Source: Candidatus Nitrosopelagicus brevis (GTDB taxonomy: Archaea > Thermoproteota > Nitrososphaeria > Nitrososphaerales > Nitrosopumilaceae). Taken from it: DNA of 64,000 bases. Made by a program: the position numbers and the translations under genes. The DNA lies in the NCBI RefSeq assembly GCF_000812185.1, contig NZ_CP007026.1, positions 935,107 through 999,106 of the forward strand, written 5' to 3'. Shown here piece by piece: positions 1 to 64,000 of this stretch (position 1 is its first letter; every line of letters begins with the position of its first letter). The notes under the pieces are model-generated. The model saw nothing but the letters and a program-made list of their open reading frames with translations. It did no database searches and had not been told where the DNA came from.

Positions 1-1
1 A

Positions 2-2593
2 GAAAAAGAAATTCTTGATGGACTACGAAACATTTACCATGTTCCAGAAGATGTAATCAAAACATTTGTTGAACCAATTAAGATTGCAGACTATTTCCAT
101 GAAGAGATAAAGTCTGGAATGATCGAAATGGGTTATTCCATTGACTGGAGACGAGAATTTACAACAATAGTTCCAGGCTATCAGAAATTTATTGAATGGC
201 AAATTTCGACTTTACGAGACAATGATAGAATAATTCAAGGTTCCCATCCAGTCGGATGGTGTCCAGTTGATCAAAATCCAGTATCACAACACGATACAAT
301 GGGCGATGTAGAACCAAAGATTAATGATGAAAATTATCTTGTCAAATTCAAACTAGATGAATATGTATTTCCAATTACAACATTAAGACCTGAAACACTC
401 TTTGGTATTACAAATCTCTGGGTAAATCCAAATACCATATACAAAAAAATTAAGGCAGATGACGAAAAATGGATTGTTTCACAAGAATGTGCGGAAAAAT
501 TGAAATTCTTTGGAAAAGAAATTACAATTGAAGGAGACATCAAAGGAACAGAAATTATAGGTAAATTTGCAAAAACACCACATACAGAACAAGAAATTCC
601 AATTTTTGAAGCAGAGTTTGTTGAATCAGGAATGGGAACTGGTTTAGTAATGTCAGTGCCAGCACATGCACCTAAAGATTATCAAGCATTGATGGATTTA
701 AAATCAAAAAATCATGAATTAGCATCTAAAATTGAACCAATACCAATCATAGTAACAGAAGGATATGGAAATATTCCTGCAAAAGATGTATGTGAAAGAT
801 TAGGAGTTACTGATCAAGTAGATGCAAAGTTAGAAGAAGCAACAGAAGAATTGTATCTTAAGGAATTTGTTAATGGAAAATTAAATGAAAAATGTGGAGA
901 TTTTGTTAATGAGAAGGTAGAATTTGGACGAAACAAAGTTAGAGATTGGTTAAAGGACAAAAATCAACTAGAGTCGTTTCCAACTTTGCAAAATGCTCCA
1001 ATTAGATGTCGCTGCGGATGTGAATGTGTTGTCAAAGTCTTGAACAACCAATGGTTTCTCAATTATGGAGATGAAGAATGGAAAAAGTTGGCAAGAAACT
1101 GTCTTGATGGCATGAATATTCTTCCAAACAAAATTAAAACAGAATTTCACGATGTGATTAATTGGCTACATGAGAGAGCATGTGCAAGACAACAGGGACT
1201 TGGAACAAAACTTCCATGGGATAAAGACTGGATTGTTGAATCATTATCAGATAGTGTGATTTACATGGCATACTATACCATATCACGATTTGTAAATGAT
1301 GAAACAGTAAAACCTGAGAATCTTACAAAAGAGTTCTTTGACTATCTTTTCTTAGATAAAGGAGATTTAGGAACAGTTGCAAGTTCAGCAAATCTTTCAG
1401 AAGATGTAATTAATACAATGAAAAAAGAGTTTCAATATTTCTATCCAGTAGACGCAAGACATTCTGGACGAGATTTGGTACAAAATCACTTGTCATTTTT
1501 TGTTTTGAATCATGCTGCAATATTTGAGGAAAAATTGTGGCCAAAGGAAATTGTTGTCAATGGCAGTGTCATGATGGACGGTGCTAAAATGTCTAAGAGT
1601 ATGGGAAATATCATTCCACTGCGTACTGCAATTCAGGATCATGGTGCAGATCCAATTAGATTAGCTATTATTTCATCAGCTGAGCTACTCCAAGATGCTG
1701 ACTTTAACATGGAATCAGTTTCAGGTATTAAAAATAAGTTAGAATCACTGTTGGACGAGTGTTCCACACTAAAAAAAGGAGAAATTGGTGATTTGCAAAC
1801 AGAAGATAAATGGATATTATCAAAAACACAAAGTAAAATTTCTGAAGTTACAGAAGCTGTAGAAAAAATGAGGTTGCGAGAAGCTCTACATGATATTTTA
1901 TTTACATTTGAGAGTGATTTGAGCTGGTATCAAAAAAGAGTTCAGGCTAAAAAAAGAGATGATGTTTCTGGAATTCTTCATCAGATAAATTCAGCTAGAG
2001 TTGCAATGCTTTCTCCATTTGCACCACATGTTGCAGAAGAGATGTGGGAAAAGTTAGGAAATTCCGAACTAGTATCAAAATCATCCTGGCCCGAATATTC
2101 TTCAGATAAAGTTGACGTGAGTGTAATTCAAGCTGAAGAATTGTTAAAGTCAACTATAGAAGACATTTCAAATATTCTCAAAGTTACAAAAATTTCTCCA
2201 AAGAAAATTGTAATTTATGTTAATTCAGATAGTGTGAAATCAAAAATCTATCGTAAAATTTTGAACATAATGGTAGGAGGTCAGAACAACATGGGAATTG
2301 TAATGAAAGAATTGATTGCAGATCCTGAAACCATTGATGCTAAAAAAATGCCAGACTATGTTCAAAAAGTAATCAAAGACTTGCATTCAGAATCAGAATC
2401 AATCAAAAAGATGAAACTTGAATCGGAATCATTTAATGAAAAAGAATTCCTTATGTCAGAATTATCTAGTATTGGACAAAAAGAATTTGGAGTAGAAATT
2501 GAAGTGTATTCTGAATCAGATAGCGATGTTTATGATCCTAAAGGAAAAGCAAGACATGCAAGACCGTACAAACCAGCTATATTGATTGAATAA
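2..2593 (+). CDS. leuS: Leucyl-tRNA synthetase, 5' end outside the window
   Basis: Class I aminoacyl-tRNA synthetase that charges tRNA-Leu. The frame is open to the left window edge, so the catalytic N-terminus with the HIGH motif is missing; the ATG at 119 is internal. Visible are the CP1 editing-domain region (about residues 100-260 of the visible part), the KMSKS signature (KMSKS at 1586-1600), the anticodon-binding helical region with APHVAEEMW, and a C-terminal extension of the archaeal/eukaryotic type. It is followed after 43 nt by a flavoprotein gene on the same strand. The identity is secure; only the 5' boundary is unknown. Confidence 0.96.
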   Translation, partial: EKEILDGLRNIYHVPEDVIKTFVEPIKIADYFHEEIKSGMIEMGYSIDWRREFTTIVPGYQKFIEWQISTLRDNDRIIQGSHPVGWCPVDQNPVSQHDTMGDVEPKINDENYLVKFKLDEYVFPITTLRPETLFGITNLWVNPNTIYKKIKADDEKWIVSQECAEKLKFFGKEITIEGDIKGTEIIGKFAKTPHTEQEIPIFEAEFVESGMGTGLVMSVPAHAPKDYQALMDLKSKNHELASKIEPIPIIVTEGYGNIPAKDVCERLGVTDQVDAKLEEATEELYLKEFVNGKLNEKCGDFVNEKVEFGRNKVRDWLKDKNQLESFPTLQNAPIRCRCGCECVVKVLNNQWFLNYGDEEWKKLARNCLDGMNILPNKIKTEFHDVINWLHERACARQQGLGTKLPWDKDWIVESLSDSVIYMAYYTISRFVNDETVKPENLTKEFFDYLFLDKGDLGTVASSANLSEDVINTMKKEFQYFYPVDARHSGRDLVQNHLSFFVLNHAAIFEEKLWPKEIVVNGSVMMDGAKMSKSMGNIIPLRTAIQDHGADPIRLAIISSAELLQDADFNMESVSGIKNKLESLLDECSTLKKGEIGDLQTEDKWILSKTQSKISEVTEAVEKMRLREALHDILFTFESDLSWYQKRVQAKKRDDVSGILHQINSARVAMLSPFAPHVAEEMWEKLGNSELVSKSSWPEYSSDKVDVSVIQAEELLKSTIEDISNILKVTKISPKKIVIYVNSDSVKSKIYRKILNIMVGGQNNMGIVMKELIADPETIDAKKMPDYVQKVIKDLHSESESIKKMKLESESFNEKEFLMSELSSIGQKEFGVEIEVYSESDSDVYDPKGKARHARPYKPAILIE

Positions 2594-2636
2594 AACTGGA
2601 ATTGTATTTATTAGGTTAATGAACTAATTAGATCAA

Positions 2637-3650
2637 ATGAAAATTGCAGTCATGGGAATGGGAGTTGCAGGAAGTTATCTCATGGCTAGATTAAAAAATT
2701 CTGAACACGAAGTAGTTGGATATGAAAGAATGCCTACAGAAAGACATGACTCAATTTGCGCATGGGGCACAATTAAAGAAGAATTAACTAATTTTTGTAA
2801 AAAAACGGGTAGAAATTTTGATGATTTCTTAATTCATGATGGGAAAGAGATGCATGTCAAAATGAATGATAATGTGAAATTTGATATTGGTTTGAAGGGA
2901 CTTTGTACATACAACAAACTTGGATTGATAAAAGATTTCATAAAAGATTGTAATGTAATTTACGGAAAAGCACCACGATTAGAGGAGCTTGAAAAAGAAT
3001 ATGACATGATTGTAGATTGTACAGGATTTAACAGAAGTTATCTCCCAAAAATGGAACAGGACTTCTATTTACCAACATACGAGTATAAAGTTGAATATGA
3101 GAATGGTGTTCCTTATGATGATTTTTACATTGAACCATTCCCAGGAATGTCAGGATACTTTTGGTATTTCCCATTAGGAGAAAATTATGCACATATTGGA
3201 GCAGGTGATTACAACAAAAATCATATCAAAGCAACTGATGAATTTCTAAAAAAGCATGGAGGAAAGGTTGTTGCAACCAAAGGACGTCCAATTAGATTAG
3301 CAACGCCAGATAGATGTAAGCCATACTATTCTGGAAAAGTAGTTGGCGTTGGAGAATCAATTGGAACCGTTTATGCATTATTAGGAGAAGGAATTATTCC
3401 ATCAATGCAATGTGTAAATATTTTCATGGAAAACATGCATGATTTCAAAGCATATGAAAAAGCAATTGAGAAACACTACAGTGTTTATGCTAAGGTGTTT
3501 AATTTTGTAAGAGCAAAAATACACAATGACTTTAATTTCCTAAAAGCATTACCGGACTTTATTGCAATTTTCAGATATATGAAAAAGAATGAAGATAGAT
3601 TTGGAATGCATATTAAAATTGGTGACTTGCTTAAAGTTGCAAAAGCCTAA
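2637..3650 (+). CDS. Geranylgeranyl-reductase-family FAD oxidoreductase
   Basis: A 337-aa flavoprotein. The N-terminus MKIAVMGMGVAGSYLMARL is a Rossmann GxGxxG FAD site with a following acidic residue (YE). The mid-part YDMIVDCTGFNRSYLP and the later GVGESIGTVYALLGEGI match the second and third FAD motifs of the geranylgeranyl reductase/halogenase-like family. In archaea this family saturates isoprenoid chains of membrane lipids, but substrates vary, so lipid saturation is only a likely role. The stop overlaps the stop of the convergent YkgJ-type gene by 4 nt. Confidence 0.75.
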   Translation: MKIAVMGMGVAGSYLMARLKNSEHEVVGYERMPTERHDSICAWGTIKEELTNFCKKTGRNFDDFLIHDGKEMHVKMNDNVKFDIGLKGLCTYNKLGLIKDFIKDCNVIYGKAPRLEELEKEYDMIVDCTGFNRSYLPKMEQDFYLPTYEYKVEYENGVPYDDFYIEPFPGMSGYFWYFPLGENYAHIGAGDYNKNHIKATDEFLKKHGGKVVATKGRPIRLATPDRCKPYYSGKVVGVGESIGTVYALLGEGIIPSMQCVNIFMENMHDFKAYEKAIEKHYSVYAKVFNFVRAKIHNDFNFLKALPDFIAIFRYMKKNEDRFGMHIKIGDLLKVAKA

Positions 3651-4351
3651 GACATACTAAGAGAACCAAATCCATCTTTCAGAGTTCTGCTAGATTTCAT
3701 ATTATAATCATAGATAGTTTTTGAATAATCATCTAAGACTTCTTTCATTGAATCAAGTGATTCAGAAAGATAGAATCCTGGACAATCCCCAGTGAATTGG
3801 AATGTTGCATGAACACGCGCACGTCCTTTTTCATTTTGTGCCCATGTTGAAAATGGATACAAGTAGCAAACACCAGGACGTGTAGGATGTATTCCACATC
3901 CACCTTCACCATTCAAAAATCTACACGAGATATGAGTTCCATCATCTGCTTCGGTTTCGTCGGTTTTTCTTTTGAGGCTAACATTTGTCATTACAGAAAA
4001 ACCACCTGAAGGAGTAGGCTCATCATGAGTTGCAACTAAAGTTTCTTGTTTTACAAATTCAGATGTTTTTTGGTATTTCATTCCCTGACCTATTTGAATT
4101 AGATCATCAGAAGTTAGTGGCAAACGTCCTTGTCTATCACAACAATTGTGACAATCAGGCCAATAGCATTTCCATAAAATGTATTTTTTTTCTTTTGGTA
4201 AATATGGAATATGAAATACAACATCTTTTACAATTAATGAGAAATCTGTAACATCAGTATATTTTCCTAGAACAAAATCATGAAGGATTGGATCAACATC
4301 CCAGTCTTTTTCAAGCAACTCTAATGATTCTTGAATTTCTTTTTGAGACAT
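3647..4351 (-). CDS. YkgJ-family cysteine-cluster protein
   Basis: A 234-aa protein with the cysteine pattern of the YkgJ (CxxCxxCC) family: CYWPDCHNCC near residues 63-72, then CRFL, GGCGIHPTRPGVCYLYPF around residues 143-167. The family is predicted to bind zinc or an Fe-S cluster; its biochemical role is not established. The start lies 32 nt from the divergent wHTH-like gene, and each gene has its own AT-rich TATA-like stretch in that gap (about 4356-4380). Convergent with the flavoprotein at the other end. Confidence 0.75.
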   Translation of the reverse strand: MSQKEIQESLELLEKDWDVDPILHDFVLGKYTDVTDFSLIVKDVVFHIPYLPKEKKYILWKCYWPDCHNCCDRQGRLPLTSDDLIQIGQGMKYQKTSEFVKQETLVATHDEPTPSGGFSVMTNVSLKRKTDETEADDGTHISCRFLNGEGGCGIHPTRPGVCYLYPFSTWAQNEKGRARVHATFQFTGDCPGFYLSESLDSMKEVLDDYSKTIYDYNMKSSRTLKDGFGSLSMS

Positions 4352-4383
4352 TATTTCTTATATCCATAAAGTTTGATATTATA

Positions 4384-4704
4384 ATGTTGAGTGAAAAAGG
4401 TAAATACGCATCAGCAACAGAGAACAGAAGATTTGTCTGGAAAGAAATTGTCTGGCCACTAGTAATAGAACACAATAGTGCCGAGTTTACATTAATGCAA
4501 TATCAGAAAAAACGTGATGAAACATGTACAAAATATGGAATTTCAGTAAATGCACTATCAAGAGGATTAGCATCATTACTTCAGAGAGGGTTGCTTTACA
4601 AAGATAATCAATCATACTTTATTCATTACAGATTAATTGCGTACATGCGATTAAAAGCAGATGTTGATTATGGAACTGCTTTACATGAAATTAAGATAAG
4701 ATAA
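4384..4704 (+). CDS. Small winged-helix-like protein
   Basis: A 106-aa basic protein of unknown function. The ATG at 4384 is preferred over an upstream in-frame start because the latter would run through the divergent gene, and a TATA-like CTTATATCC lies about 24 nt before 4384. Residues 40-80 (GISVNALSRGLASLLQRGLLYKDNQSYFIHYR) read as a recognition helix followed by a wing, which suggests DNA binding. It is followed after 46 nt by tRNA-Gln. A regulator role is inference only. Confidence 0.6.
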   Translation: MLSEKGKYASATENRRFVWKEIVWPLVIEHNSAEFTLMQYQKKRDETCTKYGISVNALSRGLASLLQRGLLYKDNQSYFIHYRLIAYMRLKADVDYGTALHEIKIR

Positions 4705-4717
4705 AGTTTACAAAAAT

Positions 4718-4727
4718 GAATATATTC
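4718..4727 (+). promoter_or_regulatory. TATA box of tRNA-Gln
   Basis: GAATATATTC is centred about 28 nt before the first tRNA base at 4751, the usual place for an archaeal TATA box. It lies in the 46-nt gap after the wHTH-like gene. Confidence 0.6.
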
Positions 4728-4750
4728 GAACATTCTATAATTTTTCATAT

Positions 4751-4822
4751 AGCCCGGTAGTGTAGCGGCAAGCATAGGGGCCCCTGGAGCCTTTGACCTC
4801 GGTTCGAGTCCGGGCCGGGCTA
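4751..4822 (+). tRNA. tRNA-Gln (CUG), with C at position 33
   Basis: The cloverleaf folds with a 7-bp acceptor stem (AGCCCGG/CCGGGCT), a short D stem, anticodon stem GGGGC/GCCTT, a T stem CTCGG/CCGGG with loop TTCGAGT, and discriminator A. The 7-nt anticodon loop reads CCCTGGA, giving anticodon CUG. The A1-U72 first pair is the known identity feature of archaeal tRNA-Gln. Position 33, almost always U, is C here. A shifted reading (UGG, Pro) is less good because it breaks the stem. CCA is not encoded. Confidence 0.8.
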
Positions 4823-4882
4823 CTGTATTTTATTATTGAATTGAGAAAAGATGTCTTAATGAAATATTTTTGAGATGTTTTA

Positions 4883-5506
4883 CTATCTAGAAGCTTGTGC
4901 TACTCTTTCTAACTCATTCTTCTTTTTTACAGAAGGTGCAGCAGGATCATTGTTTGCTGCCAATATCAAATGTTCTGCAATATATTCTTCAATTGGTTTT
5001 GGATTTGAGAAGGTTGCTTCTTTGATTGCATCTGCTATGAATCTCAATGCCAAGTCTACGCGACGAATTGGAGCAACATCAACTGAAACATGGTAAACAG
5101 TTCCACCATAAACAATTCTAGTTGTATCTTCATTTGGTGCAGAATTCTCAACTGCACGAACTAGTACCTCTACAGGGTTTTGACCAGTTTTGAGATTGAT
5201 TATATCAAATGCAAGTTTAATGATATTTAGTGAATGTTGTTTTTTACCACCTTGTCTTCCAGTGTTTTTAGCATATTTTTTACCAAAATGCATTAGTTTG
5301 TTTGCTAATCTTTCTACAATGTGAACATCACCCTTGTTGAATCTCTTTAATGCTGAACGACCATAGTCAATTGGATAGATTAATGGTTTTAATGAAATTG
5401 CAGAGAGAGTTTTGTCACCAACAACATGGGTCTGTAGACCTAAATCTTTAATCTCTATTTCAGAGGTATCCCATTTTCTAAAAAGAAGTAAATTATTTTC
5501 AGCCAT
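4883..5506 (-). CDS. rps7: Small-subunit ribosomal protein S7
   Basis: A 207-aa archaeal uS7, the primary binder of the 3' major domain of 16S rRNA. It contains the conserved block NTGRQGGKKQ and the segment GQNPVEVLVRAVENSAPNEDTTR characteristic of S7. Length fits archaeal S7 (about 190-215 aa). It is the last gene of the minus-strand cluster nusA-rps12-rps7, 4 nt after rps12, as in other archaea where rpl30e-nusA-rps12-rps7 form one transcription unit. Confidence 0.97.
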   Translation of the reverse strand: MAENNLLLFRKWDTSEIEIKDLGLQTHVVGDKTLSAISLKPLIYPIDYGRSALKRFNKGDVHIVERLANKLMHFGKKYAKNTGRQGGKKQHSLNIIKLAFDIINLKTGQNPVEVLVRAVENSAPNEDTTRIVYGGTVYHVSVDVAPIRRVDLALRFIADAIKEATFSNPKPIEEYIAEHLILAANNDPAAPSVKKKNELERVAQASR

Positions 5507-5510
5507 GTTT

Positions 5511-5948
5511 CTATCTTCTTGGTTTTTCCTTCTTTCCTTCTACTAGTTGACGTAATGATGTATTGTTAACTTTGAAAACTTTGAAACGTACACCAGGAAT
5601 ATCTCCCATTGCACCACCTTGAGTTGCACCCATTCCTTCTACATGTACTTCATCGTGTTCGTCAATGAAGTTCATTGCACCGTCACGTGGTAGGAATGCA
5701 GTGACTGATTTACCATTTTTGATTAATTGTACTCTAACACATTTTCTTACAGCAGAGTTTGGCTGTTTTGCTTCAACACCAACTTTTTCTAAAACTATTC
5801 CTTTTGCTTGAGGAGCGCCAGCAAATGGGTTTGATTTTCTATCTAATCCTAATTCTCTTCTTTTGTAAGTTGAGATAGCCCAACGTTGTTGTTTCTTCTT
5901 GTTTCGAAGATCTCGTCCTGCAAATAGTCCTAGAGGTGATTTTGCCAT
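5511..5948 (-). CDS. rps12: Small-subunit ribosomal protein S12
   Basis: Archaeal uS12, which sits at the decoding centre and controls translational accuracy. The start at 5948 ([19 protein letters not shown]) is chosen over the ATG at 5957 because it gives the conserved archaeal N-terminus and only a 3-nt gap-free junction with nusA. Conserved blocks are [21 protein letters not shown] and the loop with [19 protein letters not shown]. 145 aa, normal for archaea. Confidence 0.97.
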
Positions 5949-5950
5949 TA

Positions 5951-6418
5951 TTACCACTCGAAAGCTTGTTCCTTGCTATTAATCATTACATATGTTATGT
6001 TGAAATATCTACGTGCAAGTATTCTTGCCTTCTCTGCATTACGACCTTCACGTCCTACTACAACTCCTTTCTTTGCACCATCGACTTCAACGTTTGCTTG
6101 GAAAGAACCATCTAGTCTTTCAGAGATTTTAATGTCAGTAATGTATTTTTCATTTAGTATATTTTTCAAAAGTTTGATTGGATCTTCGTTGTATTCTACA
6201 AGTTCAACATTTCTATCAATTTTATTTTGAAGTGATTTGATATGAGCACCGCCTTTACCAATTGCCAACCCCATTTTTCCTTCATTTACAACAAAGATGA
6301 TTCTATCACGTTTTTCATCTTCTATGCAATCACGAGCGGTTGCTTTAGTAACATTTTGGAATAATGACATCAATTTCATTTGATCAGTTGTTAATTTGAT
6401 TTCTTGTGTCATAGTCAT
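5951..6418 (-). CDS. nusA: NusA-family KH-domain transcription factor
   Basis: A 155-aa protein with two KH domains and none of the N-terminal and S1 parts of bacterial NusA, the usual archaeal form. The first KH GxxG loop is [13 protein letters not shown] (about residues 52-64) and the second is [13 protein letters not shown] (about 119-131). It is placed between rpl30e and rps12, the conserved archaeal order. It probably binds RNA in transcription elongation or termination. A TTTAAA sequence near 6449-6454 is a likely TATA element. Confidence 0.93.
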
Positions 6419-6494
6419 TCTAATTATTCAAAAAATTTTTCTGTCTCATTTAAACCTTGATTGGTTTTGGAATTTAGATAAGTTTTTAACAACA

Positions 6495-6809
6495 TCATTG
6501 GGAATCTGTTTCTTTTTGTAGTGTTTTGATATCAGCATCAGCGATGTTGGTTAGTGAGATTGCAGAAACTCTAAATTGTAATCCACAGAGTTTTCCAAGG
6601 TTAACAGAGGTGTCATCGTATGAAATTGTTGAAACGTTTGATTTTTTTGCGTCATCTTCTATTTTTTCGCTGATATGACTAGGTACAGATTTTGAAAGAA
6701 GTACAAGTTTAGATTTTGAAATATTACCTAAGACTTGTTTTGTACCAAGAATGTATGCATCTTCTTTGATTGCATCTTTGAGTGTCTTTTCAAGTTGTTT
6801 TTTTATCAT
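6495..6809 (-). CDS. rpl30e: Large-subunit ribosomal protein L30e
   Basis: A 104-aa member of the L7Ae/L30e/S12e RNA-binding family. The segments LGTKQVLGNISKSKLVLLSKSVP and LGKLCGLQFRVSAISL match eL30. First gene of the minus-strand cluster rpl30e-nusA-rps12-rps7; the 76-nt gap to nusA contains its own promoter-like sequence, so nusA may also be transcribed alone. Confidence 0.93.
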   Translation of the reverse strand: MIKKQLEKTLKDAIKEDAYILGTKQVLGNISKSKLVLLSKSVPSHISEKIEDDAKKSNVSTISYDDTSVNLGKLCGLQFRVSAISLTNIADADIKTLQKETDSQ

Positions 6810-6858
6810 GTTGCTTGTACGAACAACTCAATTTTAGCGACTTATAGATTTATTGTTG

Positions 6859-6987
6859 TCAATACCCACGACTATTACGATCTGGCTTGTCAATATTGGG
6901 ATTTCTAAAGCCATGTTTTTCCATCATATGGTTTAAGAATCGTATATCACTATCAAATTTTTCACCACAAACAGAACAATTTACCAT
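6859..6987 (-). CDS. 42-aa C2H2 zinc-finger protein
   Basis: A very small ORF, ATG complement at 6985-6987 and TGA complement at 6859-6861. The protein begins MVNCSVCGEKFDSD and contains one finger with spacing C-x2-C-x12-H-x4-H (C4, C7, H20, H25) and a hydrophobic core (F11, F17, L18), which is the C2H2 pattern; the tail is short and basic (DKPDRNSRGY). It lies between 5S rRNA and rpl30e, on the same strand as both. Single C2H2 fingers of this size are known in archaeal genomes; function unknown. Confidence 0.7.
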   Translation of the reverse strand: MVNCSVCGEKFDSDIRFLNHMMEKHGFRNPNIDKPDRNSRGY

Positions 6988-7034
6988 GTTTTGATACAAT
7001 GTGACAGTAACTTAAAGTTAATTAGATTAAAAAA

Positions 7035-7152
7035 GATGCCAGCACTGTTGCTTCCCAACGGCTCTCGCATGTCAGTAACACAGCAGCGACATTTGGTTTG
7101 ACTTCCAAGTTCGGAATGGGATTGGGTCGCACCCAAACGCTATGGCCGGCTT
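7035..7152 (-). rRNA. rrf: 5S ribosomal RNA
   Basis: Read on the minus strand the sequence has the 5S hallmark blocks CCCATTCCGAACTTGGAAGT (loop B/helix III) and GCATGCGAGAGCC-like loop E region, and its ends GCCGGC and GCTGGC pair to form helix I. Ends are set from that helix and may be off by a few nt. No 16S or 23S gene is present, so 5S is unlinked from the rRNA operon here, as is common in thaumarchaeota. Confidence 0.9.
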
Positions 7153-7230
7153 AAACATACAACAAATTATCTTTCATAATAAGCTAACTAAATCATGAAC
7201 AGATTTTTTGAAGATGATTATTCATAGAAG

Positions 7231-7240
7231 TATAAATTAA
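7231..7240 (+). promoter_or_regulatory. TATA box of the ABCE1 gene
   Basis: TATAAATTAA is centred about 25 nt before the ATG at 7260, so transcription would begin at or next to the A of the start codon. No ribosome binding site is seen between them, consistent with a leaderless mRNA. Confidence 0.65.
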
Positions 7241-7259
7241 ACCGACAGCGAATAACGTT

Positions 7260-9044
7260 ATGACACATCGTGTTGCTGTATTGGATAAGGAGTTATGCCA
7301 ACCCAAAAAATGTGGGTTAGAATGTATCAAATATTGCCCGGTCAATAAATCCGGGGCAGATTGTATTGTACTCAACGAAGAAACCAAAAAGGCAACCATA
7401 GATGAGGATATTTGTAATGGTTGTGGAATTTGTGTCAAAGTTTGTCCATTTGATGCAATTACAATCGTGAATTTGGCTAGTGAACTAAAAACAGACAAAA
7501 TTCATCAGTATGGAATGAATTCATTTAGACTATACAAATTACCAACTCCAAAAAAAGGCGAAGTGGTCGGATTACTTGGAAGAAATGGTATGGGGAAAAG
7601 TACTGTGGTCAATATTCTTTCAGGTATTTTGAAACCTAATTTAGGAAATTATGAACAACCACCAGAATGGGATGAGATTTTAAAATATTACAAAGGTACA
7701 GAACTAAAAGCACATTTTGAAAAAATAAAAAATGGTGAGATTAAAGCATCGATTAAACCACAACAGGTACATACAATTGCAGATGCATTTGACGGAACAG
7801 GAAAAGAACTTTTAGATAAATTTGATCAAAGAGGAACCTCTAGAGAATTAGTTAAACAATTAGGATTAGAAAATTCTTTAGAACAAAATCTCAAAGAACT
7901 CAGTGGAGGCGAACTCCAAAGATTATCAGTTGCAACTGCTGCATCAAGAGAATCAGACTTTTACTTTTTTGATGAACCGTCATCTTACAATGATGTATTT
8001 CAAAGAACAGGAGTTGCAAGAGTAATTCACGGTCTTGCAGAAGAAGGAAAAAGCGTGATGGTAGTAGAACATGATCTAACATTACTGGACTTTCTTAGTG
8101 ATTATATCGAGGTGCTATATGGTGTGCCTGCAGCATATGGAATTGTTTCAAATGTATTATCAACCAAAGTTGGTATCAACGTATTTCTTGATGGTTATCT
8201 TCCAACTGAAAATGTAAGATTTAGAGATAAGAAATTCACTTTTGATGCATCAACATCAGGTGATGAGGGATTAGAGGGGGATGCCGTGATAACATATCCA
8301 AAGTTGGAAAAGAAATATGATTCATTTTCAGTTTCAATTGAACCAGGAACTGTAAGAAAAGGAGAATTACTTGGAATTATGGGTGCCAATGCATTAGGAA
8401 AAACTACAATGATGAAAATGATTGCAGGTGTTGAAAAACCAACAGACGGTTCAGTTGATAAAAAAATCAAGATTTCATACAAACCACAATATCTTTCAAA
8501 TGATATTGATGTAGAGGTAATTTCTGTTTTAGAAAAAGCAAATGGCTCTACAATCGAAGGAAGTGCTGAAGAAGAACAGATTTTGGACCCATTGAAATTA
8601 AAAAAATTGTATAATAAATCAGTAAAAAATTTGTCAGGAGGAGAACTGCAAAAAGTTGCAATAGCATCATGTCTACTACAAAAAGTGGATTTGTATGCGC
8701 TAGACGAACCATCAGCATTTTTAGATGTGGAAGATAGAATTGCAGTTGCCAAATTCTTACAGAAATTTGTACGCTCATTTGGTAAATCTGCAATTATCAT
8801 AGACCACGATCTTCAATTGATGGACCTAGTCTCAGATTCAATGGTGATTTTTGAAGGAACATCAAGTGTAGAAGGAATTGCAACATCCCCAATGCCAAAA
8901 ACAGATGCCATGAATAGATTTTTAGAATCACTTGACATTTCATTTAGAAAAGATGAGAAAACAAGTAGACATCGTGTTAACAAAGAAGCAAGTAGATTGG
9001 ATAAAGAACAAAAATCATCAGGTAATTACTACTTTAGAAAATGA
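7260..9044 (+). CDS. rli1: ABCE1/Rli1 ribosome-recycling ATPase
   Basis: A 594-aa twin ATP-binding-cassette protein that splits ribosomes after termination together with aPelota/aRF1. The N-terminal ferredoxin-like domain has eight cysteines (first group C13-C35, second CNGCGICVKVCP at 52-63). Cassette 1 has Walker A GLLGRNGMGKST (about 104-115) and signature LSGGELQR. Cassette 2 has Walker A GIMGANALGKTT and signature LSGGELQK. Its Walker A reads ANALGKT instead of the usual PNGIGKT, but the G-K-T core is intact. Overlaps the next gene by 4 nt (ATGA). Confidence 0.97.
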   Translation: MTHRVAVLDKELCQPKKCGLECIKYCPVNKSGADCIVLNEETKKATIDEDICNGCGICVKVCPFDAITIVNLASELKTDKIHQYGMNSFRLYKLPTPKKGEVVGLLGRNGMGKSTVVNILSGILKPNLGNYEQPPEWDEILKYYKGTELKAHFEKIKNGEIKASIKPQQVHTIADAFDGTGKELLDKFDQRGTSRELVKQLGLENSLEQNLKELSGGELQRLSVATAASRESDFYFFDEPSSYNDVFQRTGVARVIHGLAEEGKSVMVVEHDLTLLDFLSDYIEVLYGVPAAYGIVSNVLSTKVGINVFLDGYLPTENVRFRDKKFTFDASTSGDEGLEGDAVITYPKLEKKYDSFSVSIEPGTVRKGELLGIMGANALGKTTMMKMIAGVEKPTDGSVDKKIKISYKPQYLSNDIDVEVISVLEKANGSTIEGSAEEEQILDPLKLKKLYNKSVKNLSGGELQKVAIASCLLQKVDLYALDEPSAFLDVEDRIAVAKFLQKFVRSFGKSAIIIDHDLQLMDLVSDSMVIFEGTSSVEGIATSPMPKTDAMNRFLESLDISFRKDEKTSRHRVNKEASRLDKEQKSSGNYYFRK

Positions 9045-9880
9045 CCAAGATGTTAAAGAGAGTCCTACAGGACGTTCTCTCTGAAGAAGAAAATGAACAG
9101 CTAATCTCTGCATTTGATCAAATTGGAGACATAATCATAGTAAGAATTCCCGATTCATTGGTTTCAAAAAAACAAATTATTGGAAAAACGTTACTAGAGC
9201 AGGTCAGTACCGCAAATTCAATTTTTTATCAATCATCTCCAGTAGAAGGCGATTATAGAACAAGAAAACTCGAAGTAATTGCAGGAGAAGATAAAACTCA
9301 AACAGAATACAAAGAAAATGGATGTAGATTTATCGTTGATGTGGAAAAAGCATTTTTCTCTCCACGATTATCAACAGAAAGAGAAAGAATTGCAGGATTA
9401 GTCAAAGATGGAGAGGTGATGATCAACATGTTTGGAGGCGTAGGAATGTTTTCGTTACTTGCAGCAAAAAATACTTCATGTACAGTTTACAACATCGACC
9501 TAAATCCTGTTGCAGCACAATTATGTAAAGAAAATGCTCAGATTAACAAACTCAAAGGCGAGGTCATTTCTTTGAACGGAGACGCAACCAAAGTGATTAA
9601 TGAACAATTGACTGGCAAGGCAGACAGAATATTGATGTTGTTACCTGAACGATCTGATGAGTTTTTAGATTCAGCATTAAACGGATTAAAAAATAATGGA
9701 GTAATTCATTATTATTCTCACATGCATGCTGATAAAAAACAAGATGCACCAAAATTGTCTGAAGAACATTTTATGAGTGTGAATAAAACAAATGCAGAAA
9801 TCATAACTTCGCGAAATGTAAGGCCTGTAGGACCAAGATTTTATCAAACTGTAGTAGATGTTAAAATTTCAAAGAGCTAA
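9041..9880 (+). CDS. Trm5/TYW2-type tRNA modification enzyme
   Basis: A 279-aa class I SAM-dependent enzyme. The SAM site is MINMFGGVGMFSLLAAK followed by VYNIDLNPVAAQLCKENAQIN, and SPRLSTERERIA matches the Trm5 core. The family makes m1G37 in tRNA (Trm5) or transfers aminocarboxypropyl in wybutosine synthesis (TYW2). Trm5 normally has an Asn-Leu-Pro motif; here that place reads DRILMLLPERS, with Leu where Asn is expected, and the protein is short for Trm5. I therefore do not decide between the two. Translationally coupled to ABCE1. Confidence 0.8.
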   Translation: MTKMLKRVLQDVLSEEENEQLISAFDQIGDIIIVRIPDSLVSKKQIIGKTLLEQVSTANSIFYQSSPVEGDYRTRKLEVIAGEDKTQTEYKENGCRFIVDVEKAFFSPRLSTERERIAGLVKDGEVMINMFGGVGMFSLLAAKNTSCTVYNIDLNPVAAQLCKENAQINKLKGEVISLNGDATKVINEQLTGKADRILMLLPERSDEFLDSALNGLKNNGVIHYYSHMHADKKQDAPKLSEEHFMSVNKTNAEIITSRNVRPVGPRFYQTVVDVKISKS

Positions 9881-10095
9881 TCATCTTCAATTAATGAAGA
9901 AGGTTTTGCAGCGGTTGTAGCCATTTGATATCCAATCCAAGACACTATTCCTAAAACACCACCTACAACCATGAGTATAGTCAATTGTAGAACAATTGGG
10001 CTCCATTCAGAGAGCATCAAGAGGTATGCATAGACAAAAAATGCCGCTATACAAGATACAAAGATGAAAACACCCATTGATTTTCGTCTTGACAT
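9877..10095 (-). CDS. Small two-helix membrane protein
   Basis: A 72-aa protein of unknown function. After a basic start (MSRRKS) it has two hydrophobic helices (about residues 8-29 and 33-58) and a soluble tail ending in SSLIEDD. It overlaps the convergent methyltransferase by 4 nt. The size and topology fit a small integral membrane protein; nothing else can be said. Confidence 0.6.
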   Translation of the reverse strand: MSRRKSMGVFIFVSCIAAFFVYAYLLMLSEWSPIVLQLTILMVVGGVLGIVSWIGYQMATTAAKPSSLIEDD

Positions 10096-10119
10096 GTCGA
10101 TTCGAACTAAAACAGTAAT

Positions 10120-10617
10120 TTAACTGAATTCAATTGCCATCATGTAGGCATCTTCCCCATCACGATAATACGACTTTAGTCTTTGTTTGATATCCATACC
10201 CAGATCTTGATATAATTTTACAGCCTCAGTATTACTACAACGTACCTCAAGATACATTTCATCACACTGTTTTTCTTTAACACCTTTGAATGCTTCATTC
10301 ACAAGAATTTTTCCAAATCCGTTTCCTCGCTGTTCTTCAAGTACAGCTACGGATACAACGTGACCTTTTTTGACAAATCCAAGTTTTTTAAAATTTGAAA
10401 ATCCAAATTCTGTTTTGCACATAATATATCCTACATATTGACTATCTTTTTCAGCAACTAGAAATGCCTCTGGAGCTTCGGCCAAGAGACTTTCATAGAA
10501 ATAATCAGAATAATGTTCAGGTAATGTTTTCATATTAATTTCCATTACACCGATTAGATCACTAGGTTCACAACGTCTGAATATAGCGCCATTATGTTCT
10601 CTTAGAATTACCTGCAT
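10120..10617 (-). CDS. rimI: RimI-like GNAT N-acetyltransferase
   Basis: A 165-aa GNAT-fold enzyme. The acetyl-CoA-binding motif is VSVAVLEEQRGNGFGKILV (Q/RxxGxG/A), followed by CDEMYLEVRCSNTEAVKLYQDLGM, the typical RimI/Ard1 C-terminal half. Archaeal members acetylate protein N-termini, including Alba-type substrates in Sulfolobus. Divergent from the site-2 protease gene with 73 nt between starts. Confidence 0.88.
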   Translation of the reverse strand: MQVILREHNGAIFRRCEPSDLIGVMEINMKTLPEHYSDYFYESLLAEAPEAFLVAEKDSQYVGYIMCKTEFGFSNFKKLGFVKKGHVVSVAVLEEQRGNGFGKILVNEAFKGVKEKQCDEMYLEVRCSNTEAVKLYQDLGMDIKQRLKSYYRDGEDAYMMAIEFS

Positions 10618-10690
10618 ACTAGTACATGAAATCTTGCGTATTTAATTTTAAGTTGGAAAAGCAATTATGTTCTTGTTATATACGATCTTT

Positions 10691-11788
10691 ATGATAGAGC
10701 CTACTCAGGAATTCATAACAAAGGTTGTAGAAAATCATTTTGATGTTTCAGATAGGGAAATCGGTCTAGTAAAGATGCAATTTTATTTTGAGGACCAAGA
10801 TTTCAAGGAAAAATTTGTTCGCTTAACACAAGAGTTAGAAACTAACAATTTACTTTGTACGCTTGAAAAAGAAGGATACAGACACATGGTAGTCGTATCA
10901 AAGATGCCTAAACAAAAAAAGAGAAGGTGGTTGTCAAAATCTTGGACACCAAGGATAATGTTTGCTGCAACTGTTGCAATGGTGTTAATTGATGGTTTCT
11001 ACAGAACTGCAATGCTTAACACATTTCCGCTAATCCAACCAATTGGCGACCCGCTTGGAGTTGCAGTTGTATATGCTTGGGCATTGTTAGGAATTTTAGG
11101 AGTTCATGAAGCAGGACACTTGTTTGCTGCAAAATGGCATAAGATAAAGACAACATGGCCATACTTTATTCCAGGTATCCCAATTGTAGGAATACCAACA
11201 TTTGGTGCATTCATTCAATCAAGAAGTCTTACCGTAAATAGAGACATTTTATTTGATATTGCAGTAGCCGGTCCAATAGCAGGATTAGTAGTTGCAGTAG
11301 TTGTTGTAATTTTTGGCGCATGGACGTCACCGGTAATTGACAGTCAGGTAGCAGAAGATCTGATGATGGGTTCAACATTATTCCCAATGAATGAGAATTT
11401 GATAATGAAAGGTGCACTTGCACTGTTTGACAAGGATGGTACAGAAGTTGAAGTGATAATGTCTCCAATAATGTTTGCAGCATGGCTTGGATTTTTAATT
11501 ACGTTTTTGAATTTACTGCCGGCATGGCAATTGGATGGAGGTCACATGTCAAGAGTCATTTTGGGACAAAAATGGCACAAGTTTGCAACTTATGGAAGTT
11601 TGGGAGTTTTAGTGTTGTTGAACTATTGGATGATGGCAATCTTCATTTTAATTTTAAGTTCAAGAAGTAAAGACGCCAGACCACTAGATGACATATCACC
11701 ATTATCAAAAAATAGAAAAATTGTTTACATTGGAGTTATTGTTTTAGCGATTTTGTGTGCACCACTGCCGCAATCAATCTTTCCGTAG
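10691..11788 (+). CDS. Site-2 protease family zinc metalloprotease (M50)
   Basis: An integral membrane protease that would cut substrates inside the membrane. The zinc motif HEAGH is in GVHEAGHLFAAKW (nt about 11104-11142) and the third ligand motif is LLPAWQLDGGH near 11514-11544. Several hydrophobic helices surround both. The soluble N-terminal part (about 85 aa) is the kind seen in archaeal M50B proteins. An upstream ATG at 10667 is possible; 10691 is preferred because a TATA-like TTTAATTTTA at 10641-10650 would start transcription near 10671. Overlaps the convergent LarA-like gene by 15 nt. Confidence 0.9.
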   Translation: MIEPTQEFITKVVENHFDVSDREIGLVKMQFYFEDQDFKEKFVRLTQELETNNLLCTLEKEGYRHMVVVSKMPKQKKRRWLSKSWTPRIMFAATVAMVLIDGFYRTAMLNTFPLIQPIGDPLGVAVVYAWALLGILGVHEAGHLFAAKWHKIKTTWPYFIPGIPIVGIPTFGAFIQSRSLTVNRDILFDIAVAGPIAGLVVAVVVVIFGAWTSPVIDSQVAEDLMMGSTLFPMNENLIMKGALALFDKDGTEVEVIMSPIMFAAWLGFLITFLNLLPAWQLDGGHMSRVILGQKWHKFATYGSLGVLVLLNYWMMAIFILILSSRSKDARPLDDISPLSKNRKIVYIGVIVLAILCAPLPQSIFP

Positions 11789-12862
11789 TAAAGTACGTGC
11801 ACCATCTTCAATCACCTGTACCTTTTGTCTTGGACCTTGATTTTTCAAAATGTAATCCATTGATTTTTTGATTCCATCTACATGAAGCATGCCAAGTTTC
11901 TTGATGTATAGTTCAGGTAAGATTGAAGTAATTGCGATTTGAGCATTTTTTTGAATTTCTGTTAAATAAAGAAGATTTTCCATTCCATCCTCATATTTTG
12001 ATGCGTTTTTGATTTTCTCAGGAGTAATACGTCCATCAATTAGTTTTTGAAATGTTTCTGAACCTAATCCAGCCATACATTCGGCAACGAGTATGATTAA
12101 TCCTTGATTTTTTATCGATGTATGAAAATTCCATACAGAATTTAATGAAGAAGACAATGTTTGATTGCTTGCATCTCTTCCTGTACTAATTATCATCGTA
12201 CGGAACTTTTCTTCAAAGGTTGCTGTGGATTTTAGAAGTGTTTGCGATATGGATGATGTTTTTGATGGATGTCCAACCTGCAAGCCTGAAACTCCCTTTT
12301 TATTTGCTGTAAGTTCTATGCATGAGACCTCAAATCCGTCTGTGAATTTTTTTGCATCACCGAGTGAGGGAGAATCTGTACCAGGTGTTGGTAAATTTCC
12401 CGAGCGGTGTGAAAATGCTTCTAGCATTTTATCTGCACCAAATTTACGAAGTAATCTAGTTGCAACTGTTTCATATCCAAACAAACCATCAAACTGTATC
12501 TCTCCAAGAAATACTAGATTTGAGTTTGACAATTCCTGTTCCTCAAATTCGTTAATACTTACAGTGTCAGGATTGTTTGCTTTTACTTGTGGGAGATTTA
12601 GTTTATCGACTGATAATTTTGGTTTTGAAAAAGATTTGATTTCACATTTTTCATAAATTTTATCAAGAGTTTTTTGTATAGATATACTATAATTTTGAAT
12701 AACAATTTCAGTTGGTTTTGACAAATCTAATGCTTCTAAATTTTCATTTATCACAGAGTCATCAATTATTGGTTTTTCAAACTCTATTCGTTCATCTAGA
12801 TTTTCTGCCATAATATCTAGAACAACTTCATTTTTTCCATAGTTCAACCAGATTTCAGGCAT
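11774..12862 (-). CDS. Divergent LarA-like (nickel-dependent racemase family) protein
   Basis: A 362-aa protein. The N-terminus (MPEIWLNYGKNEVVLDIMAEN) resembles the LarA start with its YGK motif, and GLIILVAECMAGLGSETFQKLI plus the C-terminal IEDGARTL resemble the LarA C-terminal domain. The middle part that carries the catalytic histidines and the lysine that holds the nickel-pincer cofactor in lactate racemase is not recognisable, so enzymatic activity as a racemase is doubtful. I assign it to the LarA fold only tentatively. Convergent with the site-2 protease. Confidence 0.5.
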   Translation of the reverse strand: MPEIWLNYGKNEVVLDIMAENLDERIEFEKPIIDDSVINENLEALDLSKPTEIVIQNYSISIQKTLDKIYEKCEIKSFSKPKLSVDKLNLPQVKANNPDTVSINEFEEQELSNSNLVFLGEIQFDGLFGYETVATRLLRKFGADKMLEAFSHRSGNLPTPGTDSPSLGDAKKFTDGFEVSCIELTANKKGVSGLQVGHPSKTSSISQTLLKSTATFEEKFRTMIISTGRDASNQTLSSSLNSVWNFHTSIKNQGLIILVAECMAGLGSETFQKLIDGRITPEKIKNASKYEDGMENLLYLTEIQKNAQIAITSILPELYIKKLGMLHVDGIKKSMDYILKNQGPRQKVQVIEDGARTLLRKD

Positions 12863-12918
12863 GATTAATGAATAAAATGAACTAAAATAAATACAGCTTT
12901 GCGAATATTTCAGATCTC

Positions 12919-15141
12919 TTGCAGGGTTTTCTTTTAGCTATTCTAGTGTTGACTCTAATAGTTCCAATTGGAATGAGTGATGCATTTGCAGCTGATTGGT
13001 ATAGTACCTCATGGGAATATAGAAAAAAGATAGAGATTTCATTGAATAGTGAAATTAGTTCAGATTTATCTAATTTTCCAGTACTAGTATCAGTAATTGA
13101 TTCAGATTTTATCAAAGCAACAGAGAGTGATGGAACAGACATCATATTTACCGCAAATGATGGGACAACAAGACTTGCACATGAAATAGAGAGATACAAT
13201 ACTTCTACTGGGGAAGTAATTGCATGGGTAAAGATACCAACACTTTCAGCATCAACAGGAACTGACATTTACATTTACTACAAAGGAGTAGTAGAAATTG
13301 ATGCATCTAGTGTTTGGGATGATAATTACAGATTAGTTTACCATCTAAATCAAACATCAACAGGAACTGAAAACGAGTTTTATGATGTATCAGATAACGC
13401 AAATGACGGAACAGGTGGAGGAGAAGGTGATAAAACACAAGATGAAGACAGACGACCAACACGAGCAGAAGGAAAGATTGGATATGGGCAAAGCTTTGAT
13501 GGTCCAGTACAAAGAAATAGCAAACTTGAAGGAACTGGAGATTTTATTTGGACAGATTCAGTAAATAATTGGCCTGGAAATAATGGCGGTACAAGTGATA
13601 ATGATGTCACAGTTGAATTTTGGATAAATGTAGACAGTGATCATGACGATGTAGACATGATGGACGTTTTTGGTTACCGTGCAGGTGGACTGCATAACGA
13701 ATTCACATTATTCAAAGTTGAAAGTCTTAATCAATTTGTAAGAAATGATTCAATACATGATTCATCGGTTGATGCTGCAACATCAGATTGGACACATTTG
13801 ATGATAGTCTATAATCCTGGAGGTTCAAGTAAGATTTACCAAGATGGTGAATTAGCTGAAGAAGTGTCCGGAACTAGTGGAAATAGAGGACCAAGAGCAA
13901 ATGGTAACTTTGTGTTAGGTGCAGAAATTGATAGTACAACGCGTGTAAACAATGAGTTAGTAGGCGATATGGATGAATTTAGAATTTCAGATGGTATTCG
14001 TTCAGCAGATTGGGCAGCAGCATCCTATGCTACACAAAACAGTCCTAGTACATATCTGACATTAAATTGTGAGGAAAATTCAACAACAAAAAATTGTGAT
14101 GATCCAGATACAGCAAAAGATCGAAGTGGAGCATGTGGTTTTGACAGAGATTGTACTCCACCAAGAATTACAAACCATGGAGAATCAGAAACTCCTGATG
14201 GATTTTCCATAAACAATAATGTTTTTGAAGAAAATCAAGAACTATTCAACAAGAATCCAACCATACAAGGAACTGTTGGAGAACCGGTAACAATCAAGGT
14301 CAGAGCATGGGAAAACATGGGAACTGATAAGATTACTTTGGCAATCGCATATCTTGCAATGCACGATGAAAAACCAGATTGGAGAGATTCTACTGCATTT
14401 ATTGAATATCACATAGCGAAAAATCAAGTAATGTATCAAGATGATGACGATATTTTTCTACTAACAGGTGCATCGTCTGAAAAAGTAGAAGATCCATACG
14501 GAGATAATGGAGCTTTAGAATTGTTGGACATTACATTTACCATAATCTTTGCAAAGCCAATGGAGTCATCTCATATTGGAATACAGACTATAGACCACAT
14601 AACAAACTATGATTTGGTATACTTTGAAAATGCCTTGGAAATTTTACCGAAAGAGATTGTAGAGGTTGAAGAAGTACCTGATGTTGTACCTGAAGAGGTT
14701 CCTGAGTCACAACCTAAAGTAATTCCTGAAGAAATACCAGAACCTGAGCCACCAGTAAAAGAACCTGAACCTGAAGTAATGTTAACAGCAACTGATCAGA
14801 AAACTGTTCTAGAATTTGTTGATGAGAACATGCCAGCAAAACATTACGTAAAACGATACATCACAGAAACTGAATACAAGGAATGGTTTGATGTAAACTA
14901 TTCAGAGTACAAGTTCTGGGAGGGAATTGGAATTACACAAGAGAGATTTGATCAAATAGTTCTAGAGATTCAATCAGAACCTAAACCAAAGATGGTACAA
15001 ACAGGATTTGTGTTAGTTCCTGATGATCAAAAGTCATTACCATTAGTAGAAGAAACGTTTGAGCCTGAACCAGCAGAGTTAGAGCCTGTCAAAGAAGAGA
15101 AAAAGGGATTCTTTGACTGGTTGTTTGCACTATTTGGCTAA
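12919..15141 (+). CDS. Secreted DUF2341/LamG-domain surface protein
   Basis: A 740-aa exported protein. The start is TTG; no in-frame ATG exists before the upstream stop at 12883. Residues 1-24 are a signal peptide ending in DAFA before ADWYSTSWEYRKK. A DUF2341 domain (about 26-115) is followed by a LamG/concanavalin-A-like domain (about 130-370), a beta-rich region, a Pro/Glu-rich spacer (about 580-620) and a C-terminal part ending in FFDWLFALFG, a possible membrane-contact end. Such proteins often bind polysaccharide or take part in cell-surface contacts; no enzymatic motif is seen. Confidence 0.75.
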   Translation: MQGFLLAILVLTLIVPIGMSDAFAADWYSTSWEYRKKIEISLNSEISSDLSNFPVLVSVIDSDFIKATESDGTDIIFTANDGTTRLAHEIERYNTSTGEVIAWVKIPTLSASTGTDIYIYYKGVVEIDASSVWDDNYRLVYHLNQTSTGTENEFYDVSDNANDGTGGGEGDKTQDEDRRPTRAEGKIGYGQSFDGPVQRNSKLEGTGDFIWTDSVNNWPGNNGGTSDNDVTVEFWINVDSDHDDVDMMDVFGYRAGGLHNEFTLFKVESLNQFVRNDSIHDSSVDAATSDWTHLMIVYNPGGSSKIYQDGELAEEVSGTSGNRGPRANGNFVLGAEIDSTTRVNNELVGDMDEFRISDGIRSADWAAASYATQNSPSTYLTLNCEENSTTKNCDDPDTAKDRSGACGFDRDCTPPRITNHGESETPDGFSINNNVFEENQELFNKNPTIQGTVGEPVTIKVRAWENMGTDKITLAIAYLAMHDEKPDWRDSTAFIEYHIAKNQVMYQDDDDIFLLTGASSEKVEDPYGDNGALELLDITFTIIFAKPMESSHIGIQTIDHITNYDLVYFENALEILPKEIVEVEEVPDVVPEEVPESQPKVIPEEIPEPEPPVKEPEPEVMLTATDQKTVLEFVDENMPAKHYVKRYITETEYKEWFDVNYSEYKFWEGIGITQERFDQIVLEIQSEPKPKMVQTGFVLVPDDQKSLPLVEETFEPEPAELEPVKEEKKGFFDWLFALFG

Positions 15142-15150
15142 CATATATTG
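15142..15150 (+). promoter_or_regulatory. TATA-like element of pyrE
   Basis: CATATATTG lies about 27 nt before the pyrE ATG at 15174, directly after the stop of the DUF2341 gene. It suggests that pyrE has its own, nearly leaderless promoter. Confidence 0.5.
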
Positions 15151-15173
15151 AATACAATTATCTAACCTTCAGT

Positions 15174-15776
15174 ATGGAATTTGCTAAAGAATTTTCAGCA
15201 TTTCTTTATGAGAAAAAGATCATTAGATTTGGAGATTTCACACTTGCAAGCGGGAAAAAGAGTCCATATTACATTGATTTGAGACTAGTTCCAAGCTTTC
15301 CAATTTACTATAGAAAAATGATTAAAGGATTACAAAACTTGATTGCCGAAGACATTGGATTTGAAAACTTTCACTCACTTGTATCAGTTCCAACAGGAGG
15401 ACTAGTAGTTGCAGCATCACTTGCAACTGAAATTCTAAAACCTCTCATCTATGTTAGAAAACAAGCAAAGGAACATGGAACAGGAAAAGCAGTTGAAGGT
15501 GTAATTTGTCACGACATGAAACTGTTAATGATTGAAGATGTTGTTACAAGCGGCGGTTCAGTAATCAACGCAATAAAATCAATCAAAGAAGAAAAGATGG
15601 TTGTGACTGATGCGTATGCAGTAGTTGACAGAATGGAAGGAGCAACTGAAGCATTACAAGCAGAAGGCGTAAAACTTCACAGTCTTTTAACAATCAAAGA
15701 TATTGCTGAAAGTTTGTTTGAGCAAAAATTAATCTCAGAAGATGTACTAAAACAGGTTCAAGATAGAGTAAATTGA
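15174..15776 (+). CDS. pyrE: Orotate phosphoribosyltransferase
   Basis: A 200-aa enzyme that makes OMP from orotate and PRPP in pyrimidine synthesis. It has the type I PRTase signature LLMIEDVVTSGGSVINAI (about 121-138), the N-terminal SGKKSPYYIDLR orotate-binding segment, and the flexible-loop RKQAKEHGTGKAVEG. Length and motifs are normal for the family. Confidence 0.96.
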   Translation: MEFAKEFSAFLYEKKIIRFGDFTLASGKKSPYYIDLRLVPSFPIYYRKMIKGLQNLIAEDIGFENFHSLVSVPTGGLVVAASLATEILKPLIYVRKQAKEHGTGKAVEGVICHDMKLLMIEDVVTSGGSVINAIKSIKEEKMVVTDAYAVVDRMEGATEALQAEGVKLHSLLTIKDIAESLFEQKLISEDVLKQVQDRVN

Positions 15777-15782
15777 GGCAGC

Positions 15783-15832
15783 TCAGTCAAATGCCTTTAC
15801 ATCATTAATCAGGTATAACTCTGATTCTTCAT
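15783..15832 (-). ncRNA. Candidate C/D box guide sRNA
   Basis: On the minus strand, from 15832 to 15783: box C AUGAAGA, a 13-nt guide, box D' CUGA, a 3-nt spacer, box C' AUGAUGU, a 12-nt guide AAAGGCAUUUGA, and box D CUGA. Both D boxes are perfect, the C and C' boxes each differ from RUGAUGA at one position, and guide and spacer lengths are those of archaeal 2'-O-methylation guides. It lies between the pyrE stop and a tRNA on the same strand, 43 nt downstream of that tRNA. The flanks form no clear terminal stem. Confidence 0.55.
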
Positions 15833-15875
15833 TGCAGCCAATACAGCTACATCATAGCTGGAATTAAAATTTTAG

Positions 15876-15949
15876 TGGGCCCGATGGGCTTCGATCCCAT
15901 GGCTCCTCGGTTATGAGCCGAGTACTCTACTAGGCTGAGTTACGGGCCC
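15876..15949 (-). tRNA. tRNA with CAU anticodon (elongator Met or Ile2)
   Basis: Full cloverleaf: acceptor GGGCCCG/CGGGCCC, D arm with AGCCTAGTAGAG, anticodon stem CTCGG/CCGAG with loop CTCATAA (CAU), T arm ending GATCGAAGC, discriminator A. It lacks the three G-C pairs at the base of the anticodon stem that mark initiator tRNA. The sequence alone does not separate elongator Met from lysidine/agmatidine-type Ile2. CCA not encoded. Confidence 0.9.
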
Positions 15950-15987
15950 TAGGAAAAAATAATTTCAACTTAGTAAAAAGTGTTAGA

Positions 15988-16623
15988 TTAGCAGTAAGAC
16001 TCGTAACAACTGTCTAACAAGAGATTTTGTGCTGCAACAGATTTTTCGGCCGTTGTTAACATCACTGAATCATCAATTGAAGTATTATTGATAATTTTTT
16101 GCCAGGATGCTGCATGTCTAATGTCAGCAGTCATGTGTTCTTCAAAGTATTCTGTTGCATCTTTTGTATCGATACCGTAGAATTCTTTCAATCCTTCTAA
16201 TTTAGTTTGACTTACTTTAGGAATTTCTTTTTCAAATGCATACATTGCACATGCACCATTATCAAAGGAGTCCATTAGTGAACCTAAATTGGATACTGCC
16301 CTATTGGTTTTCTCAAGACCTTCATAGCCTTGTAGTTCGGATTCAGAAATTCCCATAGAACCTGCAAATTTCTCCCATAGAGGAATATGCTCTGATTCTT
16401 CTTTCATATTCTGAACTAATTCGTCTTTCATATCAGAAGATGCATCATTTACCATTGGTTCCATGAATTGTGGGACCTGTTTCACTAATTGATAATATTC
16501 TTTTGAATAACCTTTGAGTGAATCTAGTTCCAGTTTTCCATCAGACCACATCTCGTAAAATGGATGTTTGAGTAAACTTTTGTCTTCAATGATTTGATCG
16601 ATTCGTTTGATTAAAGAACCCAT
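15988..16623 (-). CDS. CADD-type heme-oxygenase-like diiron protein (possible pABA synthase)
   Basis: A 211-aa protein of the TenA/PqqC/HDO fold. It aligns along its length with chlamydial CADD, which makes p-aminobenzoate for folate from its own tyrosine. Metal ligands appear conserved: E75, H79, E131, H163, D167, H170. So are the tyrosine matching CADD Y27 (Y23 in PFYEMWSDG), the one matching Y43 (Y39) and the lysine matching K152 (K141). The CADD numbering is from memory. The C-terminus ends in SCYESYC. Flanked by tRNA genes, not by folate genes. TenA-type thiaminase is less likely because the cysteine pattern differs. Confidence 0.75.
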   Translation of the reverse strand: MGSLIKRIDQIIEDKSLLKHPFYEMWSDGKLELDSLKGYSKEYYQLVKQVPQFMEPMVNDASSDMKDELVQNMKEESEHIPLWEKFAGSMGISESELQGYEGLEKTNRAVSNLGSLMDSFDNGACAMYAFEKEIPKVSQTKLEGLKEFYGIDTKDATEYFEEHMTADIRHAASWQKIINNTSIDDSVMLTTAEKSVAAQNLLLDSCYESYC

Positions 16624-16701
16624 GATTGATGTTCTTGAAATTAGGATAAAAAAGCTTGTGATTACAAAAAGTTTTATGGATTAGAAGAGCCGGAATTTTA
16701 A

Positions 16702-16776
16702 GCTCCTGTAGTGTAGTCCGGTCAAGCATTTAGGCCTTTCACGCCTGAGACTCGGGTTCGAATCCCGACGGGAGCA
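16702..16776 (+). tRNA. tRNA-Glu (UUC)
   Basis: Acceptor GCTCCTG/CGGGAGC, anticodon stem AGGC/GCCT region with loop CTTTCAC (anticodon UUC), T arm CGGGTTCGAATCCCG, discriminator A. A TATA-like AGTTTTATGG near 16669-16678 lies about 28 nt upstream. CCA not encoded. Confidence 0.95.
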
Positions 16777-16828
16777 TACAATTCTAAAGTTTAATATGTT
16801 ATTTCAGAAAATTTTGATTAGATAATTT

Positions 16829-17680
16829 TTGGACCGAAAAAATATAGAAATTAATCCGCTTTTAGAAGTTTACAGCAAGTACATTGAGAAGATAGATTCT
16901 GCATTAGACAAAGAGTTGGAACTATACTCTGAATCAGAGTTTTGTGAACCTCTAAAATATGCATTAGAGGGAGGTAAACGAATTAGACCAATCATTACAC
17001 TTCTGGCAGCCGAATCTGTTGGTCAGATTGATGAAAACGTCTATGCAGGTGCATGTGCAATTGAACTACTCCACACTGAATCAGTCATTCATGACGATAT
17101 CATAGATAATGAAACTCAGAGAAGACACAAGGATCCATTTCATATCAAATATGGATACAACACAAGTGTTCTAACAGGAGACTTTGTTTTGGGATTAATT
17201 CTAAACATTTCATCCAGATTAGACAAAGCAAGAGTTACAAAAGATTTGGCAACAGCTGCAATGCTAATGAGTGAAGGAGAAGTTTTAGAAGGAAAACTAG
17301 AAGAAAGTGAAGACGTAACATTTGAAGATTACATCAAGGTAATGGATTACAAAACTGCAACTGCCTTTGAGATGGCAGCAAAATTAGGCGCAGTTATTGG
17401 CGGAGGAAGTGAAGAAGAGATTTCAGGATTAGCCGAATATGGAAAAAACATTGGAATTGCATATCAGATTAAAGATGATTTGATGGATTGGAAAAATGAG
17501 GACAAATTATTCAATTTACTAGTTAAGAAAAGTTCAGACCCTAGAGTAGTTTTCAACAAGATGGAAGAGTTGTTGAAATCTTATGCAGAAAAAGCATCAG
17601 AAAGTCTAAGAAAGATTAGAGATTCTGATTCAAAACACAACTTGGAAGAACTAGTAAGTTTCACAGATTTTAAGGCATAA
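16829..17680 (+). CDS. Polyprenyl (geranylgeranyl-type) diphosphate synthase
   Basis: A 283-aa trans-prenyl synthase supplying isoprenoid chains for ether lipids. First aspartate-rich motif DDIIDNETQRR (about 89-99), the upstream GGKRIRP, and the second motif YQIKDDLMDW (about 212-221). The start is TTG at 16829; no better in-frame start is seen. The second motif is DDxxD-like with DDLMD intact. The C-terminal part is short compared with typical enzymes of about 320-330 aa. It overlaps the convergent nuoN by 11 nt. Confidence 0.9.
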   Translation: MDRKNIEINPLLEVYSKYIEKIDSALDKELELYSESEFCEPLKYALEGGKRIRPIITLLAAESVGQIDENVYAGACAIELLHTESVIHDDIIDNETQRRHKDPFHIKYGYNTSVLTGDFVLGLILNISSRLDKARVTKDLATAAMLMSEGEVLEGKLEESEDVTFEDYIKVMDYKTATAFEMAAKLGAVIGGGSEEEISGLAEYGKNIGIAYQIKDDLMDWKNEDKLFNLLVKKSSDPRVVFNKMEELLKSYAEKASESLRKIRDSDSKHNLEELVSFTDFKA

Positions 17681-19160
17681 CTGCAGTCATTGAAGGCGTA
17701 ACCATTTCTGCAAATTGTATGATTGGTTCTGGATAAACACCAATTGTTACCATAAAGATTACAGAGAATATCATTACACCTATAATTGATGCAGGTTCTT
17801 TGACACGTTTTTCTGTTTCACCTTCAAAGTACATCTTTCGTATAATCCAACCATAGTATGCTAGAGATAATGCACTGTTCAATACTCCAGCTATTGCAAG
17901 CCATGGAGCCCACCATACAACACTTGTTGCATCAATAGCAGAACCAAACAACATAAGCTTACTCCAGAATCCGTTAAGTGGTGGAACACCAGCTAATGCA
18001 AGTAATGATATGACAAGACCAAACGCGGTGATTGGCATTTTTCTACCAAGTCCCTTGATTTTATCTAAATGTACAATTCCAAGTGTTGTAACAATTCCTG
18101 CTATTGCAATAAATGCTGCACCTTTCATTACAGCATGATTTAGAATGTGGAATAATGATGCCTGTAATCCTAATCCGGTGAACGGCGCAAGTGATATACC
18201 AATTAAGATGTAACCTGCATGACCAATACTGGAGTATGCAAGCATTCTTGTGAGATTCTTTTGCATGATTGCTGCAATGTTACCAATTGTCATAGTCATT
18301 ATGGCAATTACTCCTAGCGCTAATGTCCAGTCAAGATTTAGTGCCGCAGCACCCATAATTACAACTCTTAATGCAGCAGCAAATCCTGCTTTTTTAGTTC
18401 CTGCAGCAAGTAATGCGGTGATTGGTGTTGGTGCACCTTCGTATGTATCTGGTAACCACATGTGGAATGGAACAAGTCCCATTTTGAACCCAAATCCAGC
18501 AATGAACATACCAATTGCAAGTAAGCCAATCGGAAGCATGTCTGGAGATAGATTTGAAAATCCGTAAATGACATCACCGATGTTTGTAGAACCGGTAATT
18601 CCGTATGCAAGTGAGATACCGTATATGATAATTCCAGAAGATAGTGCTCCGAACAAAAAGTACTTGATGGCTGCTTCGTTTGATGATGGATCTTTCTTGT
18701 TATATCCTGCAAGGATGTATGTTGGAATACTCATCAACTCCCATGCTACAAATAACATAACCAGGTCTGTTGAAAATGCAATCAAGACCATACCAATACT
18801 TGAAAGTAAAATTAATGAGAAGTAAATTGCCGGATTAGATTTATTTCTCATGTAATTGAAAGAACCGGCAACTGCCATTATTGATACAATGAGCATTGCA
18901 ATTGCAAAGAATGAGCCAAATCCATCATCAACTAAAACATCGCTGGAGAAGATAGCTGCATCTGCAACAGAGTCTGTATAGAATCGGTAAATTACATAAC
19001 CAAGAGATATGAGTAATGCACCAAATGCAATTAATCCATAGAATGTAGAACTTCCACGTTCTCTTCTTAGAACGTTAATGACAGGAATAATCATGCCAGC
19101 AACGCCTAGTATAACCATTAGAATAATTGGAGTAGAAGTTAGTTCGATCATCATAAACAC
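17670..19160 (-). CDS. nuoN: NADH-quinone oxidoreductase subunit N
   Basis: A 496-aa antiporter-like membrane subunit of complex I with about 14 transmembrane helices. Conserved features are the glutamate in LFVAWELMSIPTYILAGYNK and the lysine-bearing helix AGTKKAGFAAALRV. Last gene of the nuoABCDHIJKMLN operon, adjacent to nuoL. Either of two close ATGs (19160 or 19154) could start it. Confidence 0.95.
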   Translation of the reverse strand: MFMMIELTSTPIILMVILGVAGMIIPVINVLRRERGSSTFYGLIAFGALLISLGYVIYRFYTDSVADAAIFSSDVLVDDGFGSFFAIAMLIVSIMAVAGSFNYMRNKSNPAIYFSLILLSSIGMVLIAFSTDLVMLFVAWELMSIPTYILAGYNKKDPSSNEAAIKYFLFGALSSGIIIYGISLAYGITGSTNIGDVIYGFSNLSPDMLPIGLLAIGMFIAGFGFKMGLVPFHMWLPDTYEGAPTPITALLAAGTKKAGFAAALRVVIMGAAALNLDWTLALGVIAIMTMTIGNIAAIMQKNLTRMLAYSSIGHAGYILIGISLAPFTGLGLQASLFHILNHAVMKGAAFIAIAGIVTTLGIVHLDKIKGLGRKMPITAFGLVISLLALAGVPPLNGFWSKLMLFGSAIDATSVVWWAPWLAIAGVLNSALSLAYYGWIIRKMYFEGETEKRVKEPASIIGVMIFSVIFMVTIGVYPEPIIQFAEMVTPSMTAVMP

Positions 19161-21233
19161 CTATAGTAACAATATCAAGACTACGAAAAGCAGTCCAGCT
19201 CCAAATATGTAAAGATAAGATTGTGATACACCGGTTTGTGTTCCTTGAACAACTCTAGCACTCCAACCTACAGCCTTCTCAAATCCGATATTCATTCCAG
19301 TATCGATTGCTGTTTGTTCAAAGTATCTCCAGATTCCGCGTGCGGCCCAAAGTGGTGCAACTACAAATCCCCAATAAACAAATGCGTTGAGATACCATCT
19401 GTTCAAGAAGAGTTTATGCATTGAGTAAAAGAAGATGTTAGAGTTTACGAATTTGACAGGATCTACCCATCTTCCGATATAGAAGATATATCCAAGTCCA
19501 AATCCCGTAGCAAATGCAACTAGTGATGCTCCAAGTGCAACTGGGTTAAGTCCTGAAAGGAATCCAGGTAATACAGATTCTTCTCCGTAATAGTGAGATG
19601 ATTCGATTCCAAATGAGTGTACAAGATATTCCTCAAATAGATGGTGCAATTCCTCTTCTGCAGATAATCCGATTAATCCAATTCCAATTGTTAATACAGC
19701 AAGAATTCCGTATGGAATCCACATTGATTTTGGTGCTTCGTGGATGTGATGACCTTCACTTTCCATCTTTTCAATGTGTTTGCTGTTCTTTCCAAAGAAA
19801 ACCATTCCAATCATTCTTGTTGTATAGAATGCTGTAATGATTGCAGTCAAAACTGCGATGATGAATAACGGTAATGCCCATTCATTTCCAGATTCATAAA
19901 CGGTAGCAAAGATTGCATCCTTACTCCAGAATCCTGTTGTAATGAATGGTGCGCCCATTAATCCAAGTCCTGCAGCCCACATGAACGCATACGTCTTTTT
20001 CATCTGTTTCTTCAGTCCACCCATGTCTGTCATGAATCTAGAACCTACAACATGCAGTAGAGAACCTGCTGCCATGAAGAGAGATGCTTTGAACATTGCG
20101 TGAGATATTAAGTGGAAGAATCCAGCTGTATAGCCATCAACATATTGATGTGATAAACCTGCAACACCAAGGGCTAACATCATGTAACCAATTTGTGAAC
20201 CAGTTGAGTATGCCAAAACTTTCTTAATTTCGGGGTTGACCATTCCTTGAGTTGCAAGTAATAATGCAGTGATTGCACCAACCCAGGCAACAATTTCAAA
20301 GAATTGGTCAGCCAAGATTCCTGCTGCTGCTAATGCAAATACAATTGGTCCAATTCTTGCAACCAAGAAGACACCAGCCTTTACCATTGTTGCTGCATGA
20401 ATTAATGCAGATACAGCAGTAGGACCGGTCATAGCCTCTAAGAGCCATTCGTTAAGTGGGAATTGTGCAGATTTACCCATTGCACCACCAAATAGTAAAA
20501 CAAATGCAGGTACTAACAGACCCTGAGCAGACATTTCAACTGCCCAAGCAGTATCACCAACTAGCTCTCTAAAGCCAAAGGTTCCTGCAAACATGAAGAG
20601 AAGTAACATTCCTGAAAGCATCATTACATCACCAACTTTGGTCATGATGAAAGCCTTCATTCCGGCATGTGTTGGTGAAAAGTATTCCATTACTCCTAAC
20701 ACAGAACGACCTTCTTGTCCAACATGATCCTTCTTTTTATCACGATACCAAAAGCTGATCAGAGCATATGACGCCAAACCTACTCCTTCCCATCCAAAGA
20801 AGACCTGTAATAGATTATCAGATAGTATGATGAGTTGCATGGAACCGATGAAGAACATCATCCAGAACCAGAATCTTGTAATATCTTTGTCTCCTTTCAT
20901 GTAACCTGTACTGTAACACATGATAAGGAAGGAAATCCATCCTACGACATTTGACATGATAACTGAGAGAGGATCTGCAAGAACACCTGCTTTGAGACCG
21001 ATAGCATCAATCCACATAATTTGGTGATGAATCTCATGTGCACCAAGTGCCATTGGGAATAATGTTGCAGCAGAGATTGCACTCATTGCTGCAAATGCAA
21101 CAGCAACTCTACCAGTAGTTAATTTTGAAAATTTACCAACTGCTGGAATTATCATGGCTGCTGCAAATGGAAGTATCCAGATTAACCAGACGTTTAATTC
21201 ACTTACAGGAATTCCAAAGAAATCGTATGCCAT
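19161..21233 (-). CDS. nuoL: NADH-quinone oxidoreductase subunit L
   Basis: A 690-aa membrane subunit, the most distal proton-pumping subunit of complex I. It has the motif VFFGWEGVGLASYALISFWY, the conserved LLEAMTGPTAVSALIHAATMVKAG, and the long C-terminal part that forms the lateral helix in other complexes I. It sits between nuoM and nuoN, with 3-nt or no gaps. Note the order M-L-N rather than the bacterial L-M-N. Confidence 0.96.
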   Translation of the reverse strand: MAYDFFGIPVSELNVWLIWILPFAAAMIIPAVGKFSKLTTGRVAVAFAAMSAISAATLFPMALGAHEIHHQIMWIDAIGLKAGVLADPLSVIMSNVVGWISFLIMCYSTGYMKGDKDITRFWFWMMFFIGSMQLIILSDNLLQVFFGWEGVGLASYALISFWYRDKKKDHVGQEGRSVLGVMEYFSPTHAGMKAFIMTKVGDVMMLSGMLLLFMFAGTFGFRELVGDTAWAVEMSAQGLLVPAFVLLFGGAMGKSAQFPLNEWLLEAMTGPTAVSALIHAATMVKAGVFLVARIGPIVFALAAAGILADQFFEIVAWVGAITALLLATQGMVNPEIKKVLAYSTGSQIGYMMLALGVAGLSHQYVDGYTAGFFHLISHAMFKASLFMAAGSLLHVVGSRFMTDMGGLKKQMKKTYAFMWAAGLGLMGAPFITTGFWSKDAIFATVYESGNEWALPLFIIAVLTAIITAFYTTRMIGMVFFGKNSKHIEKMESEGHHIHEAPKSMWIPYGILAVLTIGIGLIGLSAEEELHHLFEEYLVHSFGIESSHYYGEESVLPGFLSGLNPVALGASLVAFATGFGLGYIFYIGRWVDPVKFVNSNIFFYSMHKLFLNRWYLNAFVYWGFVVAPLWAARGIWRYFEQTAIDTGMNIGFEKAVGWSARVVQGTQTGVSQSYLYIFGAGLLFVVLILLL

Positions 21234-21236
21234 AGT

Positions 21237-22793
21237 CTAAACCCCCATTACTCCCTGCATGTAAGGCATAATCTTTCCAAGGAACACGTCAGGATAAATT
21301 CCGACAACAATAGTAAAGCCGGCAAGAACCATCATCGGTGCCAACATGTACCAACTTCCTTCTTTGACATTTTGTAAATTCTCAGGTAATTTTCCAAAGA
21401 ATACTCGTTTGAGCATCCATAGAATGTACGACATTGTTAATGCAGTAGCAATTAATCCTAATGCAAACATGAGACTTCGTATATCGTTTCCTTCTGAAAC
21501 TGCTGTTTCTAATGCACCATAGAAGACCATCCATTCTCCCATGAATCCACTTGTTGGTGGAATTCCCATTATTGTTAAACCGCCAATTACTGCACAGACT
21601 GCGGTGATTGGCATTTTGCTTGCAAGTCCACCGAGTTTCTTGAAACTTCTTGTTCCTACTTGAACGATAATTACACCTGCGGTCATGAACAAGAGTCCTT
21701 TACCTAAACCGTGAGAGATGTACATCATTTCAGCACCGGCAAGACCGTATGTTGAAAATGAACCAATGGCAAATAGAAGATAACCCATCTGACTTATACT
21801 AGAATATGCAAGCATTCGTTTGAAATCGTCTTGCATGAGCGCCATGGCGCCACCATAGAACATTGTAACAACACCCCAGATGTTTAGCATGATGGAAATG
21901 TCGCCGTATGTCTGCGGCAGGAACTCTACAATTAATCTGAATAATCCATATGCACCAATTCCGATCATTGCAGGAGAAAGTAACGCACTGATTGGCGTTG
22001 GTGCCGCACCGTGCGCATAAGGCAGCCAAACGTGGAAGACAAATGCTGCAAGTTTTACACCTAATCCTAGGATAATAGCAACAGCTGAAACCACAAGTAT
22101 GTCTGGGTCAATTTCAGCTTCTACAATATCTACAAAGTCAAAGCTTCCAACACTTAGACCGATTGCCAAGAAACCAAGTAATAGAACAACGGCTCCAACA
22201 TGGGTCCAAAACAAGAACTGTAAAGCAATTCTGCGTCTATTTCCGTCTCCGTAAAAGGCAACTAAGAAAAATGATGGTATAAGCATGACTTCGAAAAATA
22301 TGTAAAATTCAATTAGGTTTGTAGATAAGACGGTTCCAAGCATTCCCATTGCAAATACCAAAAACATTGCAAAGTAGAGACCAGATTGTCGGTTGACATA
22401 TGTCTTTAATGCGGCAGAATCAACTACTGCAGTTGTTTGACCATCAGTAGTTGTGTTTTGATGATAGTGTTCTTTGAATAATTCTTCAAATTTGTGAACC
22501 ATGTATGGTTTTGAATACAAAGCAAGAACTGTACACAATACGTAGATGATGATTGCAAATGGTGTTGCAAGTCCATCAAGTAAGAAACCAAATTCTCCAA
22601 ACATTGTAGTCCATGGATAATGTTCTTCGTATGTTCCTCCAAGTGATGCATTAATCAGTATTACAGTGCAGTAAAGAAGTAAACCGAAGGTAAACCAGGT
22701 TGCAAGATTAGGACCGTAGTTTCTTCCAATTATGTAAGCAACTGGAGACAGTAACAGTGGTAAAAATACCGCCTGTAGAAGAACAAATTCCAT
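21237..22793 (-). CDS. nuoM: NADH-quinone oxidoreductase subunit M
   Basis: A 518-aa antiporter-like membrane subunit. NLIEFYIFFEVMLIPSFFLVAFYG carries the conserved glutamate, and FHVWLPYAHGAAPTPISALLSPAM the family signature. A hydrophilic stretch around residues 98-128 (HHQNTTTDGQTT region) is an insertion between early helices. Ends 3 nt before nuoL; start overlaps the nuoK stop. Confidence 0.96.
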   Translation of the reverse strand: MEFVLLQAVFLPLLLSPVAYIIGRNYGPNLATWFTFGLLLYCTVILINASLGGTYEEHYPWTTMFGEFGFLLDGLATPFAIIIYVLCTVLALYSKPYMVHKFEELFKEHYHQNTTTDGQTTAVVDSAALKTYVNRQSGLYFAMFLVFAMGMLGTVLSTNLIEFYIFFEVMLIPSFFLVAFYGDGNRRRIALQFLFWTHVGAVVLLLGFLAIGLSVGSFDFVDIVEAEIDPDILVVSAVAIILGLGVKLAAFVFHVWLPYAHGAAPTPISALLSPAMIGIGAYGLFRLIVEFLPQTYGDISIMLNIWGVVTMFYGGAMALMQDDFKRMLAYSSISQMGYLLFAIGSFSTYGLAGAEMMYISHGLGKGLLFMTAGVIIVQVGTRSFKKLGGLASKMPITAVCAVIGGLTIMGIPPTSGFMGEWMVFYGALETAVSEGNDIRSLMFALGLIATALTMSYILWMLKRVFFGKLPENLQNVKEGSWYMLAPMMVLAGFTIVVGIYPDVFLGKIMPYMQGVMGV

Positions 22794-23098
22794 TATCCTT
22801 TCAAGCTCCTAAAGTCTGCAATATCGACATTTTTGTACATACGATATGCTACAATGATTAATGCAAGTCCTACTGCAACTTCTGCTGCAGCAATTGCAAT
22901 TGAGAATAATGCAAGTGTTTGTCCACCACTGTGTGGCATAAATCTAGCAAATGCAACAAGATTAAGATTTGCTGCATTAACAATAATTTCAACTGCAAAT
23001 AACATTCGAATTGCGTTTCGTTTTACCGCTAAACCGTAAATTCCGATACCCAATAAGGCAATGGATACCAATACAAATTCAATTAACTCATTGCTCAT
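22793..23098 (-). CDS. nuoK: NADH-quinone oxidoreductase subunit K
   Basis: A 101-aa subunit with three transmembrane helices. The two conserved glutamates in helices 2 and 3 are seen in MLFAVEIIVNAANLN and IAAAEVAVGLALIIVAYR. Its start overlaps the nuoJ end by 11 nt, and its stop overlaps the nuoM start. Confidence 0.95.
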   Translation of the reverse strand: MSNELIEFVLVSIALLGIGIYGLAVKRNAIRMLFAVEIIVNAANLNLVAFARFMPHSGGQTLALFSIAIAAAEVAVGLALIIVAYRMYKNVDIADFRSLKG

Positions 23099-23594
23099 TT
23101 TCTATTGTATCCTCTCTTCTTGCTAAGACTAATGCGCCCATGACAGAGCCTGCTAAAATTAAAGCCATCAAGATTAATGCAGGCCAGTAATATGTGAGAA
23201 AGTCACCACCAATTTCTCTAAAGTCAACAGGGTCAGAGTCAGTAGTTATTGTTTTAATTCCAGAGTCCATAATGATTGCACCTAGTGCAAGAATTGTAAT
23301 CAACATTAAACCAATTCCAGCAAATTTTCTTTTCGGGTCTTCAATTTTTTTGAATATTAGTTCTCGTTTCACGAGCATTACAGTAAATAAGATAAGAACG
23401 GCAATTGAGCCAACGTAAACTGCCAATTGGAACATGGCAACAAATGGAGAATCTAACATTACATAGAAACCTGCAACACCGCCGAGGGTTCCCATTAAAG
23501 CAATTGAACCGTAAACAAGTGAACGCATTTCAAGTGCTGCGATTGCAGAGCCGATTGTTAATACAGAAATAGCTAAGAACAGAGCATCAGCCAT
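23088..23594 (-). CDS. nuoJ: NADH-quinone oxidoreductase subunit J
   Basis: A 168-aa membrane subunit with about five helices. The helix AMFQLAVYVGSIAVLILFTVMLVKRE contains the conserved tyrosine/glycine (pi-bulge) motif of NuoJ. Overlaps nuoI upstream by 8 nt and nuoK downstream by 11 nt. Confidence 0.94.
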   Translation of the reverse strand: MADALFLAISVLTIGSAIAALEMRSLVYGSIALMGTLGGVAGFYVMLDSPFVAMFQLAVYVGSIAVLILFTVMLVKRELIFKKIEDPKRKFAGIGLMLITILALGAIIMDSGIKTITTDSDPVDFREIGGDFLTYYWPALILMALILAGSVMGALVLARREDTIENEQ

Positions 23595-24084
23595 GTCTGG
23601 CGCCCCGTTTATCGATAATGAGCTCTGAATCCTGCTGAACTTGTGGTTTCACTTGTAGTTGTGCAGGTGTGTAGATCAAGCCTTCCTTAGTAAATGATGA
23701 TAGTTCGTAGTCATTTGACATGTATAATGCATAAAATGGACATGCGTCAACACACAATCCACAAAAGACACATTTTCCGTAGTCAATTTGTGGCATGATT
23801 GATTTTGCATTTTGTCCCCACTTGTCTGGAACTTTGACCATTCCAATTGCTTCAGCGACGCCTTCACATGCAATAGAACATAGTTGGCATCCAGTACAAT
23901 GATCATGAAATAGCATATGTCTTCCTTTTAGTCCTGCAATAGCAACACCAGATGAAGGATCAAACTGATATCCATCTCCAACAAATTTCAATTTTTGTTC
24001 AGGATATCTTAAAGTGAAACGTTTTACGGCTAAGTGTTTAACTCCAGAGTTTAATGCTTTGATAATTCCAGTTGCTGTTCCCAT
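23587..24084 (-). CDS. nuoI: NADH-quinone oxidoreductase subunit I (2x[4Fe-4S])
   Basis: A 165-aa ferredoxin-like subunit that carries clusters N6a and N6b. Two motifs are present: CTGCQLCSIACEGVAEAI, where the usual CP is CE, and CVFCGLCVDACPFYAL. The eight cysteine ligands are all there. Overlaps nuoH by 1 nt. Confidence 0.95.
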   Translation of the reverse strand: MGTATGIIKALNSGVKHLAVKRFTLRYPEQKLKFVGDGYQFDPSSGVAIAGLKGRHMLFHDHCTGCQLCSIACEGVAEAIGMVKVPDKWGQNAKSIMPQIDYGKCVFCGLCVDACPFYALYMSNDYELSSFTKEGLIYTPAQLQVKPQVQQDSELIIDKRGARHG

Positions 24085-25460
24085 TACAATATTCCTCCAG
24101 GTCCAAGTACTCCAGCGTACACCAATCCGAGTGCAATAAAGATGTTAACGAAGGATAAACCAATTAGTTTGTACCAACCAATGTGTAACAACATATCAAG
24201 TCTAATTCTTGGGAAAACACCCCTTGGTAGTAAGATAAAGAAAATTACTCCAACCGTTTTTAGTACAAACCAGAACACTCCACTGATTAATAGCTGCCCG
24301 CTTGTATACTGCAGTTCACCCTGCTGCTGCTTCACCCATTCATTAGGATCTGCATCAAAAATAGGCAAACCAGGAGCAAAAACTGTTAGTACAGGATCAC
24401 CAGCATAGTTTGGAATTGGTGTTCCTTTCGTAATTAATTCAGTGTCTAATGGAGGCCAGAATACTGGACCGGTCCATCCACCTAAGAAAATTATTACAAA
24501 TAATGCTGCAAATGCATATAATTTGAGATATGAACCCAATTGAACTAATCCATACATCATTCCAGAAAATTCTGTTAACCATCCAGCAACAATTTCACTT
24601 TCTGCTTCTGGAAGATCAAATGGAATTCTTTCTAGTTCAGCTAACATTGTAGTAAAGAAAACAATTGCGCCAATTGGCATGAATATAATCCACGGGAAGC
24701 TACTTTGTGATTCAACAATTTCACTGAGGTTTAACGTACCAGTTAAGATTACAACACCAAGAAGAGATAAGATTAGAGGAATTTCAAATGATACCATTTG
24801 ATGTAATGCACGAATTCCACCAATGAACGGGAACTTGCTGTTAGCAGACCATGCAGAAAGAATTGTAATGATTGGGAAAAATCCAATTACAGCAAAAACT
24901 GCAAGTAGACCAACATCCAAATCTGCAACAACCCAACCACCAGGTGCAACAGGAATTAATGCAACAAATGCTGCAGCTGTGCCAACAAACAATACCGGTG
25001 CTGCCCAGAATAATGGTTTGTCAGCTTTTGCAGGGATGATAATTTCTTTTGAGATAAGTTTCAAGCCATCTCCTGCTAGTTGCAAGATACCTTCGACTTT
25101 ACCACAATAAAATGGACCTACACGAAGTTGGAGTTTTGCCAACATTTTTCTTTCAACAAAAATAGTTCCAGCCGCTATGAGTGCTGCAAAACCAAATCCA
25201 GGAAATGCTACAATTCTAAATAAATCAGAGTAAATGAGAGCTTTAATCAGTGGAATCTGCATTGTCGGGTTAAACAGCCATGTAAATGCCAAGAAAGCAG
25301 TTAGGAGCTCACCGTCAATTACTGGTAAGTCCATGTAGAACAGTACAATTTGGATTGCAGGAATTCCTGCAAGTGTTACAATTGTTAAAATCCAAAATGC
25401 ATTATCAAAAATTCCTTTAAGGAAATATCCAAGACGGAATTTTGGTGCAATAACAGACAT
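24084..25460 (-). CDS. nuoH: NADH-quinone oxidoreductase subunit H, extended
   Basis: A 458-aa membrane subunit that forms part of the quinone chamber. ERKMLAKLQLRVGPFYCGKVEGILQLAGDGLKL and AELERIPFDLPEAESEIVAGWLTEFSGM are the signature regions. It is about 130 aa longer than E. coli NuoH; the extra length is in an N-terminal segment and in a hydrophilic loop at about residues 325-390 between late helices. Confidence 0.95.
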   Translation of the reverse strand: MSVIAPKFRLGYFLKGIFDNAFWILTIVTLAGIPAIQIVLFYMDLPVIDGELLTAFLAFTWLFNPTMQIPLIKALIYSDLFRIVAFPGFGFAALIAAGTIFVERKMLAKLQLRVGPFYCGKVEGILQLAGDGLKLISKEIIIPAKADKPLFWAAPVLFVGTAAAFVALIPVAPGGWVVADLDVGLLAVFAVIGFFPIITILSAWSANSKFPFIGGIRALHQMVSFEIPLILSLLGVVILTGTLNLSEIVESQSSFPWIIFMPIGAIVFFTTMLAELERIPFDLPEAESEIVAGWLTEFSGMMYGLVQLGSYLKLYAFAALFVIIFLGGWTGPVFWPPLDTELITKGTPIPNYAGDPVLTVFAPGLPIFDADPNEWVKQQQGELQYTSGQLLISGVFWFVLKTVGVIFFILLPRGVFPRIRLDMLLHIGWYKLIGLSFVNIFIALGLVYAGVLGPGGIL

Positions 25461-26609
25461 TTATCGGTCAGCCTCCACAGGCCAATAGTTTAGACTCCAG
25501 TAAACTGCTGGCATGTTTCCAAGTTTTTCGCCCTTTAGCAAGTATGGTAATGCAATTAAATTTCTAAAAGAACCAACGCTAAGTTTTAGACGATATGGTT
25601 CAGGTTTTTCTTTTGAAATAATATAACAACCTGCTGCACCTCTTCCGCTTTCAACTCTACGATAAACTTCACCTAACTTTCCTTTTGGATTTGGTTTGAG
25701 TTTTGTTCTAATTGAACCAGACTTTGGCATTTTCTCTAATGCTTGTCTAATGATGTTACAGCTCTCCAACATGTCAAGCCATGGAACTTTTGAGCGTGCA
25801 TATGAATCACCTGCTTTTAGTACATTGGTATGAACATCAAGCTCATCATAGACATCATATGGTTCTTTGACTCGAACATCATAATCAACACCACTTGCAC
25901 GTAGAACAGAACCAGTTGTTCCTAAACGAATTGCATCTTCTCTAGACAATACACCGGTGTCTTCTGTTCTTGCTTTTAGAATTGGGTTATCATAAAAGAT
26001 GTCAGCATATTCTTTGATACGTTTTTCAAAGTAGTTTACTTGACGAAGGCATACATCTTCAAAGTTTGCAGGTACATCGTTTCTGACACCACCTGGAATA
26101 AAGTATGCATGTGTAACTCTTGCACCTGTAATTTTTTCCATTAAATCAATTAAGAGTTCTCTATCTCCTGCAGGCCACATGAACATCGTAGAGTGTCCAA
26201 GAAATATTCCATAGATTGCAAGCCAGTATTGAATATAGATACATCTGTTTAGCTCTGCTGCAATAACACGAACATATTTTGCTCGTTCTGAAACTTCAAT
26301 TCCTACCAATTCTTCAACTCCTAAGACGTATGGATACAAAATATTACAAGAATCATGAATTACTGGTCTTTCTAAGTGAGGTATGTTTGTGATGTAATTT
26401 CTTGCTTCAGCCATTTTTTCTTCGCCACGATGAACGTAACCAGGATCAGGATCTGCATCAACAATGTAATCACCATCAATTTTTACAATTATTCTCATAT
26501 GTCCAGAACCAGGATGCTGTGGACCAACATTGAGAGTCATTATTCGGTCGTCTACTTTGTCAACTTGTAGACCCGGCGGCATTTGTTTTGTTGGTATTAC
26601 TTCAGTCAT
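25461..26609 (-). CDS. nuoD: NADH-quinone oxidoreductase subunit D (49-kDa)
   Basis: A 382-aa soluble subunit near the quinone site. It has NVGPQHPGSGHMRI (the His-containing loop, with S-G in place of the more usual S-T-H), GYVHRGEEKMAE, and the C-terminal DPVMGEVDR-like end is WPVEADR. Between nuoC and nuoH, with 1-nt gaps. Confidence 0.95.
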   Translation of the reverse strand: MTEVIPTKQMPPGLQVDKVDDRIMTLNVGPQHPGSGHMRIIVKIDGDYIVDADPDPGYVHRGEEKMAEARNYITNIPHLERPVIHDSCNILYPYVLGVEELVGIEVSERAKYVRVIAAELNRCIYIQYWLAIYGIFLGHSTMFMWPAGDRELLIDLMEKITGARVTHAYFIPGGVRNDVPANFEDVCLRQVNYFEKRIKEYADIFYDNPILKARTEDTGVLSREDAIRLGTTGSVLRASGVDYDVRVKEPYDVYDELDVHTNVLKAGDSYARSKVPWLDMLESCNIIRQALEKMPKSGSIRTKLKPNPKGKLGEVYRRVESGRGAAGCYIISKEKPEPYRLKLSVGSFRNLIALPYLLKGEKLGNMPAVYWSLNYWPVEADR

Positions 26610-26610
26610 T

Positions 26611-27180
26611 TTATCTTCCTTTATTCATAAAGTCCTTTCTTAGTGGAGGTAAATCAGCCCAATCTTCAGGCAGTAGTAAACGTCGATTATCAGGATGGCC
26701 TTCAAAGTATACGCCAAGCATTTCAAACACTTCACGCTCATGAAATTCAACACTGTAAAACATATCTCGTAAACTTGGTAATTTTGTAGAATCACTTCCT
26801 GGATTTGGTGTTTCTTCGCGTGGAGCTCTAGTTGCAAGTGCTAAAACTTGTTTTGAATATTCAGGATCTGTGTAGGAACCTAAGTGATAAGTTACGCCAA
26901 TCTCTTTGTCTTGAGGATAATCAACACCAGAAACAGATTCTGCGTGATCAAAAGGAGTGTTATCTTTGATAAATTTTGCAACATCAATGATTTTTTCTTT
27001 TTTAACATTCAATCGAGTTCTATTTTCTTGAATGTATTCTACTTCGACATCATCAGAAAATTGATTTGCAATTTGATCAACATAAGATTTTTCAAAAGCA
27101 GGAACTGTATCTTCGACTTTTTCAGGAGCTGTTTCTTTTTTAGTATCTTTTGGAGGTTCTTCTTTTTCAGTTGTACTCAT
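26611..27180 (-). CDS. nuoC: NADH-quinone oxidoreductase subunit C (30-kDa)
   Basis: A 189-aa subunit. FHEREVFEMLGVYFEGHPDNRRLLLPEDWADLPPLRKDF is the family signature region (30-kDa subunit). The first 35 residues are a charged, Glu/Lys-rich low-complexity extension. Separate from nuoD, not fused. Confidence 0.95.
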   Translation of the reverse strand: MSTTEKEEPPKDTKKETAPEKVEDTVPAFEKSYVDQIANQFSDDVEVEYIQENRTRLNVKKEKIIDVAKFIKDNTPFDHAESVSGVDYPQDKEIGVTYHLGSYTDPEYSKQVLALATRAPREETPNPGSDSTKLPSLRDMFYSVEFHEREVFEMLGVYFEGHPDNRRLLLPEDWADLPPLRKDFMNKGR

Positions 27181-27190
27181 AATTTTTTAC

Positions 27191-27706
27191 CTATCTAGCC
27201 TTCATCCTTTTGATTTTTTCTTGCAACAACATGCATCCTTGAATCAAGGTTTCAGGTCTAGGAGGGCAACCAGGAACATAAACATCAACTGGAAGAATTC
27301 CGTCGATACCAGGCAACACATTGTATGAATCAAAGTACAGACCGCCAGTAATTGCACATGCACCCATGGCAATTACATATTTTGGTTCTGGCATTTGATC
27401 ATAGACTAATCTTAGTCGTGGTGCCATTTTTCTTGTGATTGTTCCTTGTACTACGACAAGATCACACTGTCGTAATGATCCAAAAGCTTCGATGATACCG
27501 AATCTTTCTACGTCGTATCTTGGACTTGACGCTGCTCCAAACTCAACACTACAACATGCTGTTTCAATGTGTACTGGCCACAAAGACCACATTCGACCCC
27601 AATTGATTGCCATTCCTAATGGTTGATCAACTGCTTTGTATAGAATGTCGCCAAGTTTTCCAACAAACACATTTGCATTTTGTGGTGTTATGAGTTCTTT
27701 TAACAA
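27191..27706 (-). CDS. nuoB: NADH-quinone oxidoreductase subunit B (N2 cluster)
   Basis: A 171-aa subunit that binds the terminal [4Fe-4S] cluster N2. All four ligands are present: tandem C51-C52 (ETACCSVEF), C117 (MGACAITGG) and C147 (VPGCPPRPE). It lies 40 nt after nuoA, leaving room for little regulation. Confidence 0.96.
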   Translation of the reverse strand: MLKELITPQNANVFVGKLGDILYKAVDQPLGMAINWGRMWSLWPVHIETACCSVEFGAASSPRYDVERFGIIEAFGSLRQCDLVVVQGTITRKMAPRLRLVYDQMPEPKYVIAMGACAITGGLYFDSYNVLPGIDGILPVDVYVPGCPPRPETLIQGCMLLQEKIKRMKAR

Positions 27707-27746
27707 CTTAGTCCCTCACCTTGATTGTTGTAACTAGTATATAGAA

Positions 27747-28151
27747 TTACCATATGTCTTTCCTCTTTGATTGATATAATGCGAATGCCATTGCAGCAAA
27801 CATAATTCCTAAGAAGGCAATAATTGGTAAAGTCGCAGTTCGTGGAAGGTCTAATAGAGAGCTACCCCAAGCATACAAGAAAATTGCCATAACATCAAAA
27901 ATGACAAACATTAGAACATATGCATAATACTGCATCATGAAATGAGTACGACCAGCGCCGGATGGGACTTGGCCACATTCCATAGGAAGCGTTTTGACGG
28001 GATTTGGTTGTTTTTTGTTTTCAGGTGAAAGCATCCTTGATACCAATAGAGCAGGTGCCATTGCGGCACAGGCAAAACCAAACATTAGTAATACATTACT
28101 ATATGATGCTACACTCTCGCCAACCAAGTTAAACCGACTCCCTTCGGTCAA
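27747..28151 (-). CDS. nuoA: NADH-quinone oxidoreductase subunit A
   Basis: A 134-aa membrane subunit with three helices. MECGQVPSGAGRTHFMMQYYAYVLMFVIFDVMAIFLYAW is the NuoA/ND3 signature, including the loop cysteine. The start is TTG at 28151; the next upstream in-frame codons lead to a stop with no ATG. First gene of the operon. Confidence 0.94.
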   Translation of the reverse strand: MTEGSRFNLVGESVASYSNVLLMFGFACAAMAPALLVSRMLSPENKKQPNPVKTLPMECGQVPSGAGRTHFMMQYYAYVLMFVIFDVMAIFLYAWGSSLLDLPRTATLPIIAFLGIMFAAMAFALYQSKRKDIW

Positions 28152-28178
28152 AATATAAAGCTATAGAGAAATTTTTCG

Positions 28179-28191
28179 ATCAAAATTTGAT
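28179..28191. promoter_or_regulatory. Inverted repeat between nuoA and peroxiredoxin
   Basis: ATCAAA-A-TTTGAT is a perfect 13-bp inverted repeat with one central base, midway between the divergent starts of nuoA (28151) and the peroxiredoxin gene (28240). It could be an operator for either gene, but a chance AT-rich palindrome is also possible. Confidence 0.3.
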
Positions 28192-28239
28192 TTTTGCCAA
28201 GTCCTGTAAATTGATATACAACAAAAAATGAGGATTTCT

Positions 28240-28704
28240 ATGGCAGTTAATGTTGGAGATCAAGCACCAAAATTTGAACTTGTGGATGGAGATCTAAAAT
28301 TTAGATCCTTAGATGAGTTTAAAGGCAAAAAAGTAGTCTTATCATTTTTTGTTGCAGCAAGTTCCCCTGTTTGTGAAGTTGAACTTTGTAAATTCAGAGA
28401 TTCACTGAATGACATATCAGAGTTAGGAGCACAAGTAATTGCAATTAGTAATGATGGACCATTTGCAAACAAGGCATTTGCAGAGAAAAATAATTACAAT
28501 TTCCCAGTATTAGGGGACTATACAAGCCAAACAATCAAGGATTATGATATTTTATTGAAAGATTTGTTGCACGTAAAAGATTACAATGCAGCAAAACGTT
28601 CTGTCTTCATCTTAGATGAAGAACACAAAGTAATTTGGAAATGGGTTTCTGAGGATCCATTAAAAGAACCAGACTACAATGAAATTATGAATGTGTTAAA
28701 GTAA
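28240..28704 (+). CDS. Peroxiredoxin, PrxQ/BCP type
   Basis: A thioredoxin-fold peroxidase of about 154 aa. The ATG at 28240 (MAVNVGDQAPKF) gives the usual N-terminus; an ATG at 28228 is also in frame. The active-site segment AASSPVCEVELC has the peroxidatic Cys followed by C-x4-C, as in PrxQ/BCP. The family Pro at the start of PxxxT/SxxC is Val here. It would reduce H2O2 with thioredoxin-like donors. Divergent from the complex I operon. Confidence 0.85.
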   Translation: MAVNVGDQAPKFELVDGDLKFRSLDEFKGKKVVLSFFVAASSPVCEVELCKFRDSLNDISELGAQVIAISNDGPFANKAFAEKNNYNFPVLGDYTSQTIKDYDILLKDLLHVKDYNAAKRSVFILDEEHKVIWKWVSEDPLKEPDYNEIMNVLK

Positions 28705-28710
28705 AACTAA

Positions 28711-29223
28711 TTATTCTATATCTGCAATTACATCATTTTTGTTAACAGAGTTACCTTCTTTGATTTTGATACCTTTGACTATACCATCTTTTTGTGCTTT
28801 AACAGCAACTTGCATCTTCATTGATTCTAAGGTACAAACTGTATCACCTTTCTTTACTTCAGCACCATCTTCAACATCAATTGATACAACTTTTCCTGGA
28901 ATTTGACTACGTAGAGTAGATTGACCAGCACTAGAATCACTGCCACCAGAGTTTTTGAAAACAATATCATCAAGATGTGAGTTCATGTTTACAGACATCG
29001 ATGAACCATCTACAATGAAATTCATCTCAGAAGTTTGACTATCAACATATCTCACTGAATGAAATTCATTGTTTAAAACAAATTCCATAACATTTGAATC
29101 TGTGTGAAGAATTTTTACTACATATTCATTATCTTTAATCTTAATTTTGTATTCATCTTTGGATAATTTCTCTAAGATTTCACCATCTACAACTTCATCA
29201 CTATCTTGAACTTTGTACTTCAT
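28711..29223 (-). CDS. Biotin carboxyl carrier protein of acyl-CoA carboxylase
   Basis: The start at 29223 (MKYKVQDSD) is chosen because it sits just inside the stop of the upstream biotin carboxylase gene; an earlier ATG at 29250 is possible. The C-terminal biotinyl domain has the biotin-attachment motif CTLESMKMQVAV and the typical IKEGNSVNKNDVIADIE end. The N-terminal half is a beta-rich domain. It carries biotin between the two catalytic subunits encoded directly upstream. Confidence 0.9.
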   Translation of the reverse strand: MKYKVQDSDEVVDGEILEKLSKDEYKIKIKDNEYVVKILHTDSNVMEFVLNNEFHSVRYVDSQTSEMNFIVDGSSMSVNMNSHLDDIVFKNSGGSDSSAGQSTLRSQIPGKVVSIDVEDGAEVKKGDTVCTLESMKMQVAVKAQKDGIVKGIKIKEGNSVNKNDVIADIE

Positions 29224-29225
29224 TT

Positions 29226-30728
29226 TTACATTATACCTCTCTCTACCCATGTAGAGATTCCATCTGTGTCACCAGAGTTCTGAGATTTTACTTTACTTTT
29301 ATAGAATTCAGAGTGCATGATTGCCGATGCAATAGCAGGAATTTGTTTTTCTTTTCTATCTTGAATTAGGTCTTTTTCTAATTTTTCAATCATATCATAT
29401 CTCTTTAAGAAATCAGTTGATAGTTGACCGTTCTTGTATTCTTCAGAGTTTAGAATAGTTTTGTATAATGGAATTGAAGTTTCTACACCTTGAATGTCAA
29501 AGTCATTTAGAGCATTTAGCATTTTTACTCTTGATTCATCAAATGTTGGTCCCCAAGTACAGAGTTTTGCCATCAAAGAATCATAAAATGGAGATACAGT
29601 ACAACCAGGATACAAGTATGTGTCACATCTAACATTTGGTCCTGAAGGTATTGTAACATATGGAACGGGACCAGTTGATGGTGCAAAGTCTAAGAAAGTA
29701 TCTTCTGCGTTAATTCTACATTCAATAGCATATCCATTCATCTTTAGATCACTTTGTTTGAATGGTAATGTTTCTCCATTTGCAATATCTAGTTGAAGTT
29801 TTACAAAGTCTAATCCAGATACCATTTCAGAAATTGGATGTTCTACCTGTAATCTTGCATTAATTTCTATAAAATAAAATTCTCCATTATCTGCTCTCAA
29901 AAATTCTGCTGTACCCAAATTAGTATAATCAACTGCTTCTGCGGCTTTTACAACTAATTCGCCAATTTCCTCTCTTTTTGCTTGATCAACTATAGGAGAA
30001 GGAGTTTGTTCAATTAGTTTTTGGTTTCTTCGTTGAATAGAACATTCTCTTTCAAAGAGATGTACTGCATTACCATGCTTATCTCTACACATCTGATATT
30101 CAATGTGTCTTGTTTTTTCTAAGAACTTTTCAACAATTATTGCAGATTTTCCAACGGCAGCTATAGATTCAGAGGTAACTGTATCAAAGCCATCTTGTAA
30201 TTCTTTATCATTAGTAACTAATCTAATTCCACGACCTCCTCCACCATAAACGGATTTCAAAAGTACAGGATAACCAATTTCATTTGCAATTTTTTCTGCT
30301 TGTTGTGCATCATCTACTATTCCCGGGCTTCCAGGTACAGTTGGGACGTCAGCTTTTAGCATTGCTGCTTTACAACGCATTTTATCTCCACAAAGATTCA
30401 TTGAATCTGCAGAAGGTCCAATAAAGTTGATGTTGTTCTTTTCACATAATCGTGCAAAGTCATCATTTTCTGAAAGGAATCCATAACCAGGATGTATGGC
30501 ATCTGTACCAGAAGATAACATTACTTCGAGAATTTTTTCTTGATTAAGATAGCTCTTTGCAGGTGCAGCCTCACCTATGTAATATGACTCGTCAGCAGTT
30601 TTTACATGAAGGGAGTTTACATCCTCATCTGAATATACTGCTACAGTCTTAATTCCCAAAGTCTTACATGTTTTCATTACACGAAGGGCAATTTCTCCTC
30701 TGTTTGCAATTAGTACTTTCTCAATCAT
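29226..30728 (-). CDS. accC: Biotin carboxylase subunit of acetyl-/propionyl-CoA carboxylase
   Basis: A 500-aa ATP-grasp enzyme that carboxylates biotin. It has the N-terminal FKVLIANRGEIALRV-type segment (IEKVLIANRGEIALRV), the glycine-rich ATP loop LKSVYGGGGRGIRLV, and the signature EFLRADNGEFYFIEINARLQVEHPISEMVSGLD. Sits between the carboxyltransferase and carrier genes. In thaumarchaea this set fixes bicarbonate onto acetyl-CoA and propionyl-CoA in the HP/HB cycle. Confidence 0.95.
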   Translation of the reverse strand: MIEKVLIANRGEIALRVMKTCKTLGIKTVAVYSDEDVNSLHVKTADESYYIGEAAPAKSYLNQEKILEVMLSSGTDAIHPGYGFLSENDDFARLCEKNNINFIGPSADSMNLCGDKMRCKAAMLKADVPTVPGSPGIVDDAQQAEKIANEIGYPVLLKSVYGGGGRGIRLVTNDKELQDGFDTVTSESIAAVGKSAIIVEKFLEKTRHIEYQMCRDKHGNAVHLFERECSIQRRNQKLIEQTPSPIVDQAKREEIGELVVKAAEAVDYTNLGTAEFLRADNGEFYFIEINARLQVEHPISEMVSGLDFVKLQLDIANGETLPFKQSDLKMNGYAIECRINAEDTFLDFAPSTGPVPYVTIPSGPNVRCDTYLYPGCTVSPFYDSLMAKLCTWGPTFDESRVKMLNALNDFDIQGVETSIPLYKTILNSEEYKNGQLSTDFLKRYDMIEKLEKDLIQDRKEKQIPAIASAIMHSEFYKSKVKSQNSGDTDGISTWVERGIM

Positions 30729-30734
30729 ATTTAA

Positions 30735-32309
30735 TCACAGGTTGATATTTCCATGTTTTCTAGGAAGTTGTTTATCACGTTTGTTACTCAACATCTCAAG
30801 AGCCTTAATCAGCATTGGACGTGTCTCTGCTGGATCAATAACGGTATCAACTGTACCATTTGATGCAGCAACGTAAGGATTTGCAAATTTTTCAGTAAAT
30901 TCATCTTTTAGTTTCTTTAGTAATTCTTCAGGATTATCAGCATTGGCCAAGTCTTTTCTATTCATGATTTTGACAGCACCTTCTGAACCAAGTACAGCAA
31001 TTTGTGCAGTTGGCCATGCATAGTTAACATCAGTTCTTAGATTTTTACTTCCCATTGCAATGTATGCACCACCATATGCTTTACCAATTACAATAGTAAT
31101 TTTTGGAACGGTTGCTTCACAATATGCGTATAGTAGTTTACTTCCATGTCTAATTATTCCATTATGTTCTTGGTTTGAACCCGGCATGTAACCAGGAGTG
31201 TCAACAAGAGTAATAATTGGAATTCCATAACAATCACAGAAGCGAATGAATCTTGCTGCTTTGTTTGATGAATCAATATCTAATGCGCCTGCCAAAAACA
31301 TTGGTTGATTAGCAACAATGCCTACTGTTTTTCCATTCATTCTTCCAAATCCAACTACTACGTTTTGTGCAAACAGTTCATGAATTTCAAAAAATTTGTT
31401 GTCATCTAAAATTGAATAAATAATTTCTTTCATGTCATAAGGTTTTAGTGAATCTTCTGGAACAATGTTTATCAAATTATTATCTAATCGATTTGGATCA
31501 TCAGATGTTTTTATTGAAGGAGGTGCTTCAGAATTATTTTGTGGGATATAAGATAGAAGAGATTTGATGTAATCCATGCATTGGTATTCATTTTGTGCAA
31601 CAAAATGTGCTACTCCACTTTTTGTTCCATGCGTCATTGCTCCGCCTAAATCTTCAAATGAAATTTCTTCACCGAGAACAGTTTTTACAACTTCAGGTCC
31701 AGTAACATACATTGTTCCTGCTTTTTCTACCATGATAACAAAATCAGTCATTGCTGGAGAGTAAACAGCGCCACCTGCAGAAGGTCCAATACTTGCAGTA
31801 ATTTGTGGAACTACACCAGATGCGAGTTCGTTATGATAAAAGATATCAGCAAAACCATCTAAACTTAGAATTCCTTCTTGAATTCTTGCACCACCAGAAT
31901 CTGCAATTCCAATGATTGGACATCCATTTCTTACTGCATGATCCATAAGTTTGGTAATTTTTTTAGCTCCCATCTGGCTTAATGTGCCGCCAAGAACTGT
32001 AAAGTCGTAAGCAAATACATAGACCTGTCTTCCATTAACGTTTCCATAACCACCTACAACACCATCAGTGAAAAATTTCTTTTTTTGCATGTCATATTCG
32101 TGATAATGATGAGTAACCATAGCGTCAATTTCAACAAAAGATCCATCATCACAAAGTAGATCAATTCTCTCTCTAGCAGTTAATTTGCCTTTGTCGTGCT
32201 GAGCCTTGATTCTATCTTGGCCACCTCCTTGAACAGAAGTTTTTTTGTTATTCAGATATTCATTAATTTTATCAGAATGCATGCCCGAATTTTCCGCATC
32301 AGATATCAT
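30735..32309 (-). CDS. pccB: Acyl-CoA carboxylase carboxyltransferase subunit
   Basis: A 524-aa crotonase-fold carboxyltransferase. Both halves are present: GVVGGYGNVNGRQVYVFAYDFTVLGGTLSQMGAKKI in the N-terminal part and DTPGYMPGSNQEHNGIIRHGSKLLYAY in the C-terminal part. First gene of the three-gene carboxylase operon; 6 nt to the biotin carboxylase. Its promoter must lie in the 31-nt gap or in the end of the rfcL operon. Confidence 0.95.
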   Translation of the reverse strand: MISDAENSGMHSDKINEYLNNKKTSVQGGGQDRIKAQHDKGKLTARERIDLLCDDGSFVEIDAMVTHHYHEYDMQKKKFFTDGVVGGYGNVNGRQVYVFAYDFTVLGGTLSQMGAKKITKLMDHAVRNGCPIIGIADSGGARIQEGILSLDGFADIFYHNELASGVVPQITASIGPSAGGAVYSPAMTDFVIMVEKAGTMYVTGPEVVKTVLGEEISFEDLGGAMTHGTKSGVAHFVAQNEYQCMDYIKSLLSYIPQNNSEAPPSIKTSDDPNRLDNNLINIVPEDSLKPYDMKEIIYSILDDNKFFEIHELFAQNVVVGFGRMNGKTVGIVANQPMFLAGALDIDSSNKAARFIRFCDCYGIPIITLVDTPGYMPGSNQEHNGIIRHGSKLLYAYCEATVPKITIVIGKAYGGAYIAMGSKNLRTDVNYAWPTAQIAVLGSEGAVKIMNRKDLANADNPEELLKKLKDEFTEKFANPYVAASNGTVDTVIDPAETRPMLIKALEMLSNKRDKQLPRKHGNINL

Positions 32310-32340
32310 ATATTAATTTAAGTCAAGAAAACAAAAATTA

Positions 32341-32658
32341 CTAATTTTTTAGATTTAATAAAGAAAATTTCTTTTTTAAGGATTTTTGATAAGTTTCATA
32401 AGTATTTCCCAGTTCTTCACATTTTTTACATATACATAATTGAGAAACAACTGAACGATCACAGTCATCTTGGAATTCACATTGAGAACAACCTGCTGAA
32501 TCATCACAAATAATGCATTTGAGATCCTCAGTTTCAACGCATTTTTCATGTTTTACGCCAAGACCCTTAGACCATAAGCCAATTTCATTGACATTGATTT
32601 TTTCATTGCATACAATGCAAGTACCCTCAAACTTCATTGCAATTTTTCTCCAGCTCAT
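32341..32658 (-). CDS. Small cysteine-rich zinc-binding protein
   Basis: A 105-aa protein without a recognised family. Four metal-type pairs are seen: CIVC (about 15-18), CIIC (about 48-51), CSQC (about 57-60) and CICKKC (about 75-80), with one CEFQDDC element. The ATG overlaps the rfcL stop by 4 nt, so it is translationally coupled to the clamp loader. A role in DNA metabolism is suggested only by the neighbour. Confidence 0.65.
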   Translation of the reverse strand: MSWRKIAMKFEGTCIVCNEKINVNEIGLWSKGLGVKHEKCVETEDLKCIICDDSAGCSQCEFQDDCDRSVVSQLCICKKCEELGNTYETYQKSLKKKFSLLNLKN

Positions 32659-33824
32659 TTTAACAATTCAATCTCCTTTTCAAGTAATTCCTCATACGTA
32701 TCTTCAAATTCTAATTCGATGGAATTATTTTCTTTTAATGTTAAAATGACTGGGAAAAAGAATGTAGCAAATGTACTGTTTGATATGTGAAGTTTTTTAG
32801 AAAGAGTAGTTGCAATTGCTTTAATCTTTGCACCATCCCATCGTAATCGATTCAATAATGGCCAGGATAAATTGTATTGAGTGTATCTAGCTGAAGAATC
32901 TTTTTCATAAAGAGAAAGTAAGATGGAATCAAGATATCTAAGTAATCTCCAGTTTTGTGTTTTCATTATCTTTCCATAAAGCATATCTGCTTCAGAAATT
33001 ATTTCTAATGCTTTAGACATTTTTTCTGATGATAAATTACTTGTAATAATACTTGAGTAAAATGCATTAATTTTTTCTCTAGGATCAATTCGTAAAGAAA
33101 ATAAAACTATTCTTGCTTCTTCAAGTGATTGAGATTTGAAAAATGCATTTAATCCATCTTCTATGTTTAGAGATTCAAATGATTTTTCAGTGTTAGGTTC
33201 AAATCCAGTAACTAGTGCTTGTGCAGAATTTATCATTGAACGAATATCACCTTTTGAATCGGTGATTAATTTTATCAATCTACCAGGATTGATCTTTGCA
33301 TTTTCTTTTTCTAAGATCATATTAAGATACAATTTTAGAAATCGAGGTGAAAGAGGACTAAGCTGCAAAGTTTTAACAACTTTTTTGATCTTTTTCATTT
33401 TATCAGTTGAATCATAATTTCCTGCAAGTACAATTGGGACAGTTGGTTCTTTTAAGATGTTGATTAATGCTTCAACGCCACCATAATCAGAACGACCATG
33501 AATTCCATCTACTTCATCAATGAATATCATTGGTTCACCAAGTACAGTTTGGTTTCCAAGAACTGGAGTTAGTATTTCTTGAATATTTTTTTTATTTCTA
33601 ACATCACTGGCATTAAGACTAATCATATCATAACCAAACTGTTTTCCTGCAAGAAAACATAATGTTGTTTTTCCAATTCCAGGAGGGCCAACTAACAATA
33701 ATGGTTTAGTACCCTTTTTCCATTTTCCAAACCATTCAACAAATTGTTTTCTGACATCCTCATTTCCAACCATATCAAAAATATTTTGAGGTCGATATTT
33801 TTCTGACCACATCATTTGTATCAC
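32655..33824 (-). CDS. rfcL: Replication factor C large subunit
   Basis: A 389-aa AAA+ ATPase that loads PCNA on DNA. It has Walker A LLVGPPGIGKTTL (about 44-56) and Walker B MIFIDEVDG. It starts MIQMMWSEKYRPQN; initiation at the fifth codon is also plausible. It is shorter than most euryarchaeal RfcL proteins (about 450-500 aa), the missing part being the C-terminal charged tail. It overlaps the 373-aa gene upstream and the zinc protein downstream by 4 nt each. Confidence 0.93.
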   Translation of the reverse strand: MIQMMWSEKYRPQNIFDMVGNEDVRKQFVEWFGKWKKGTKPLLLVGPPGIGKTTLCFLAGKQFGYDMISLNASDVRNKKNIQEILTPVLGNQTVLGEPMIFIDEVDGIHGRSDYGGVEALINILKEPTVPIVLAGNYDSTDKMKKIKKVVKTLQLSPLSPRFLKLYLNMILEKENAKINPGRLIKLITDSKGDIRSMINSAQALVTGFEPNTEKSFESLNIEDGLNAFFKSQSLEEARIVLFSLRIDPREKINAFYSSIITSNLSSEKMSKALEIISEADMLYGKIMKTQNWRLLRYLDSILLSLYEKDSSARYTQYNLSWPLLNRLRWDGAKIKAIATTLSKKLHISNSTFATFFFPVILTLKENNSIELEFEDTYEELLEKEIELLK

Positions 33825-34942
33825 TTAGTAGGAAGGTTTTGAGTCAAATCTGACCAGATATTTGCCTCTTGAAGTTTTTTGTACCAAAATAAGTTATAAT
33901 GTTCAACGGTCAAGAATAAAAATTCTAAGAATTTTCGATGTGAGAAACTATCTGGGAGTTTTTCAAGAGCAGCTTGTGCATCATTTAGATATGATTTACT
34001 ATGATTCATAGTTTCTTCAAATCCATCTTTTACGTCATTCATTTTTAGAGAATAGAAAAGTGGCCACGATGGAATTTTTGCTGCTTTGTCTCTAATACTA
34101 TCTTCAATTTCATTTCCACACCCAACAGATTCTGCAGCTTTTGCCATTCCAGTGTAAAATATCTCAGCTAAAGGTGCACGGTTTAATGCCATGTTTCTAC
34201 CAGCTGTGCCCATGACAGAACGATATTTTTTGTAACTTTCAATTAACTCTTCTTCTGTAATAGATGCGGGTTTATCTTTTAATTTTGTATCAAGGTATTG
34301 GCCAATTCTTGCTTGTTTGAATCCTTCTTCAAATTCTTTTAAAACATCTTCTCCGCCTTTTGAAATTTTTTCTCTTGCAAGTTTTAGTATATACGGATTC
34401 ATTAGTTTGTAATCATCTAGATATTCCAAATCTTCATCTTTGTCAACAATTCTATCCATAGGTTCACTAAGATCTATGGCAATTATGTGACCATCTACAA
34501 TGTCTTCTCGCATGTTGGTACTTGGATCATCTTTAAAATAATCAGTTGATGCATCAAAAAGACCATTAAAAACAGGAAAAGTCATTTTGACAAAATTTGA
34601 GTTTAAGATTCTAAGAACTCGGTCATGCAAAGTATCAAAGTCTCCTAGTTTTGCTTTGATAGGATCAATTTCAGAAGCATTGAGAATAATTTCTGTTGAA
34701 CCAACCTCTTCAGCAAATTTTTGTTGTGTTGTATTAGGAGATTCATCAGAATTAATTTGATCAAATAGATTTTTTGCAAATCTTTTAGCAAATTCCGGAA
34801 ATGTGTTTTCTGCTTCTTCTTTATACTGGTTAAATTGTTTGAAACCTTTTGATTTGAATAAACCTTGTTTGATAATTTGTTTTCCAGGTTTAGTTCCCAT
34901 CAAAGCACTTTTACTAAAAATTGATTCGTCTTTTCCACTCAC
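33821..34942 (-). CDS. Unknown 373-aa protein coupled to rfcL
   Basis: I do not recognise this protein. It is largely helical and charged, with no cysteine cluster, signal peptide or membrane helix. Notable segments are the basic start (MSGKDESIFSKSALMGTKPGKQ), a central SEPMDRIVDKDEDLEYLDDYK and a C-terminal aromatic-rich helix (HRKFLEFLFLTVEHYNLFWYKKL). Its stop overlaps the rfcL start (ATGA), so the two are probably made together. Confidence 0.7.
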   Translation of the reverse strand: MSGKDESIFSKSALMGTKPGKQIIKQGLFKSKGFKQFNQYKEEAENTFPEFAKRFAKNLFDQINSDESPNTTQQKFAEEVGSTEIILNASEIDPIKAKLGDFDTLHDRVLRILNSNFVKMTFPVFNGLFDASTDYFKDDPSTNMREDIVDGHIIAIDLSEPMDRIVDKDEDLEYLDDYKLMNPYILKLAREKISKGGEDVLKEFEEGFKQARIGQYLDTKLKDKPASITEEELIESYKKYRSVMGTAGRNMALNRAPLAEIFYTGMAKAAESVGCGNEIEDSIRDKAAKIPSWPLFYSLKMNDVKDGFEETMNHSKSYLNDAQAALEKLPDSFSHRKFLEFLFLTVEHYNLFWYKKLQEANIWSDLTQNLPTK

Positions 34943-34986
34943 AAAATATTACTAACAAATTGCTATTTATGCCTTCAAAGATCTAA

Positions 34987-35442
34987 TTACATTCGTCTAA
35001 ACTCTGCAGCGCCTTTTTCTGTTATTCTTAGTTGTATAGATTTTCCAAAAGGACCAGTTTTTTCAACAGGTTGCATGAGACCTTTTTTCTCAAGATCCTG
35101 AAGAATTGTATCTAGATTATTTGTTGATAGATTTCCTTTTTTCTGAATTTCTTCAAATTTTGTTATATTTGTCAACAATAAACCAAGAACAATTTTTTCT
35201 TTAGGCCAGTTTTTTGTTGAAAACTCTTCTCTACGTGGAGATTCTTGGAAATTATCAGATGATGAAGATTCTCGAAAAGTGTCAGGAGATGATGATTCTT
35301 GGAAAAAATTTCCACGAGGACTTTCAGGACGAGCAGATATGTTTTCTTTAAGTCCAGCACGTCTCAGTAATCTAGGAACTATTCTAGCAAGTGGTATTAT
35401 TAGAAATATGAGTAAATAGATCCAAGAGTAATTTTCTTCCAT
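34987..35442 (-). CDS. Membrane-anchored winged-helix protein
   Basis: A 151-aa protein with one N-terminal transmembrane helix (about 6-22), a positive stop (RLLRRAGLK), a Ser/Glu-rich spacer with imperfect repeats (SPDTFRESSSSDNFQESPRREEF), and a C-terminal winged-helix domain (about 80-151) of the MarR/DUF type, with LSTNNLDTILQDLEKKGLMQPVEK as helix-turn-helix and the wing TGPFGKSIQLRITEKG. It may read a membrane signal and act on DNA; function unknown. Lies 44 nt upstream of the rfcL operon. Confidence 0.65.
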   Translation of the reverse strand: MEENYSWIYLLIFLIIPLARIVPRLLRRAGLKENISARPESPRGNFFQESSSPDTFRESSSSDNFQESPRREEFSTKNWPKEKIVLGLLLTNITKFEEIQKKGNLSTNNLDTILQDLEKKGLMQPVEKTGPFGKSIQLRITEKGAAEFRRM

Positions 35443-35487
35443 ATTATATCACTATGATTCGAAAGTAATAATGTATGTGTTAGGTTT

Positions 35488-35808
35488 CTATTGTGGTTGT
35501 GAGAAAACACGATATTCACCTATCGTGGAGTTACATTTTTGGCATATGTATTGACCCCTCTCAATTAAGATTAATCCATTAGCAACTTCTTCATTTGGTT
35601 TTTCTTCTATCTGAAAACCAGTTGGTCCATCAAACTCAGAATTACATGCTTTACAGAAGTGCTTCAACATTTTTGTAGGATCCAATTTTTCAAGTGATGC
35701 TAAGAAATGTTTGTCTATGTTAGGTACAAGTTTTGATTTTGAAACTTCTTCATCAGTAAGTTCGGCATTAACCCAACCACCTGAACCTTGTAGTTCTATT
35801 GCTGTCAT
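35488..35808 (-). CDS. Small zinc-ribbon-like protein
   Basis: A 106-aa protein of unknown function. Two cysteine pairs, FCKACNSEF (about 51-59) and YICQKCNSTIGEY (about 87-99), fit a zinc ribbon separated by about 35 residues. Acidic overall. It is divergent from the IMPase gene. No enzymatic motif is seen. Confidence 0.6.
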   Translation of the reverse strand: MTAIELQGSGGWVNAELTDEEVSKSKLVPNIDKHFLASLEKLDPTKMLKHFCKACNSEFDGPTGFQIEEKPNEEVANGLILIERGQYICQKCNSTIGEYRVFSQPQ

Positions 35809-35887
35809 AATTGTTTAATTTTAAGCATGAATAAAGAGGTTTTCCAAATATTATTCAATTAAATTATACACAAATTTGTATACGATA

Positions 35888-36685
35888 ATGGAAACAAACG
35901 AGATTCTCAAAGAAGCATCAAGAAGAATTTTTGAGGCTGTAAAAGATATGGCAGGTACAGAAAAGGCTGCAGGGGATTTCGGAAGAGGTGCAGGAGGGGA
36001 TATTTCTAGAAATATCGACATTACTGCAGAAAACACGGTTTTAGATTATCTAAAAGAGATTAATTTTGAATGTGTAGTACTAGGAGAAGAGTGCGGTCGC
36101 GTAGAACTGTCAGATAATCCAAAAGGATTCATAATCATGGATGCAATTGACGGCTCTGCAAATGCGGTCAGAGGCGTACCATTTTTTTGTTCATCATTAG
36201 CATTTGCAACAGAAAATAGACTCAGTTCCATAACAGATGGGGTGATTACAAATCTTTCAACAGGCCAGATGTATCATTCTACAAAGGGAAATGGTGCATT
36301 TCTTGATGATAAGCAAATTTCAGTTCACAAAGATGTACCATTATACAAAATTGTGGGAGTAAATACTTCAGGAGCATCACAAGAAATAATGAAAAAGTTG
36401 CAACCTGTTTTTGAGCATCACAGTCATACTAGACATTTTGGAGCAAATGCTTTGGAAATGGCAATGTTTGCACAAGGTTTGATGGATGTTTTTATTGATT
36501 TAAGAGATAAGATTAGAATTCAAGATATTGCAGCAGGTTACATCATTGTCAAAGAAGCAGGAGGTTTACTTCTTGATTCAAAATTTAATTCTCTTGATGC
36601 AGATTTGAGTTATGATACAAGAGTATCTTTTATCGCAGCTGCTAATCAAGAAATTTTAGATGAGATACTTCCAAGAAAAGAATAA
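35888..36685 (+). CDS. suhB: Inositol monophosphatase/fructose-1,6-bisphosphatase family phosphatase
   Basis: The ATG at 35888 is preferred to a TTG 12 nt earlier. The Mg-dependent, Li-sensitive phosphatase family motifs are all visible: VVLGEECGRV (metal Glu), MDAIDGSANAVRG (DPxDGT type, with Ala for Pro) and RIQDIAAGYIIVKEAGG (WDxxAG type, with Gln-Asp). In archaea such enzymes act on inositol-1-phosphate or on fructose-1,6-bisphosphate. Convergent with the FNR-type gene (2 nt between stops). Confidence 0.9.
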   Translation: METNEILKEASRRIFEAVKDMAGTEKAAGDFGRGAGGDISRNIDITAENTVLDYLKEINFECVVLGEECGRVELSDNPKGFIIMDAIDGSANAVRGVPFFCSSLAFATENRLSSITDGVITNLSTGQMYHSTKGNGAFLDDKQISVHKDVPLYKIVGVNTSGASQEIMKKLQPVFEHHSHTRHFGANALEMAMFAQGLMDVFIDLRDKIRIQDIAAGYIIVKEAGGLLLDSKFNSLDADLSYDTRVSFIAAANQEILDEILPRKE

Positions 36686-36687
36686 TT

Positions 36688-37524
36688 TTATCCGTATGAT
36701 TCGTATTTGACTTCAAATGTTCCATCTTCATGTGGATTATCTCTATTGACAAATCCTCTATCAGCAACATATTCCATTACACCATCAATAGTTCCTTGAT
36801 AACCACAAATGTAAATTCTAGTGTTTTCTGGAGTTACTTTTTCTCCAACTAGTTCATCTAGTGGAGAGACGCCTTGTGCATTTTCTTTGAAAAATGATTC
36901 AACTCTTCCTACTTGACCATTCCATGATCTATTGTATTGTTCTTTTGGTCTACTGATTGCAGCTCTGTACAAAAAGTTCCATTTATCTACTCCTCTCTCT
37001 TTACTTTCATTTTCAAAGTCAGTAAGAAGACGTTTGTAACTTAGTTCGTCAACATAACTTGCACCATGTAAAACTACAAGTTGTCTTTTATCATTTGTAT
37101 CACGAAAATGATGTGCAAAAGCAATGAATGGTGCAAGACCAGTTCCACCACCTACACAAACAACTCTTCTGTTGTCTGGTTCTCCGTTACGATATTTGTC
37201 TTCAATTATCAAGTCGTCACCTGTTGGATCACCAAGTAATACTTCATCACCAACACTAAGATAGAATAATTCAGTGGTTACACGACCAGGTAGTGGTTTT
37301 CTTACCCATCGAATTACAAATTCAAAATAATCTCTATTTTCAGCATGTGATGCAATTGAATATGCACGTTTCACAATTTTATTTTCTGCACGTACTGGCA
37401 ATCCAATAGTTAGAAATTGTCCAGTTTTGTATTTTGGCATACCGTTTTCCGGTACTAGACGAATAACAACTAGATCTTCTTTTAATAATTCAGTATAGAT
37501 GATCTTTGCTTTTGTATCAGCCAT
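36688..37524 (-). CDS. Ferredoxin-NADP reductase-type flavoprotein, copy 1
   Basis: A 278-aa FAD/NAD(P)H oxidoreductase of the FNR superfamily. FAD motif RAYSIASHAE (RxYS), NADP-binding GGGTGLAPFIAF, and C-terminal ICGYQGTIDGVMEYV followed by an end in YESYG, the aromatic residue that stacks on the flavin. Closely related in sequence to the second copy at 47610. It may pass electrons between NAD(P)H and ferredoxin or directly toward complex I, which lacks NADH-oxidising subunits here. Confidence 0.87.
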   Translation of the reverse strand: MADTKAKIIYTELLKEDLVVIRLVPENGMPKYKTGQFLTIGLPVRAENKIVKRAYSIASHAENRDYFEFVIRWVRKPLPGRVTTELFYLSVGDEVLLGDPTGDDLIIEDKYRNGEPDNRRVVCVGGGTGLAPFIAFAHHFRDTNDKRQLVVLHGASYVDELSYKRLLTDFENESKERGVDKWNFLYRAAISRPKEQYNRSWNGQVGRVESFFKENAQGVSPLDELVGEKVTPENTRIYICGYQGTIDGVMEYVADRGFVNRDNPHEDGTFEVKYESYG

Positions 37525-37619
37525 GTGAAGGAAGTTTCTTGATTTGGATAAATGTATTTCTCTTCAAAAGTTGACAGTATTACTTATATTTAGAAAATTA
37601 TCCAGCCAAAATTAGTAAG

Positions 37620-37784
37620 ATGGCAAAAATTACATGCAGAGACTACGGATTTGAATGTCATTATGAAATAGAAGGCGAAGTAGAAAACGTGATCGATGAA
37701 TATAGAAAACATAGTACTGAAGAACATGGCATTGAATATTCACCTGAAGCACTAACTCAAGTAATTTTAAGACAACAAGGTTAA
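37620..37784 (+). CDS. DUF1059-family small protein
   Basis: A 54-aa protein, MAKITCRDYGFECHYEIEG..., matching DUF1059: two conserved cysteines (C6 and C13) and HSTEEHGIEYSPEALTQVI. Function unknown; the family is widespread in thaumarchaea and halophilic archaea. TATA-like ACTTATATTT near 37577-37588 is a possible promoter. Convergent with hemA. Confidence 0.8.
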   Translation: MAKITCRDYGFECHYEIEGEVENVIDEYRKHSTEEHGIEYSPEALTQVILRQQG

Positions 37785-37795
37785 TTTTAAAAAAA

Positions 37796-38866
37796 TTATG
37801 CTCTTTTCATTGAAGCAGATAAAACAGGTAATTCTTTGTCAATGATTTTCTCAACAGCGGGTACAATTCCTGCTCTTAATCTTGCATTTTCTTCATAAAT
37901 TTCTGCAACTTGATCTCTGAATAGTAATTTTATTCGAGGCAATTCCATAATTGTTTCTTCTACAGCTCTTGGCTCAGAGATATCTAAAATTAAAGTTCCT
38001 TTTTTCTTTTCTTTCATAACAAGTTTGATTGTTTCAAGATCAATCAAGAAGTAATCAGCAGTAGTTGCAACTATAATGATATCAAATTTATCAAATCCGG
38101 TAAGTACATCAGCAAATTCTAGTGGAGTGCCACACAATAGTTGTGAGAAATTGGCAGCACGTTCCATGTCTTTACTAGTAACTGAAAATGAGATTTCTTT
38201 TTGCCCCAATGTTTTTGCAACCATAGCGGCAGATTCGCCGGTTCCAATGAGTAAAACCTTCTTTTTTGCATCCAAGCCAACTTTTTCTTCTATCAAGTTT
38301 AATGCAACATCACCTAATGATAGAACTTCTTTACTTATTTCAGTTGAACCTCTAATAGAATTAGCAAGTCGAATTATACTGTCAAATAATTTATTAAGAA
38401 TTTTACCAGATGCGCCAGATTTTTTAGCATTTTCTATTGATTTTTTAATTTCGTCAAAAACTTCTTCTTTTCCAACAACTATAGAATCTAATCCACAAGC
38501 TAATCTTAAAAGATGGAGATAGACATCATCGTCTTTAAAAACTTCAAGAGTTTGATCAAAATGATCAATATCAATTTGTTCAATGTTAGAATTTTCTTGC
38601 CATGTTTCTTTCATCTGATTAATTATCAAACCTTTTCCTTCAGGTCTTCGAGCATCTGTTGAATCATCTGTTTCAAGATTACTAACGGTGAAAATTTCAA
38701 CTCTACTTGATGTTTGTATGATAATACATTCTTCAACACCAGGTATTTTTTTAAAAGCATCTGTTGCAGCAGCTACATCTTTGAATGCAAACCGTGCGAG
38801 AGAATGTAAAGGAACGTTTTTGAATGTGACTCTTGCGTTTAAGACATCAAATTTTACATCACTCAT
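37796..38866 (-). CDS. hemA: Glutamyl-tRNA reductase with serine at the catalytic cysteine position
   Basis: A 356-aa protein with the HemA three-domain layout: the catalytic domain (1-145), an NADPH domain with LLIGTGESAAMVAKTL, and a helical dimerisation end. In canonical enzymes the active-site motif reads TCNRxE, with the cysteine forming the thioester. Here it reads QTSSRVEIF (T52, S53, S54, R55, E57), so both Cys and Asn are replaced; Arg and Glu stay. H118 is kept, but the GExQI motif is GKEEV. C47 is the only nearby cysteine. It may use another nucleophile or have another task. Confidence 0.85.
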   Translation of the reverse strand: MSDVKFDVLNARVTFKNVPLHSLARFAFKDVAAATDAFKKIPGVEECIIIQTSSRVEIFTVSNLETDDSTDARRPEGKGLIINQMKETWQENSNIEQIDIDHFDQTLEVFKDDDVYLHLLRLACGLDSIVVGKEEVFDEIKKSIENAKKSGASGKILNKLFDSIIRLANSIRGSTEISKEVLSLGDVALNLIEEKVGLDAKKKVLLIGTGESAAMVAKTLGQKEISFSVTSKDMERAANFSQLLCGTPLEFADVLTGFDKFDIIIVATTADYFLIDLETIKLVMKEKKKGTLILDISEPRAVEETIMELPRIKLLFRDQVAEIYEENARLRAGIVPAVEKIIDKELPVLSASMKRA

Positions 38867-38885
38867 ATCATATCACCAAAATTTT

Positions 38886-39551
38886 TTAATTTTTTCTTCC
38901 ACCTTTAGCGGTTCTAAAAACATTCATTCCCAGATAATAATTTTCATGTAGTGAATCTAAATATGAAAGATTTTGTTCAATTTGTTCAATTTGTTCAGGT
39001 AATGATTCAGGATCACTTTTGAGACGATCTAGTTTTGCTTGCAATTCATCACCAAGAACAGTTATTCCGGTTTCATAATTTGATGTTCCACCAAAACGTT
39101 CATCTAAAATATTTTGAGGGTTGTATTCAGGAGTAGTATCTTCATAACTAAGAGCTTTTCTTGTAATGTCATCTTTTTCATCTTCAGACAAGATAGGTTT
39201 TGGGAATCTGTCAACTTTATCCAAGAAAAATTCCGGTTCACCCATTTCTCTTCTAAATATAATTTCATTTTTTCTTTTGTTAGTTACATCAGGTGCTTTT
39301 GGAGCTTCTTCTTTAATTTCGTCTGCAATTGCTTTGAACTCTTCTTCTGATGCTTTTGCTGCAGCCTCTTTCAATTCTTTGGCTTTTGCAATTGCTGCAT
39401 CTGCAGCTGCTTCAGCATCTGCAGCAGCTTTTGCTGCTTTTTCTGCATCTTTAGATGCCTTGAGAGATTTTTTAGCATCTTGTTTTTGGGATTCTTTATC
39501 TGCTTTTGGAGCATCTTTTACTTCAGAATCTTTTTTGTCGTCAGACATCAA
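38886..39551 (-). CDS. Ala/Lys-rich coiled-coil protein of unknown function
   Basis: A 221-aa protein. Residues 1-75 are a charged region rich in Lys, Ala, Asp and Glu, with long alpha-helical Ala-rich runs likely to be coiled coil. The second half (FRREMGEPEFFLDKVDRFPKPILSEDEKDD... ) is more conserved-looking, with QIEQIEQNLSYL from a 9-bp tandem repeat near 38970-38999. It has no membrane helix or signal. It lies 19 nt upstream of hemA on the same strand and could share its transcript. Function unknown. Confidence 0.65.
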   Translation of the reverse strand: MMSDDKKDSEVKDAPKADKESQKQDAKKSLKASKDAEKAAKAAADAEAAADAAIAKAKELKEAAAKASEEEFKAIADEIKEEAPKAPDVTNKRKNEIIFRREMGEPEFFLDKVDRFPKPILSEDEKDDITRKALSYEDTTPEYNPQNILDERFGGTSNYETGITVLGDELQAKLDRLKSDPESLPEQIEQIEQNLSYLDSLHENYYLGMNVFRTAKGGRKN

Positions 39552-39640
39552 TTTTTCACTAAAATTGCCCGGATTTTAAGATTATTGTGACAAGCGTGAT
39601 GAAACAACAAGCGATCAGAATTTTTAATTTGAAAAAGAAA

Positions 39641-39718
39641 TGGCGCCCTCGGCGGGATTTGAACCCGCGTCTCAGCCGTGACAGGGCCGAATTCTAGACC
39701 GGGCTATACTACAAGGGC
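39641..39718 (-). tRNA. tRNA-Asp (GUC)
   Basis: Acceptor GCCCTTG/CGAGGGC, loop CTGTCAC (anticodon GUC), T arm CGGGTTCAAATCCCG and discriminator G (archaeal tRNA-Asp has G73). The bases after the discriminator are CCA in the gene (39641-39643), so the CCA end is encoded; the mature body is 39644-39718. Confidence 0.95.
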
Positions 39719-39815
39719 AGTATTTACAAGAAAAAGAACTGCTGGTTTTAAAGTTTCCATTTTTAATTTCAGACTGGTAAAAGACTAAATTGTGTAGTAA
39801 TGGAAAAACTCGCAT

Positions 39816-39889
39816 GGGTCTATAGCGCAGCCAGGTAGCGCACCGCCCTTTTAAGGCGGCTGTCGTGGGTTCGAATCCCACTAGACCCG
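39816..39889 (+). tRNA. tRNA-Lys (UUU)
   Basis: Acceptor GGGTCTA/TAGACCC, anticodon stem CCGCC/GGCGG with loop CTTTTAA (UUU), T arm GTGGGTTCGAATCCCAC, discriminator G. CCA not encoded. Divergent from tRNA-Asp with 97 nt between the 5' ends, which hold the two promoters. Confidence 0.96.
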
Positions 39890-39892
39890 CAT

Positions 39893-41353
39893 CTATTTTG
39901 TAAGTGTTTTAACACGTTTTTCTAAAAAGGTCAGTGATTTTTTCACATTATCATTTTGAGTCTTTACAGATTTTTTAAGAGTGACAAGTTTTCTGGTTCT
40001 CTGCCCAATCATTCTTGTCTGTTCAGAGGTTCCAGCAGATCCTTTTGACTTTCTTTGTTTTAGAGATGAAGAGACTGTTGTTTTTTGAATTAATTCAAAA
40101 AGTTTAGTGGATTTAATGTCTTTAATTCTAAGAGATTCAATCTCACTTAATTCAAGTTCAGAAAGTAATTTTTTTGAATTATGTGCCAATTGAACAAGAT
40201 TTCCAACAATGTTATGTGCTGCACGAAATGGTATTTTTTCAAGAACTAGATTTTCAGCAAGATCTAATGCAACAAGAAATCCTTCTTCTGTTGCTTTTTG
40301 CATTCTTTCTTGGTTTACTGTAAGATCAGATAACATTGATTTTATTATAATTAATGCAGTGATTGATGTTTTTGATGTTGACCAGATTGAAGATTTTATT
40401 TGTTGCAAATCCCTTCCATATCCAGATGGAAGTCCCTTAGTGGTAGTTAAGATGGATGTTAGATAACCAATAACTTGAGATGTTTTTCCTCGTGTAAGTT
40501 CTAAGATATCTGGATTTTTCTTTTGTGGCATTACACTTGATGGAGATGTGAAATCATCAGAAAGTTCTATGAATGAAAATTCAGCTGAAGACCAAATAAT
40601 AAAATCTTCAGACAAACGACTTAGATTTGTCATCATAATTGCAGAATTGGCAACATATTCTGCAACAAAATCACGCGTACTTGTTGCATCAATAGAATTT
40701 TCTACAAGAGATGCAAATCCAAGTAATTTTGCAGTACTATCTCTATCAATAGGAAGGCTCGTACCACCTACAGGACCTGCTCCTAATGGACTTTGATTTA
40801 CTCGTCCATACAATGACATGAATCTATCTAGATCACGTAACAACGAATCTGCATATGAAAGCAAATAGTGTGAAAATACTCCAACTTGAGCTTGTTGAAG
40901 ATGAGTGTAAAGTGGCATTATTGTTTTAGTGTTTTCTTGTGCAGTCTTGAGAAGAGTAGAAATTGTTTCGATTAGACATTGTAAAAGTATGTTAATGTCA
41001 TCGCGAATTTTTAGTCTAATATCAAGTGCTACTTGATCATTTCGTGAACGAGCAGTATGCATTTTTCCGCCATTTTCAATTCCGGTTTTTTTGATTACAA
41101 GAGATTCTATCAATTCGTGTATATCTTCAGGTTCAAAATCAGGCTGAGAGATGTTTCCTCCCTTTAATTCTTCTAACGCGGTCAAGATCTTTTTTGTTTC
41201 AATTTTTGACAAGAGTTTATTTTCATATAACATGATTACATGTGCTTCACTGCCTATGATATCATAAAATGCAATGTCAGAATCATCTTTTATGGATGAA
41301 ACATAGCTTAACGTGATATCATCAAGATCTTTTCCTAATCGGGAACGATACAT
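39893..41353 (-). CDS. argH: Argininosuccinate lyase
   Basis: An enzyme of about 486 aa that splits argininosuccinate to arginine and fumarate. It has HTARSRNDQ, the signature GSSVMPQKKNPDILE-type loop (PSSVMPQKKNPDIL), and TARSRNDQVALDIRL. The start at 41353 (MYRSRLGKDL) is preferred over 41359 because it puts the shared TATA palindrome exactly the same distance from both divergent starts. Ends 4 nt from tRNA-Lys on the other strand. Confidence 0.95.
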   Translation of the reverse strand: MYRSRLGKDLDDITLSYVSSIKDDSDIAFYDIIGSEAHVIMLYENKLLSKIETKKILTALEELKGGNISQPDFEPEDIHELIESLVIKKTGIENGGKMHTARSRNDQVALDIRLKIRDDINILLQCLIETISTLLKTAQENTKTIMPLYTHLQQAQVGVFSHYLLSYADSLLRDLDRFMSLYGRVNQSPLGAGPVGGTSLPIDRDSTAKLLGFASLVENSIDATSTRDFVAEYVANSAIMMTNLSRLSEDFIIWSSAEFSFIELSDDFTSPSSVMPQKKNPDILELTRGKTSQVIGYLTSILTTTKGLPSGYGRDLQQIKSSIWSTSKTSITALIIIKSMLSDLTVNQERMQKATEEGFLVALDLAENLVLEKIPFRAAHNIVGNLVQLAHNSKKLLSELELSEIESLRIKDIKSTKLFELIQKTTVSSSLKQRKSKGSAGTSEQTRMIGQRTRKLVTLKKSVKTQNDNVKKSLTFLEKRVKTLTK

Positions 41354-41371
41354 CAACATGGATTCAAAATC

Positions 41372-41383
41372 GCTATATATAGC
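41372..41383. promoter_or_regulatory. Symmetrical TATA palindrome shared by argH and DUF59
   Basis: GCTATATATAGC is a perfect 12-bp palindrome. Its centre is 24-25 nt from the ATG of DUF59 (41402, plus) and the same from the argH ATG at 41353 (minus). This fits one TATA box serving two leaderless transcripts in opposite directions. Confidence 0.6.
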
Positions 41384-41401
41384 AACTACGGATTCAATTC
41401 A

Positions 41402-41788
41402 ATGACACAAGATGTTAAACAGCTACGAGTAAAAATTTTCGATGAATTATCACAAATTGTGGATCCGGAAATTAATACTACAATTACAGAATTAGAATTA
41501 ATTGATGAGGTAGACATCAATGATGCTAATGTTAAAGTTGATTTACATCTAACAAGTCCATTTTGTCCAGCAGTTTTTGGATTCAAAATTGCTCAAGACA
41601 TTCATGATAATTTATTGAGCATACAAGGAATTGATGATGTAAAGGTCAATGTCTCAAACCACTTTATGTCTGAACAGATTAACAACCAGGTAAATAATAG
41701 CCCAAATCCTCACAAAAAGGCTTCAAATGAGGATAATACAAGTGGCGATATGACAAGTGACACAAAAACAGAAGAAAAGAAAGATTAA
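41402..41788 (+). CDS. DUF59/MIP18-type Fe-S assembly-like protein
   Basis: A 128-aa protein with a DUF59 domain in the first 90 residues (IVDPEINTTITELELIDEVDI ... LTSPFCPAVFGFK), where the cysteine in SPFCP matches the conserved active-site cysteine of the family. DUF59 proteins support Fe-S cluster delivery (MIP18, SufT). The last 40 residues are a polar Asn/Asp/Lys-rich tail. Divergent from argH; overlaps the convergent sdhB by 4 nt. It stands next to Fe-S-containing complex II, which fits but does not prove the role. Confidence 0.85.
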   Translation: MTQDVKQLRVKIFDELSQIVDPEINTTITELELIDEVDINDANVKVDLHLTSPFCPAVFGFKIAQDIHDNLLSIQGIDDVKVNVSNHFMSEQINNQVNNSPNPHKKASNEDNTSGDMTSDTKTEEKKD

Positions 41789-42561
41789 TCTCTAATTCCT
41801 AAAAGATATCCTCTCAAGAGTTGAATACCCATTGCAGGATCAACACCTTTTGGACAAACCTGACTACAAGATCCAGCAAAATGACATCTCCAAATTCCAT
41901 GAGATTCATCTATAACTTTTAGTCGTTTGTTTTTTCCTTTGTCACGGTCATCTGCAATGTATCTGTAGGCTTGCGCTAATGCTTGAGGACCAACAAATGT
42001 TTTATCCATAGCCATAGTTGGACATGCAGAATTACATAAGCCACATTTGATACAACTTGAAAATTGAATATACTTTTCAACATTTTCAGGGCTTTGTAAG
42101 AATTCTCTTATACCACTTTCAGCATCAATTTCAGAATCTTCTCTAATTACGTATGGCATTACTTTTTTGTGATTGTTTATCATTCGATCCATGTTGACAG
42201 CCAAATCACGAACTACAGGATAGTTATCCATTGGTTCTACAGTTACAGTATCAGAATTTAATTCAGAAATTTTTGTGAAGCATGCCAAAGCAGGTTTGCC
42301 GTTAATTTTCATTCCACAAGAACCACATGATGCTTGTCTACATGAATAACGAACTCCAACAGAATGGTCAAGATGAGATTTAACATCTAACAAAGCATCG
42401 AGAACAGTTGTCCATTTTTCAATTGGAACAACAAAGTCATCAAACTTTTCATCAGCGTTTACATTTGGATTACTTCGTTTAATTTTCACTTTTACAGATT
42501 TTGTAGAAGAAACAACTGTTTGAGATAGTTCTTCTGATAGTTTAGGATGAAGTGTTGCCAT
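41785..42561 (-). CDS. sdhB: Succinate dehydrogenase iron-sulfur subunit
   Basis: Subunit of complex II with three Fe-S centres: [2Fe-2S] ligands in SCRQASCGSCGMKI plus PALAC, then CIKCGLCNSACPTMA, and CHFAGSCSQVCPKGVDP. The start at 42561 (MATLHPKL) overlaps the sdhD stop; an earlier frame extension would lie inside sdhD. Last gene of sdhA-C-D-B. Confidence 0.95.
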   Translation of the reverse strand: MATLHPKLSEELSQTVVSSTKSVKVKIKRSNPNVNADEKFDDFVVPIEKWTTVLDALLDVKSHLDHSVGVRYSCRQASCGSCGMKINGKPALACFTKISELNSDTVTVEPMDNYPVVRDLAVNMDRMINNHKKVMPYVIREDSEIDAESGIREFLQSPENVEKYIQFSSCIKCGLCNSACPTMAMDKTFVGPQALAQAYRYIADDRDKGKNKRLKVIDESHGIWRCHFAGSCSQVCPKGVDPAMGIQLLRGYLLGIRD

Positions 42562-42914
42562 TATACCATCCCCATATTTGTCATAATTATAGTTCGTGAA
42601 CCATATGCAATTAATGCTGCCATTCCACCAAGACATCCAATTGTTACAAGTTTTTCATATGTTGGACCTTGATTCATTTCTAGTAGAATTACTCTCAAAC
42701 CATTAAATCCATGAACAGAAATTAAGATTAACAATAATTCAAGCAATATAGCATAACCAACACTTTCATAATTTGCAATTACGTTTTCATATTCTAATGA
42801 TTCGTGAAAGTCTTGAGTCATTCTCATCATTATGTGTATGACTGTTAAGAACAGTGCACCTATGGCAGTGCCATAGTGTATTTTCATTATGATGCTTTCT
42901 CTTAATACCATCAT
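42561..42914 (-). CDS. sdhD: Succinate dehydrogenase membrane subunit (SdhD-like)
   Basis: About 117 aa, with three hydrophobic helices (GTAIGALFLTVIHIMM, AILLELLLILISVHGFNGLRVILLE and CLGGMAALIAYGSRTIIM). The ATG at 42914 overlaps the sdhC stop in an ATGATGA-like junction. Histidines in helices 1 and 2 could bind haem or quinone. Assigned by position and topology; sequence similarity among SdhC/D subunits is weak. Confidence 0.8.
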   Translation of the reverse strand: MMVLRESIIMKIHYGTAIGALFLTVIHIMMRMTQDFHESLEYENVIANYESVGYAILLELLLILISVHGFNGLRVILLEMNQGPTYEKLVTIGCLGGMAALIAYGSRTIIMTNMGMV

Positions 42915-43351
42915 GCAAACATCACCGCCATTCCATACCACATTGCAAGGGCTGCCATACCTAATGTTGCATAGATACATGCTTTACCTTTCATGTTAAT
43001 TGATTGAGGTTTGTATGGATAATCAGGTCTTTCTGCTTTTCCAATACCATAACCCATTTGTGCAACCATTAATCTAATTCCGTTTCCGGTATGAAAAACA
43101 CACATTCCAATTACTAACGCTAAGAATAGATGACCTTCAGTTGTTTGAGTCATTTCTAGTGACTTGTCCCAGACTGCTTTTCCATCTAAGATATGACTTG
43201 TTTCATAAATATGTCCAATAAAATATGCCAAGAGACCTAGACCTGTTAATCTCATCAAAAGCCATGCTAATCTTTCGATGCCAAATTTTCCAATTTTACT
43301 AGGATTAAGCCATCCCTTCAGTCCTTCTCTTGCACCAGTTTCTCTTTCCAT
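42911..43351 (-). CDS. sdhC: Succinate dehydrogenase membrane subunit (SdhC-like)
   Basis: 146 aa with three hydrophobic helices, including LLMRLTGLGLLAYFIGHIYETSHIL, which carries the conserved R/H pattern of SdhC (RxTGxxL), and FLALVIGMCVFHTGNGIRLM. It overlaps sdhA by 1 nt and sdhD by 4 nt. Confidence 0.85.
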   Translation of the reverse strand: MERETGAREGLKGWLNPSKIGKFGIERLAWLLMRLTGLGLLAYFIGHIYETSHILDGKAVWDKSLEMTQTTEGHLFLALVIGMCVFHTGNGIRLMVAQMGYGIGKAERPDYPYKPQSINMKGKACIYATLGMAALAMWYGMAVMFA

Positions 43352-45063
43352 CAGTATTTTCTCTCCACAGGTTTGTATTTAGTTATAGTAACTGGATGCT
43401 TCTTCATAATTGGTTCGCTTGGATCATAATATGCAAGTGTGTGGTGAAGGAAATTTGCGTCATCACGGGTTGGGAAATCAGTTCTAGAATGAGCCCCACG
43501 AGATTCTTTTCTGTTTATAGCACCTAATAACACTATTTCAGCAACACGGAACATTGAATCCAACTCCATCACATTTTGGAAATTAGTGTTATACTCTTTA
43601 GCAGAATCGTCAACATGTTTCCAGGTTTTTTGCTTTAGTTCTCGTACTTTTTTGAGGCCTTCGGCTAAATCATTATGATTTCTATAGACGTATGCTTTTG
43701 CATTGAGAATTTCTGCAACTTCTTGTTTTACTTCATATGGATTAACATCTCCACGTCCACGGAATATTCCATCAAAGATTCTAGTTTCTTCAGCAGCCAC
43801 TAAATGAGTAGGAAATTGTGCAGAAGTGTGTTCTTTTTCAATATAATCAACAGCTAAAGAGCCTGTAATTTTTCCCCAAACAATACATTCAGAAGTAGAG
43901 TTTGCACCTAGACGATTTGCGCCGTGAACGCTGTTACATGCAGCTTCTCCTGCAGCCCAAACACCTTGAAGTTCAGCTGCACCGTCAATGTTTGTGTGTA
44001 TTCCACCCATCATGTAATGGCAAACAGGTCTAATGTCAATTGGTTCATCAGCAGGATCAATTCCTGAAAATTTAATTGAAATTTCTCTAATACCACCTAG
44101 TTTGGCTTTAATTTTTTCATCACCTAAATGTCGTAAATCTAATTTCATACAATCCTCTCCAGTTTCATGTTTGAATCCACGACCTTCATTAATTTCAGTC
44201 ATAATAGAACGTGAAACAATATCACGTGGTGCTAATTCCATTTTTCCAGCTGCATAGTTTTTCATGAATCGGTCACCATCTTTGTTTAGCAGGTAACCAC
44301 CTTCACCTCGTGCACCTTCTGTAATCAAAATTCCAGATGGTAAAATTCCAGTAGGATGGAATTGTACAAACTCCATATCTTTCAAAGCCATACCTGCACG
44401 ATAAGCCATATCAAGACCGTCAGGTGTTGATGATAACGCATATGTCGAATAACTGAAAATTCTTCCTGCGCCGCCAGTTGCAATGATTAAGGCTTTACCT
44501 TTGATTGTATAAAATGAACCAGATGATGTTTCAATTGCAGTTATTCCACAAAATTGTTTTCCGTCGTGGATGATTGATGTTATGTACCATTCATTTAGAA
44601 ATTCAATATTATCAAATTTTTGACAAGTATCGTATAGAGTTTGCATTTCAAAGAATCCAACTTTATCAATTGCATAAGTTGCACGTGGAAAACTATATCC
44701 ACCAAAATTACGTTGATCAATTTTCCCATTTTCTTGTCTTGACCAAGGCATGCCCCAATGTTCTAATTGGAAAATTTCATTTGGCATCATGTGACATAAT
44801 TTTTCAGCAGTATCTTGGTCTGCTAAAAAGTCACTTCCCTTTACAGTATCATAAATATGCGATTCTATGGTGTCACCCTTGTCTTCTTGAATTACAGCAG
44901 CAGTCCCACCTTCAGCAGATACAGAATGAGAACGCATGACCTGTGTTTTTGCAATAACTCCAATCTTGATTTTTTGATTCTTCTTTGCAGCCTCAATGGC
45001 AGCACGTAATCCTGCCAAACCAGAACCTGCAATTATTAGATCAAATTCAATAGAATCCGTCAT
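43351..45063 (-). CDS. sdhA: Succinate dehydrogenase flavoprotein subunit
   Basis: A 570-aa flavoprotein that oxidises succinate to fumarate. FAD-binding GSGLAGLRAAIEAAK, the flavin-attachment SVSAEGGTAAVIQ region (histidine RSHSVSAEGG), the active-site HPTG (VQFHPTGILPSG) and SVHGANRLGANSTSEC are present. First gene of the operon, divergent from padR. In HP/HB-cycle organisms complex II works in the oxidation of succinate formed in the cycle. Confidence 0.96.
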   Translation of the reverse strand: MTDSIEFDLIIAGSGLAGLRAAIEAAKKNQKIKIGVIAKTQVMRSHSVSAEGGTAAVIQEDKGDTIESHIYDTVKGSDFLADQDTAEKLCHMMPNEIFQLEHWGMPWSRQENGKIDQRNFGGYSFPRATYAIDKVGFFEMQTLYDTCQKFDNIEFLNEWYITSIIHDGKQFCGITAIETSSGSFYTIKGKALIIATGGAGRIFSYSTYALSSTPDGLDMAYRAGMALKDMEFVQFHPTGILPSGILITEGARGEGGYLLNKDGDRFMKNYAAGKMELAPRDIVSRSIMTEINEGRGFKHETGEDCMKLDLRHLGDEKIKAKLGGIREISIKFSGIDPADEPIDIRPVCHYMMGGIHTNIDGAAELQGVWAAGEAACNSVHGANRLGANSTSECIVWGKITGSLAVDYIEKEHTSAQFPTHLVAAEETRIFDGIFRGRGDVNPYEVKQEVAEILNAKAYVYRNHNDLAEGLKKVRELKQKTWKHVDDSAKEYNTNFQNVMELDSMFRVAEIVLLGAINRKESRGAHSRTDFPTRDDANFLHHTLAYYDPSEPIMKKHPVTITKYKPVERKY

Positions 45064-45131
45064 TAATGAATAAAATCAGAAGAGGTTACTTATGAATTCT
45101 GTTAGCCAAAATCTTACCGAATCATTAATAT

Positions 45132-45157
45132 ATATCGCTAGCGATATCACTAGTGAT
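45132..45157. promoter_or_regulatory. Double palindromic operator over the padR start
   Basis: Two adjoining perfect palindromes: ATATCGCTAGCGATAT (45132-45147) and ATCACTAGTGAT (45146-45157). They share the pattern ATCRCTAGYGAT, are 12 bp apart centre to centre, and cover the stretch from the TATA box (TTAATATATAT, 45125-45135) into the ATG at 45156. This is the expected position for an operator used by the gene's own product. Confidence 0.7.
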
Positions 45158-45641
45158 GTTTAGGGAATGGACACAACGAGTAGGAAGCGCAGTACCAAGA
45201 GGATTTTCTAGATACTACATTTTACAACAATTAAAAGAACAGCCACATACAGGGAAAGAAATTATTGATTCTGCAATTGAAGCAAGTGCTGGTAATTGGA
45301 AACCATCACCGGGACTAATTTACCCACTACTTGGCAGATTACTAGATGAAGGTTTGATTGAAGAAAGTGAAAATGGAAAGTATCAGATTACAGATCATGG
45401 TAAAACAATACTAACTGATTTAGAGCACTGGAAAATGGATGCACAAAAACAGATGGACACGATGATGCGGCTAATGAATATGGGAAAATTTATGGGAATG
45501 GATATGTTAGAGAGAGTAACTATACTGGGCAATTTATTGAGTTCAAATGCAAGTCAAATGACAAATCATGAAATTGAGAAATATAAGAAATTCCTCCAAG
45601 ATGAATTAGAGAAAATTAAAGAAATGGATTCTAAGAAATAG
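45156..45641 (+). CDS. PadR-family transcription regulator
   Basis: A 161-aa protein (start ATG 45156; a GTG three bases before is also in frame). Winged helix in residues 15-80: VPRGFSRYYILQQLKEQPHTGKEII, then GNWKPSPGLIYPLLGRLLDEGLIEE with the PadR signature (SPGxIYPLLxxLxxxGLI), followed by the wing. The C-terminal helices (about 95-160) are the dimerisation part. Probably autoregulated through the double palindrome over its own start. Divergent from the sdh operon, which it might also regulate. Confidence 0.9.
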   Translation: MFREWTQRVGSAVPRGFSRYYILQQLKEQPHTGKEIIDSAIEASAGNWKPSPGLIYPLLGRLLDEGLIEESENGKYQITDHGKTILTDLEHWKMDAQKQMDTMMRLMNMGKFMGMDMLERVTILGNLLSSNASQMTNHEIEKYKKFLQDELEKIKEMDSKK

Positions 45642-45676
45642 GCTAATCATAAATAAAACAGTACTAGACAGATTTT

Positions 45677-46534
45677 ATGAAAAAACTTCGAAAACTGATT
45701 AATGATAAATCAAAACCTCTTGTAGTTCCAGGAGTGTATGATGCTATAGGAGCAAAAATTGCTCAGAAAGTAGGTTTTGAAGCAATGTTTCAAACGGGTT
45801 ATGGGACATCTGCTACATTATTAGGAATGCCAGATTATGGATTTATCGGATTATCAGAAACAACAGATAATGCCAGACGTATAGCAAATGCAATATCAGT
45901 ACCACTAATTGTAGATGTGGATACAGGTTATGGAAATGCATTAACTGTAAAAAAATTACTTCAAGATTTACAAGTTGCAGGAGTATCAGGCATATTTCTT
46001 GAAGATCAAAAGTGGCCTAAAAGATGTGGACATATGAAAGGAAAAGAAGTTGTTCAAAAAGAAGAATATGGTGAAAAATTAGCTGCTGCAGTAGATGCAA
46101 AACAGGATAAAGATTTCATCATAGTTGCTAGAACAGATGCCAGAGCTACAGAAGGACTAGACGAAGCGATTGAGAGAGGTAAATATTATAAAAAAATTGG
46201 TGCTGATTTGATTTTTGTGGAAGCACCAAAATCAATTGAAGAAATGAAAAAAATTGGCAAGTCAATTAATGCCCCTCTAGTCGCAAATATGATTGAAGGA
46301 GGAGCAACTCCAATTAGTTCAACAGCAACATTGCATAAAATGGGATTTCAACTTGTACTGTATCCATTATCAATTTTGTATGCAAATACATTTGCAACAA
46401 TGAAGATACTCAAAGAATTAAAGAGTAAAGGCACTACAACAAGACTCAAAAAAGATTTAGTTAATTTCGATCAGTTCAATGATATTGTAGAATTATCAAA
46501 ATTTAGAAAATTAGAAGGAAAATATTCAAAATAA
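45677..46534 (+). CDS. Isocitrate lyase/PEP mutase superfamily enzyme
   Basis: A 285-aa alpha/beta-barrel enzyme. The metal-binding DVDTGYGNALTVKK and the active-site loop DQKWPKRCGHMKGK (KKCGH type, with the catalytic cysteine) are the family signatures; IVARTDARA is the third. Methylisocitrate lyase, PEP mutase and carboxyphosphonoenolpyruvate mutase cannot be told apart by eye; the KRCGH form favours a lyase. A TATA element (CATAAATAAAA, about 45648-45658) lies at -24. Confidence 0.85.
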   Translation: MKKLRKLINDKSKPLVVPGVYDAIGAKIAQKVGFEAMFQTGYGTSATLLGMPDYGFIGLSETTDNARRIANAISVPLIVDVDTGYGNALTVKKLLQDLQVAGVSGIFLEDQKWPKRCGHMKGKEVVQKEEYGEKLAAAVDAKQDKDFIIVARTDARATEGLDEAIERGKYYKKIGADLIFVEAPKSIEEMKKIGKSINAPLVANMIEGGATPISSTATLHKMGFQLVLYPLSILYANTFATMKILKELKSKGTTTRLKKDLVNFDQFNDIVELSKFRKLEGKYSK

Positions 46535-46547
46535 AAAAAGAAAAAAC
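46533..46547 (-). terminator. Poly-T terminator of alba
   Basis: On the minus strand the bases just after the alba stop read as a T-rich run (two runs of six or more T interrupted by single C), the usual archaeal intrinsic terminator. On the plus strand it is an A run and would not act for the convergent gene. Confidence 0.5.
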
Positions 46548-46558
46548 TAGTAAAGAGT

Positions 46559-46846
46559 TTATTGAGTATTTCTCTTTACTTCAATTTCTATTGTGGAAAC
46601 ATTTCTTGTCTTACCGTCTTGTGACTCTAAACTTTCAGAGCCTATGGATATATTTCCAATCATATATCCGGAGTTTTCGGTCTTTCTTGAAATTATTTGT
46701 GCAACATCTACGGCTCTACCGATACTCATTCCTCGAGCTTTGATGTTGACAGAAGGCAAATTAGCCAATTGGATTAACGTTGAAGTAACGTATGCCATAA
46801 TTGGTTTCTTACCTATGAATACAGTGTCTCGTTGTTCGGTTGACAT
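46559..46846 (-). CDS. albA: DNA/RNA-binding chromatin protein Alba
   Basis: A 95-aa archaeal chromatin protein. VFIGKKPIMAYVTSTLIQLA is the N-terminal Alba segment with the lysine pair that contacts nucleic acid, and IKARGMSIGRAVDVAQIISRK the second conserved helix. It forms dimers on DNA and RNA. Length is normal. Confidence 0.96.
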   Translation of the reverse strand: MSTEQRDTVFIGKKPIMAYVTSTLIQLANLPSVNIKARGMSIGRAVDVAQIISRKTENSGYMIGNISIGSESLESQDGKTRNVSTIEIEVKRNTQ

Positions 46847-46886
46847 GCGAGTAAAATATTACGAGGATAATTTAAATCAAGACAGA

Positions 46887-47420
46887 ATGAACAGAGAGGA
46901 AATTTTAGAATCACTAAAAAATGAGAAATTAAGAAAAAGTATACTACAGACTTTGACTCAAAATAACGATCCAGAAATCATACACGAAATTATCCAATTA
47001 TTTGATGATGAAGACATAGAAATTAGAGGCGAGGCATTCAGTAGTTTATTTCTCAATAGAGGCAATATTTTGAAAGACTTGGTTTTAGGATTGAGACATG
47101 ATAGTAAAAATGTACGAGCATACACAACGTTAGTTTTAGCAAATAGAAATGAAAAAAATGCAATTGAAGAAATTATAAAATTAACAAATGATTCAAGTGG
47201 TTTAGTTAGAACTTGTGCATATGGTGCATTAGGACACTTGGAAGCAAAACAATCAGCTAAAGAACTGCACAAAGGTGTTTTTGATTCAAATTTAGAAGCA
47301 GTGAAAAGTGCAGCATATTCACTTACAAGAATTAAAGAAAAAATTTCAGATAAAGAATTAGAAGAGTTACATAAATTAGATAAACCAGAATTTGATAGAA
47401 TCTTGAAATTTTTTAATTAA
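46887..47420 (+). CDS. HEAT-repeat protein
   Basis: About 177 aa, starting at ATG 46887 (MNREEILESLKNEK); upstream in-frame ATGs lie opposite alba. It contains four or more HEAT-like helical pairs (for example DIEIRGEAFSSLFLNRG, KNVRAYTTLVLANRNEKNA, SGLVRTCAYGALGHLEAKQS). HEAT proteins are protein-protein scaffolds; no partner can be named. A TATA-like AAAATATTA (46853-46861) lies about 28 nt upstream. Divergent from alba. Confidence 0.8.
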   Translation: MNREEILESLKNEKLRKSILQTLTQNNDPEIIHEIIQLFDDEDIEIRGEAFSSLFLNRGNILKDLVLGLRHDSKNVRAYTTLVLANRNEKNAIEEIIKLTNDSSGLVRTCAYGALGHLEAKQSAKELHKGVFDSNLEAVKSAAYSLTRIKEKISDKELEELHKLDKPEFDRILKFFN

Positions 47421-47421
47421 A

Positions 47422-47498
47422 TGGTGGACCGAAAGGGATTTGAACCCTTGACCCCACGCATGCCATGCGCGTATTCTACCAGTCTGAACTACCGGCCC
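47422..47498 (-). tRNA. tRNA-Ala (GGC)
   Basis: Acceptor GGGCCGG/TCGGTCC with two G-U pairs, anticodon loop ATGGCAT (GGC), T arm AGGGTTCAAATCCCT, discriminator A. The gene encodes CCA (47422-47424); the mature body is 47425-47498. The known Ala identity pair G3-U70 is formed (G3 with U of TCC). Confidence 0.93.
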
Positions 47499-47557
47499 AG
47501 TATTGAACCTAAACGATTCGATTTCTTAAAAAATTACCAACATTTAACTTAATTTGA

Positions 47558-47573
47558 GTTAGGCTAATCTAAC
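47558..47573. promoter_or_regulatory. Inverted repeat upstream of FNR copy 2
   Basis: GTTAGGCTAATCTAAC has 5-bp arms (GTTAG/CTAAC) and an inner TTAGGCTAA palindrome. It is directly upstream of the TATA box (TATTTAAAC, 47580-47588), which lies at -26 from the ATG. The sequence resembles TTAGG/CCTAA iron-regulator boxes of the DtxR family; this is resemblance only. Confidence 0.45.
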
Positions 47574-47609
47574 AGAAGATATTTAAACATAAATTCATAT
47601 TTTTAAGAA

Positions 47610-48452
47610 ATGGTTCAAGACAATAAAGCAACATTAACTTATACACAATTACTAAAAGAGGATCTTGGCATATTTCGCCTTGTTCCAGAAGATGGAGTGA
47701 TTCCAGATTACAAACCTGGCCAATTTTTAACAATTGGGATGCCAGTACCAGGTGAAGATAATAAAATTGTTAGACGTGCATATTCAATTGCATCACATCC
47801 AGAAAATAAAAAATTCTTTGAGTTTGTAATTAGATGGGTTAGAAAACCATTTCCAGGTAGATTGACAACAGAATTATTCAATGCAAAAGAAGGTTCAGAA
47901 GTTAGTTGGATTAAACCAACAGGTCATTTAACAATCAATAATGAATTACCAGATGGAGAACCAGATACAAGAAGAATTGTATGTATTGGCGGAGGAACAG
48001 GACTCGCTCCATTTGTTAGTTATGCACAACATCTTCATGACATAGGAGACAAAAGAGAGATTATAGTTTTGCATGGTGCAAGTTATGTAGATGAATTAAG
48101 TTACAAACAACTTCTTACCGATTTAGAAAATGAGAGTATTGATAAAGGAACAGACAAGTGGAATTTCAAATATAGAGCAGCAATAAGTAGACCACAAGAA
48201 TGGTTTAATCGTGCATGGACAGGTCAAACAGGAAGAGTAGAACAATTCCTAAGATCAAAAGCTGGAGAAAAATCCCCATTAGAAGAATTGGTCGGAGAAC
48301 CAATTACCAAAGATAACACAATGTTTTACATTTGTGGATGGCAAGGAACAATTGATGGAACGATGGATTACTTACAAAACAAGGATTTCGTAACAGAGCG
48401 AAAAAAACGTCCAGATGGAAGTTACGAAGTTAAATTTGAATCATATGGTTAA
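47610..48452 (+). CDS. Ferredoxin-NADP reductase-type flavoprotein, copy 2
   Basis: A 280-aa paralogue of the protein at 36688-37524, with RAYSIASHPE, GGGTGLAPFVSYAQ and ICGWQGTIDGTMDYL, ending FESYG. The two align along their whole length. The gene has a clear TATA box at -26 and an adjacent inverted repeat, so it may be regulated while the first copy is not. Role as for copy 1: NAD(P)H-ferredoxin or similar electron transfer. Confidence 0.87.
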   Translation: MVQDNKATLTYTQLLKEDLGIFRLVPEDGVIPDYKPGQFLTIGMPVPGEDNKIVRRAYSIASHPENKKFFEFVIRWVRKPFPGRLTTELFNAKEGSEVSWIKPTGHLTINNELPDGEPDTRRIVCIGGGTGLAPFVSYAQHLHDIGDKREIIVLHGASYVDELSYKQLLTDLENESIDKGTDKWNFKYRAAISRPQEWFNRAWTGQTGRVEQFLRSKAGEKSPLEELVGEPITKDNTMFYICGWQGTIDGTMDYLQNKDFVTERKKRPDGSYEVKFESYG

Positions 48453-48509
48453 ACTGGTTTTTCATAAAAAAACTCAATTATTGAAATACAAGACATATAT
48501 CAGAATAAT

Positions 48510-49106
48510 ATGACAATTGCAATTTACTTGGCTCATTTGAATCCAGTAACAAATGCTCATTCAGAAATCATCAAGGATTTAACAAAAAGTGATCAAGTCG
48601 TAGTTATGCCAGTTAGATTTTTGATTGACGGTAATGAGGTAAACAGTAAAAGCTTTCCATTTACATTTGAACTTAGAAAACAAATGTTAGAATCAGTTTT
48701 TGGAGATTCAATAACAGTTTCATCAAATTATACATTTCATGCACCATTCAAGAAATATTTTCCACCACTTGTTTCAAGAGGTTCATGGGAATTAAGAAAA
48801 GAAATTCTCAGTGAAATTGAAGGAGATTATTACACTTACACAGGCGATAAAGCAGAAGGATTGATGCTAAAAATATACAGATTGAAGCCTAAAGTTGGTC
48901 AGAGAAAAAAACTCTCAGCTACATCAGTGAAAAATGATATGTATGATTCAGTTTCGGGAAACAAAAATGATTGGGAAAAACAGGTTCCAAAATCAGTTGC
49001 AGAGATTATTAATAAAAATTGGAATATTGTTGAAAAATTCGCTTCATCAGAAGATAATACCATGAGAGTGCTAGGTATGAAATTTCCAAGAGAAGGATAT
49101 ACCTAG
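48510..49106 (+). CDS. Nucleotidyltransferase-fold (HIGH-type) protein
   Basis: A 198-aa protein beginning MTIAIYLAHLNPVTNAHSEIIKDL, where HLNPVTNAH is a variant of the HxGH-containing cytidylyltransferase/NMN adenylyltransferase motif (GxFxPxHxGH). Later KLSATSVKNDMY resembles the ISSTxIR motif. Substrate cannot be told. The second histidine is preceded by Ala rather than Gly, and the family's ISSSxIR is weak, so function is uncertain. Confidence 0.6.
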   Translation: MTIAIYLAHLNPVTNAHSEIIKDLTKSDQVVVMPVRFLIDGNEVNSKSFPFTFELRKQMLESVFGDSITVSSNYTFHAPFKKYFPPLVSRGSWELRKEILSEIEGDYYTYTGDKAEGLMLKIYRLKPKVGQRKKLSATSVKNDMYDSVSGNKNDWEKQVPKSVAEIINKNWNIVEKFASSEDNTMRVLGMKFPREGYT

Positions 49107-49141
49107 TTATAAAATAAATATACAAAATTCTAGAATTTTTT

Positions 49142-50056
49142 GTGAGTTCAATATCTGAATTAATTTGGTTTGACGGAAAATACGTTAAACACAGTAATGC
49201 AAAGATACCAGTAACAACTCATGCAATTCATTATGGCACATCAATTTTTGAAGGAATTAGAGCATATTGGAATGGAGAAGAATTAAACATTTTCAGATTA
49301 GATGAACATATTAGAAGATTCAGAAATTCAGGAAAATTTTATGACATTACATTAAGATTTTCAAATAAAGAGATCAAAGATGCGGTAATTAATTTATGTA
49401 AAAAAAATAAAATTAAAACCTCATGTTATATCAGACCATTTTATTTTGTAGGACAATATGGAATTAATTTACACGTAACAAAAAAAGCACCAACACATGC
49501 AGTCATTTTTTGTTTTCCATTTGGAGATTTATTTAATAAAAATGGGATTACAGCATGTATTTCAAAATGGAAGAAATTCAACGATAGTTCAACCCCAACA
49601 CAAGCAAAGATGGGAGGTAACTATCTAAATTCAATTCTGGCAACGCAAGATGCAAAAAAAAGAAAATTTGATGAAGCAATTCTATTAGATAAAAATAACA
49701 AAGTGAGTGAAGCGCCTGGAGAAAATATCTTTATTGTAAAAAATAATACTTTGATTACACCACCACTTTCATCATCAGCATTAGACGGAATAACAAGAAA
49801 ATCAATTTTAGAATTTGCTAAAATAATAAAAATTAAAACAAAAATTAGAGAAATCTCAAAAGATGAATTAAAAAAAGCAGATGAAGTGTTTCTAACTGGA
49901 ACTGCAGCAGAAATAACACCTGTAATTAAAATAGAAACCAAAAAAATTGGAGAAGGTAAAGTCGGAGATGTAACAAAACAAGTTATGGATACATACACCC
50001 AGATAGTAATGAATAATAACAAAAAATTTTCTAAATGGTTAACAAACGTGTATTAA
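49142..50056 (+). CDS. ilvE: Branched-chain amino acid aminotransferase
   Basis: A 304-aa fold-type IV PLP enzyme, last step of valine, leucine and isoleucine synthesis. The PLP lysine is K156 in TQAKMGGNYLNSI, and HYGTSIFEGIRAYW and EITPV match the family. Start is GTG at 49142 with a TATA-like stretch (TAAAATAAATATA) about 25 nt upstream, fitting a leaderless transcript. The following gene begins 2 nt after the stop. Confidence 0.95.
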   Translation: MSSISELIWFDGKYVKHSNAKIPVTTHAIHYGTSIFEGIRAYWNGEELNIFRLDEHIRRFRNSGKFYDITLRFSNKEIKDAVINLCKKNKIKTSCYIRPFYFVGQYGINLHVTKKAPTHAVIFCFPFGDLFNKNGITACISKWKKFNDSSTPTQAKMGGNYLNSILATQDAKKRKFDEAILLDKNNKVSEAPGENIFIVKNNTLITPPLSSSALDGITRKSILEFAKIIKIKTKIREISKDELKKADEVFLTGTAAEITPVIKIETKKIGEGKVGDVTKQVMDTYTQIVMNNNKKFSKWLTNVY

Positions 50057-50058
50057 AA

Positions 50059-50994
50059 ATGAAAGTAATTCAAATTGGAACAGGTGGTTGGGGTAAGAAT
50101 CATTGTAGAGTTTTATCGGAATTTGGAGTATTATCAGCAATTTGTGATATGAATTATGAAAGAGCAAAAGAATTTGGAGAAAAATATAACGTCAATTACT
50201 ATAAAACTCTAGAAGAATTGTTTGAAAATGAAGAATTTGATGCAGCATTCATTTGTACTCCTACATCAACTCATTCAGAACTAGCATTACAATTAATTGA
50301 AAAAAAGAAACATGTTTTTGTTGAAAAACCAATGACCTATCTTTCAGAAGATGGTGAAAGGTTGGTAGAAGAGGCTAAAAAGAAAAAGGTCATTTTAACA
50401 TGCGGATACATTGAAAGATTTAATCCAGCAGTAGCTCATGTTAAGGAATATCTTAAAACAAAAAAATTTGGTGATTTGATTAGACTGGAATTTTATCGAG
50501 AACATAGAATGCCATTACATATCAAAGATGTTGGAATAATTTATGATACAAGTGTGCATGACATTGATACAGCAATGTGGCTTTTTGATGAAACACCACA
50601 AGTTGTGTTTGCAAAGTCAGGACAAATTAATCATGAACATGAAGATTTTGCAACAATAATGCTTGGTTTCAAAGATAGTAGAATAGCCACCATTTCTTCA
50701 AATTGGATTACTCCAACTAGAGTGAGAAACTTTAATGCAGTATGTACTGATGGGCGGATTTTTTCAGATTTTATCACACAAGAAATACGAATTGAGACCG
50801 ATAAAGGAACAGAAACTCCATCAAAACAAAAAGAGGAACCATTATCATTAGAAATTAGAAACTTTCTTGATGCAATTGAGAGTAAAAATGAGTTAAGAGT
50901 GAAGTCCGAACATGCAGTAAATGTAACAAGGATTGCAGAAGCAGCTCTTTTATCTAGTCAAAAAGGGATTCCAATTTATCTGGATATAAAATGA
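50059..50994 (+). CDS. Gfo/Idh/MocA-family NAD(P)-dependent oxidoreductase
   Basis: About 311 aa from ATG 50059 (MKVIQIGTGGWGKNHCRVL); an earlier ATG at 50035 lies within ilvE. It has the Rossmann GTGGWGKNH, FICTPTSTHSEL and VEKPMTY (the EKP motif). The C-terminal half begins GYIERFNPAVAHV, as in sugar-nucleotide dehydrogenases of the WlbA type. Its stop overlaps the next start, and a left-handed-beta-helix acetyltransferase follows, as in the wlbA-wlbB pair of surface sugar synthesis. Confidence 0.85.
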   Translation: MKVIQIGTGGWGKNHCRVLSEFGVLSAICDMNYERAKEFGEKYNVNYYKTLEELFENEEFDAAFICTPTSTHSELALQLIEKKKHVFVEKPMTYLSEDGERLVEEAKKKKVILTCGYIERFNPAVAHVKEYLKTKKFGDLIRLEFYREHRMPLHIKDVGIIYDTSVHDIDTAMWLFDETPQVVFAKSGQINHEHEDFATIMLGFKDSRIATISSNWITPTRVRNFNAVCTDGRIFSDFITQEIRIETDKGTETPSKQKEEPLSLEIRNFLDAIESKNELRVKSEHAVNVTRIAEAALLSSQKGIPIYLDIK

Positions 50995-51260
50995 AGAGAA
51001 AACTATTAGATATTTTGGCATGTCCAATGTGTAAAAAGCATCCTTTGGAATTAATAGAAATTAAAACAAAAAATGATGAGATAGTAGAAGGAGCAATTTA
51101 TTGTGATACATGTGAAAGATATTTCCTCATCATTGAAGAGATTCCGGTAATGTTGCCAGATGAATTAAGAGATAAAAAACAAGAAAATGAATTTCTTCAG
51201 AAAAACAAAGATTCTCTTCCTGAAAAAATTATCAAACAAGGAAAACCTTGGCATTTGTGA
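50991..51260 (+). CDS. Trm112-like small zinc protein
   Basis: An 89-aa Trm112p-like protein: N-terminal LLDILACPMCKKHPLEL and second pair YCDTCERYFLIIEEIPVMLPDELR. In eukaryotes and archaea Trm112 activates several methyltransferases. Here it lies within a sugar-type cluster, overlapping the Gfo/Idh gene by 4 nt (ATGA), so its partner is unclear. Confidence 0.85.
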   Translation: MKRKLLDILACPMCKKHPLELIEIKTKNDEIVEGAIYCDTCERYFLIIEEIPVMLPDELRDKKQENEFLQKNKDSLPEKIIKQGKPWHL

Positions 51261-51265
51261 TAAGA

Positions 51266-51745
51266 ATGGTTGAAAATTTTATTTCTGAAAAAGCAAAGAT
51301 TGGAGAAAATACAAAGATATGGCATTTTGCATATGTGGGCGATGATACAGAGATTGGAAATGGTGTGAAGATTGGCTCACTTGCTCATGTAGATTATGAT
51401 GTTAAGATTGGAAATAACACAATGATTGAGGGACTAGTTTACATTCCACCATTATCAAGAATTGGGAATAATGTTTTCATTGGACCATCAGCATCATTAA
51501 CAAATGATCCATTTCCACCTAGTGAAAAATTAATTGGAGTTACAATAAAAGATAATGCAATAATTGGTAGTCGAGCAGTAATCAAAGCTGGAGTAACTAT
51601 TGGAGAAAATAGTGTAGTTGCAATGGGAGCAGTAGTAACAAAAGATGTACCAGCAAATACAGTTGTTGGCGGAGTTCCAGCAAAAGAAATGTATTCAAAA
51701 GAAGAATATGATAAAAAACAATTAGATTGGAAAAATTCTAACTAA
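51266..51745 (+). CDS. Left-handed beta-helix acyltransferase
   Basis: About 159 aa from ATG 51266 (MVENFISEKAKIG); an upstream TTG is inside the previous gene. It contains hexapeptide repeats (IGENTKIWHFAYVGDDTEIGNGVKIGSLAHV..., GENSVVAMGAVVTKDVPANTVVGGVPAKE), as in WbbJ/WlbB-type sugar N- or O-acetyltransferases. With the Gfo/Idh enzyme it suggests modification of a nucleotide sugar for a cell-surface glycan. Confidence 0.88.
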   Translation: MVENFISEKAKIGENTKIWHFAYVGDDTEIGNGVKIGSLAHVDYDVKIGNNTMIEGLVYIPPLSRIGNNVFIGPSASLTNDPFPPSEKLIGVTIKDNAIIGSRAVIKAGVTIGENSVVAMGAVVTKDVPANTVVGGVPAKEMYSKEEYDKKQLDWKNSN

Positions 51746-52260
51746 TTTTGAGTATCACTTGCTGGAGATGTTGTCATTCCACCAAGTAATTTATCGATTT
51801 CATAGATTGCAAGTTTATCACGGCCTATAAGATTGAATTTTTGAAGTATGTCTTCAAATTGTTGTTCTTCTTCAATCTGTTCGTTTACAAAGAATTGCAA
51901 GAATGTAATTGTATTATGATCCTTATCTTTGGTAGCCAAGTCAACCATGTGGTTTATCGCTTTTGTGACACCCTGCTCATTTGATAGTGCAATTTTACAT
52001 ATTGCTTCTAAAGATTTGTAAGTTTTTGGTGGTTGTTTTACTCCAGGAATGATTGCGCTCATACATTGGCCATTAACAAAATTCACAAATTTTAGCATAT
52101 GTTGATGCTCTTCTTGTGCTTGAGCATGGAAAAATTTTGCAGCTCCATCATAACCAGTGATATCACACCATGATGCTGCAGAAAGATATGCATTTGCAGC
52201 GTTTGCTTCCATTTCAATTTGCTTGTTTAGTGCTTTGACTAAAGGTGCAGATATTTTCAT
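51742..52260 (-). CDS. Ferritin (non-haem)
   Basis: About 172 aa from ATG 52260 (MKISAPLVKALNKQIEMEANAANAY); a GTA-bearing ATG at 52269 is also in frame. A four-helix ferritin: EMEANAANAYL, AQEEHQHMLKFV and NEQIEEEQQFEDIL carry the ferroxidase residues of FtnA. A TATA box (GTATTTTAAC on the minus strand, 52281-52290) at -25 supports the 52260 start. Stores iron; overlaps the convergent acyltransferase by 4 nt. Confidence 0.93.
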   Translation of the reverse strand: MKISAPLVKALNKQIEMEANAANAYLSAASWCDITGYDGAAKFFHAQAQEEHQHMLKFVNFVNGQCMSAIIPGVKQPPKTYKSLEAICKIALSNEQGVTKAINHMVDLATKDKDHNTITFLQFFVNEQIEEEQQFEDILQKFNLIGRDKLAIYEIDKLLGGMTTSPASDTQN

Positions 52261-52312
52261 ACAGTACATTATTCTCTAGAGTTAAAATACTTCTCGAAAA
52301 TTACCCTTACCT

Positions 52313-52330
52313 AATTACGCTAAGCTAATT
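52313..52330. promoter_or_regulatory. Quasi-palindrome between ferritin and PLP-rhodanese genes
   Basis: AATTACGCTAAGCTAATT contains the palindrome GCT-A-AGC and flanking AATTA/TAATT arms. It lies between the two divergent promoters, the ferritin TATA (52281-52290) and the TTCTAAATTG element (52338-52347) of the PLP gene, so one regulator could reach both. Evidence is sequence symmetry only. Confidence 0.35.
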
Positions 52331-52367
52331 GCAAAAGTTCTAAATTGAACCTCAATTATGCAATCAT

Positions 52368-53909
52368 ATGTCCGATAGTGCACTAATGGAAAAATTTGAA
52401 CAAGAAGTTTGGTCCAAAGTTCCTCATAGAGAAGAAAAAGATGGCAAAGTGGAGATTGTTAATGCCACACCATTAACTGATCTTACTGAGGATTTGAAAG
52501 AATGTGCAAAAACAGTATACGATGTGGACATTAGTGGAAAAGATTTCAAGGTTTATGGAAAATTTGATGGCACATTACTAACAGGCTCAATCAAGGTAAG
52601 ACCAGCCGTTAACATTATTCACGATGCAATAACTACTGGCAAGATTACATCAGGAACAACTGTAATTGAAGCCACTTCAGGAAACTTTGGAATTGCATTA
52701 GGATTATTATCAAAAATTGGCGTAACTGCAATTGCACTTGTATCAAGAAAACTTCAGGAAGGAGTTTTCAAAGAATTAAGAAATGGGAATATTCGAATTA
52801 TGGATTTAGATATGGACATTTGTCCTGCACCTGGAATGGAAAGTAAACAAGATGAGTTGGTTGCAAAAGCTACTGCAGCAAATGTTCGTTCTCAAATGAT
52901 TGAGCTTGGATTTGAACCTGAAACCTTTGATAATAACATTGCAGACATTGAAACACTTTTAGCTAAAAAAGACATAATCAATTTAGCAAAATTCCTTGCA
53001 AAAATTTACAATTTATTTTGTCCAGAACAGTATGATAATGATCTTAACGTTGATGCACATAGAACTGTAACAGGTGTTGAAATTGATCAACAATTACATG
53101 AAAATGGAGAATCATTAGAAAATTTCAATATTGTTTGTACATTTGGAACAGGTGGAACATCTGGCGGTCTAAGTAGATACTTTGATGAAAAGTATGGTAA
53201 GAAAGGTGTTCATGTAATATTTCCTCCTGACCAACAAGATGTTGCAGGTATAAGAACAGTAGGTAATGCAGATGGTCTGAAATATTATGATCCAGAAAAA
53301 TATGCAGGTAAACATCAAATTGACTTTGAGCAAGCAAAACCATTATTGAAATTCTTTGTTGACAAAGGTCATGATATGGGAGAAAGTAGTGCTCTTGAAC
53401 TTTATGCAGCATTACAAATGATATACAATAATGGAGGAAACTATGTTGTTATGATTTGTGATGGAATTGGAAAATATAGAAAGAATTTTGAAAAGATTGG
53501 AAATAGTATTACACCAAATCAAGTATCACAACAAGATGTTTCATCAAGTGCAAATGACTATGATAAAGTGATATGGATTCATACTCAATATACCCCAAAA
53601 GAAGAAGGAATTGAATTATTGGCAAAATCTCTTGGAATCGATAAGAGTAAGATTATAGTTCCAAATGCCAGAACAGCACAAGAATTGCTATCTGGACAGC
53701 AGGTTCCTGAAGAAATTGACCAAGCATTACAAGAATCACAAGGAAAATCACTCATGGTTTGTATGGCAGGCAGAACATCGCTAATGGCCGCAAACGTTCT
53801 AGCCGACAAAGGAATTCAGACTGACAGTCTAACTGGAGGCATTACAGGACTTCCTGAGAGTCAGACCAAAGATTTGTCAGAGATAATAGAACAAGCCTCA
53901 CAATTCTGA
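52368..53909 (+). CDS. Cysteine-synthase-like PLP enzyme fused to a rhodanese domain
   Basis: A 513-aa two-part protein. Residues 30-385 are a fold-type II PLP enzyme with the lysine K76 in LLTGSIKVRP, the TSGNFGIALG substrate loop and GTGGTSGG phosphate loop. An insertion at about 150-230 (rich in CPAPGMESKQDELVAK) is not typical of CysK. Residues 395-513 resemble a rhodanese domain with active-site loop VCMAGRTS (C465) and LTGGI. It could produce or relay sulfur on cysteine metabolism. Divergent from ferritin; a TATA-like element at -25. Confidence 0.75.
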   Translation: MSDSALMEKFEQEVWSKVPHREEKDGKVEIVNATPLTDLTEDLKECAKTVYDVDISGKDFKVYGKFDGTLLTGSIKVRPAVNIIHDAITTGKITSGTTVIEATSGNFGIALGLLSKIGVTAIALVSRKLQEGVFKELRNGNIRIMDLDMDICPAPGMESKQDELVAKATAANVRSQMIELGFEPETFDNNIADIETLLAKKDIINLAKFLAKIYNLFCPEQYDNDLNVDAHRTVTGVEIDQQLHENGESLENFNIVCTFGTGGTSGGLSRYFDEKYGKKGVHVIFPPDQQDVAGIRTVGNADGLKYYDPEKYAGKHQIDFEQAKPLLKFFVDKGHDMGESSALELYAALQMIYNNGGNYVVMICDGIGKYRKNFEKIGNSITPNQVSQQDVSSSANDYDKVIWIHTQYTPKEEGIELLAKSLGIDKSKIIVPNARTAQELLSGQQVPEEIDQALQESQGKSLMVCMAGRTSLMAANVLADKGIQTDSLTGGITGLPESQTKDLSEIIEQASQF

Positions 53910-53942
53910 TATTTTTATACATAATCTAAATAATAGAGATTT

Positions 53943-54395
53943 ATGAAGTGTCTTTCAATTTGTCAACCATTTGCAGAATTAATTATTCAAGGTAAAAAAA
54001 CAATTGAGTTACGAAAATGGAATACAAAATTTCGAGGGGAGTTTTTAGTTCATGCTGCCAAAAATATACTTGAAGATGATTGTAAACGAATGAAGATTTC
54101 ACCAAAAGCAGTAACTACAGGTGCCATAATTGGTAAAGTGAATTTAGTAGATGTTAAAAAATATGATTCAGATAAAGAACTCAAAGCAGACAAGAAAAAA
54201 CATTATTCAATTTCAGATAATACAAAAAATAAGTATGGATTTATTTTAGAAAAACCAAAAAAATTACGAGTTCCTATAGAATATCTTGGAAAATTAAATT
54301 TCTTTGAATTTCATCCAGATGAGATAAAAAATAATGATGTCAAATTAGATCTTTTTGAAGAAGAACATCGGTATATGTGGATAAACCGTCATTAA
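53943..54395 (+). CDS. ASCH-domain protein
   Basis: A 150-aa protein starting MKCLSICQPFAELIIQGKKTIELRKW, the ASCH (PUA-like) signature with GxKxxExR-like end (GKKTIELRKW). It likely binds RNA or a nucleotide; YT521-B-type and ASCH proteins have been linked to RNA. GAIIGKVNLVDVKKYD is the second strand pair. Function unassigned. Confidence 0.85.
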   Translation: MKCLSICQPFAELIIQGKKTIELRKWNTKFRGEFLVHAAKNILEDDCKRMKISPKAVTTGAIIGKVNLVDVKKYDSDKELKADKKKHYSISDNTKNKYGFILEKPKKLRVPIEYLGKLNFFEFHPDEIKNNDVKLDLFEEEHRYMWINRH

Positions 54396-54423
54396 TTGTA
54401 ATATCAGACTGAAATCAAACCCA

Positions 54424-54436
54424 TGTATATATAAAG
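54424..54436 (+). promoter_or_regulatory. Strong TATA box of the TBP gene
   Basis: TGTATATATAAAG is the most consensus-like TATA element in the window, centred about 28 nt before the tbp ATG at 54458. The product would bind such a site, so autoregulation is plausible. Confidence 0.65.
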
Positions 54437-54457
54437 GGAGTATTTAAAAGAGTAGAA

Positions 54458-55021
54458 ATGCCACAGACAAAACCAATTGTAAGTGTAGAAAACGTGGTCG
54501 CTTCAGCGTCAGTTGATCAAAAAGTAGATCTTAATGATATTACTAAAAAATTTCCTGATACCGAGTACCACCCAGATCAATTTCCAGGATTAGTATTCAG
54601 ATTGGAAAGTCCAAGAACTGCTACACTAATTTTTAGAACTGGTAAAATGGTATGTACCGGAGCAAAATCTGAAGAGATGGCAGTAAAAGCTGTTCAAACA
54701 GTTGTAAAACAATTACGTAAAGGAGGTATCAAAATTAAGAAAGATGCAGTCATTACAGTTCAAAATATTGTTGCAGCAATTAATCTAGGTGGCAAAATTC
54801 ACTTAGAACAAGCAGCAAGAAAATTGCCAAGAAGTATGTACGAACCCGAACAATTCCCAGGTTTGATTCACAGAATGCTTGATCCAAAAACAGTAATTCT
54901 ATTGTTTGCATCAGGCAAACTTGTATGCACAGGGGCTAAAAAAGAAGCAGATGTGTATAGATCCGTACATAACCTACATTCCACATTAGAAGAAAAAGAA
55001 TTAATGATCTACGACGCGTAG
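54458..55021 (+). CDS. tbp: TATA-box-binding protein
   Basis: A 187-aa archaeal TBP made of two direct repeats of the saddle fold (about 7-95 and 97-187). Repeats are visible as FPGLVFRLESPRTATLIFRTGKMVCTGAKS and FPGLIHRMLDPKTVILLFASGKLVCTGAKK, where the stem-loop contacts TFB and the concave face contacts DNA. Length is that of a normal archaeal TBP. Confidence 0.97.
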   Translation: MPQTKPIVSVENVVASASVDQKVDLNDITKKFPDTEYHPDQFPGLVFRLESPRTATLIFRTGKMVCTGAKSEEMAVKAVQTVVKQLRKGGIKIKKDAVITVQNIVAAINLGGKIHLEQAARKLPRSMYEPEQFPGLIHRMLDPKTVILLFASGKLVCTGAKKEADVYRSVHNLHSTLEEKELMIYDA

Positions 55022-55045
55022 ATTCTCCAATTCTATTTATTATTT

Positions 55046-55405
55046 TTAAATTTTCTTTAACTCATCCTCAATCTCAATTAGAGATTTGTTTTTTGGATCT
55101 AATTCTTTTATTTTATTGCAACACTCAATTACTTTTTCTTTGTTTTTTAGATTAAGATATACACTAGCTTTGATTGCTAAAGCATCAAGATCAAACATTC
55201 CAATTTCTAGAGTTTTATCCATATACTCTAATGTCTTTTCAGGATTACCTTTGATGTAATAGATTGTTCCAATGATAAATGCAATATCAGGGTCGTGTTC
55301 AAGTCCTTTTTCAATTCCATGTCCGTATTCTAGTGCCTCATCGTATTTCTTTTTCTTAACAAGTGTTCGAAGACGACGTCGTGGATTATTAAATAGACCA
55401 GTCAA
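55046..55405 (-). CDS. TPR-repeat protein
   Basis: A 119-aa helical protein with three TPR-like units: KKKYDEALEYGHGIEKGLEHDPD, IAFIIGTIYYIKGNPEKTLEYMDKTLEIGM and DALAIKASVYLNLKNKEKVIECCNKIKELDPKN. It is basic at the N-terminus (NNPRRRLRTLVKKKK). It ends the minus-strand pentose-phosphate operon, 13 nt after transaldolase. A scaffolding role is likely, but partners are unknown. Confidence 0.7.
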   Translation of the reverse strand: MTGLFNNPRRRLRTLVKKKKYDEALEYGHGIEKGLEHDPDIAFIIGTIYYIKGNPEKTLEYMDKTLEIGMFDLDALAIKASVYLNLKNKEKVIECCNKIKELDPKNKSLIEIEDELKKI

Positions 55406-55418
55406 GTGTTAATCAAAA

Positions 55419-56081
55419 TTATGCTTTATTTGATAGCTCAGACTGGAGTTTATTCCAGTCGGCAAGAAATGCTTTGAGACCCTTATCAGTTAATGAATGA
55501 CCGAGCATTTTAGCTAATACCGCAGCAGGCAAAGTTACAACATCAGCGCCAATTTTTGCAGCATCTACAACATGCTGTGGATGTCGTACGCTAGCAACAA
55601 GAATTTCGGTTTTAAAATCATAATTTGAGAAAACTTGTTTGATTTCTCTAATTAGGTCCATACCAGTATGGCCAATATCATCTAGTCTTCCAATGAAAGG
55701 ACTGACATATTTGGCTCCTGCTTTTGCTGCAAGAAGAGCTTGGTTTGCTGAAAATACAAGTGTGACATTAACAGGTATTCCCTGTTCTGAAAAACTCTTA
55801 CAAGCTTTTAGTCCATCGCCGGTCATTGGACATTTTACTACAACATGTTCACCATATTCTCGGAGTTTTTTTCCTTCCTCCATCATTCCATCATAATCAG
55901 TGCTTACAACTTCTAAACTAACATCACCTTTGATTATTCTAGTTATTTCTTCCATTGCAGCATGTGGATCACCACCTTCCTTTGCAAGCAAAGAAGGGTT
56001 TGTGGTAATTCCATCTAACAAACCCATATCGTTGTATTTTCTAATATCATCAATGTTTGCTGTATCGAGGAAAATTTTCAT
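55419..56081 (-). CDS. tal: Transaldolase (short, MipB/TalC-type)
   Basis: A 220-aa enzyme of the short transaldolase group, similar to fructose-6-phosphate aldolase. MKIFLDTANIDDIRKYNDMGLLDGITTNPSLLAKEG is the characteristic start, and the catalytic lysine is in GAKYVSPFIGRLDD. Overlaps transketolase C by 4 nt (ATGA). It transfers dihydroxyacetone units between sugar phosphates in the non-oxidative pentose phosphate pathway. Confidence 0.93.
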   Translation of the reverse strand: MKIFLDTANIDDIRKYNDMGLLDGITTNPSLLAKEGGDPHAAMEEITRIIKGDVSLEVVSTDYDGMMEEGKKLREYGEHVVVKCPMTGDGLKACKSFSEQGIPVNVTLVFSANQALLAAKAGAKYVSPFIGRLDDIGHTGMDLIREIKQVFSNYDFKTEILVASVRHPQHVVDAAKIGADVVTLPAAVLAKMLGHSLTDKGLKAFLADWNKLQSELSNKA

Positions 56082-57046
56082 TGTTTACTACGGATATCCT
56101 TGACAGTTTTTTCTATATTAATTGATGTGATGCCATGTTTTTCCAATAATTGTGGAATTTCATTATCACGAGCAGATTCACCAAATTTGTCCTGTGCACC
56201 AATTCTACGTATAGGAACAGGATATGACTCAGAAACAACTTCAGTCACAGCAGAACCAAATCCGCCCATTACATTATGTTCTTCACAGGTAACGATTCCA
56301 CCGGTTTCTCGTGCAGCTTTTTCTAAGATATCTTTGTCAATTGGTTTTATTGTGAAACAATCAATCACTCTACATGAAATACCAGCTTGTTGAAGTTTAT
56401 CAGCTGCATCTAAAGCCATCTTTACTGTAATTCCAGTAGCAGCTATTGTGCAATCATTTCCATCTCTTAGCGTTATACCTTTTCCAATTTCAAATTCTTG
56501 AGAATCAGAATAGACAGTTGGGACTTTAGATCTTGCCATTCTCATGTAAAATGGACCATAAATTTGTGCGATATTTTTTGTTAGTTTTGATACAGCAACA
56601 GCATCAGCAGGAATTAGAACTTTCATGTTTGGAATCACGCGCATGATTGCAATATCTTCAATTGTTTGATGAGAACCACCATCAGGTCCAACAGATAATC
56701 CACCGTGAGAAGTTACAAGTTTTACATTCAAGCCTTTTTTTTCTCCTCTTGAGGGATATGCAATTGAATTTCTTATTTGATCAACACATCGTCCTGGTAA
56801 AAATATTGCATACGTACTTGCAAATGATGTTTTTCCAGAATAAGCTAATCCTGCAGCAACAGATACTAAATTTGCTTCAGCTATTCCTACGTTAAAAAAT
56901 CTATCAGGAAAATTTTTTCCAAATCCAGATGTTTTTAATGAATCAGTTGTATCTGCACCTAAAACAACAATATTTCTGTCTTGTTCACCTAATTCATTTA
57001 ATGCTTTTCCATATGCAGTTCGCATATCACCAAATTCATCAGTCAT
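56078..57046 (-). CDS. Transketolase C-terminal subunit
   Basis: A 322-aa protein with the pyrimidine-binding and C-terminal domains of transketolase: GIAEANLVSVAAGLAYSGKTSFASTYAIF (Glu of the TPP site) and VVTCEEHNVMGGFGSAVTEVV. With the neighbouring N-terminal protein it makes a split transketolase, as in many archaea. Its start overlaps the upstream gene's stop (ATGA). Confidence 0.94.
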   Translation of the reverse strand: MTDEFGDMRTAYGKALNELGEQDRNIVVLGADTTDSLKTSGFGKNFPDRFFNVGIAEANLVSVAAGLAYSGKTSFASTYAIFLPGRCVDQIRNSIAYPSRGEKKGLNVKLVTSHGGLSVGPDGGSHQTIEDIAIMRVIPNMKVLIPADAVAVSKLTKNIAQIYGPFYMRMARSKVPTVYSDSQEFEIGKGITLRDGNDCTIAATGITVKMALDAADKLQQAGISCRVIDCFTIKPIDKDILEKAARETGGIVTCEEHNVMGGFGSAVTEVVSESYPVPIRRIGAQDKFGESARDNEIPQLLEKHGITSINIEKTVKDIRSKQ

Positions 57047-58710
57047 TGAAATCCAAGCTCCGTTGCTATTTGTTGTAATTCATCTTTTTTCTTGCCTATA
57101 ACATGCAAGTCAATCCATTTGTTAACCAATTCAGTACCTCCGAGTTCATTTGCTTTTTGAATTAACAATTTTCGTCTCGTTCTTAATACTTGATTTCTAA
57201 ATTCTCTAATTACTAATCGAACATCAGTTTGACCAATTATAGCACTACCACCAACAAATACACGTGCACCATCTGCAAAGCATTGACCAATATTATCTAG
57301 AGTTACTCCACCATCAGCTTCTATGTACCCAGCAAAACCGTTTTCTTTCAAATTTATCATGAGGTTTTTTGTTTTTTCATGTGTGTTTTCAATATATTTT
57401 TGCCCTGATTTTCCAGGAACAACAGACATTACTATGATTTGATCAAGTGAAGAAATGAATTTTTTACTCCAATCAGGCATGGATGTATCAGGGTTTATTG
57501 CCAAGCCAACTCCAACTTTGTTTGATTTTAACAAATCATGTATTTCTCCAAAGCTTGATTCGTCACAAACTTCAGCATGAACAGTTACAATATCACTTCC
57601 TGCATCAATATAATTTTGAATTTGTCTAACAGGTTCATTAATCATAAGATGTGTATCAAATGGAATTACAGTTAGAGGTCTTAGCTCTTTAATTTTTGTA
57701 TGATCAAAAGTAGAATTTGGAACAAATTGACCATCCATTACATCCAGATGGATGTAATCAGCCCGTCCATCATCACATCGTTTTACTTCATTTTTCAGAT
57801 TAGTCATATCACCTGCAATTATAGATGGTGCAATCATAAATTGTGAATCTAATTCCTCATTAATCACAGGAACAAGTGTAGGGTGTGGAGCCTTTCCATG
57901 CCATTGTGGATTGTCCTCCATGTGTTCAACTGCTTTTCCTTTAATTGTTCGAGCTATAATGATTGATGGCATGCCTTTAACAGATTTTGCTCTGTTAAGT
58001 GCATCAGAAATTTGTTCAATTCTATGACCATCAACTTCTATTACATTCCAACCAAAGGAACGCCATTTATCACCAGTCTTCCATCTACTAGCATCTTTCC
58101 ACATTTCAGAAAGTTCATCACCATCTAGTGATTCATCAAGCGGCATGATTTTTTCAGTGTAAGAATCTTGTTGTATGAAATTTCTATCAAGAATTAGTGT
58201 TAGATTGTCAACATTGTATTTTGCAGCAGTCATTGCAGCTTCCCAAACTTGACCTTCGTCACTTTCACCATCACCCATTACTGTGAAAATGTGTGTATCT
58301 TTTTGATCAAGTTTTGCTGCCAATGCATTTCCAATTGAATAAGACAATCCAATACCTAAAGATCCACCACAAAATTCAACACCAGGACATTTTAGATCAG
58401 GATGACCTTGTAATTTACTTCCAAATTGTCGCAATGTATCTAATTGTGATTCCTCAAAATATCCAGCTACTGCCATGTTTGAAAATAAACCAGGAGAAGC
58501 ATGACCTTTTGATAAAATTAACTTATCTCGATCTTCCCATTCAGGATTTTTTGGGTCAAATTTTAAATGATTATAGAAAATGCAGCCCATGATTTCAGCC
58601 ATGGAAAATGAACCACCAGGATGACCTGAACCAGCAATTGAGGTTCCACGAATAACTAATTTTCTAGCTTGAAGAACATTTTTTTTAATTTGATAGTAAT
58701 TTAGGCCCAT
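57043..58710 (-). CDS. Transketolase N-subunit fused to ribulose-phosphate 3-epimerase
   Basis: A 555-aa bifunctional protein. Residues 1-285 are the TPP-binding half of transketolase (GSGHPGGSFSMAEI, SKGHASPGLFSNMA, GDGESDEGQVWEAAM at 147-161, DRN at 175-177). Residues 291-505 are a full ribulose-5-phosphate 3-epimerase: APSIIAGD with S296, H321 and D323 in HLDVMDG, H354 in THLMI, VPGKSGQ at 431-437, and D466 in EADGGVT. A 50-residue helical tail follows. No stop or frameshift separates the parts. First of the operon with transketolase C and transaldolase. Confidence 0.92.
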   Translation of the reverse strand: MGLNYYQIKKNVLQARKLVIRGTSIAGSGHPGGSFSMAEIMGCIFYNHLKFDPKNPEWEDRDKLILSKGHASPGLFSNMAVAGYFEESQLDTLRQFGSKLQGHPDLKCPGVEFCGGSLGIGLSYSIGNALAAKLDQKDTHIFTVMGDGESDEGQVWEAAMTAAKYNVDNLTLILDRNFIQQDSYTEKIMPLDESLDGDELSEMWKDASRWKTGDKWRSFGWNVIEVDGHRIEQISDALNRAKSVKGMPSIIIARTIKGKAVEHMEDNPQWHGKAPHPTLVPVINEELDSQFMIAPSIIAGDMTNLKNEVKRCDDGRADYIHLDVMDGQFVPNSTFDHTKIKELRPLTVIPFDTHLMINEPVRQIQNYIDAGSDIVTVHAEVCDESSFGEIHDLLKSNKVGVGLAINPDTSMPDWSKKFISSLDQIIVMSVVPGKSGQKYIENTHEKTKNLMINLKENGFAGYIEADGGVTLDNIGQCFADGARVFVGGSAIIGQTDVRLVIREFRNQVLRTRRKLLIQKANELGGTELVNKWIDLHVIGKKKDELQQIATELGFQ

Positions 58711-58785
58711 TTTGATTTATTGACCAATTTGATACTTTTAATTTTACACATGATCGTCCTCATCAAAAAATAGCCAGAATTACAT

Positions 58786-58797
58786 AAATAGCTATTT
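58786..58797. promoter_or_regulatory. Palindrome between the pentose-phosphate operon and the DCC gene
   Basis: AAATAGCTATTT is a perfect 12-bp palindrome in the 123-nt divergent promoter region. It lies just upstream of the DCC gene's TATA-like AAAATTTTAA (58801-58810, at about -26). Possible operator; an AT-rich chance palindrome cannot be excluded. Confidence 0.35.
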
Positions 58798-58833
58798 CCG
58801 AAAATTTTAATCTTCAAAGATCGTATCAAAAGT

Positions 58834-59220
58834 ATGGAATTTCACGATTCACTACCGCTCATGATTTATGATGACAAATGCTATGTTTGTATAAAATTTG
58901 CCAAGTTAATGAATTTCTTAGCAAAAGGGAAGTTACGTATGATCGGTCATTATACCGAATTTGGAGGGAAAATTAGAAAAGAAATTCTAGAAGATGATGC
59001 ATTAGAAATGTTCTGGTTTATTGATAAAGAAACAGCATATGGAGGAAGAGCCGCGATAATTCCCCTGTTATCAGCTATTTTGAGAGTTCATGGAAGAAAA
59101 TTCAACAAAGTAAGCATTCAAGAATCATGTGATATTGGATGTAAAGACTCACTTGCAGTATTTTTCCGCTCAGCCAGTTTAATTACGCATAGTAGAAAGA
59201 TCAGAATAAGCAATCTATAA
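58834..59220 (+). CDS. DCC-family thiol-disulfide oxidoreductase-like protein
   Basis: A 128-aa protein beginning MEFHDSLPLMIYDDKCYVCIKFAKL, with the DCC motif D-x2-C-x2-C (YDDKCYVC). The family (DUF393) is thioredoxin-like and of unknown substrate. There is a second cysteine pair near the end (SCDIGCKD). Function uncertain; followed after 24 nt by leucyl aminopeptidase. Confidence 0.8.
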   Translation: MEFHDSLPLMIYDDKCYVCIKFAKLMNFLAKGKLRMIGHYTEFGGKIRKEILEDDALEMFWFIDKETAYGGRAAIIPLLSAILRVHGRKFNKVSIQESCDIGCKDSLAVFFRSASLITHSRKIRISNL

Positions 59221-59244
59221 AAAAAGTATATTTTAGAAAAACAT

Positions 59245-60726
59245 ATGAGAGTTAGAGCAGAAACAGGCCTTTCAATAAAAAAGAAAACCTCAATTTTATG
59301 TGCATTTTCTATTGAAGATACAAACGTTGCAATAGGATTAGGAAAATTCAATAAAAAAATAGATCAGACAATTTCACAATCATTACAAGAGATAAAAGGA
59401 AAAAAAGGTAAGATCGCAATTATTCATTCACATAAAGAAATCTCATCAGAGAGAATCTTGATTGCAGGATTAGGTAAGAAGAATAAATTAACATCAGATG
59501 TAATTAGAGATGTTACAGGAAATATTACAAAAAAGATTCATGAATTAGGAATTAAGGAATTTACAATTATCACACCAGAAAAGATTTCAATTAAAAATGA
59601 TCAAGTTGTATCAGCAATTGTAGAAGGTGCAAACCTTTCATTATATGACTTTGATTTATACAAAAAAGAAAAATCAAATAAAAAAGAACCGGATTTAACA
59701 CTATTGACATCTGATAAAAATGCACAAAAAATAATTAAGAATTCAATAACAATATCTGATGCAGTTAAGTTTACAAGAGATGTTGCAAATCTTCCGCCAA
59801 ATGAATGTCCTCCAGCAAAATTAGGCGAAATTGCAAAACAAATAGCAAATCAAAATAAAATGAAATGTACTGTATTTTCAAAAAATGAAATAAAATCTAA
59901 AAGACTGGGCGGTGTAACAGCAGTTGGACAGGGAAGTAAAAATGAACCTAGATTCATAATTTTAGAATATAGAAATGGGAAGAAAGAGCAAAAACCAATT
60001 TTACTTGTAGGTAAGGCTGTAACTTTTGATACAGGTGGAATTTCTTTGAAGCCAGGAGAGAAGATGGATGAGATGAAGTTTGACAAATGTGGAGGATGTA
60101 CAGTATTAGGTGTAATGAAAGCAATTTCAGAATTAAAACTTCCAATCAATGTGATAGCAATTGTTCCTTCTGTTGAAAATATGCCAAGTGGAGATGCATT
60201 TAGACCAGGAGATATTGTCAAATTATTTAATGGAAAGACTGCAGAGATTCTAAATACAGATGCAGAAGGAAGATTGATTCTAGCAGACGGACTTGCTTAT
60301 GGAATAAAACATTTCCAACCATCTTCAGTAATGGATTTTGCAACACTAACTGGAGCTTGCATTGTAGCATTAGGAACTAATGTGGCAGGAATTGTAAGTA
60401 ATAATGCAAAACTTGCATCAAAGGTGAAATCATCATCTGCAAAAACATCAGAAGAAGTTTGGGAACTTCCAATAAATGATGATTATATGGACATGGTAAA
60501 ATCAAAGGTTGCAGATATTAGAAATCTTGGAATGGGAAGAGCTGCAGGAACTATTACAGCTGCAGCATTTTTAGCAAATGCGGTAGGAAACGTACCATGG
60601 GTTCATTTCGATATTGCAGGAACTGCATGGATACAGCCATCTACAAAAAGTAAATCTTACAATTCACACGGTGCAACAGGATTTGGTGTCAGATTAGTAG
60701 TAGATTACCTAATGAACCAGAAATAA
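59245..60726 (+). CDS. pepA: Leucyl aminopeptidase (M17)
   Basis: A 493-aa two-metal M17 aminopeptidase. The metal ligands lie in GKAVTFDTGGISLKPGEKMDEMKFDKCG and NTDAEGRLILADGL; the N-terminal domain is shorter and more diverged than that of PepA. It removes N-terminal residues from peptides. TATA-like GTATATTTTA (59226-59235) is near the start. Confidence 0.93.
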   Translation: MRVRAETGLSIKKKTSILCAFSIEDTNVAIGLGKFNKKIDQTISQSLQEIKGKKGKIAIIHSHKEISSERILIAGLGKKNKLTSDVIRDVTGNITKKIHELGIKEFTIITPEKISIKNDQVVSAIVEGANLSLYDFDLYKKEKSNKKEPDLTLLTSDKNAQKIIKNSITISDAVKFTRDVANLPPNECPPAKLGEIAKQIANQNKMKCTVFSKNEIKSKRLGGVTAVGQGSKNEPRFIILEYRNGKKEQKPILLVGKAVTFDTGGISLKPGEKMDEMKFDKCGGCTVLGVMKAISELKLPINVIAIVPSVENMPSGDAFRPGDIVKLFNGKTAEILNTDAEGRLILADGLAYGIKHFQPSSVMDFATLTGACIVALGTNVAGIVSNNAKLASKVKSSSAKTSEEVWELPINDDYMDMVKSKVADIRNLGMGRAAGTITAAAFLANAVGNVPWVHFDIAGTAWIQPSTKSKSYNSHGATGFGVRLVVDYLMNQK

Positions 60727-60727
60727 T

Positions 60728-60958
60728 TCATGGTTTTACGATTTTTCTAAATATCCAATTTTTGATTTTCAGCAAAGCAAACACCCAGATAAAAATCAGA
60801 ATCATTGCAATTAGCACTTTGAAACCAGAATTTATGAGGGGATCCAAATTACCATCACCAGAAAATGAAAGGGGACCTACAAAAAGCACCATCAAACCAC
60901 CGCCAATAATAATTAAAATCCACATTACAAAAATGAATGAGAATATTGCAAGAGACAT
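60728..60958 (-). CDS. Small two-helix membrane protein
   Basis: A 76-aa protein of unknown function with two hydrophobic helices (about 3-28, and 47-66) and a basic C-terminus (KNWIFRKIVKP). It overlaps the glycosyl-phosphate transferase stop by 1 nt and is convergent with pepA (1-nt gap). It may be co-transcribed with the transferase. Confidence 0.55.
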   Translation of the reverse strand: MSLAIFSFIFVMWILIIIGGGLMVLFVGPLSFSGDGNLDPLINSGFKVLIAMILIFIWVFALLKIKNWIFRKIVKP

Positions 60959-61947
60959 TAGACATTAACTCCCATCATAAATGCAGTAATTATTGCAAGT
61001 ATTCCAGAAAATATTGCAAGTTTAAAGATTTCAGTACCTATTTGTTTTTCAGATAGTGGCTTTTTTGCAATTAATAATCTAACTAAAGTAATTGGAGCAT
61101 GGTTTTCAGAAGTTGATTTTAATTTCCAATCATCAGTATGAGAAGTTGGATTTTTAATTTCACGGTGTTCAACAACTTTCTTAACACTAGAAAGAAACAA
61201 AAATGAATTAATGATTGCAGGAAGTATTGCTATTGCAGCTATAACTTCTACACTACCAATTATAGCAATTGCACCATAAGCAGCACCAAATGTTATTGCA
61301 CCTGAATCACCAGGAAATATTTTACTTGGAAATTTATGATATTTGTAAAATGCTAATGATGAAAATGCTAAACAAAGAGAAATAATTGCAACTTCATAAT
61401 TTTGTAATATGAATAAGGATATTGATAATGCAAAACTTGCAATTGTTATAAATCCACTTGCGACACCATTTAGTACATCAATTGAGTTTATTGTATTTCC
61501 CATGATTGGAATCATAAATACAACTAATGCCATGTAAAGTAATGGAATTGATACCGAACCAAATAATGGAAAGTCCAAGTTTGAATCATATGCACCAAGT
61601 AAGAGTATTGGAGCTGCACAGAATGCAAGTGCAAGAGGTTTAAACCAACCACCCATAGTTTTTTTGTCATCAATAAGACCAACAATAAACGCAAAGAAAG
61701 TTGTTAGAATAACAGCTAGTATTTCAGAGATAGGGAAAAATACATACAAAATTATCAATGATAATTCTATTCCAACAATTATTGATAGGCCTCCAGGTCT
61801 TGCAATCATTGTTTTTTCTTTTTTGTTTGCATCAACTACTGTTATGTTACGTTTTTCTAGAGCACGAATTACAAAAGGTGTCAAACCATATACAGAGAAA
61901 AATGCAACGACTATTGCAATTATTGCTGGGATTATTAGTTGTTCCAA
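60958..61947 (-). CDS. Polyprenyl-phosphate GlcNAc-1-phosphate transferase family protein
   Basis: A 329-aa membrane protein of the MraY/WecA/GPT superfamily with about ten helices. Motifs: RPGGLSIIVG at the start of the first cytoplasmic loop, GLIDDKKTMGG (DD motif), NSIDVLNGVASG (Asn/Asp motif) and FPGDSGAITFG. It would load a sugar-1-phosphate on a polyprenyl/dolichyl phosphate, the first step in archaeal N-glycosylation or surface glycan assembly (AglH-type). Its start lies next to the helicase stop. Confidence 0.9.
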   Translation of the reverse strand: MEQLIIPAIIAIVVAFFSVYGLTPFVIRALEKRNITVVDANKKEKTMIARPGGLSIIVGIELSLIILYVFFPISEILAVILTTFFAFIVGLIDDKKTMGGWFKPLALAFCAAPILLLGAYDSNLDFPLFGSVSIPLLYMALVVFMIPIMGNTINSIDVLNGVASGFITIASFALSISLFILQNYEVAIISLCLAFSSLAFYKYHKFPSKIFPGDSGAITFGAAYGAIAIIGSVEVIAAIAILPAIINSFLFLSSVKKVVEHREIKNPTSHTDDWKLKSTSENHAPITLVRLLIAKKPLSEKQIGTEIFKLAIFSGILAIITAFMMGVNV

Positions 61948-64000
61948 TTATTTGACCTTTTTTTCTACTTGAGACTTGATACTTTTTGCAAGAATCATAC
62001 CAATTTTATCTATTGCTGCTAATTTCTCAAGAGGCGCTTTTTTGAGTGTGGTTTTGTTTTTGTAGCCATTTTTGTATAAAATTTGAGCACGAACTCGTCC
62101 AATTTGTTTAATTTTTACCAATTCAAGATATTTTTCTGGAACACCATGAACTACTTGTAGTCTGAGTAGATCTGATTCGTCAATGAGATTTTGGTATTCA
62201 GATACAATCTTTTTTTGTTCATTTTCTTTAGCGTGATCTCTCCAAAATTTAACAATCTCAGTAAAAGTATAGACCAAATCTTTTGCATTTTCTTTAATAT
62301 AGAATATATCACCAGGTTCAGCATCAAAGTGTTCTGACATATCTTGGTAAGTCATGGCATCAATCCACTTGTAAAGAATTAACAAACTTTTGAAGCAGTC
62401 CTCGTCTGAAAATTTTTGTTGTGTGTATAATTTTTCATTTTTATTAATTAAATCATCCATATCTTCTTGATATTTATCAGGTACTGGAAACTGTGAATAA
62501 AATTCTGGGAGATTTGTAATCATATGCAATATTCCAAATGTATGTTTTGTTCCTCTTACATAATCTTCAACATAACCAGTCATATCAAAGGCAGTTTTTG
62601 GATCAATTCTTAAATAAAAAACTCTAATACCAAATTTTGTAGGTTCAAAACCATTGTCATCAGTAATCATTCCATATTCTTTTAATTTTTCAAGTTGTTT
62701 TGTTATCTTTTTTTCTAACACAGAATCATTTGATAGTTGGTATGCAGCAAAAGTTTGTGAAAAGAATTTAATTATTTTTTCATAAGATGTTGGCTTAAAT
62801 TTAGATGCTGTAAAAATAAATCCAAGTAAATTAATTCTTAATGAACTATCTTCATCCAAAGTTTTTGATTCTAATGGTTCAGGTTCACCATCAACATAAT
62901 GTTCTAATATTTCATCAGGATATCCTTTTGAAATGATTATTGATTCTCCCATATCATCATATTGGGGTCTACCAGCTCTTCCACACATTTGTTTATATTC
63001 TAAAATACTAATTTTTTCTAAACCATTGTTTGTATATCTCATAACACTTGGAATTACAACTCTTCGCGCAGGCAGATTTACACCAGCAGCTAAAGTAGGA
63101 GTTGCAGTTAAAAATTTTATATGTCTATTTTTATATTCAGTTTCAATTATTGTACGACATCTTTGATCAAGTCCTGCATGATGAAATGCAGTACCATTTT
63201 TCACCATTTGTGCCAATTCAGTAGTTAATTTTGTATTATCATAACTATCCTTTGGAAGAATTTTCTTTGAAATTTTTTCTAATTCTTTTTTTTGGTTTTC
63301 ATTAAGCATTTTTACAACATCTCTTCCAGCCTCCTTTGCCCACGCTACAGCATTTTTTCGTGTCATTGCAAATATCAAACATTGATCTCCATCATCAACA
63401 GTATCCAATCCTAAACCAATCCAATCTTTCTGATGTCTAGATTCCTGACGATCGTTTGAGAGATTTCCTTCAGTTTCTTCTCGGTCTTGGTTCGTTATGA
63501 TATGTCTACTGTATACGGCTTCAGATAATGGAACTCGTCTAAATGTACTCTCAACTAAATCGCAATCTAACCAATCCGCTAATTCATCACTATTCGATAT
63601 GGTTGCACTGAGTCCAATTATTCTAGGTGGATTTTTTCCAATAAATCCAGATCTAAGTCTAGTTAGAACAATTTCTAATGTTGGACCTCTAGTATCATCA
63701 CCAATCAAATGAATTTCATCAGAGACTACCAAACCTATATCATAGATCCAATCTTGTTGAAATGCCATATTTGCATCCATACTTTCATTTGTGAGAAATA
63801 TTACATCTGCATCTTCAAGTTTCTCTTTTTTTTCTTTTGAATCTCCAGTGGATAATGCAACTTTTATTTTTCTACCTAGATTAAATTTCTCTAATTTTTT
63901 AAATTCTTCAAATTTTTCACTGGTTAGGGCACGTAAAGGAGTTAGATAAACAACTTTTGTCTTATGTTTTGAAAGATGAGAAAGAGTTGCTAACATTGCA
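61948..64000 (-). CDS. Hel308/Ski2-type DNA helicase, 5' end outside the window
   Basis: At least 682 aa of a superfamily 2 helicase; the frame is open to the right edge, so the Walker A (motif I) is missing. Seen are motif Ia TPLRALTSEKF, motif II VSDEIHLIGD (DEIH), motif III GLSATISNSDELADWL, motif IV/V ATPTLAAGVNLPARRVVI and motif VI QMCGRAGRPQYD. The winged-helix and ratchet parts and a final HhH-like segment (VKIKQIGRVRAQILYKNG) fit Hel308. Overlap-free junction (no gap) with the transferase. Confidence 0.9.
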   Translation of the reverse strand, partial: AMLATLSHLSKHKTKVVYLTPLRALTSEKFEEFKKLEKFNLGRKIKVALSTGDSKEKKEKLEDADVIFLTNESMDANMAFQQDWIYDIGLVVSDEIHLIGDDTRGPTLEIVLTRLRSGFIGKNPPRIIGLSATISNSDELADWLDCDLVESTFRRVPLSEAVYSRHIITNQDREETEGNLSNDRQESRHQKDWIGLGLDTVDDGDQCLIFAMTRKNAVAWAKEAGRDVVKMLNENQKKELEKISKKILPKDSYDNTKLTTELAQMVKNGTAFHHAGLDQRCRTIIETEYKNRHIKFLTATPTLAAGVNLPARRVVIPSVMRYTNNGLEKISILEYKQMCGRAGRPQYDDMGESIIISKGYPDEILEHYVDGEPEPLESKTLDEDSSLRINLLGFIFTASKFKPTSYEKIIKFFSQTFAAYQLSNDSVLEKKITKQLEKLKEYGMITDDNGFEPTKFGIRVFYLRIDPKTAFDMTGYVEDYVRGTKHTFGILHMITNLPEFYSQFPVPDKYQEDMDDLINKNEKLYTQQKFSDEDCFKSLLILYKWIDAMTYQDMSEHFDAEPGDIFYIKENAKDLVYTFTEIVKFWRDHAKENEQKKIVSEYQNLIDESDLLRLQVVHGVPEKYLELVKIKQIGRVRAQILYKNGYKNKTTLKKAPLEKLAAIDKIGMILAKSIKSQVEKKVK

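Follow-up and report, generated by a model that had tools for sequence, protein, structure and literature searches.

The glutamyl-tRNA reductase (GluTR) HemA/GtrR (TIGR01035; PDB 1gpj, 4n7r, 5yjl) uses NADPH to reduce an acyl thioester (PMC7242693, PMC6399207). An archaeal heme survey gives one hemA for N. maritimus, NMAR_0510 (PMC3004389), and we found no description of a second HemA in these archaea in the literature searched. Here we analyze such a protein, HemA2, encoded in a stretch of 64,000 nucleotides from Candidatus Nitrosopelagicus brevis (the window). It shares with GluTR the fold, the N-terminal domain, the NADP(H) domain, the spinal helix and the T..R.E frame. In contrast to GluTR, it has neither the catalytic Cys nor the Asn, its pocket Glu/Gln are replaced, and the window protein has no dimerisation domain. 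It also carries new inserted segments, has other gene partners and scores under the hemA equivalog cut-off.

Two further systems resemble this locus. HisZ is a non-catalytic paralogue of HisRS that serves HisG as a regulatory subunit. Like HisZ, HemA2 is a paralogue of a tRNA-dependent enzyme that has lost its reaction, and in the complex we propose it would have a partner in another pathway; it differs in parent enzyme and pathway. Acyl-CoA carboxylases, in turn, can have small extra subunits, such as actinobacterial AccE/PccE and haloarchaeal PccX. The core of HemA2's partner protein is likewise a small helical protein encoded beside pccB, but it matches no Pfam or NCBIfam family and is here fused to a HemA2-linked extension.

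Much of the nitrification and dark carbon fixation in the ocean is due to marine ammonia-oxidising archaea, for which gene assignments have been missing in parts of the CO2-fixation cycle. As of 2018, several reductases of this cycle had no assigned gene, among them those that reduce malonyl-CoA and succinyl-CoA in Nitrosopumilus (PMC6038301). HemA2, its adaptor and the carboxylase described below are concrete candidates for a missing or regulatory step.

Table 1. Position of HemA2, its segments and its neighbors in the window
Feature	Coordinates	Strand	Remarks
accC and accB-like genes, acetyl-/propionyl-CoA carboxylase	28711..30728	-	Names by homology
pccB, carboxyltransferase subunit of the same carboxylase	30735..32309	-	Name by homology; partner core ancestrally attached to operon
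FNR-type flavin reductase (FNR1)	36688..37524	-	FAD_binding_6 and NAD_binding_1; neighbor of HemA2 in nearly all loci
HemA2, GluTR paralogue without catalytic Cys	37796..38866	-	356 aa, no dimerisation domain
NADP(H)-binding domain, residues 193-318 (predicted)	37913..38290	-	GTGE loop intact; D271 in place of canonical Pro
GKEEV replacing GEEQI (GExQI motif), residues 132-136	38459..38473	-	
HemA2-specific DxxHxDQ segment, residues 99-105	38552..38572	-	D99, H102, D104, Q105 nearly or fully invariant
HemA2-specific inserted loop, residues 65-80	38627..38674	-	D71, R73, L80 invariant; residues 65-79 of low pLDDT
TSSRVE replacing TCNRVE, residues 52-57	38696..38713	-	Ser53 = TCA, Ser54 = AGT
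Partner (adaptor)	38886..39551	-	221 aa; immediately upstream of HemA2
Partner C-terminal core domain	38889..39134	-	Homologue of the small protein that other ammonia-oxidising archaea encode upstream of pccB
IFRREMGEPEF block of partner	39225..39260	-	Only in HemA2 carriers

The active site of HemA2

The original prediction held that the TCNRxE motif of HemA has become TSSRVE, with serines at positions 53 and 54, that GExQI has become GKEEV, and that the NADPH domain is intact. These readings are correct. The translated frame contains EECIIIQTSSRVEIF, and its codons 52-57 (38713-38696) are ACA TCA AGT AGA GTT GAA. A sequencing error is ruled out, since two changes would be needed to turn a Cys codon into TCA and the Ser-Ser pair recurs in 17 further genomes of the genus. 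Pfam recognizes both GluTR domains (GlutR_N, 3.8e-29; Shikimate_DH, 1.1e-18), with the GxG loop and SR(T) of the latter kept. Against the hemA equivalog TIGR01035 the protein reaches 191 bits, under the cut-off of 209.55. The absent C-terminal dimerisation domain, which went unmentioned in the original prediction, shortens it to 356 aa compared to 426 aa in the canonical copy. The seven best PDB matches of its AF2 model (pLDDT 86) are all GluTR chains, with E-values down to 1.3e-22 and a TM-score of only about 0.5 over the multi-domain shape.

We then compared HemA2 proteins with canonical copies (HemA1). Of 100 positions that never vary among 21 HemA1 proteins, HemA2 keeps 50, partly keeps 19 and has lost 31; 18 of the lost positions belong to the C-terminal domain, itself absent from most HemA2. 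The other 13 include C57, N58, E119, Q121 and Q125, which are the catalytic and pocket residues known for GluTR, with the Glu/Gln serving substrate binding. The pocket residues E, Q, Q (GExQ..Q) have mostly become K, E, E. Conversely, the nucleotide domain largely retains GxG, SR(T) and D-S-xPR, and the Thr, Arg and Glu of the TCNRxE frame and the pocket Thr, Arg and Ser are kept. HemA2 also has invariant or nearly invariant residues of its own, D186 and D271 among them in addition to those in Table 1, and its inserted loop is a candidate partner-binding surface. A Nitrosopumilus group of HemA2 proteins (L081, L082, L100 and others) has Trp replacing Lys133 (GWQSVF).

One proposal had been that the protein remains a GluTR with another nucleophile, Ser53 or the nearest cysteine, C47. 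The conserved Arg, Thr and Glu of the motif would suit such an enzyme. The proposed search for the same Ser in relatives succeeded within the genus, where the 17 genomes share it, and failed across the clade: position 53 is Ala in most HemA2 and otherwise Ser, Thr, Gly, Pro or Gln, never Cys, and the next residue is never Asn. With six residues occupying the cysteine position, no serine replaces the nucleophile. C47 is a leftover from the canonical copies, in which it is also present, and it is Val in both members of the Cenarchaeum-like genus g2. Neither position is conserved in HemA2, the pocket Glu/Gln are replaced and the genome encodes a canonical HemA, so we reject both residues as nucleophiles and regard continued GluTR activity as very improbable. 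Judged from its residues, the active site is gone, not replaced, and a database-style hemA label for HemA2 is misleading and calls for caution in annotation.

Canonical HemA and the history of HemA2

The window genome (1.23 Mb, single contig, 99.5% complete) also encodes a canonical 426-aa HemA with TCNRVE and GEEQI (G000:C1:379609), scoring 346 bits, above the hemA cut-off. By sequence resemblance, the adjoining genes are hemB, a siroheme-decarboxylase-like gene and a precorrin-2-dehydrogenase-like gene; hemL is present as well. There is therefore no need to assume that heme is made through the window gene. The original prediction had named a second complete HemA as the finding that would tell against it, and this is what the search recovered. 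Of its three alternatives it is the third, a change of role with heme made by a different HemA, that holds, and its interpretation thus survives in this part and not in the part invoking another nucleophile. Most likely, HemA2 has left heme synthesis for another function.

HemA2 occurs in 131 of 185 genomes of the family Nitrosopumilaceae, each at least 80% complete. The 32 HemA2 proteins sampled all fall in a single clade apart from the canonical copies (support 100/100): HemA2 arose once, within this family. A viral origin was considered and rejected, with no relative among viral contigs. HemA2 is missing from genera g5-g7, g30, g31, g36, g38 and g40 and from other families, despite the same carboxylase operon. 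Most HemA2 are without the dimerisation domain, which some lineages of about 414-424 aa keep (L054, L055, L155, L156 and others), indicating either repeated loss or a regain through recombination. The canonical HemA of one subclade of the genus (L034, L035, L036 and L038, from genomes G008, G026, G011 and G024) groups with the HemA2 branch instead of the genus's other HemA1, possibly pointing to the lineage from which HemA2 arose or to a further transfer.

Loss of catalytic residues could also mean a decaying pseudogene or a sequencing artefact. However, median dN/dS among close relatives is 0.085 for HemA2 (66 pairs), compared to 0.046 for HemA1, so HemA2 is under purifying selection and is not decaying. 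Together with its presence in 131 surveyed genomes and its specific invariant residues, this rules out decay or error, whose probability we put at next to nothing.

The partner gene and the carboxylase

The partner lies directly upstream of HemA2, on the same strand and with a gap of 7-33 bp, at 131 of 133 HemA2 places; at the two places without it, the contig ends 136 and 241 bp away. Only two genomes have a long partner without a listed HemA2, and both cases are due to assembly: a run of Ns interrupts HemA2 in G092, and the partner leaves the contig in G168. The partner consists of an Ala/Glu/Lys helix, the IFRREMGEPEF block and a conserved helical-hairpin C-terminal domain with a GMNVFRTAKGGR tail. 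All long partners examined have the block, and the 24 loci without HemA2 all lack it. G032, which is without HemA2, is also without the block and keeps the core at pccB; in G065, of the same genus, HemA2 and the block are both present. Searches with the partner returned no Pfam or NCBIfam match and no solved structural relative. Its AF2 model is confident in the C-terminal hairpin only and, being poor overall (pLDDT 65), was left out of the fold search.

Genomes without HemA2 keep only the partner's C-terminal domain, encoded as a separate protein of about 67-190 aa. At 22 of 24 such loci, from four families, this free core precedes a pccB frame on the same strand at a distance of 5-99 bp (once 367 bp), with accC and accB following where the locus extends; the other two have no pccB frame within the stretch covered. 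Free cores end in GMNVFRxAxGGR and belong to no known family (for example L190:4141-4365, L193:4039-4248 and L194:4059-4328). Among 61 genomes sampled across the order, the core domain is present in all 24 with archaeal amoA and in none of the 37 others, a match that is not an independent statistic because these genomes may form a single clade. The core is thus a candidate signature protein and putative carboxylase subunit of ammonia-oxidising archaea, and a previously unnamed adaptor ties HemA2 genetically to the key carboxylase of the CO2-fixation cycle.

In genera g2, g3, g28 and g34, HemA2 and a convergent FNR gene lie between the long partner and pccB, apparently at the place of the original insertion. 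The window genome and related genomes have the HemA2-partner pair at a distance of about 6.5 kb from pccB; some lineages (G020, G209, G070) have no pccB near the pair. HemA2 carriers of g37 encode the long partner away from pccB, where they have a short core, so in this genus the long partner need not serve the carboxylase. Assigning the core as a small subunit of the carboxylase is a guess, and gene neighborhood is functional linkage, not contact.

Catalytically dead paralogues often regulate their parent enzyme. HemA2 descends from HemA1 and keeps the GluTR fold, and it could regulate heme synthesis by binding HemA1, HemL or Glu-tRNA. Three observations make this unlikely. The loci examined are not near hemA1/hemB-type tetrapyrrole genes, with G070 alone having hemC/cobA/hemD-like genes two genes away; the dimerisation domain that a mixed dimer would need is missing in most HemA2; and the genetic ties of the constant partner lead to pccB and not to hem genes.

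Roles considered for HemA2 and apparent transfer of its cassette

The reading we favor, at about an even chance, is that HemA2 has been repurposed as an NADP(H)-binding subunit without GluTR activity, held by the adaptor to the carboxylase of CO2 fixation. HemA2 would no longer make glutamate-1-semialdehyde, having lost the Cys, the Asn and the pocket Glu/Gln of the thioester chemistry and, in most members, the dimerisation domain while keeping the NADP(H)-binding domain, which its conserved motifs predict to bind the cofactor. A single operon would yield both HemA2 and the adaptor. The most likely role of the adaptor's additional N-terminal stretch, IFRREMGEPEF, is to bind HemA2; the adaptor's C-terminal domain, which occurs elsewhere as the free core, is probably a small subunit of the acetyl-/propionyl-CoA carboxylase. 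In the resulting complex, HemA2 would be a pseudoenzyme subunit that adjusts or organizes the carboxylase according to reductant supply.

Alternatively, HemA2 may be an NADPH-dependent reductase of an existing thioester, such as malonyl-CoA or another acyl-CoA from the neighboring carboxylase. With a CoA-thioester substrate, hydride would pass directly from NADPH to the thioester and the enzyme cysteine would be unnecessary, and GluTR chemistry is itself the NADPH reduction of an acyl thioester (PMC7242693, PMC6399207). The intact nucleotide domain, the retained pocket Thr, Arg and Ser, the partner's genetic tie to the carboxylase and the FNR neighbor all fit, as do the Nitrosopumilus malonyl-CoA and succinyl-CoA reductase genes without assignment in 2018 (PMC6038301). 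However, many ammonia-oxidising archaea with the same carboxylase operon have no HemA2, and pocket positions 53, 118, 133 and 135 vary among HemA2 in a way unlike a working active site. We consider such a reductase doubtful. The more specific version, in which the adaptor-held protein reduces a carboxylated CoA thioester such as malonyl-CoA directly with NADPH and lost its Cys for that reason, seems to us decidedly improbable. If true, it would add an unrecognized reductase to the CO2-fixation cycle in most marine ammonia-oxidising archaea; direct reduction is less likely than a non-catalytic subunit.

In the window clade, HemA2 nests with Nitrosarchaeum-like HemA2, whereas HemA1 groups with other members of the genus, and a tree in which the genus's HemA2 are monophyletic is rejected (p-AU 5.8e-12). 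FNR1 has the same Nitrosarchaeum-like placement in its tree as HemA2. The neighboring argH, in contrast, resembles that of the same genus more closely (71%) than that of the Nitrosarchaeum-like genome (63%). The FNR1-HemA2-partner cassette (36688-39551) of the window clade thus appears to come from a Nitrosarchaeum-like donor, and the apparent joint transfer of the three genes supports a shared function. The window genome retains a second FNR gene at 47610-48452, apparently vertically inherited.
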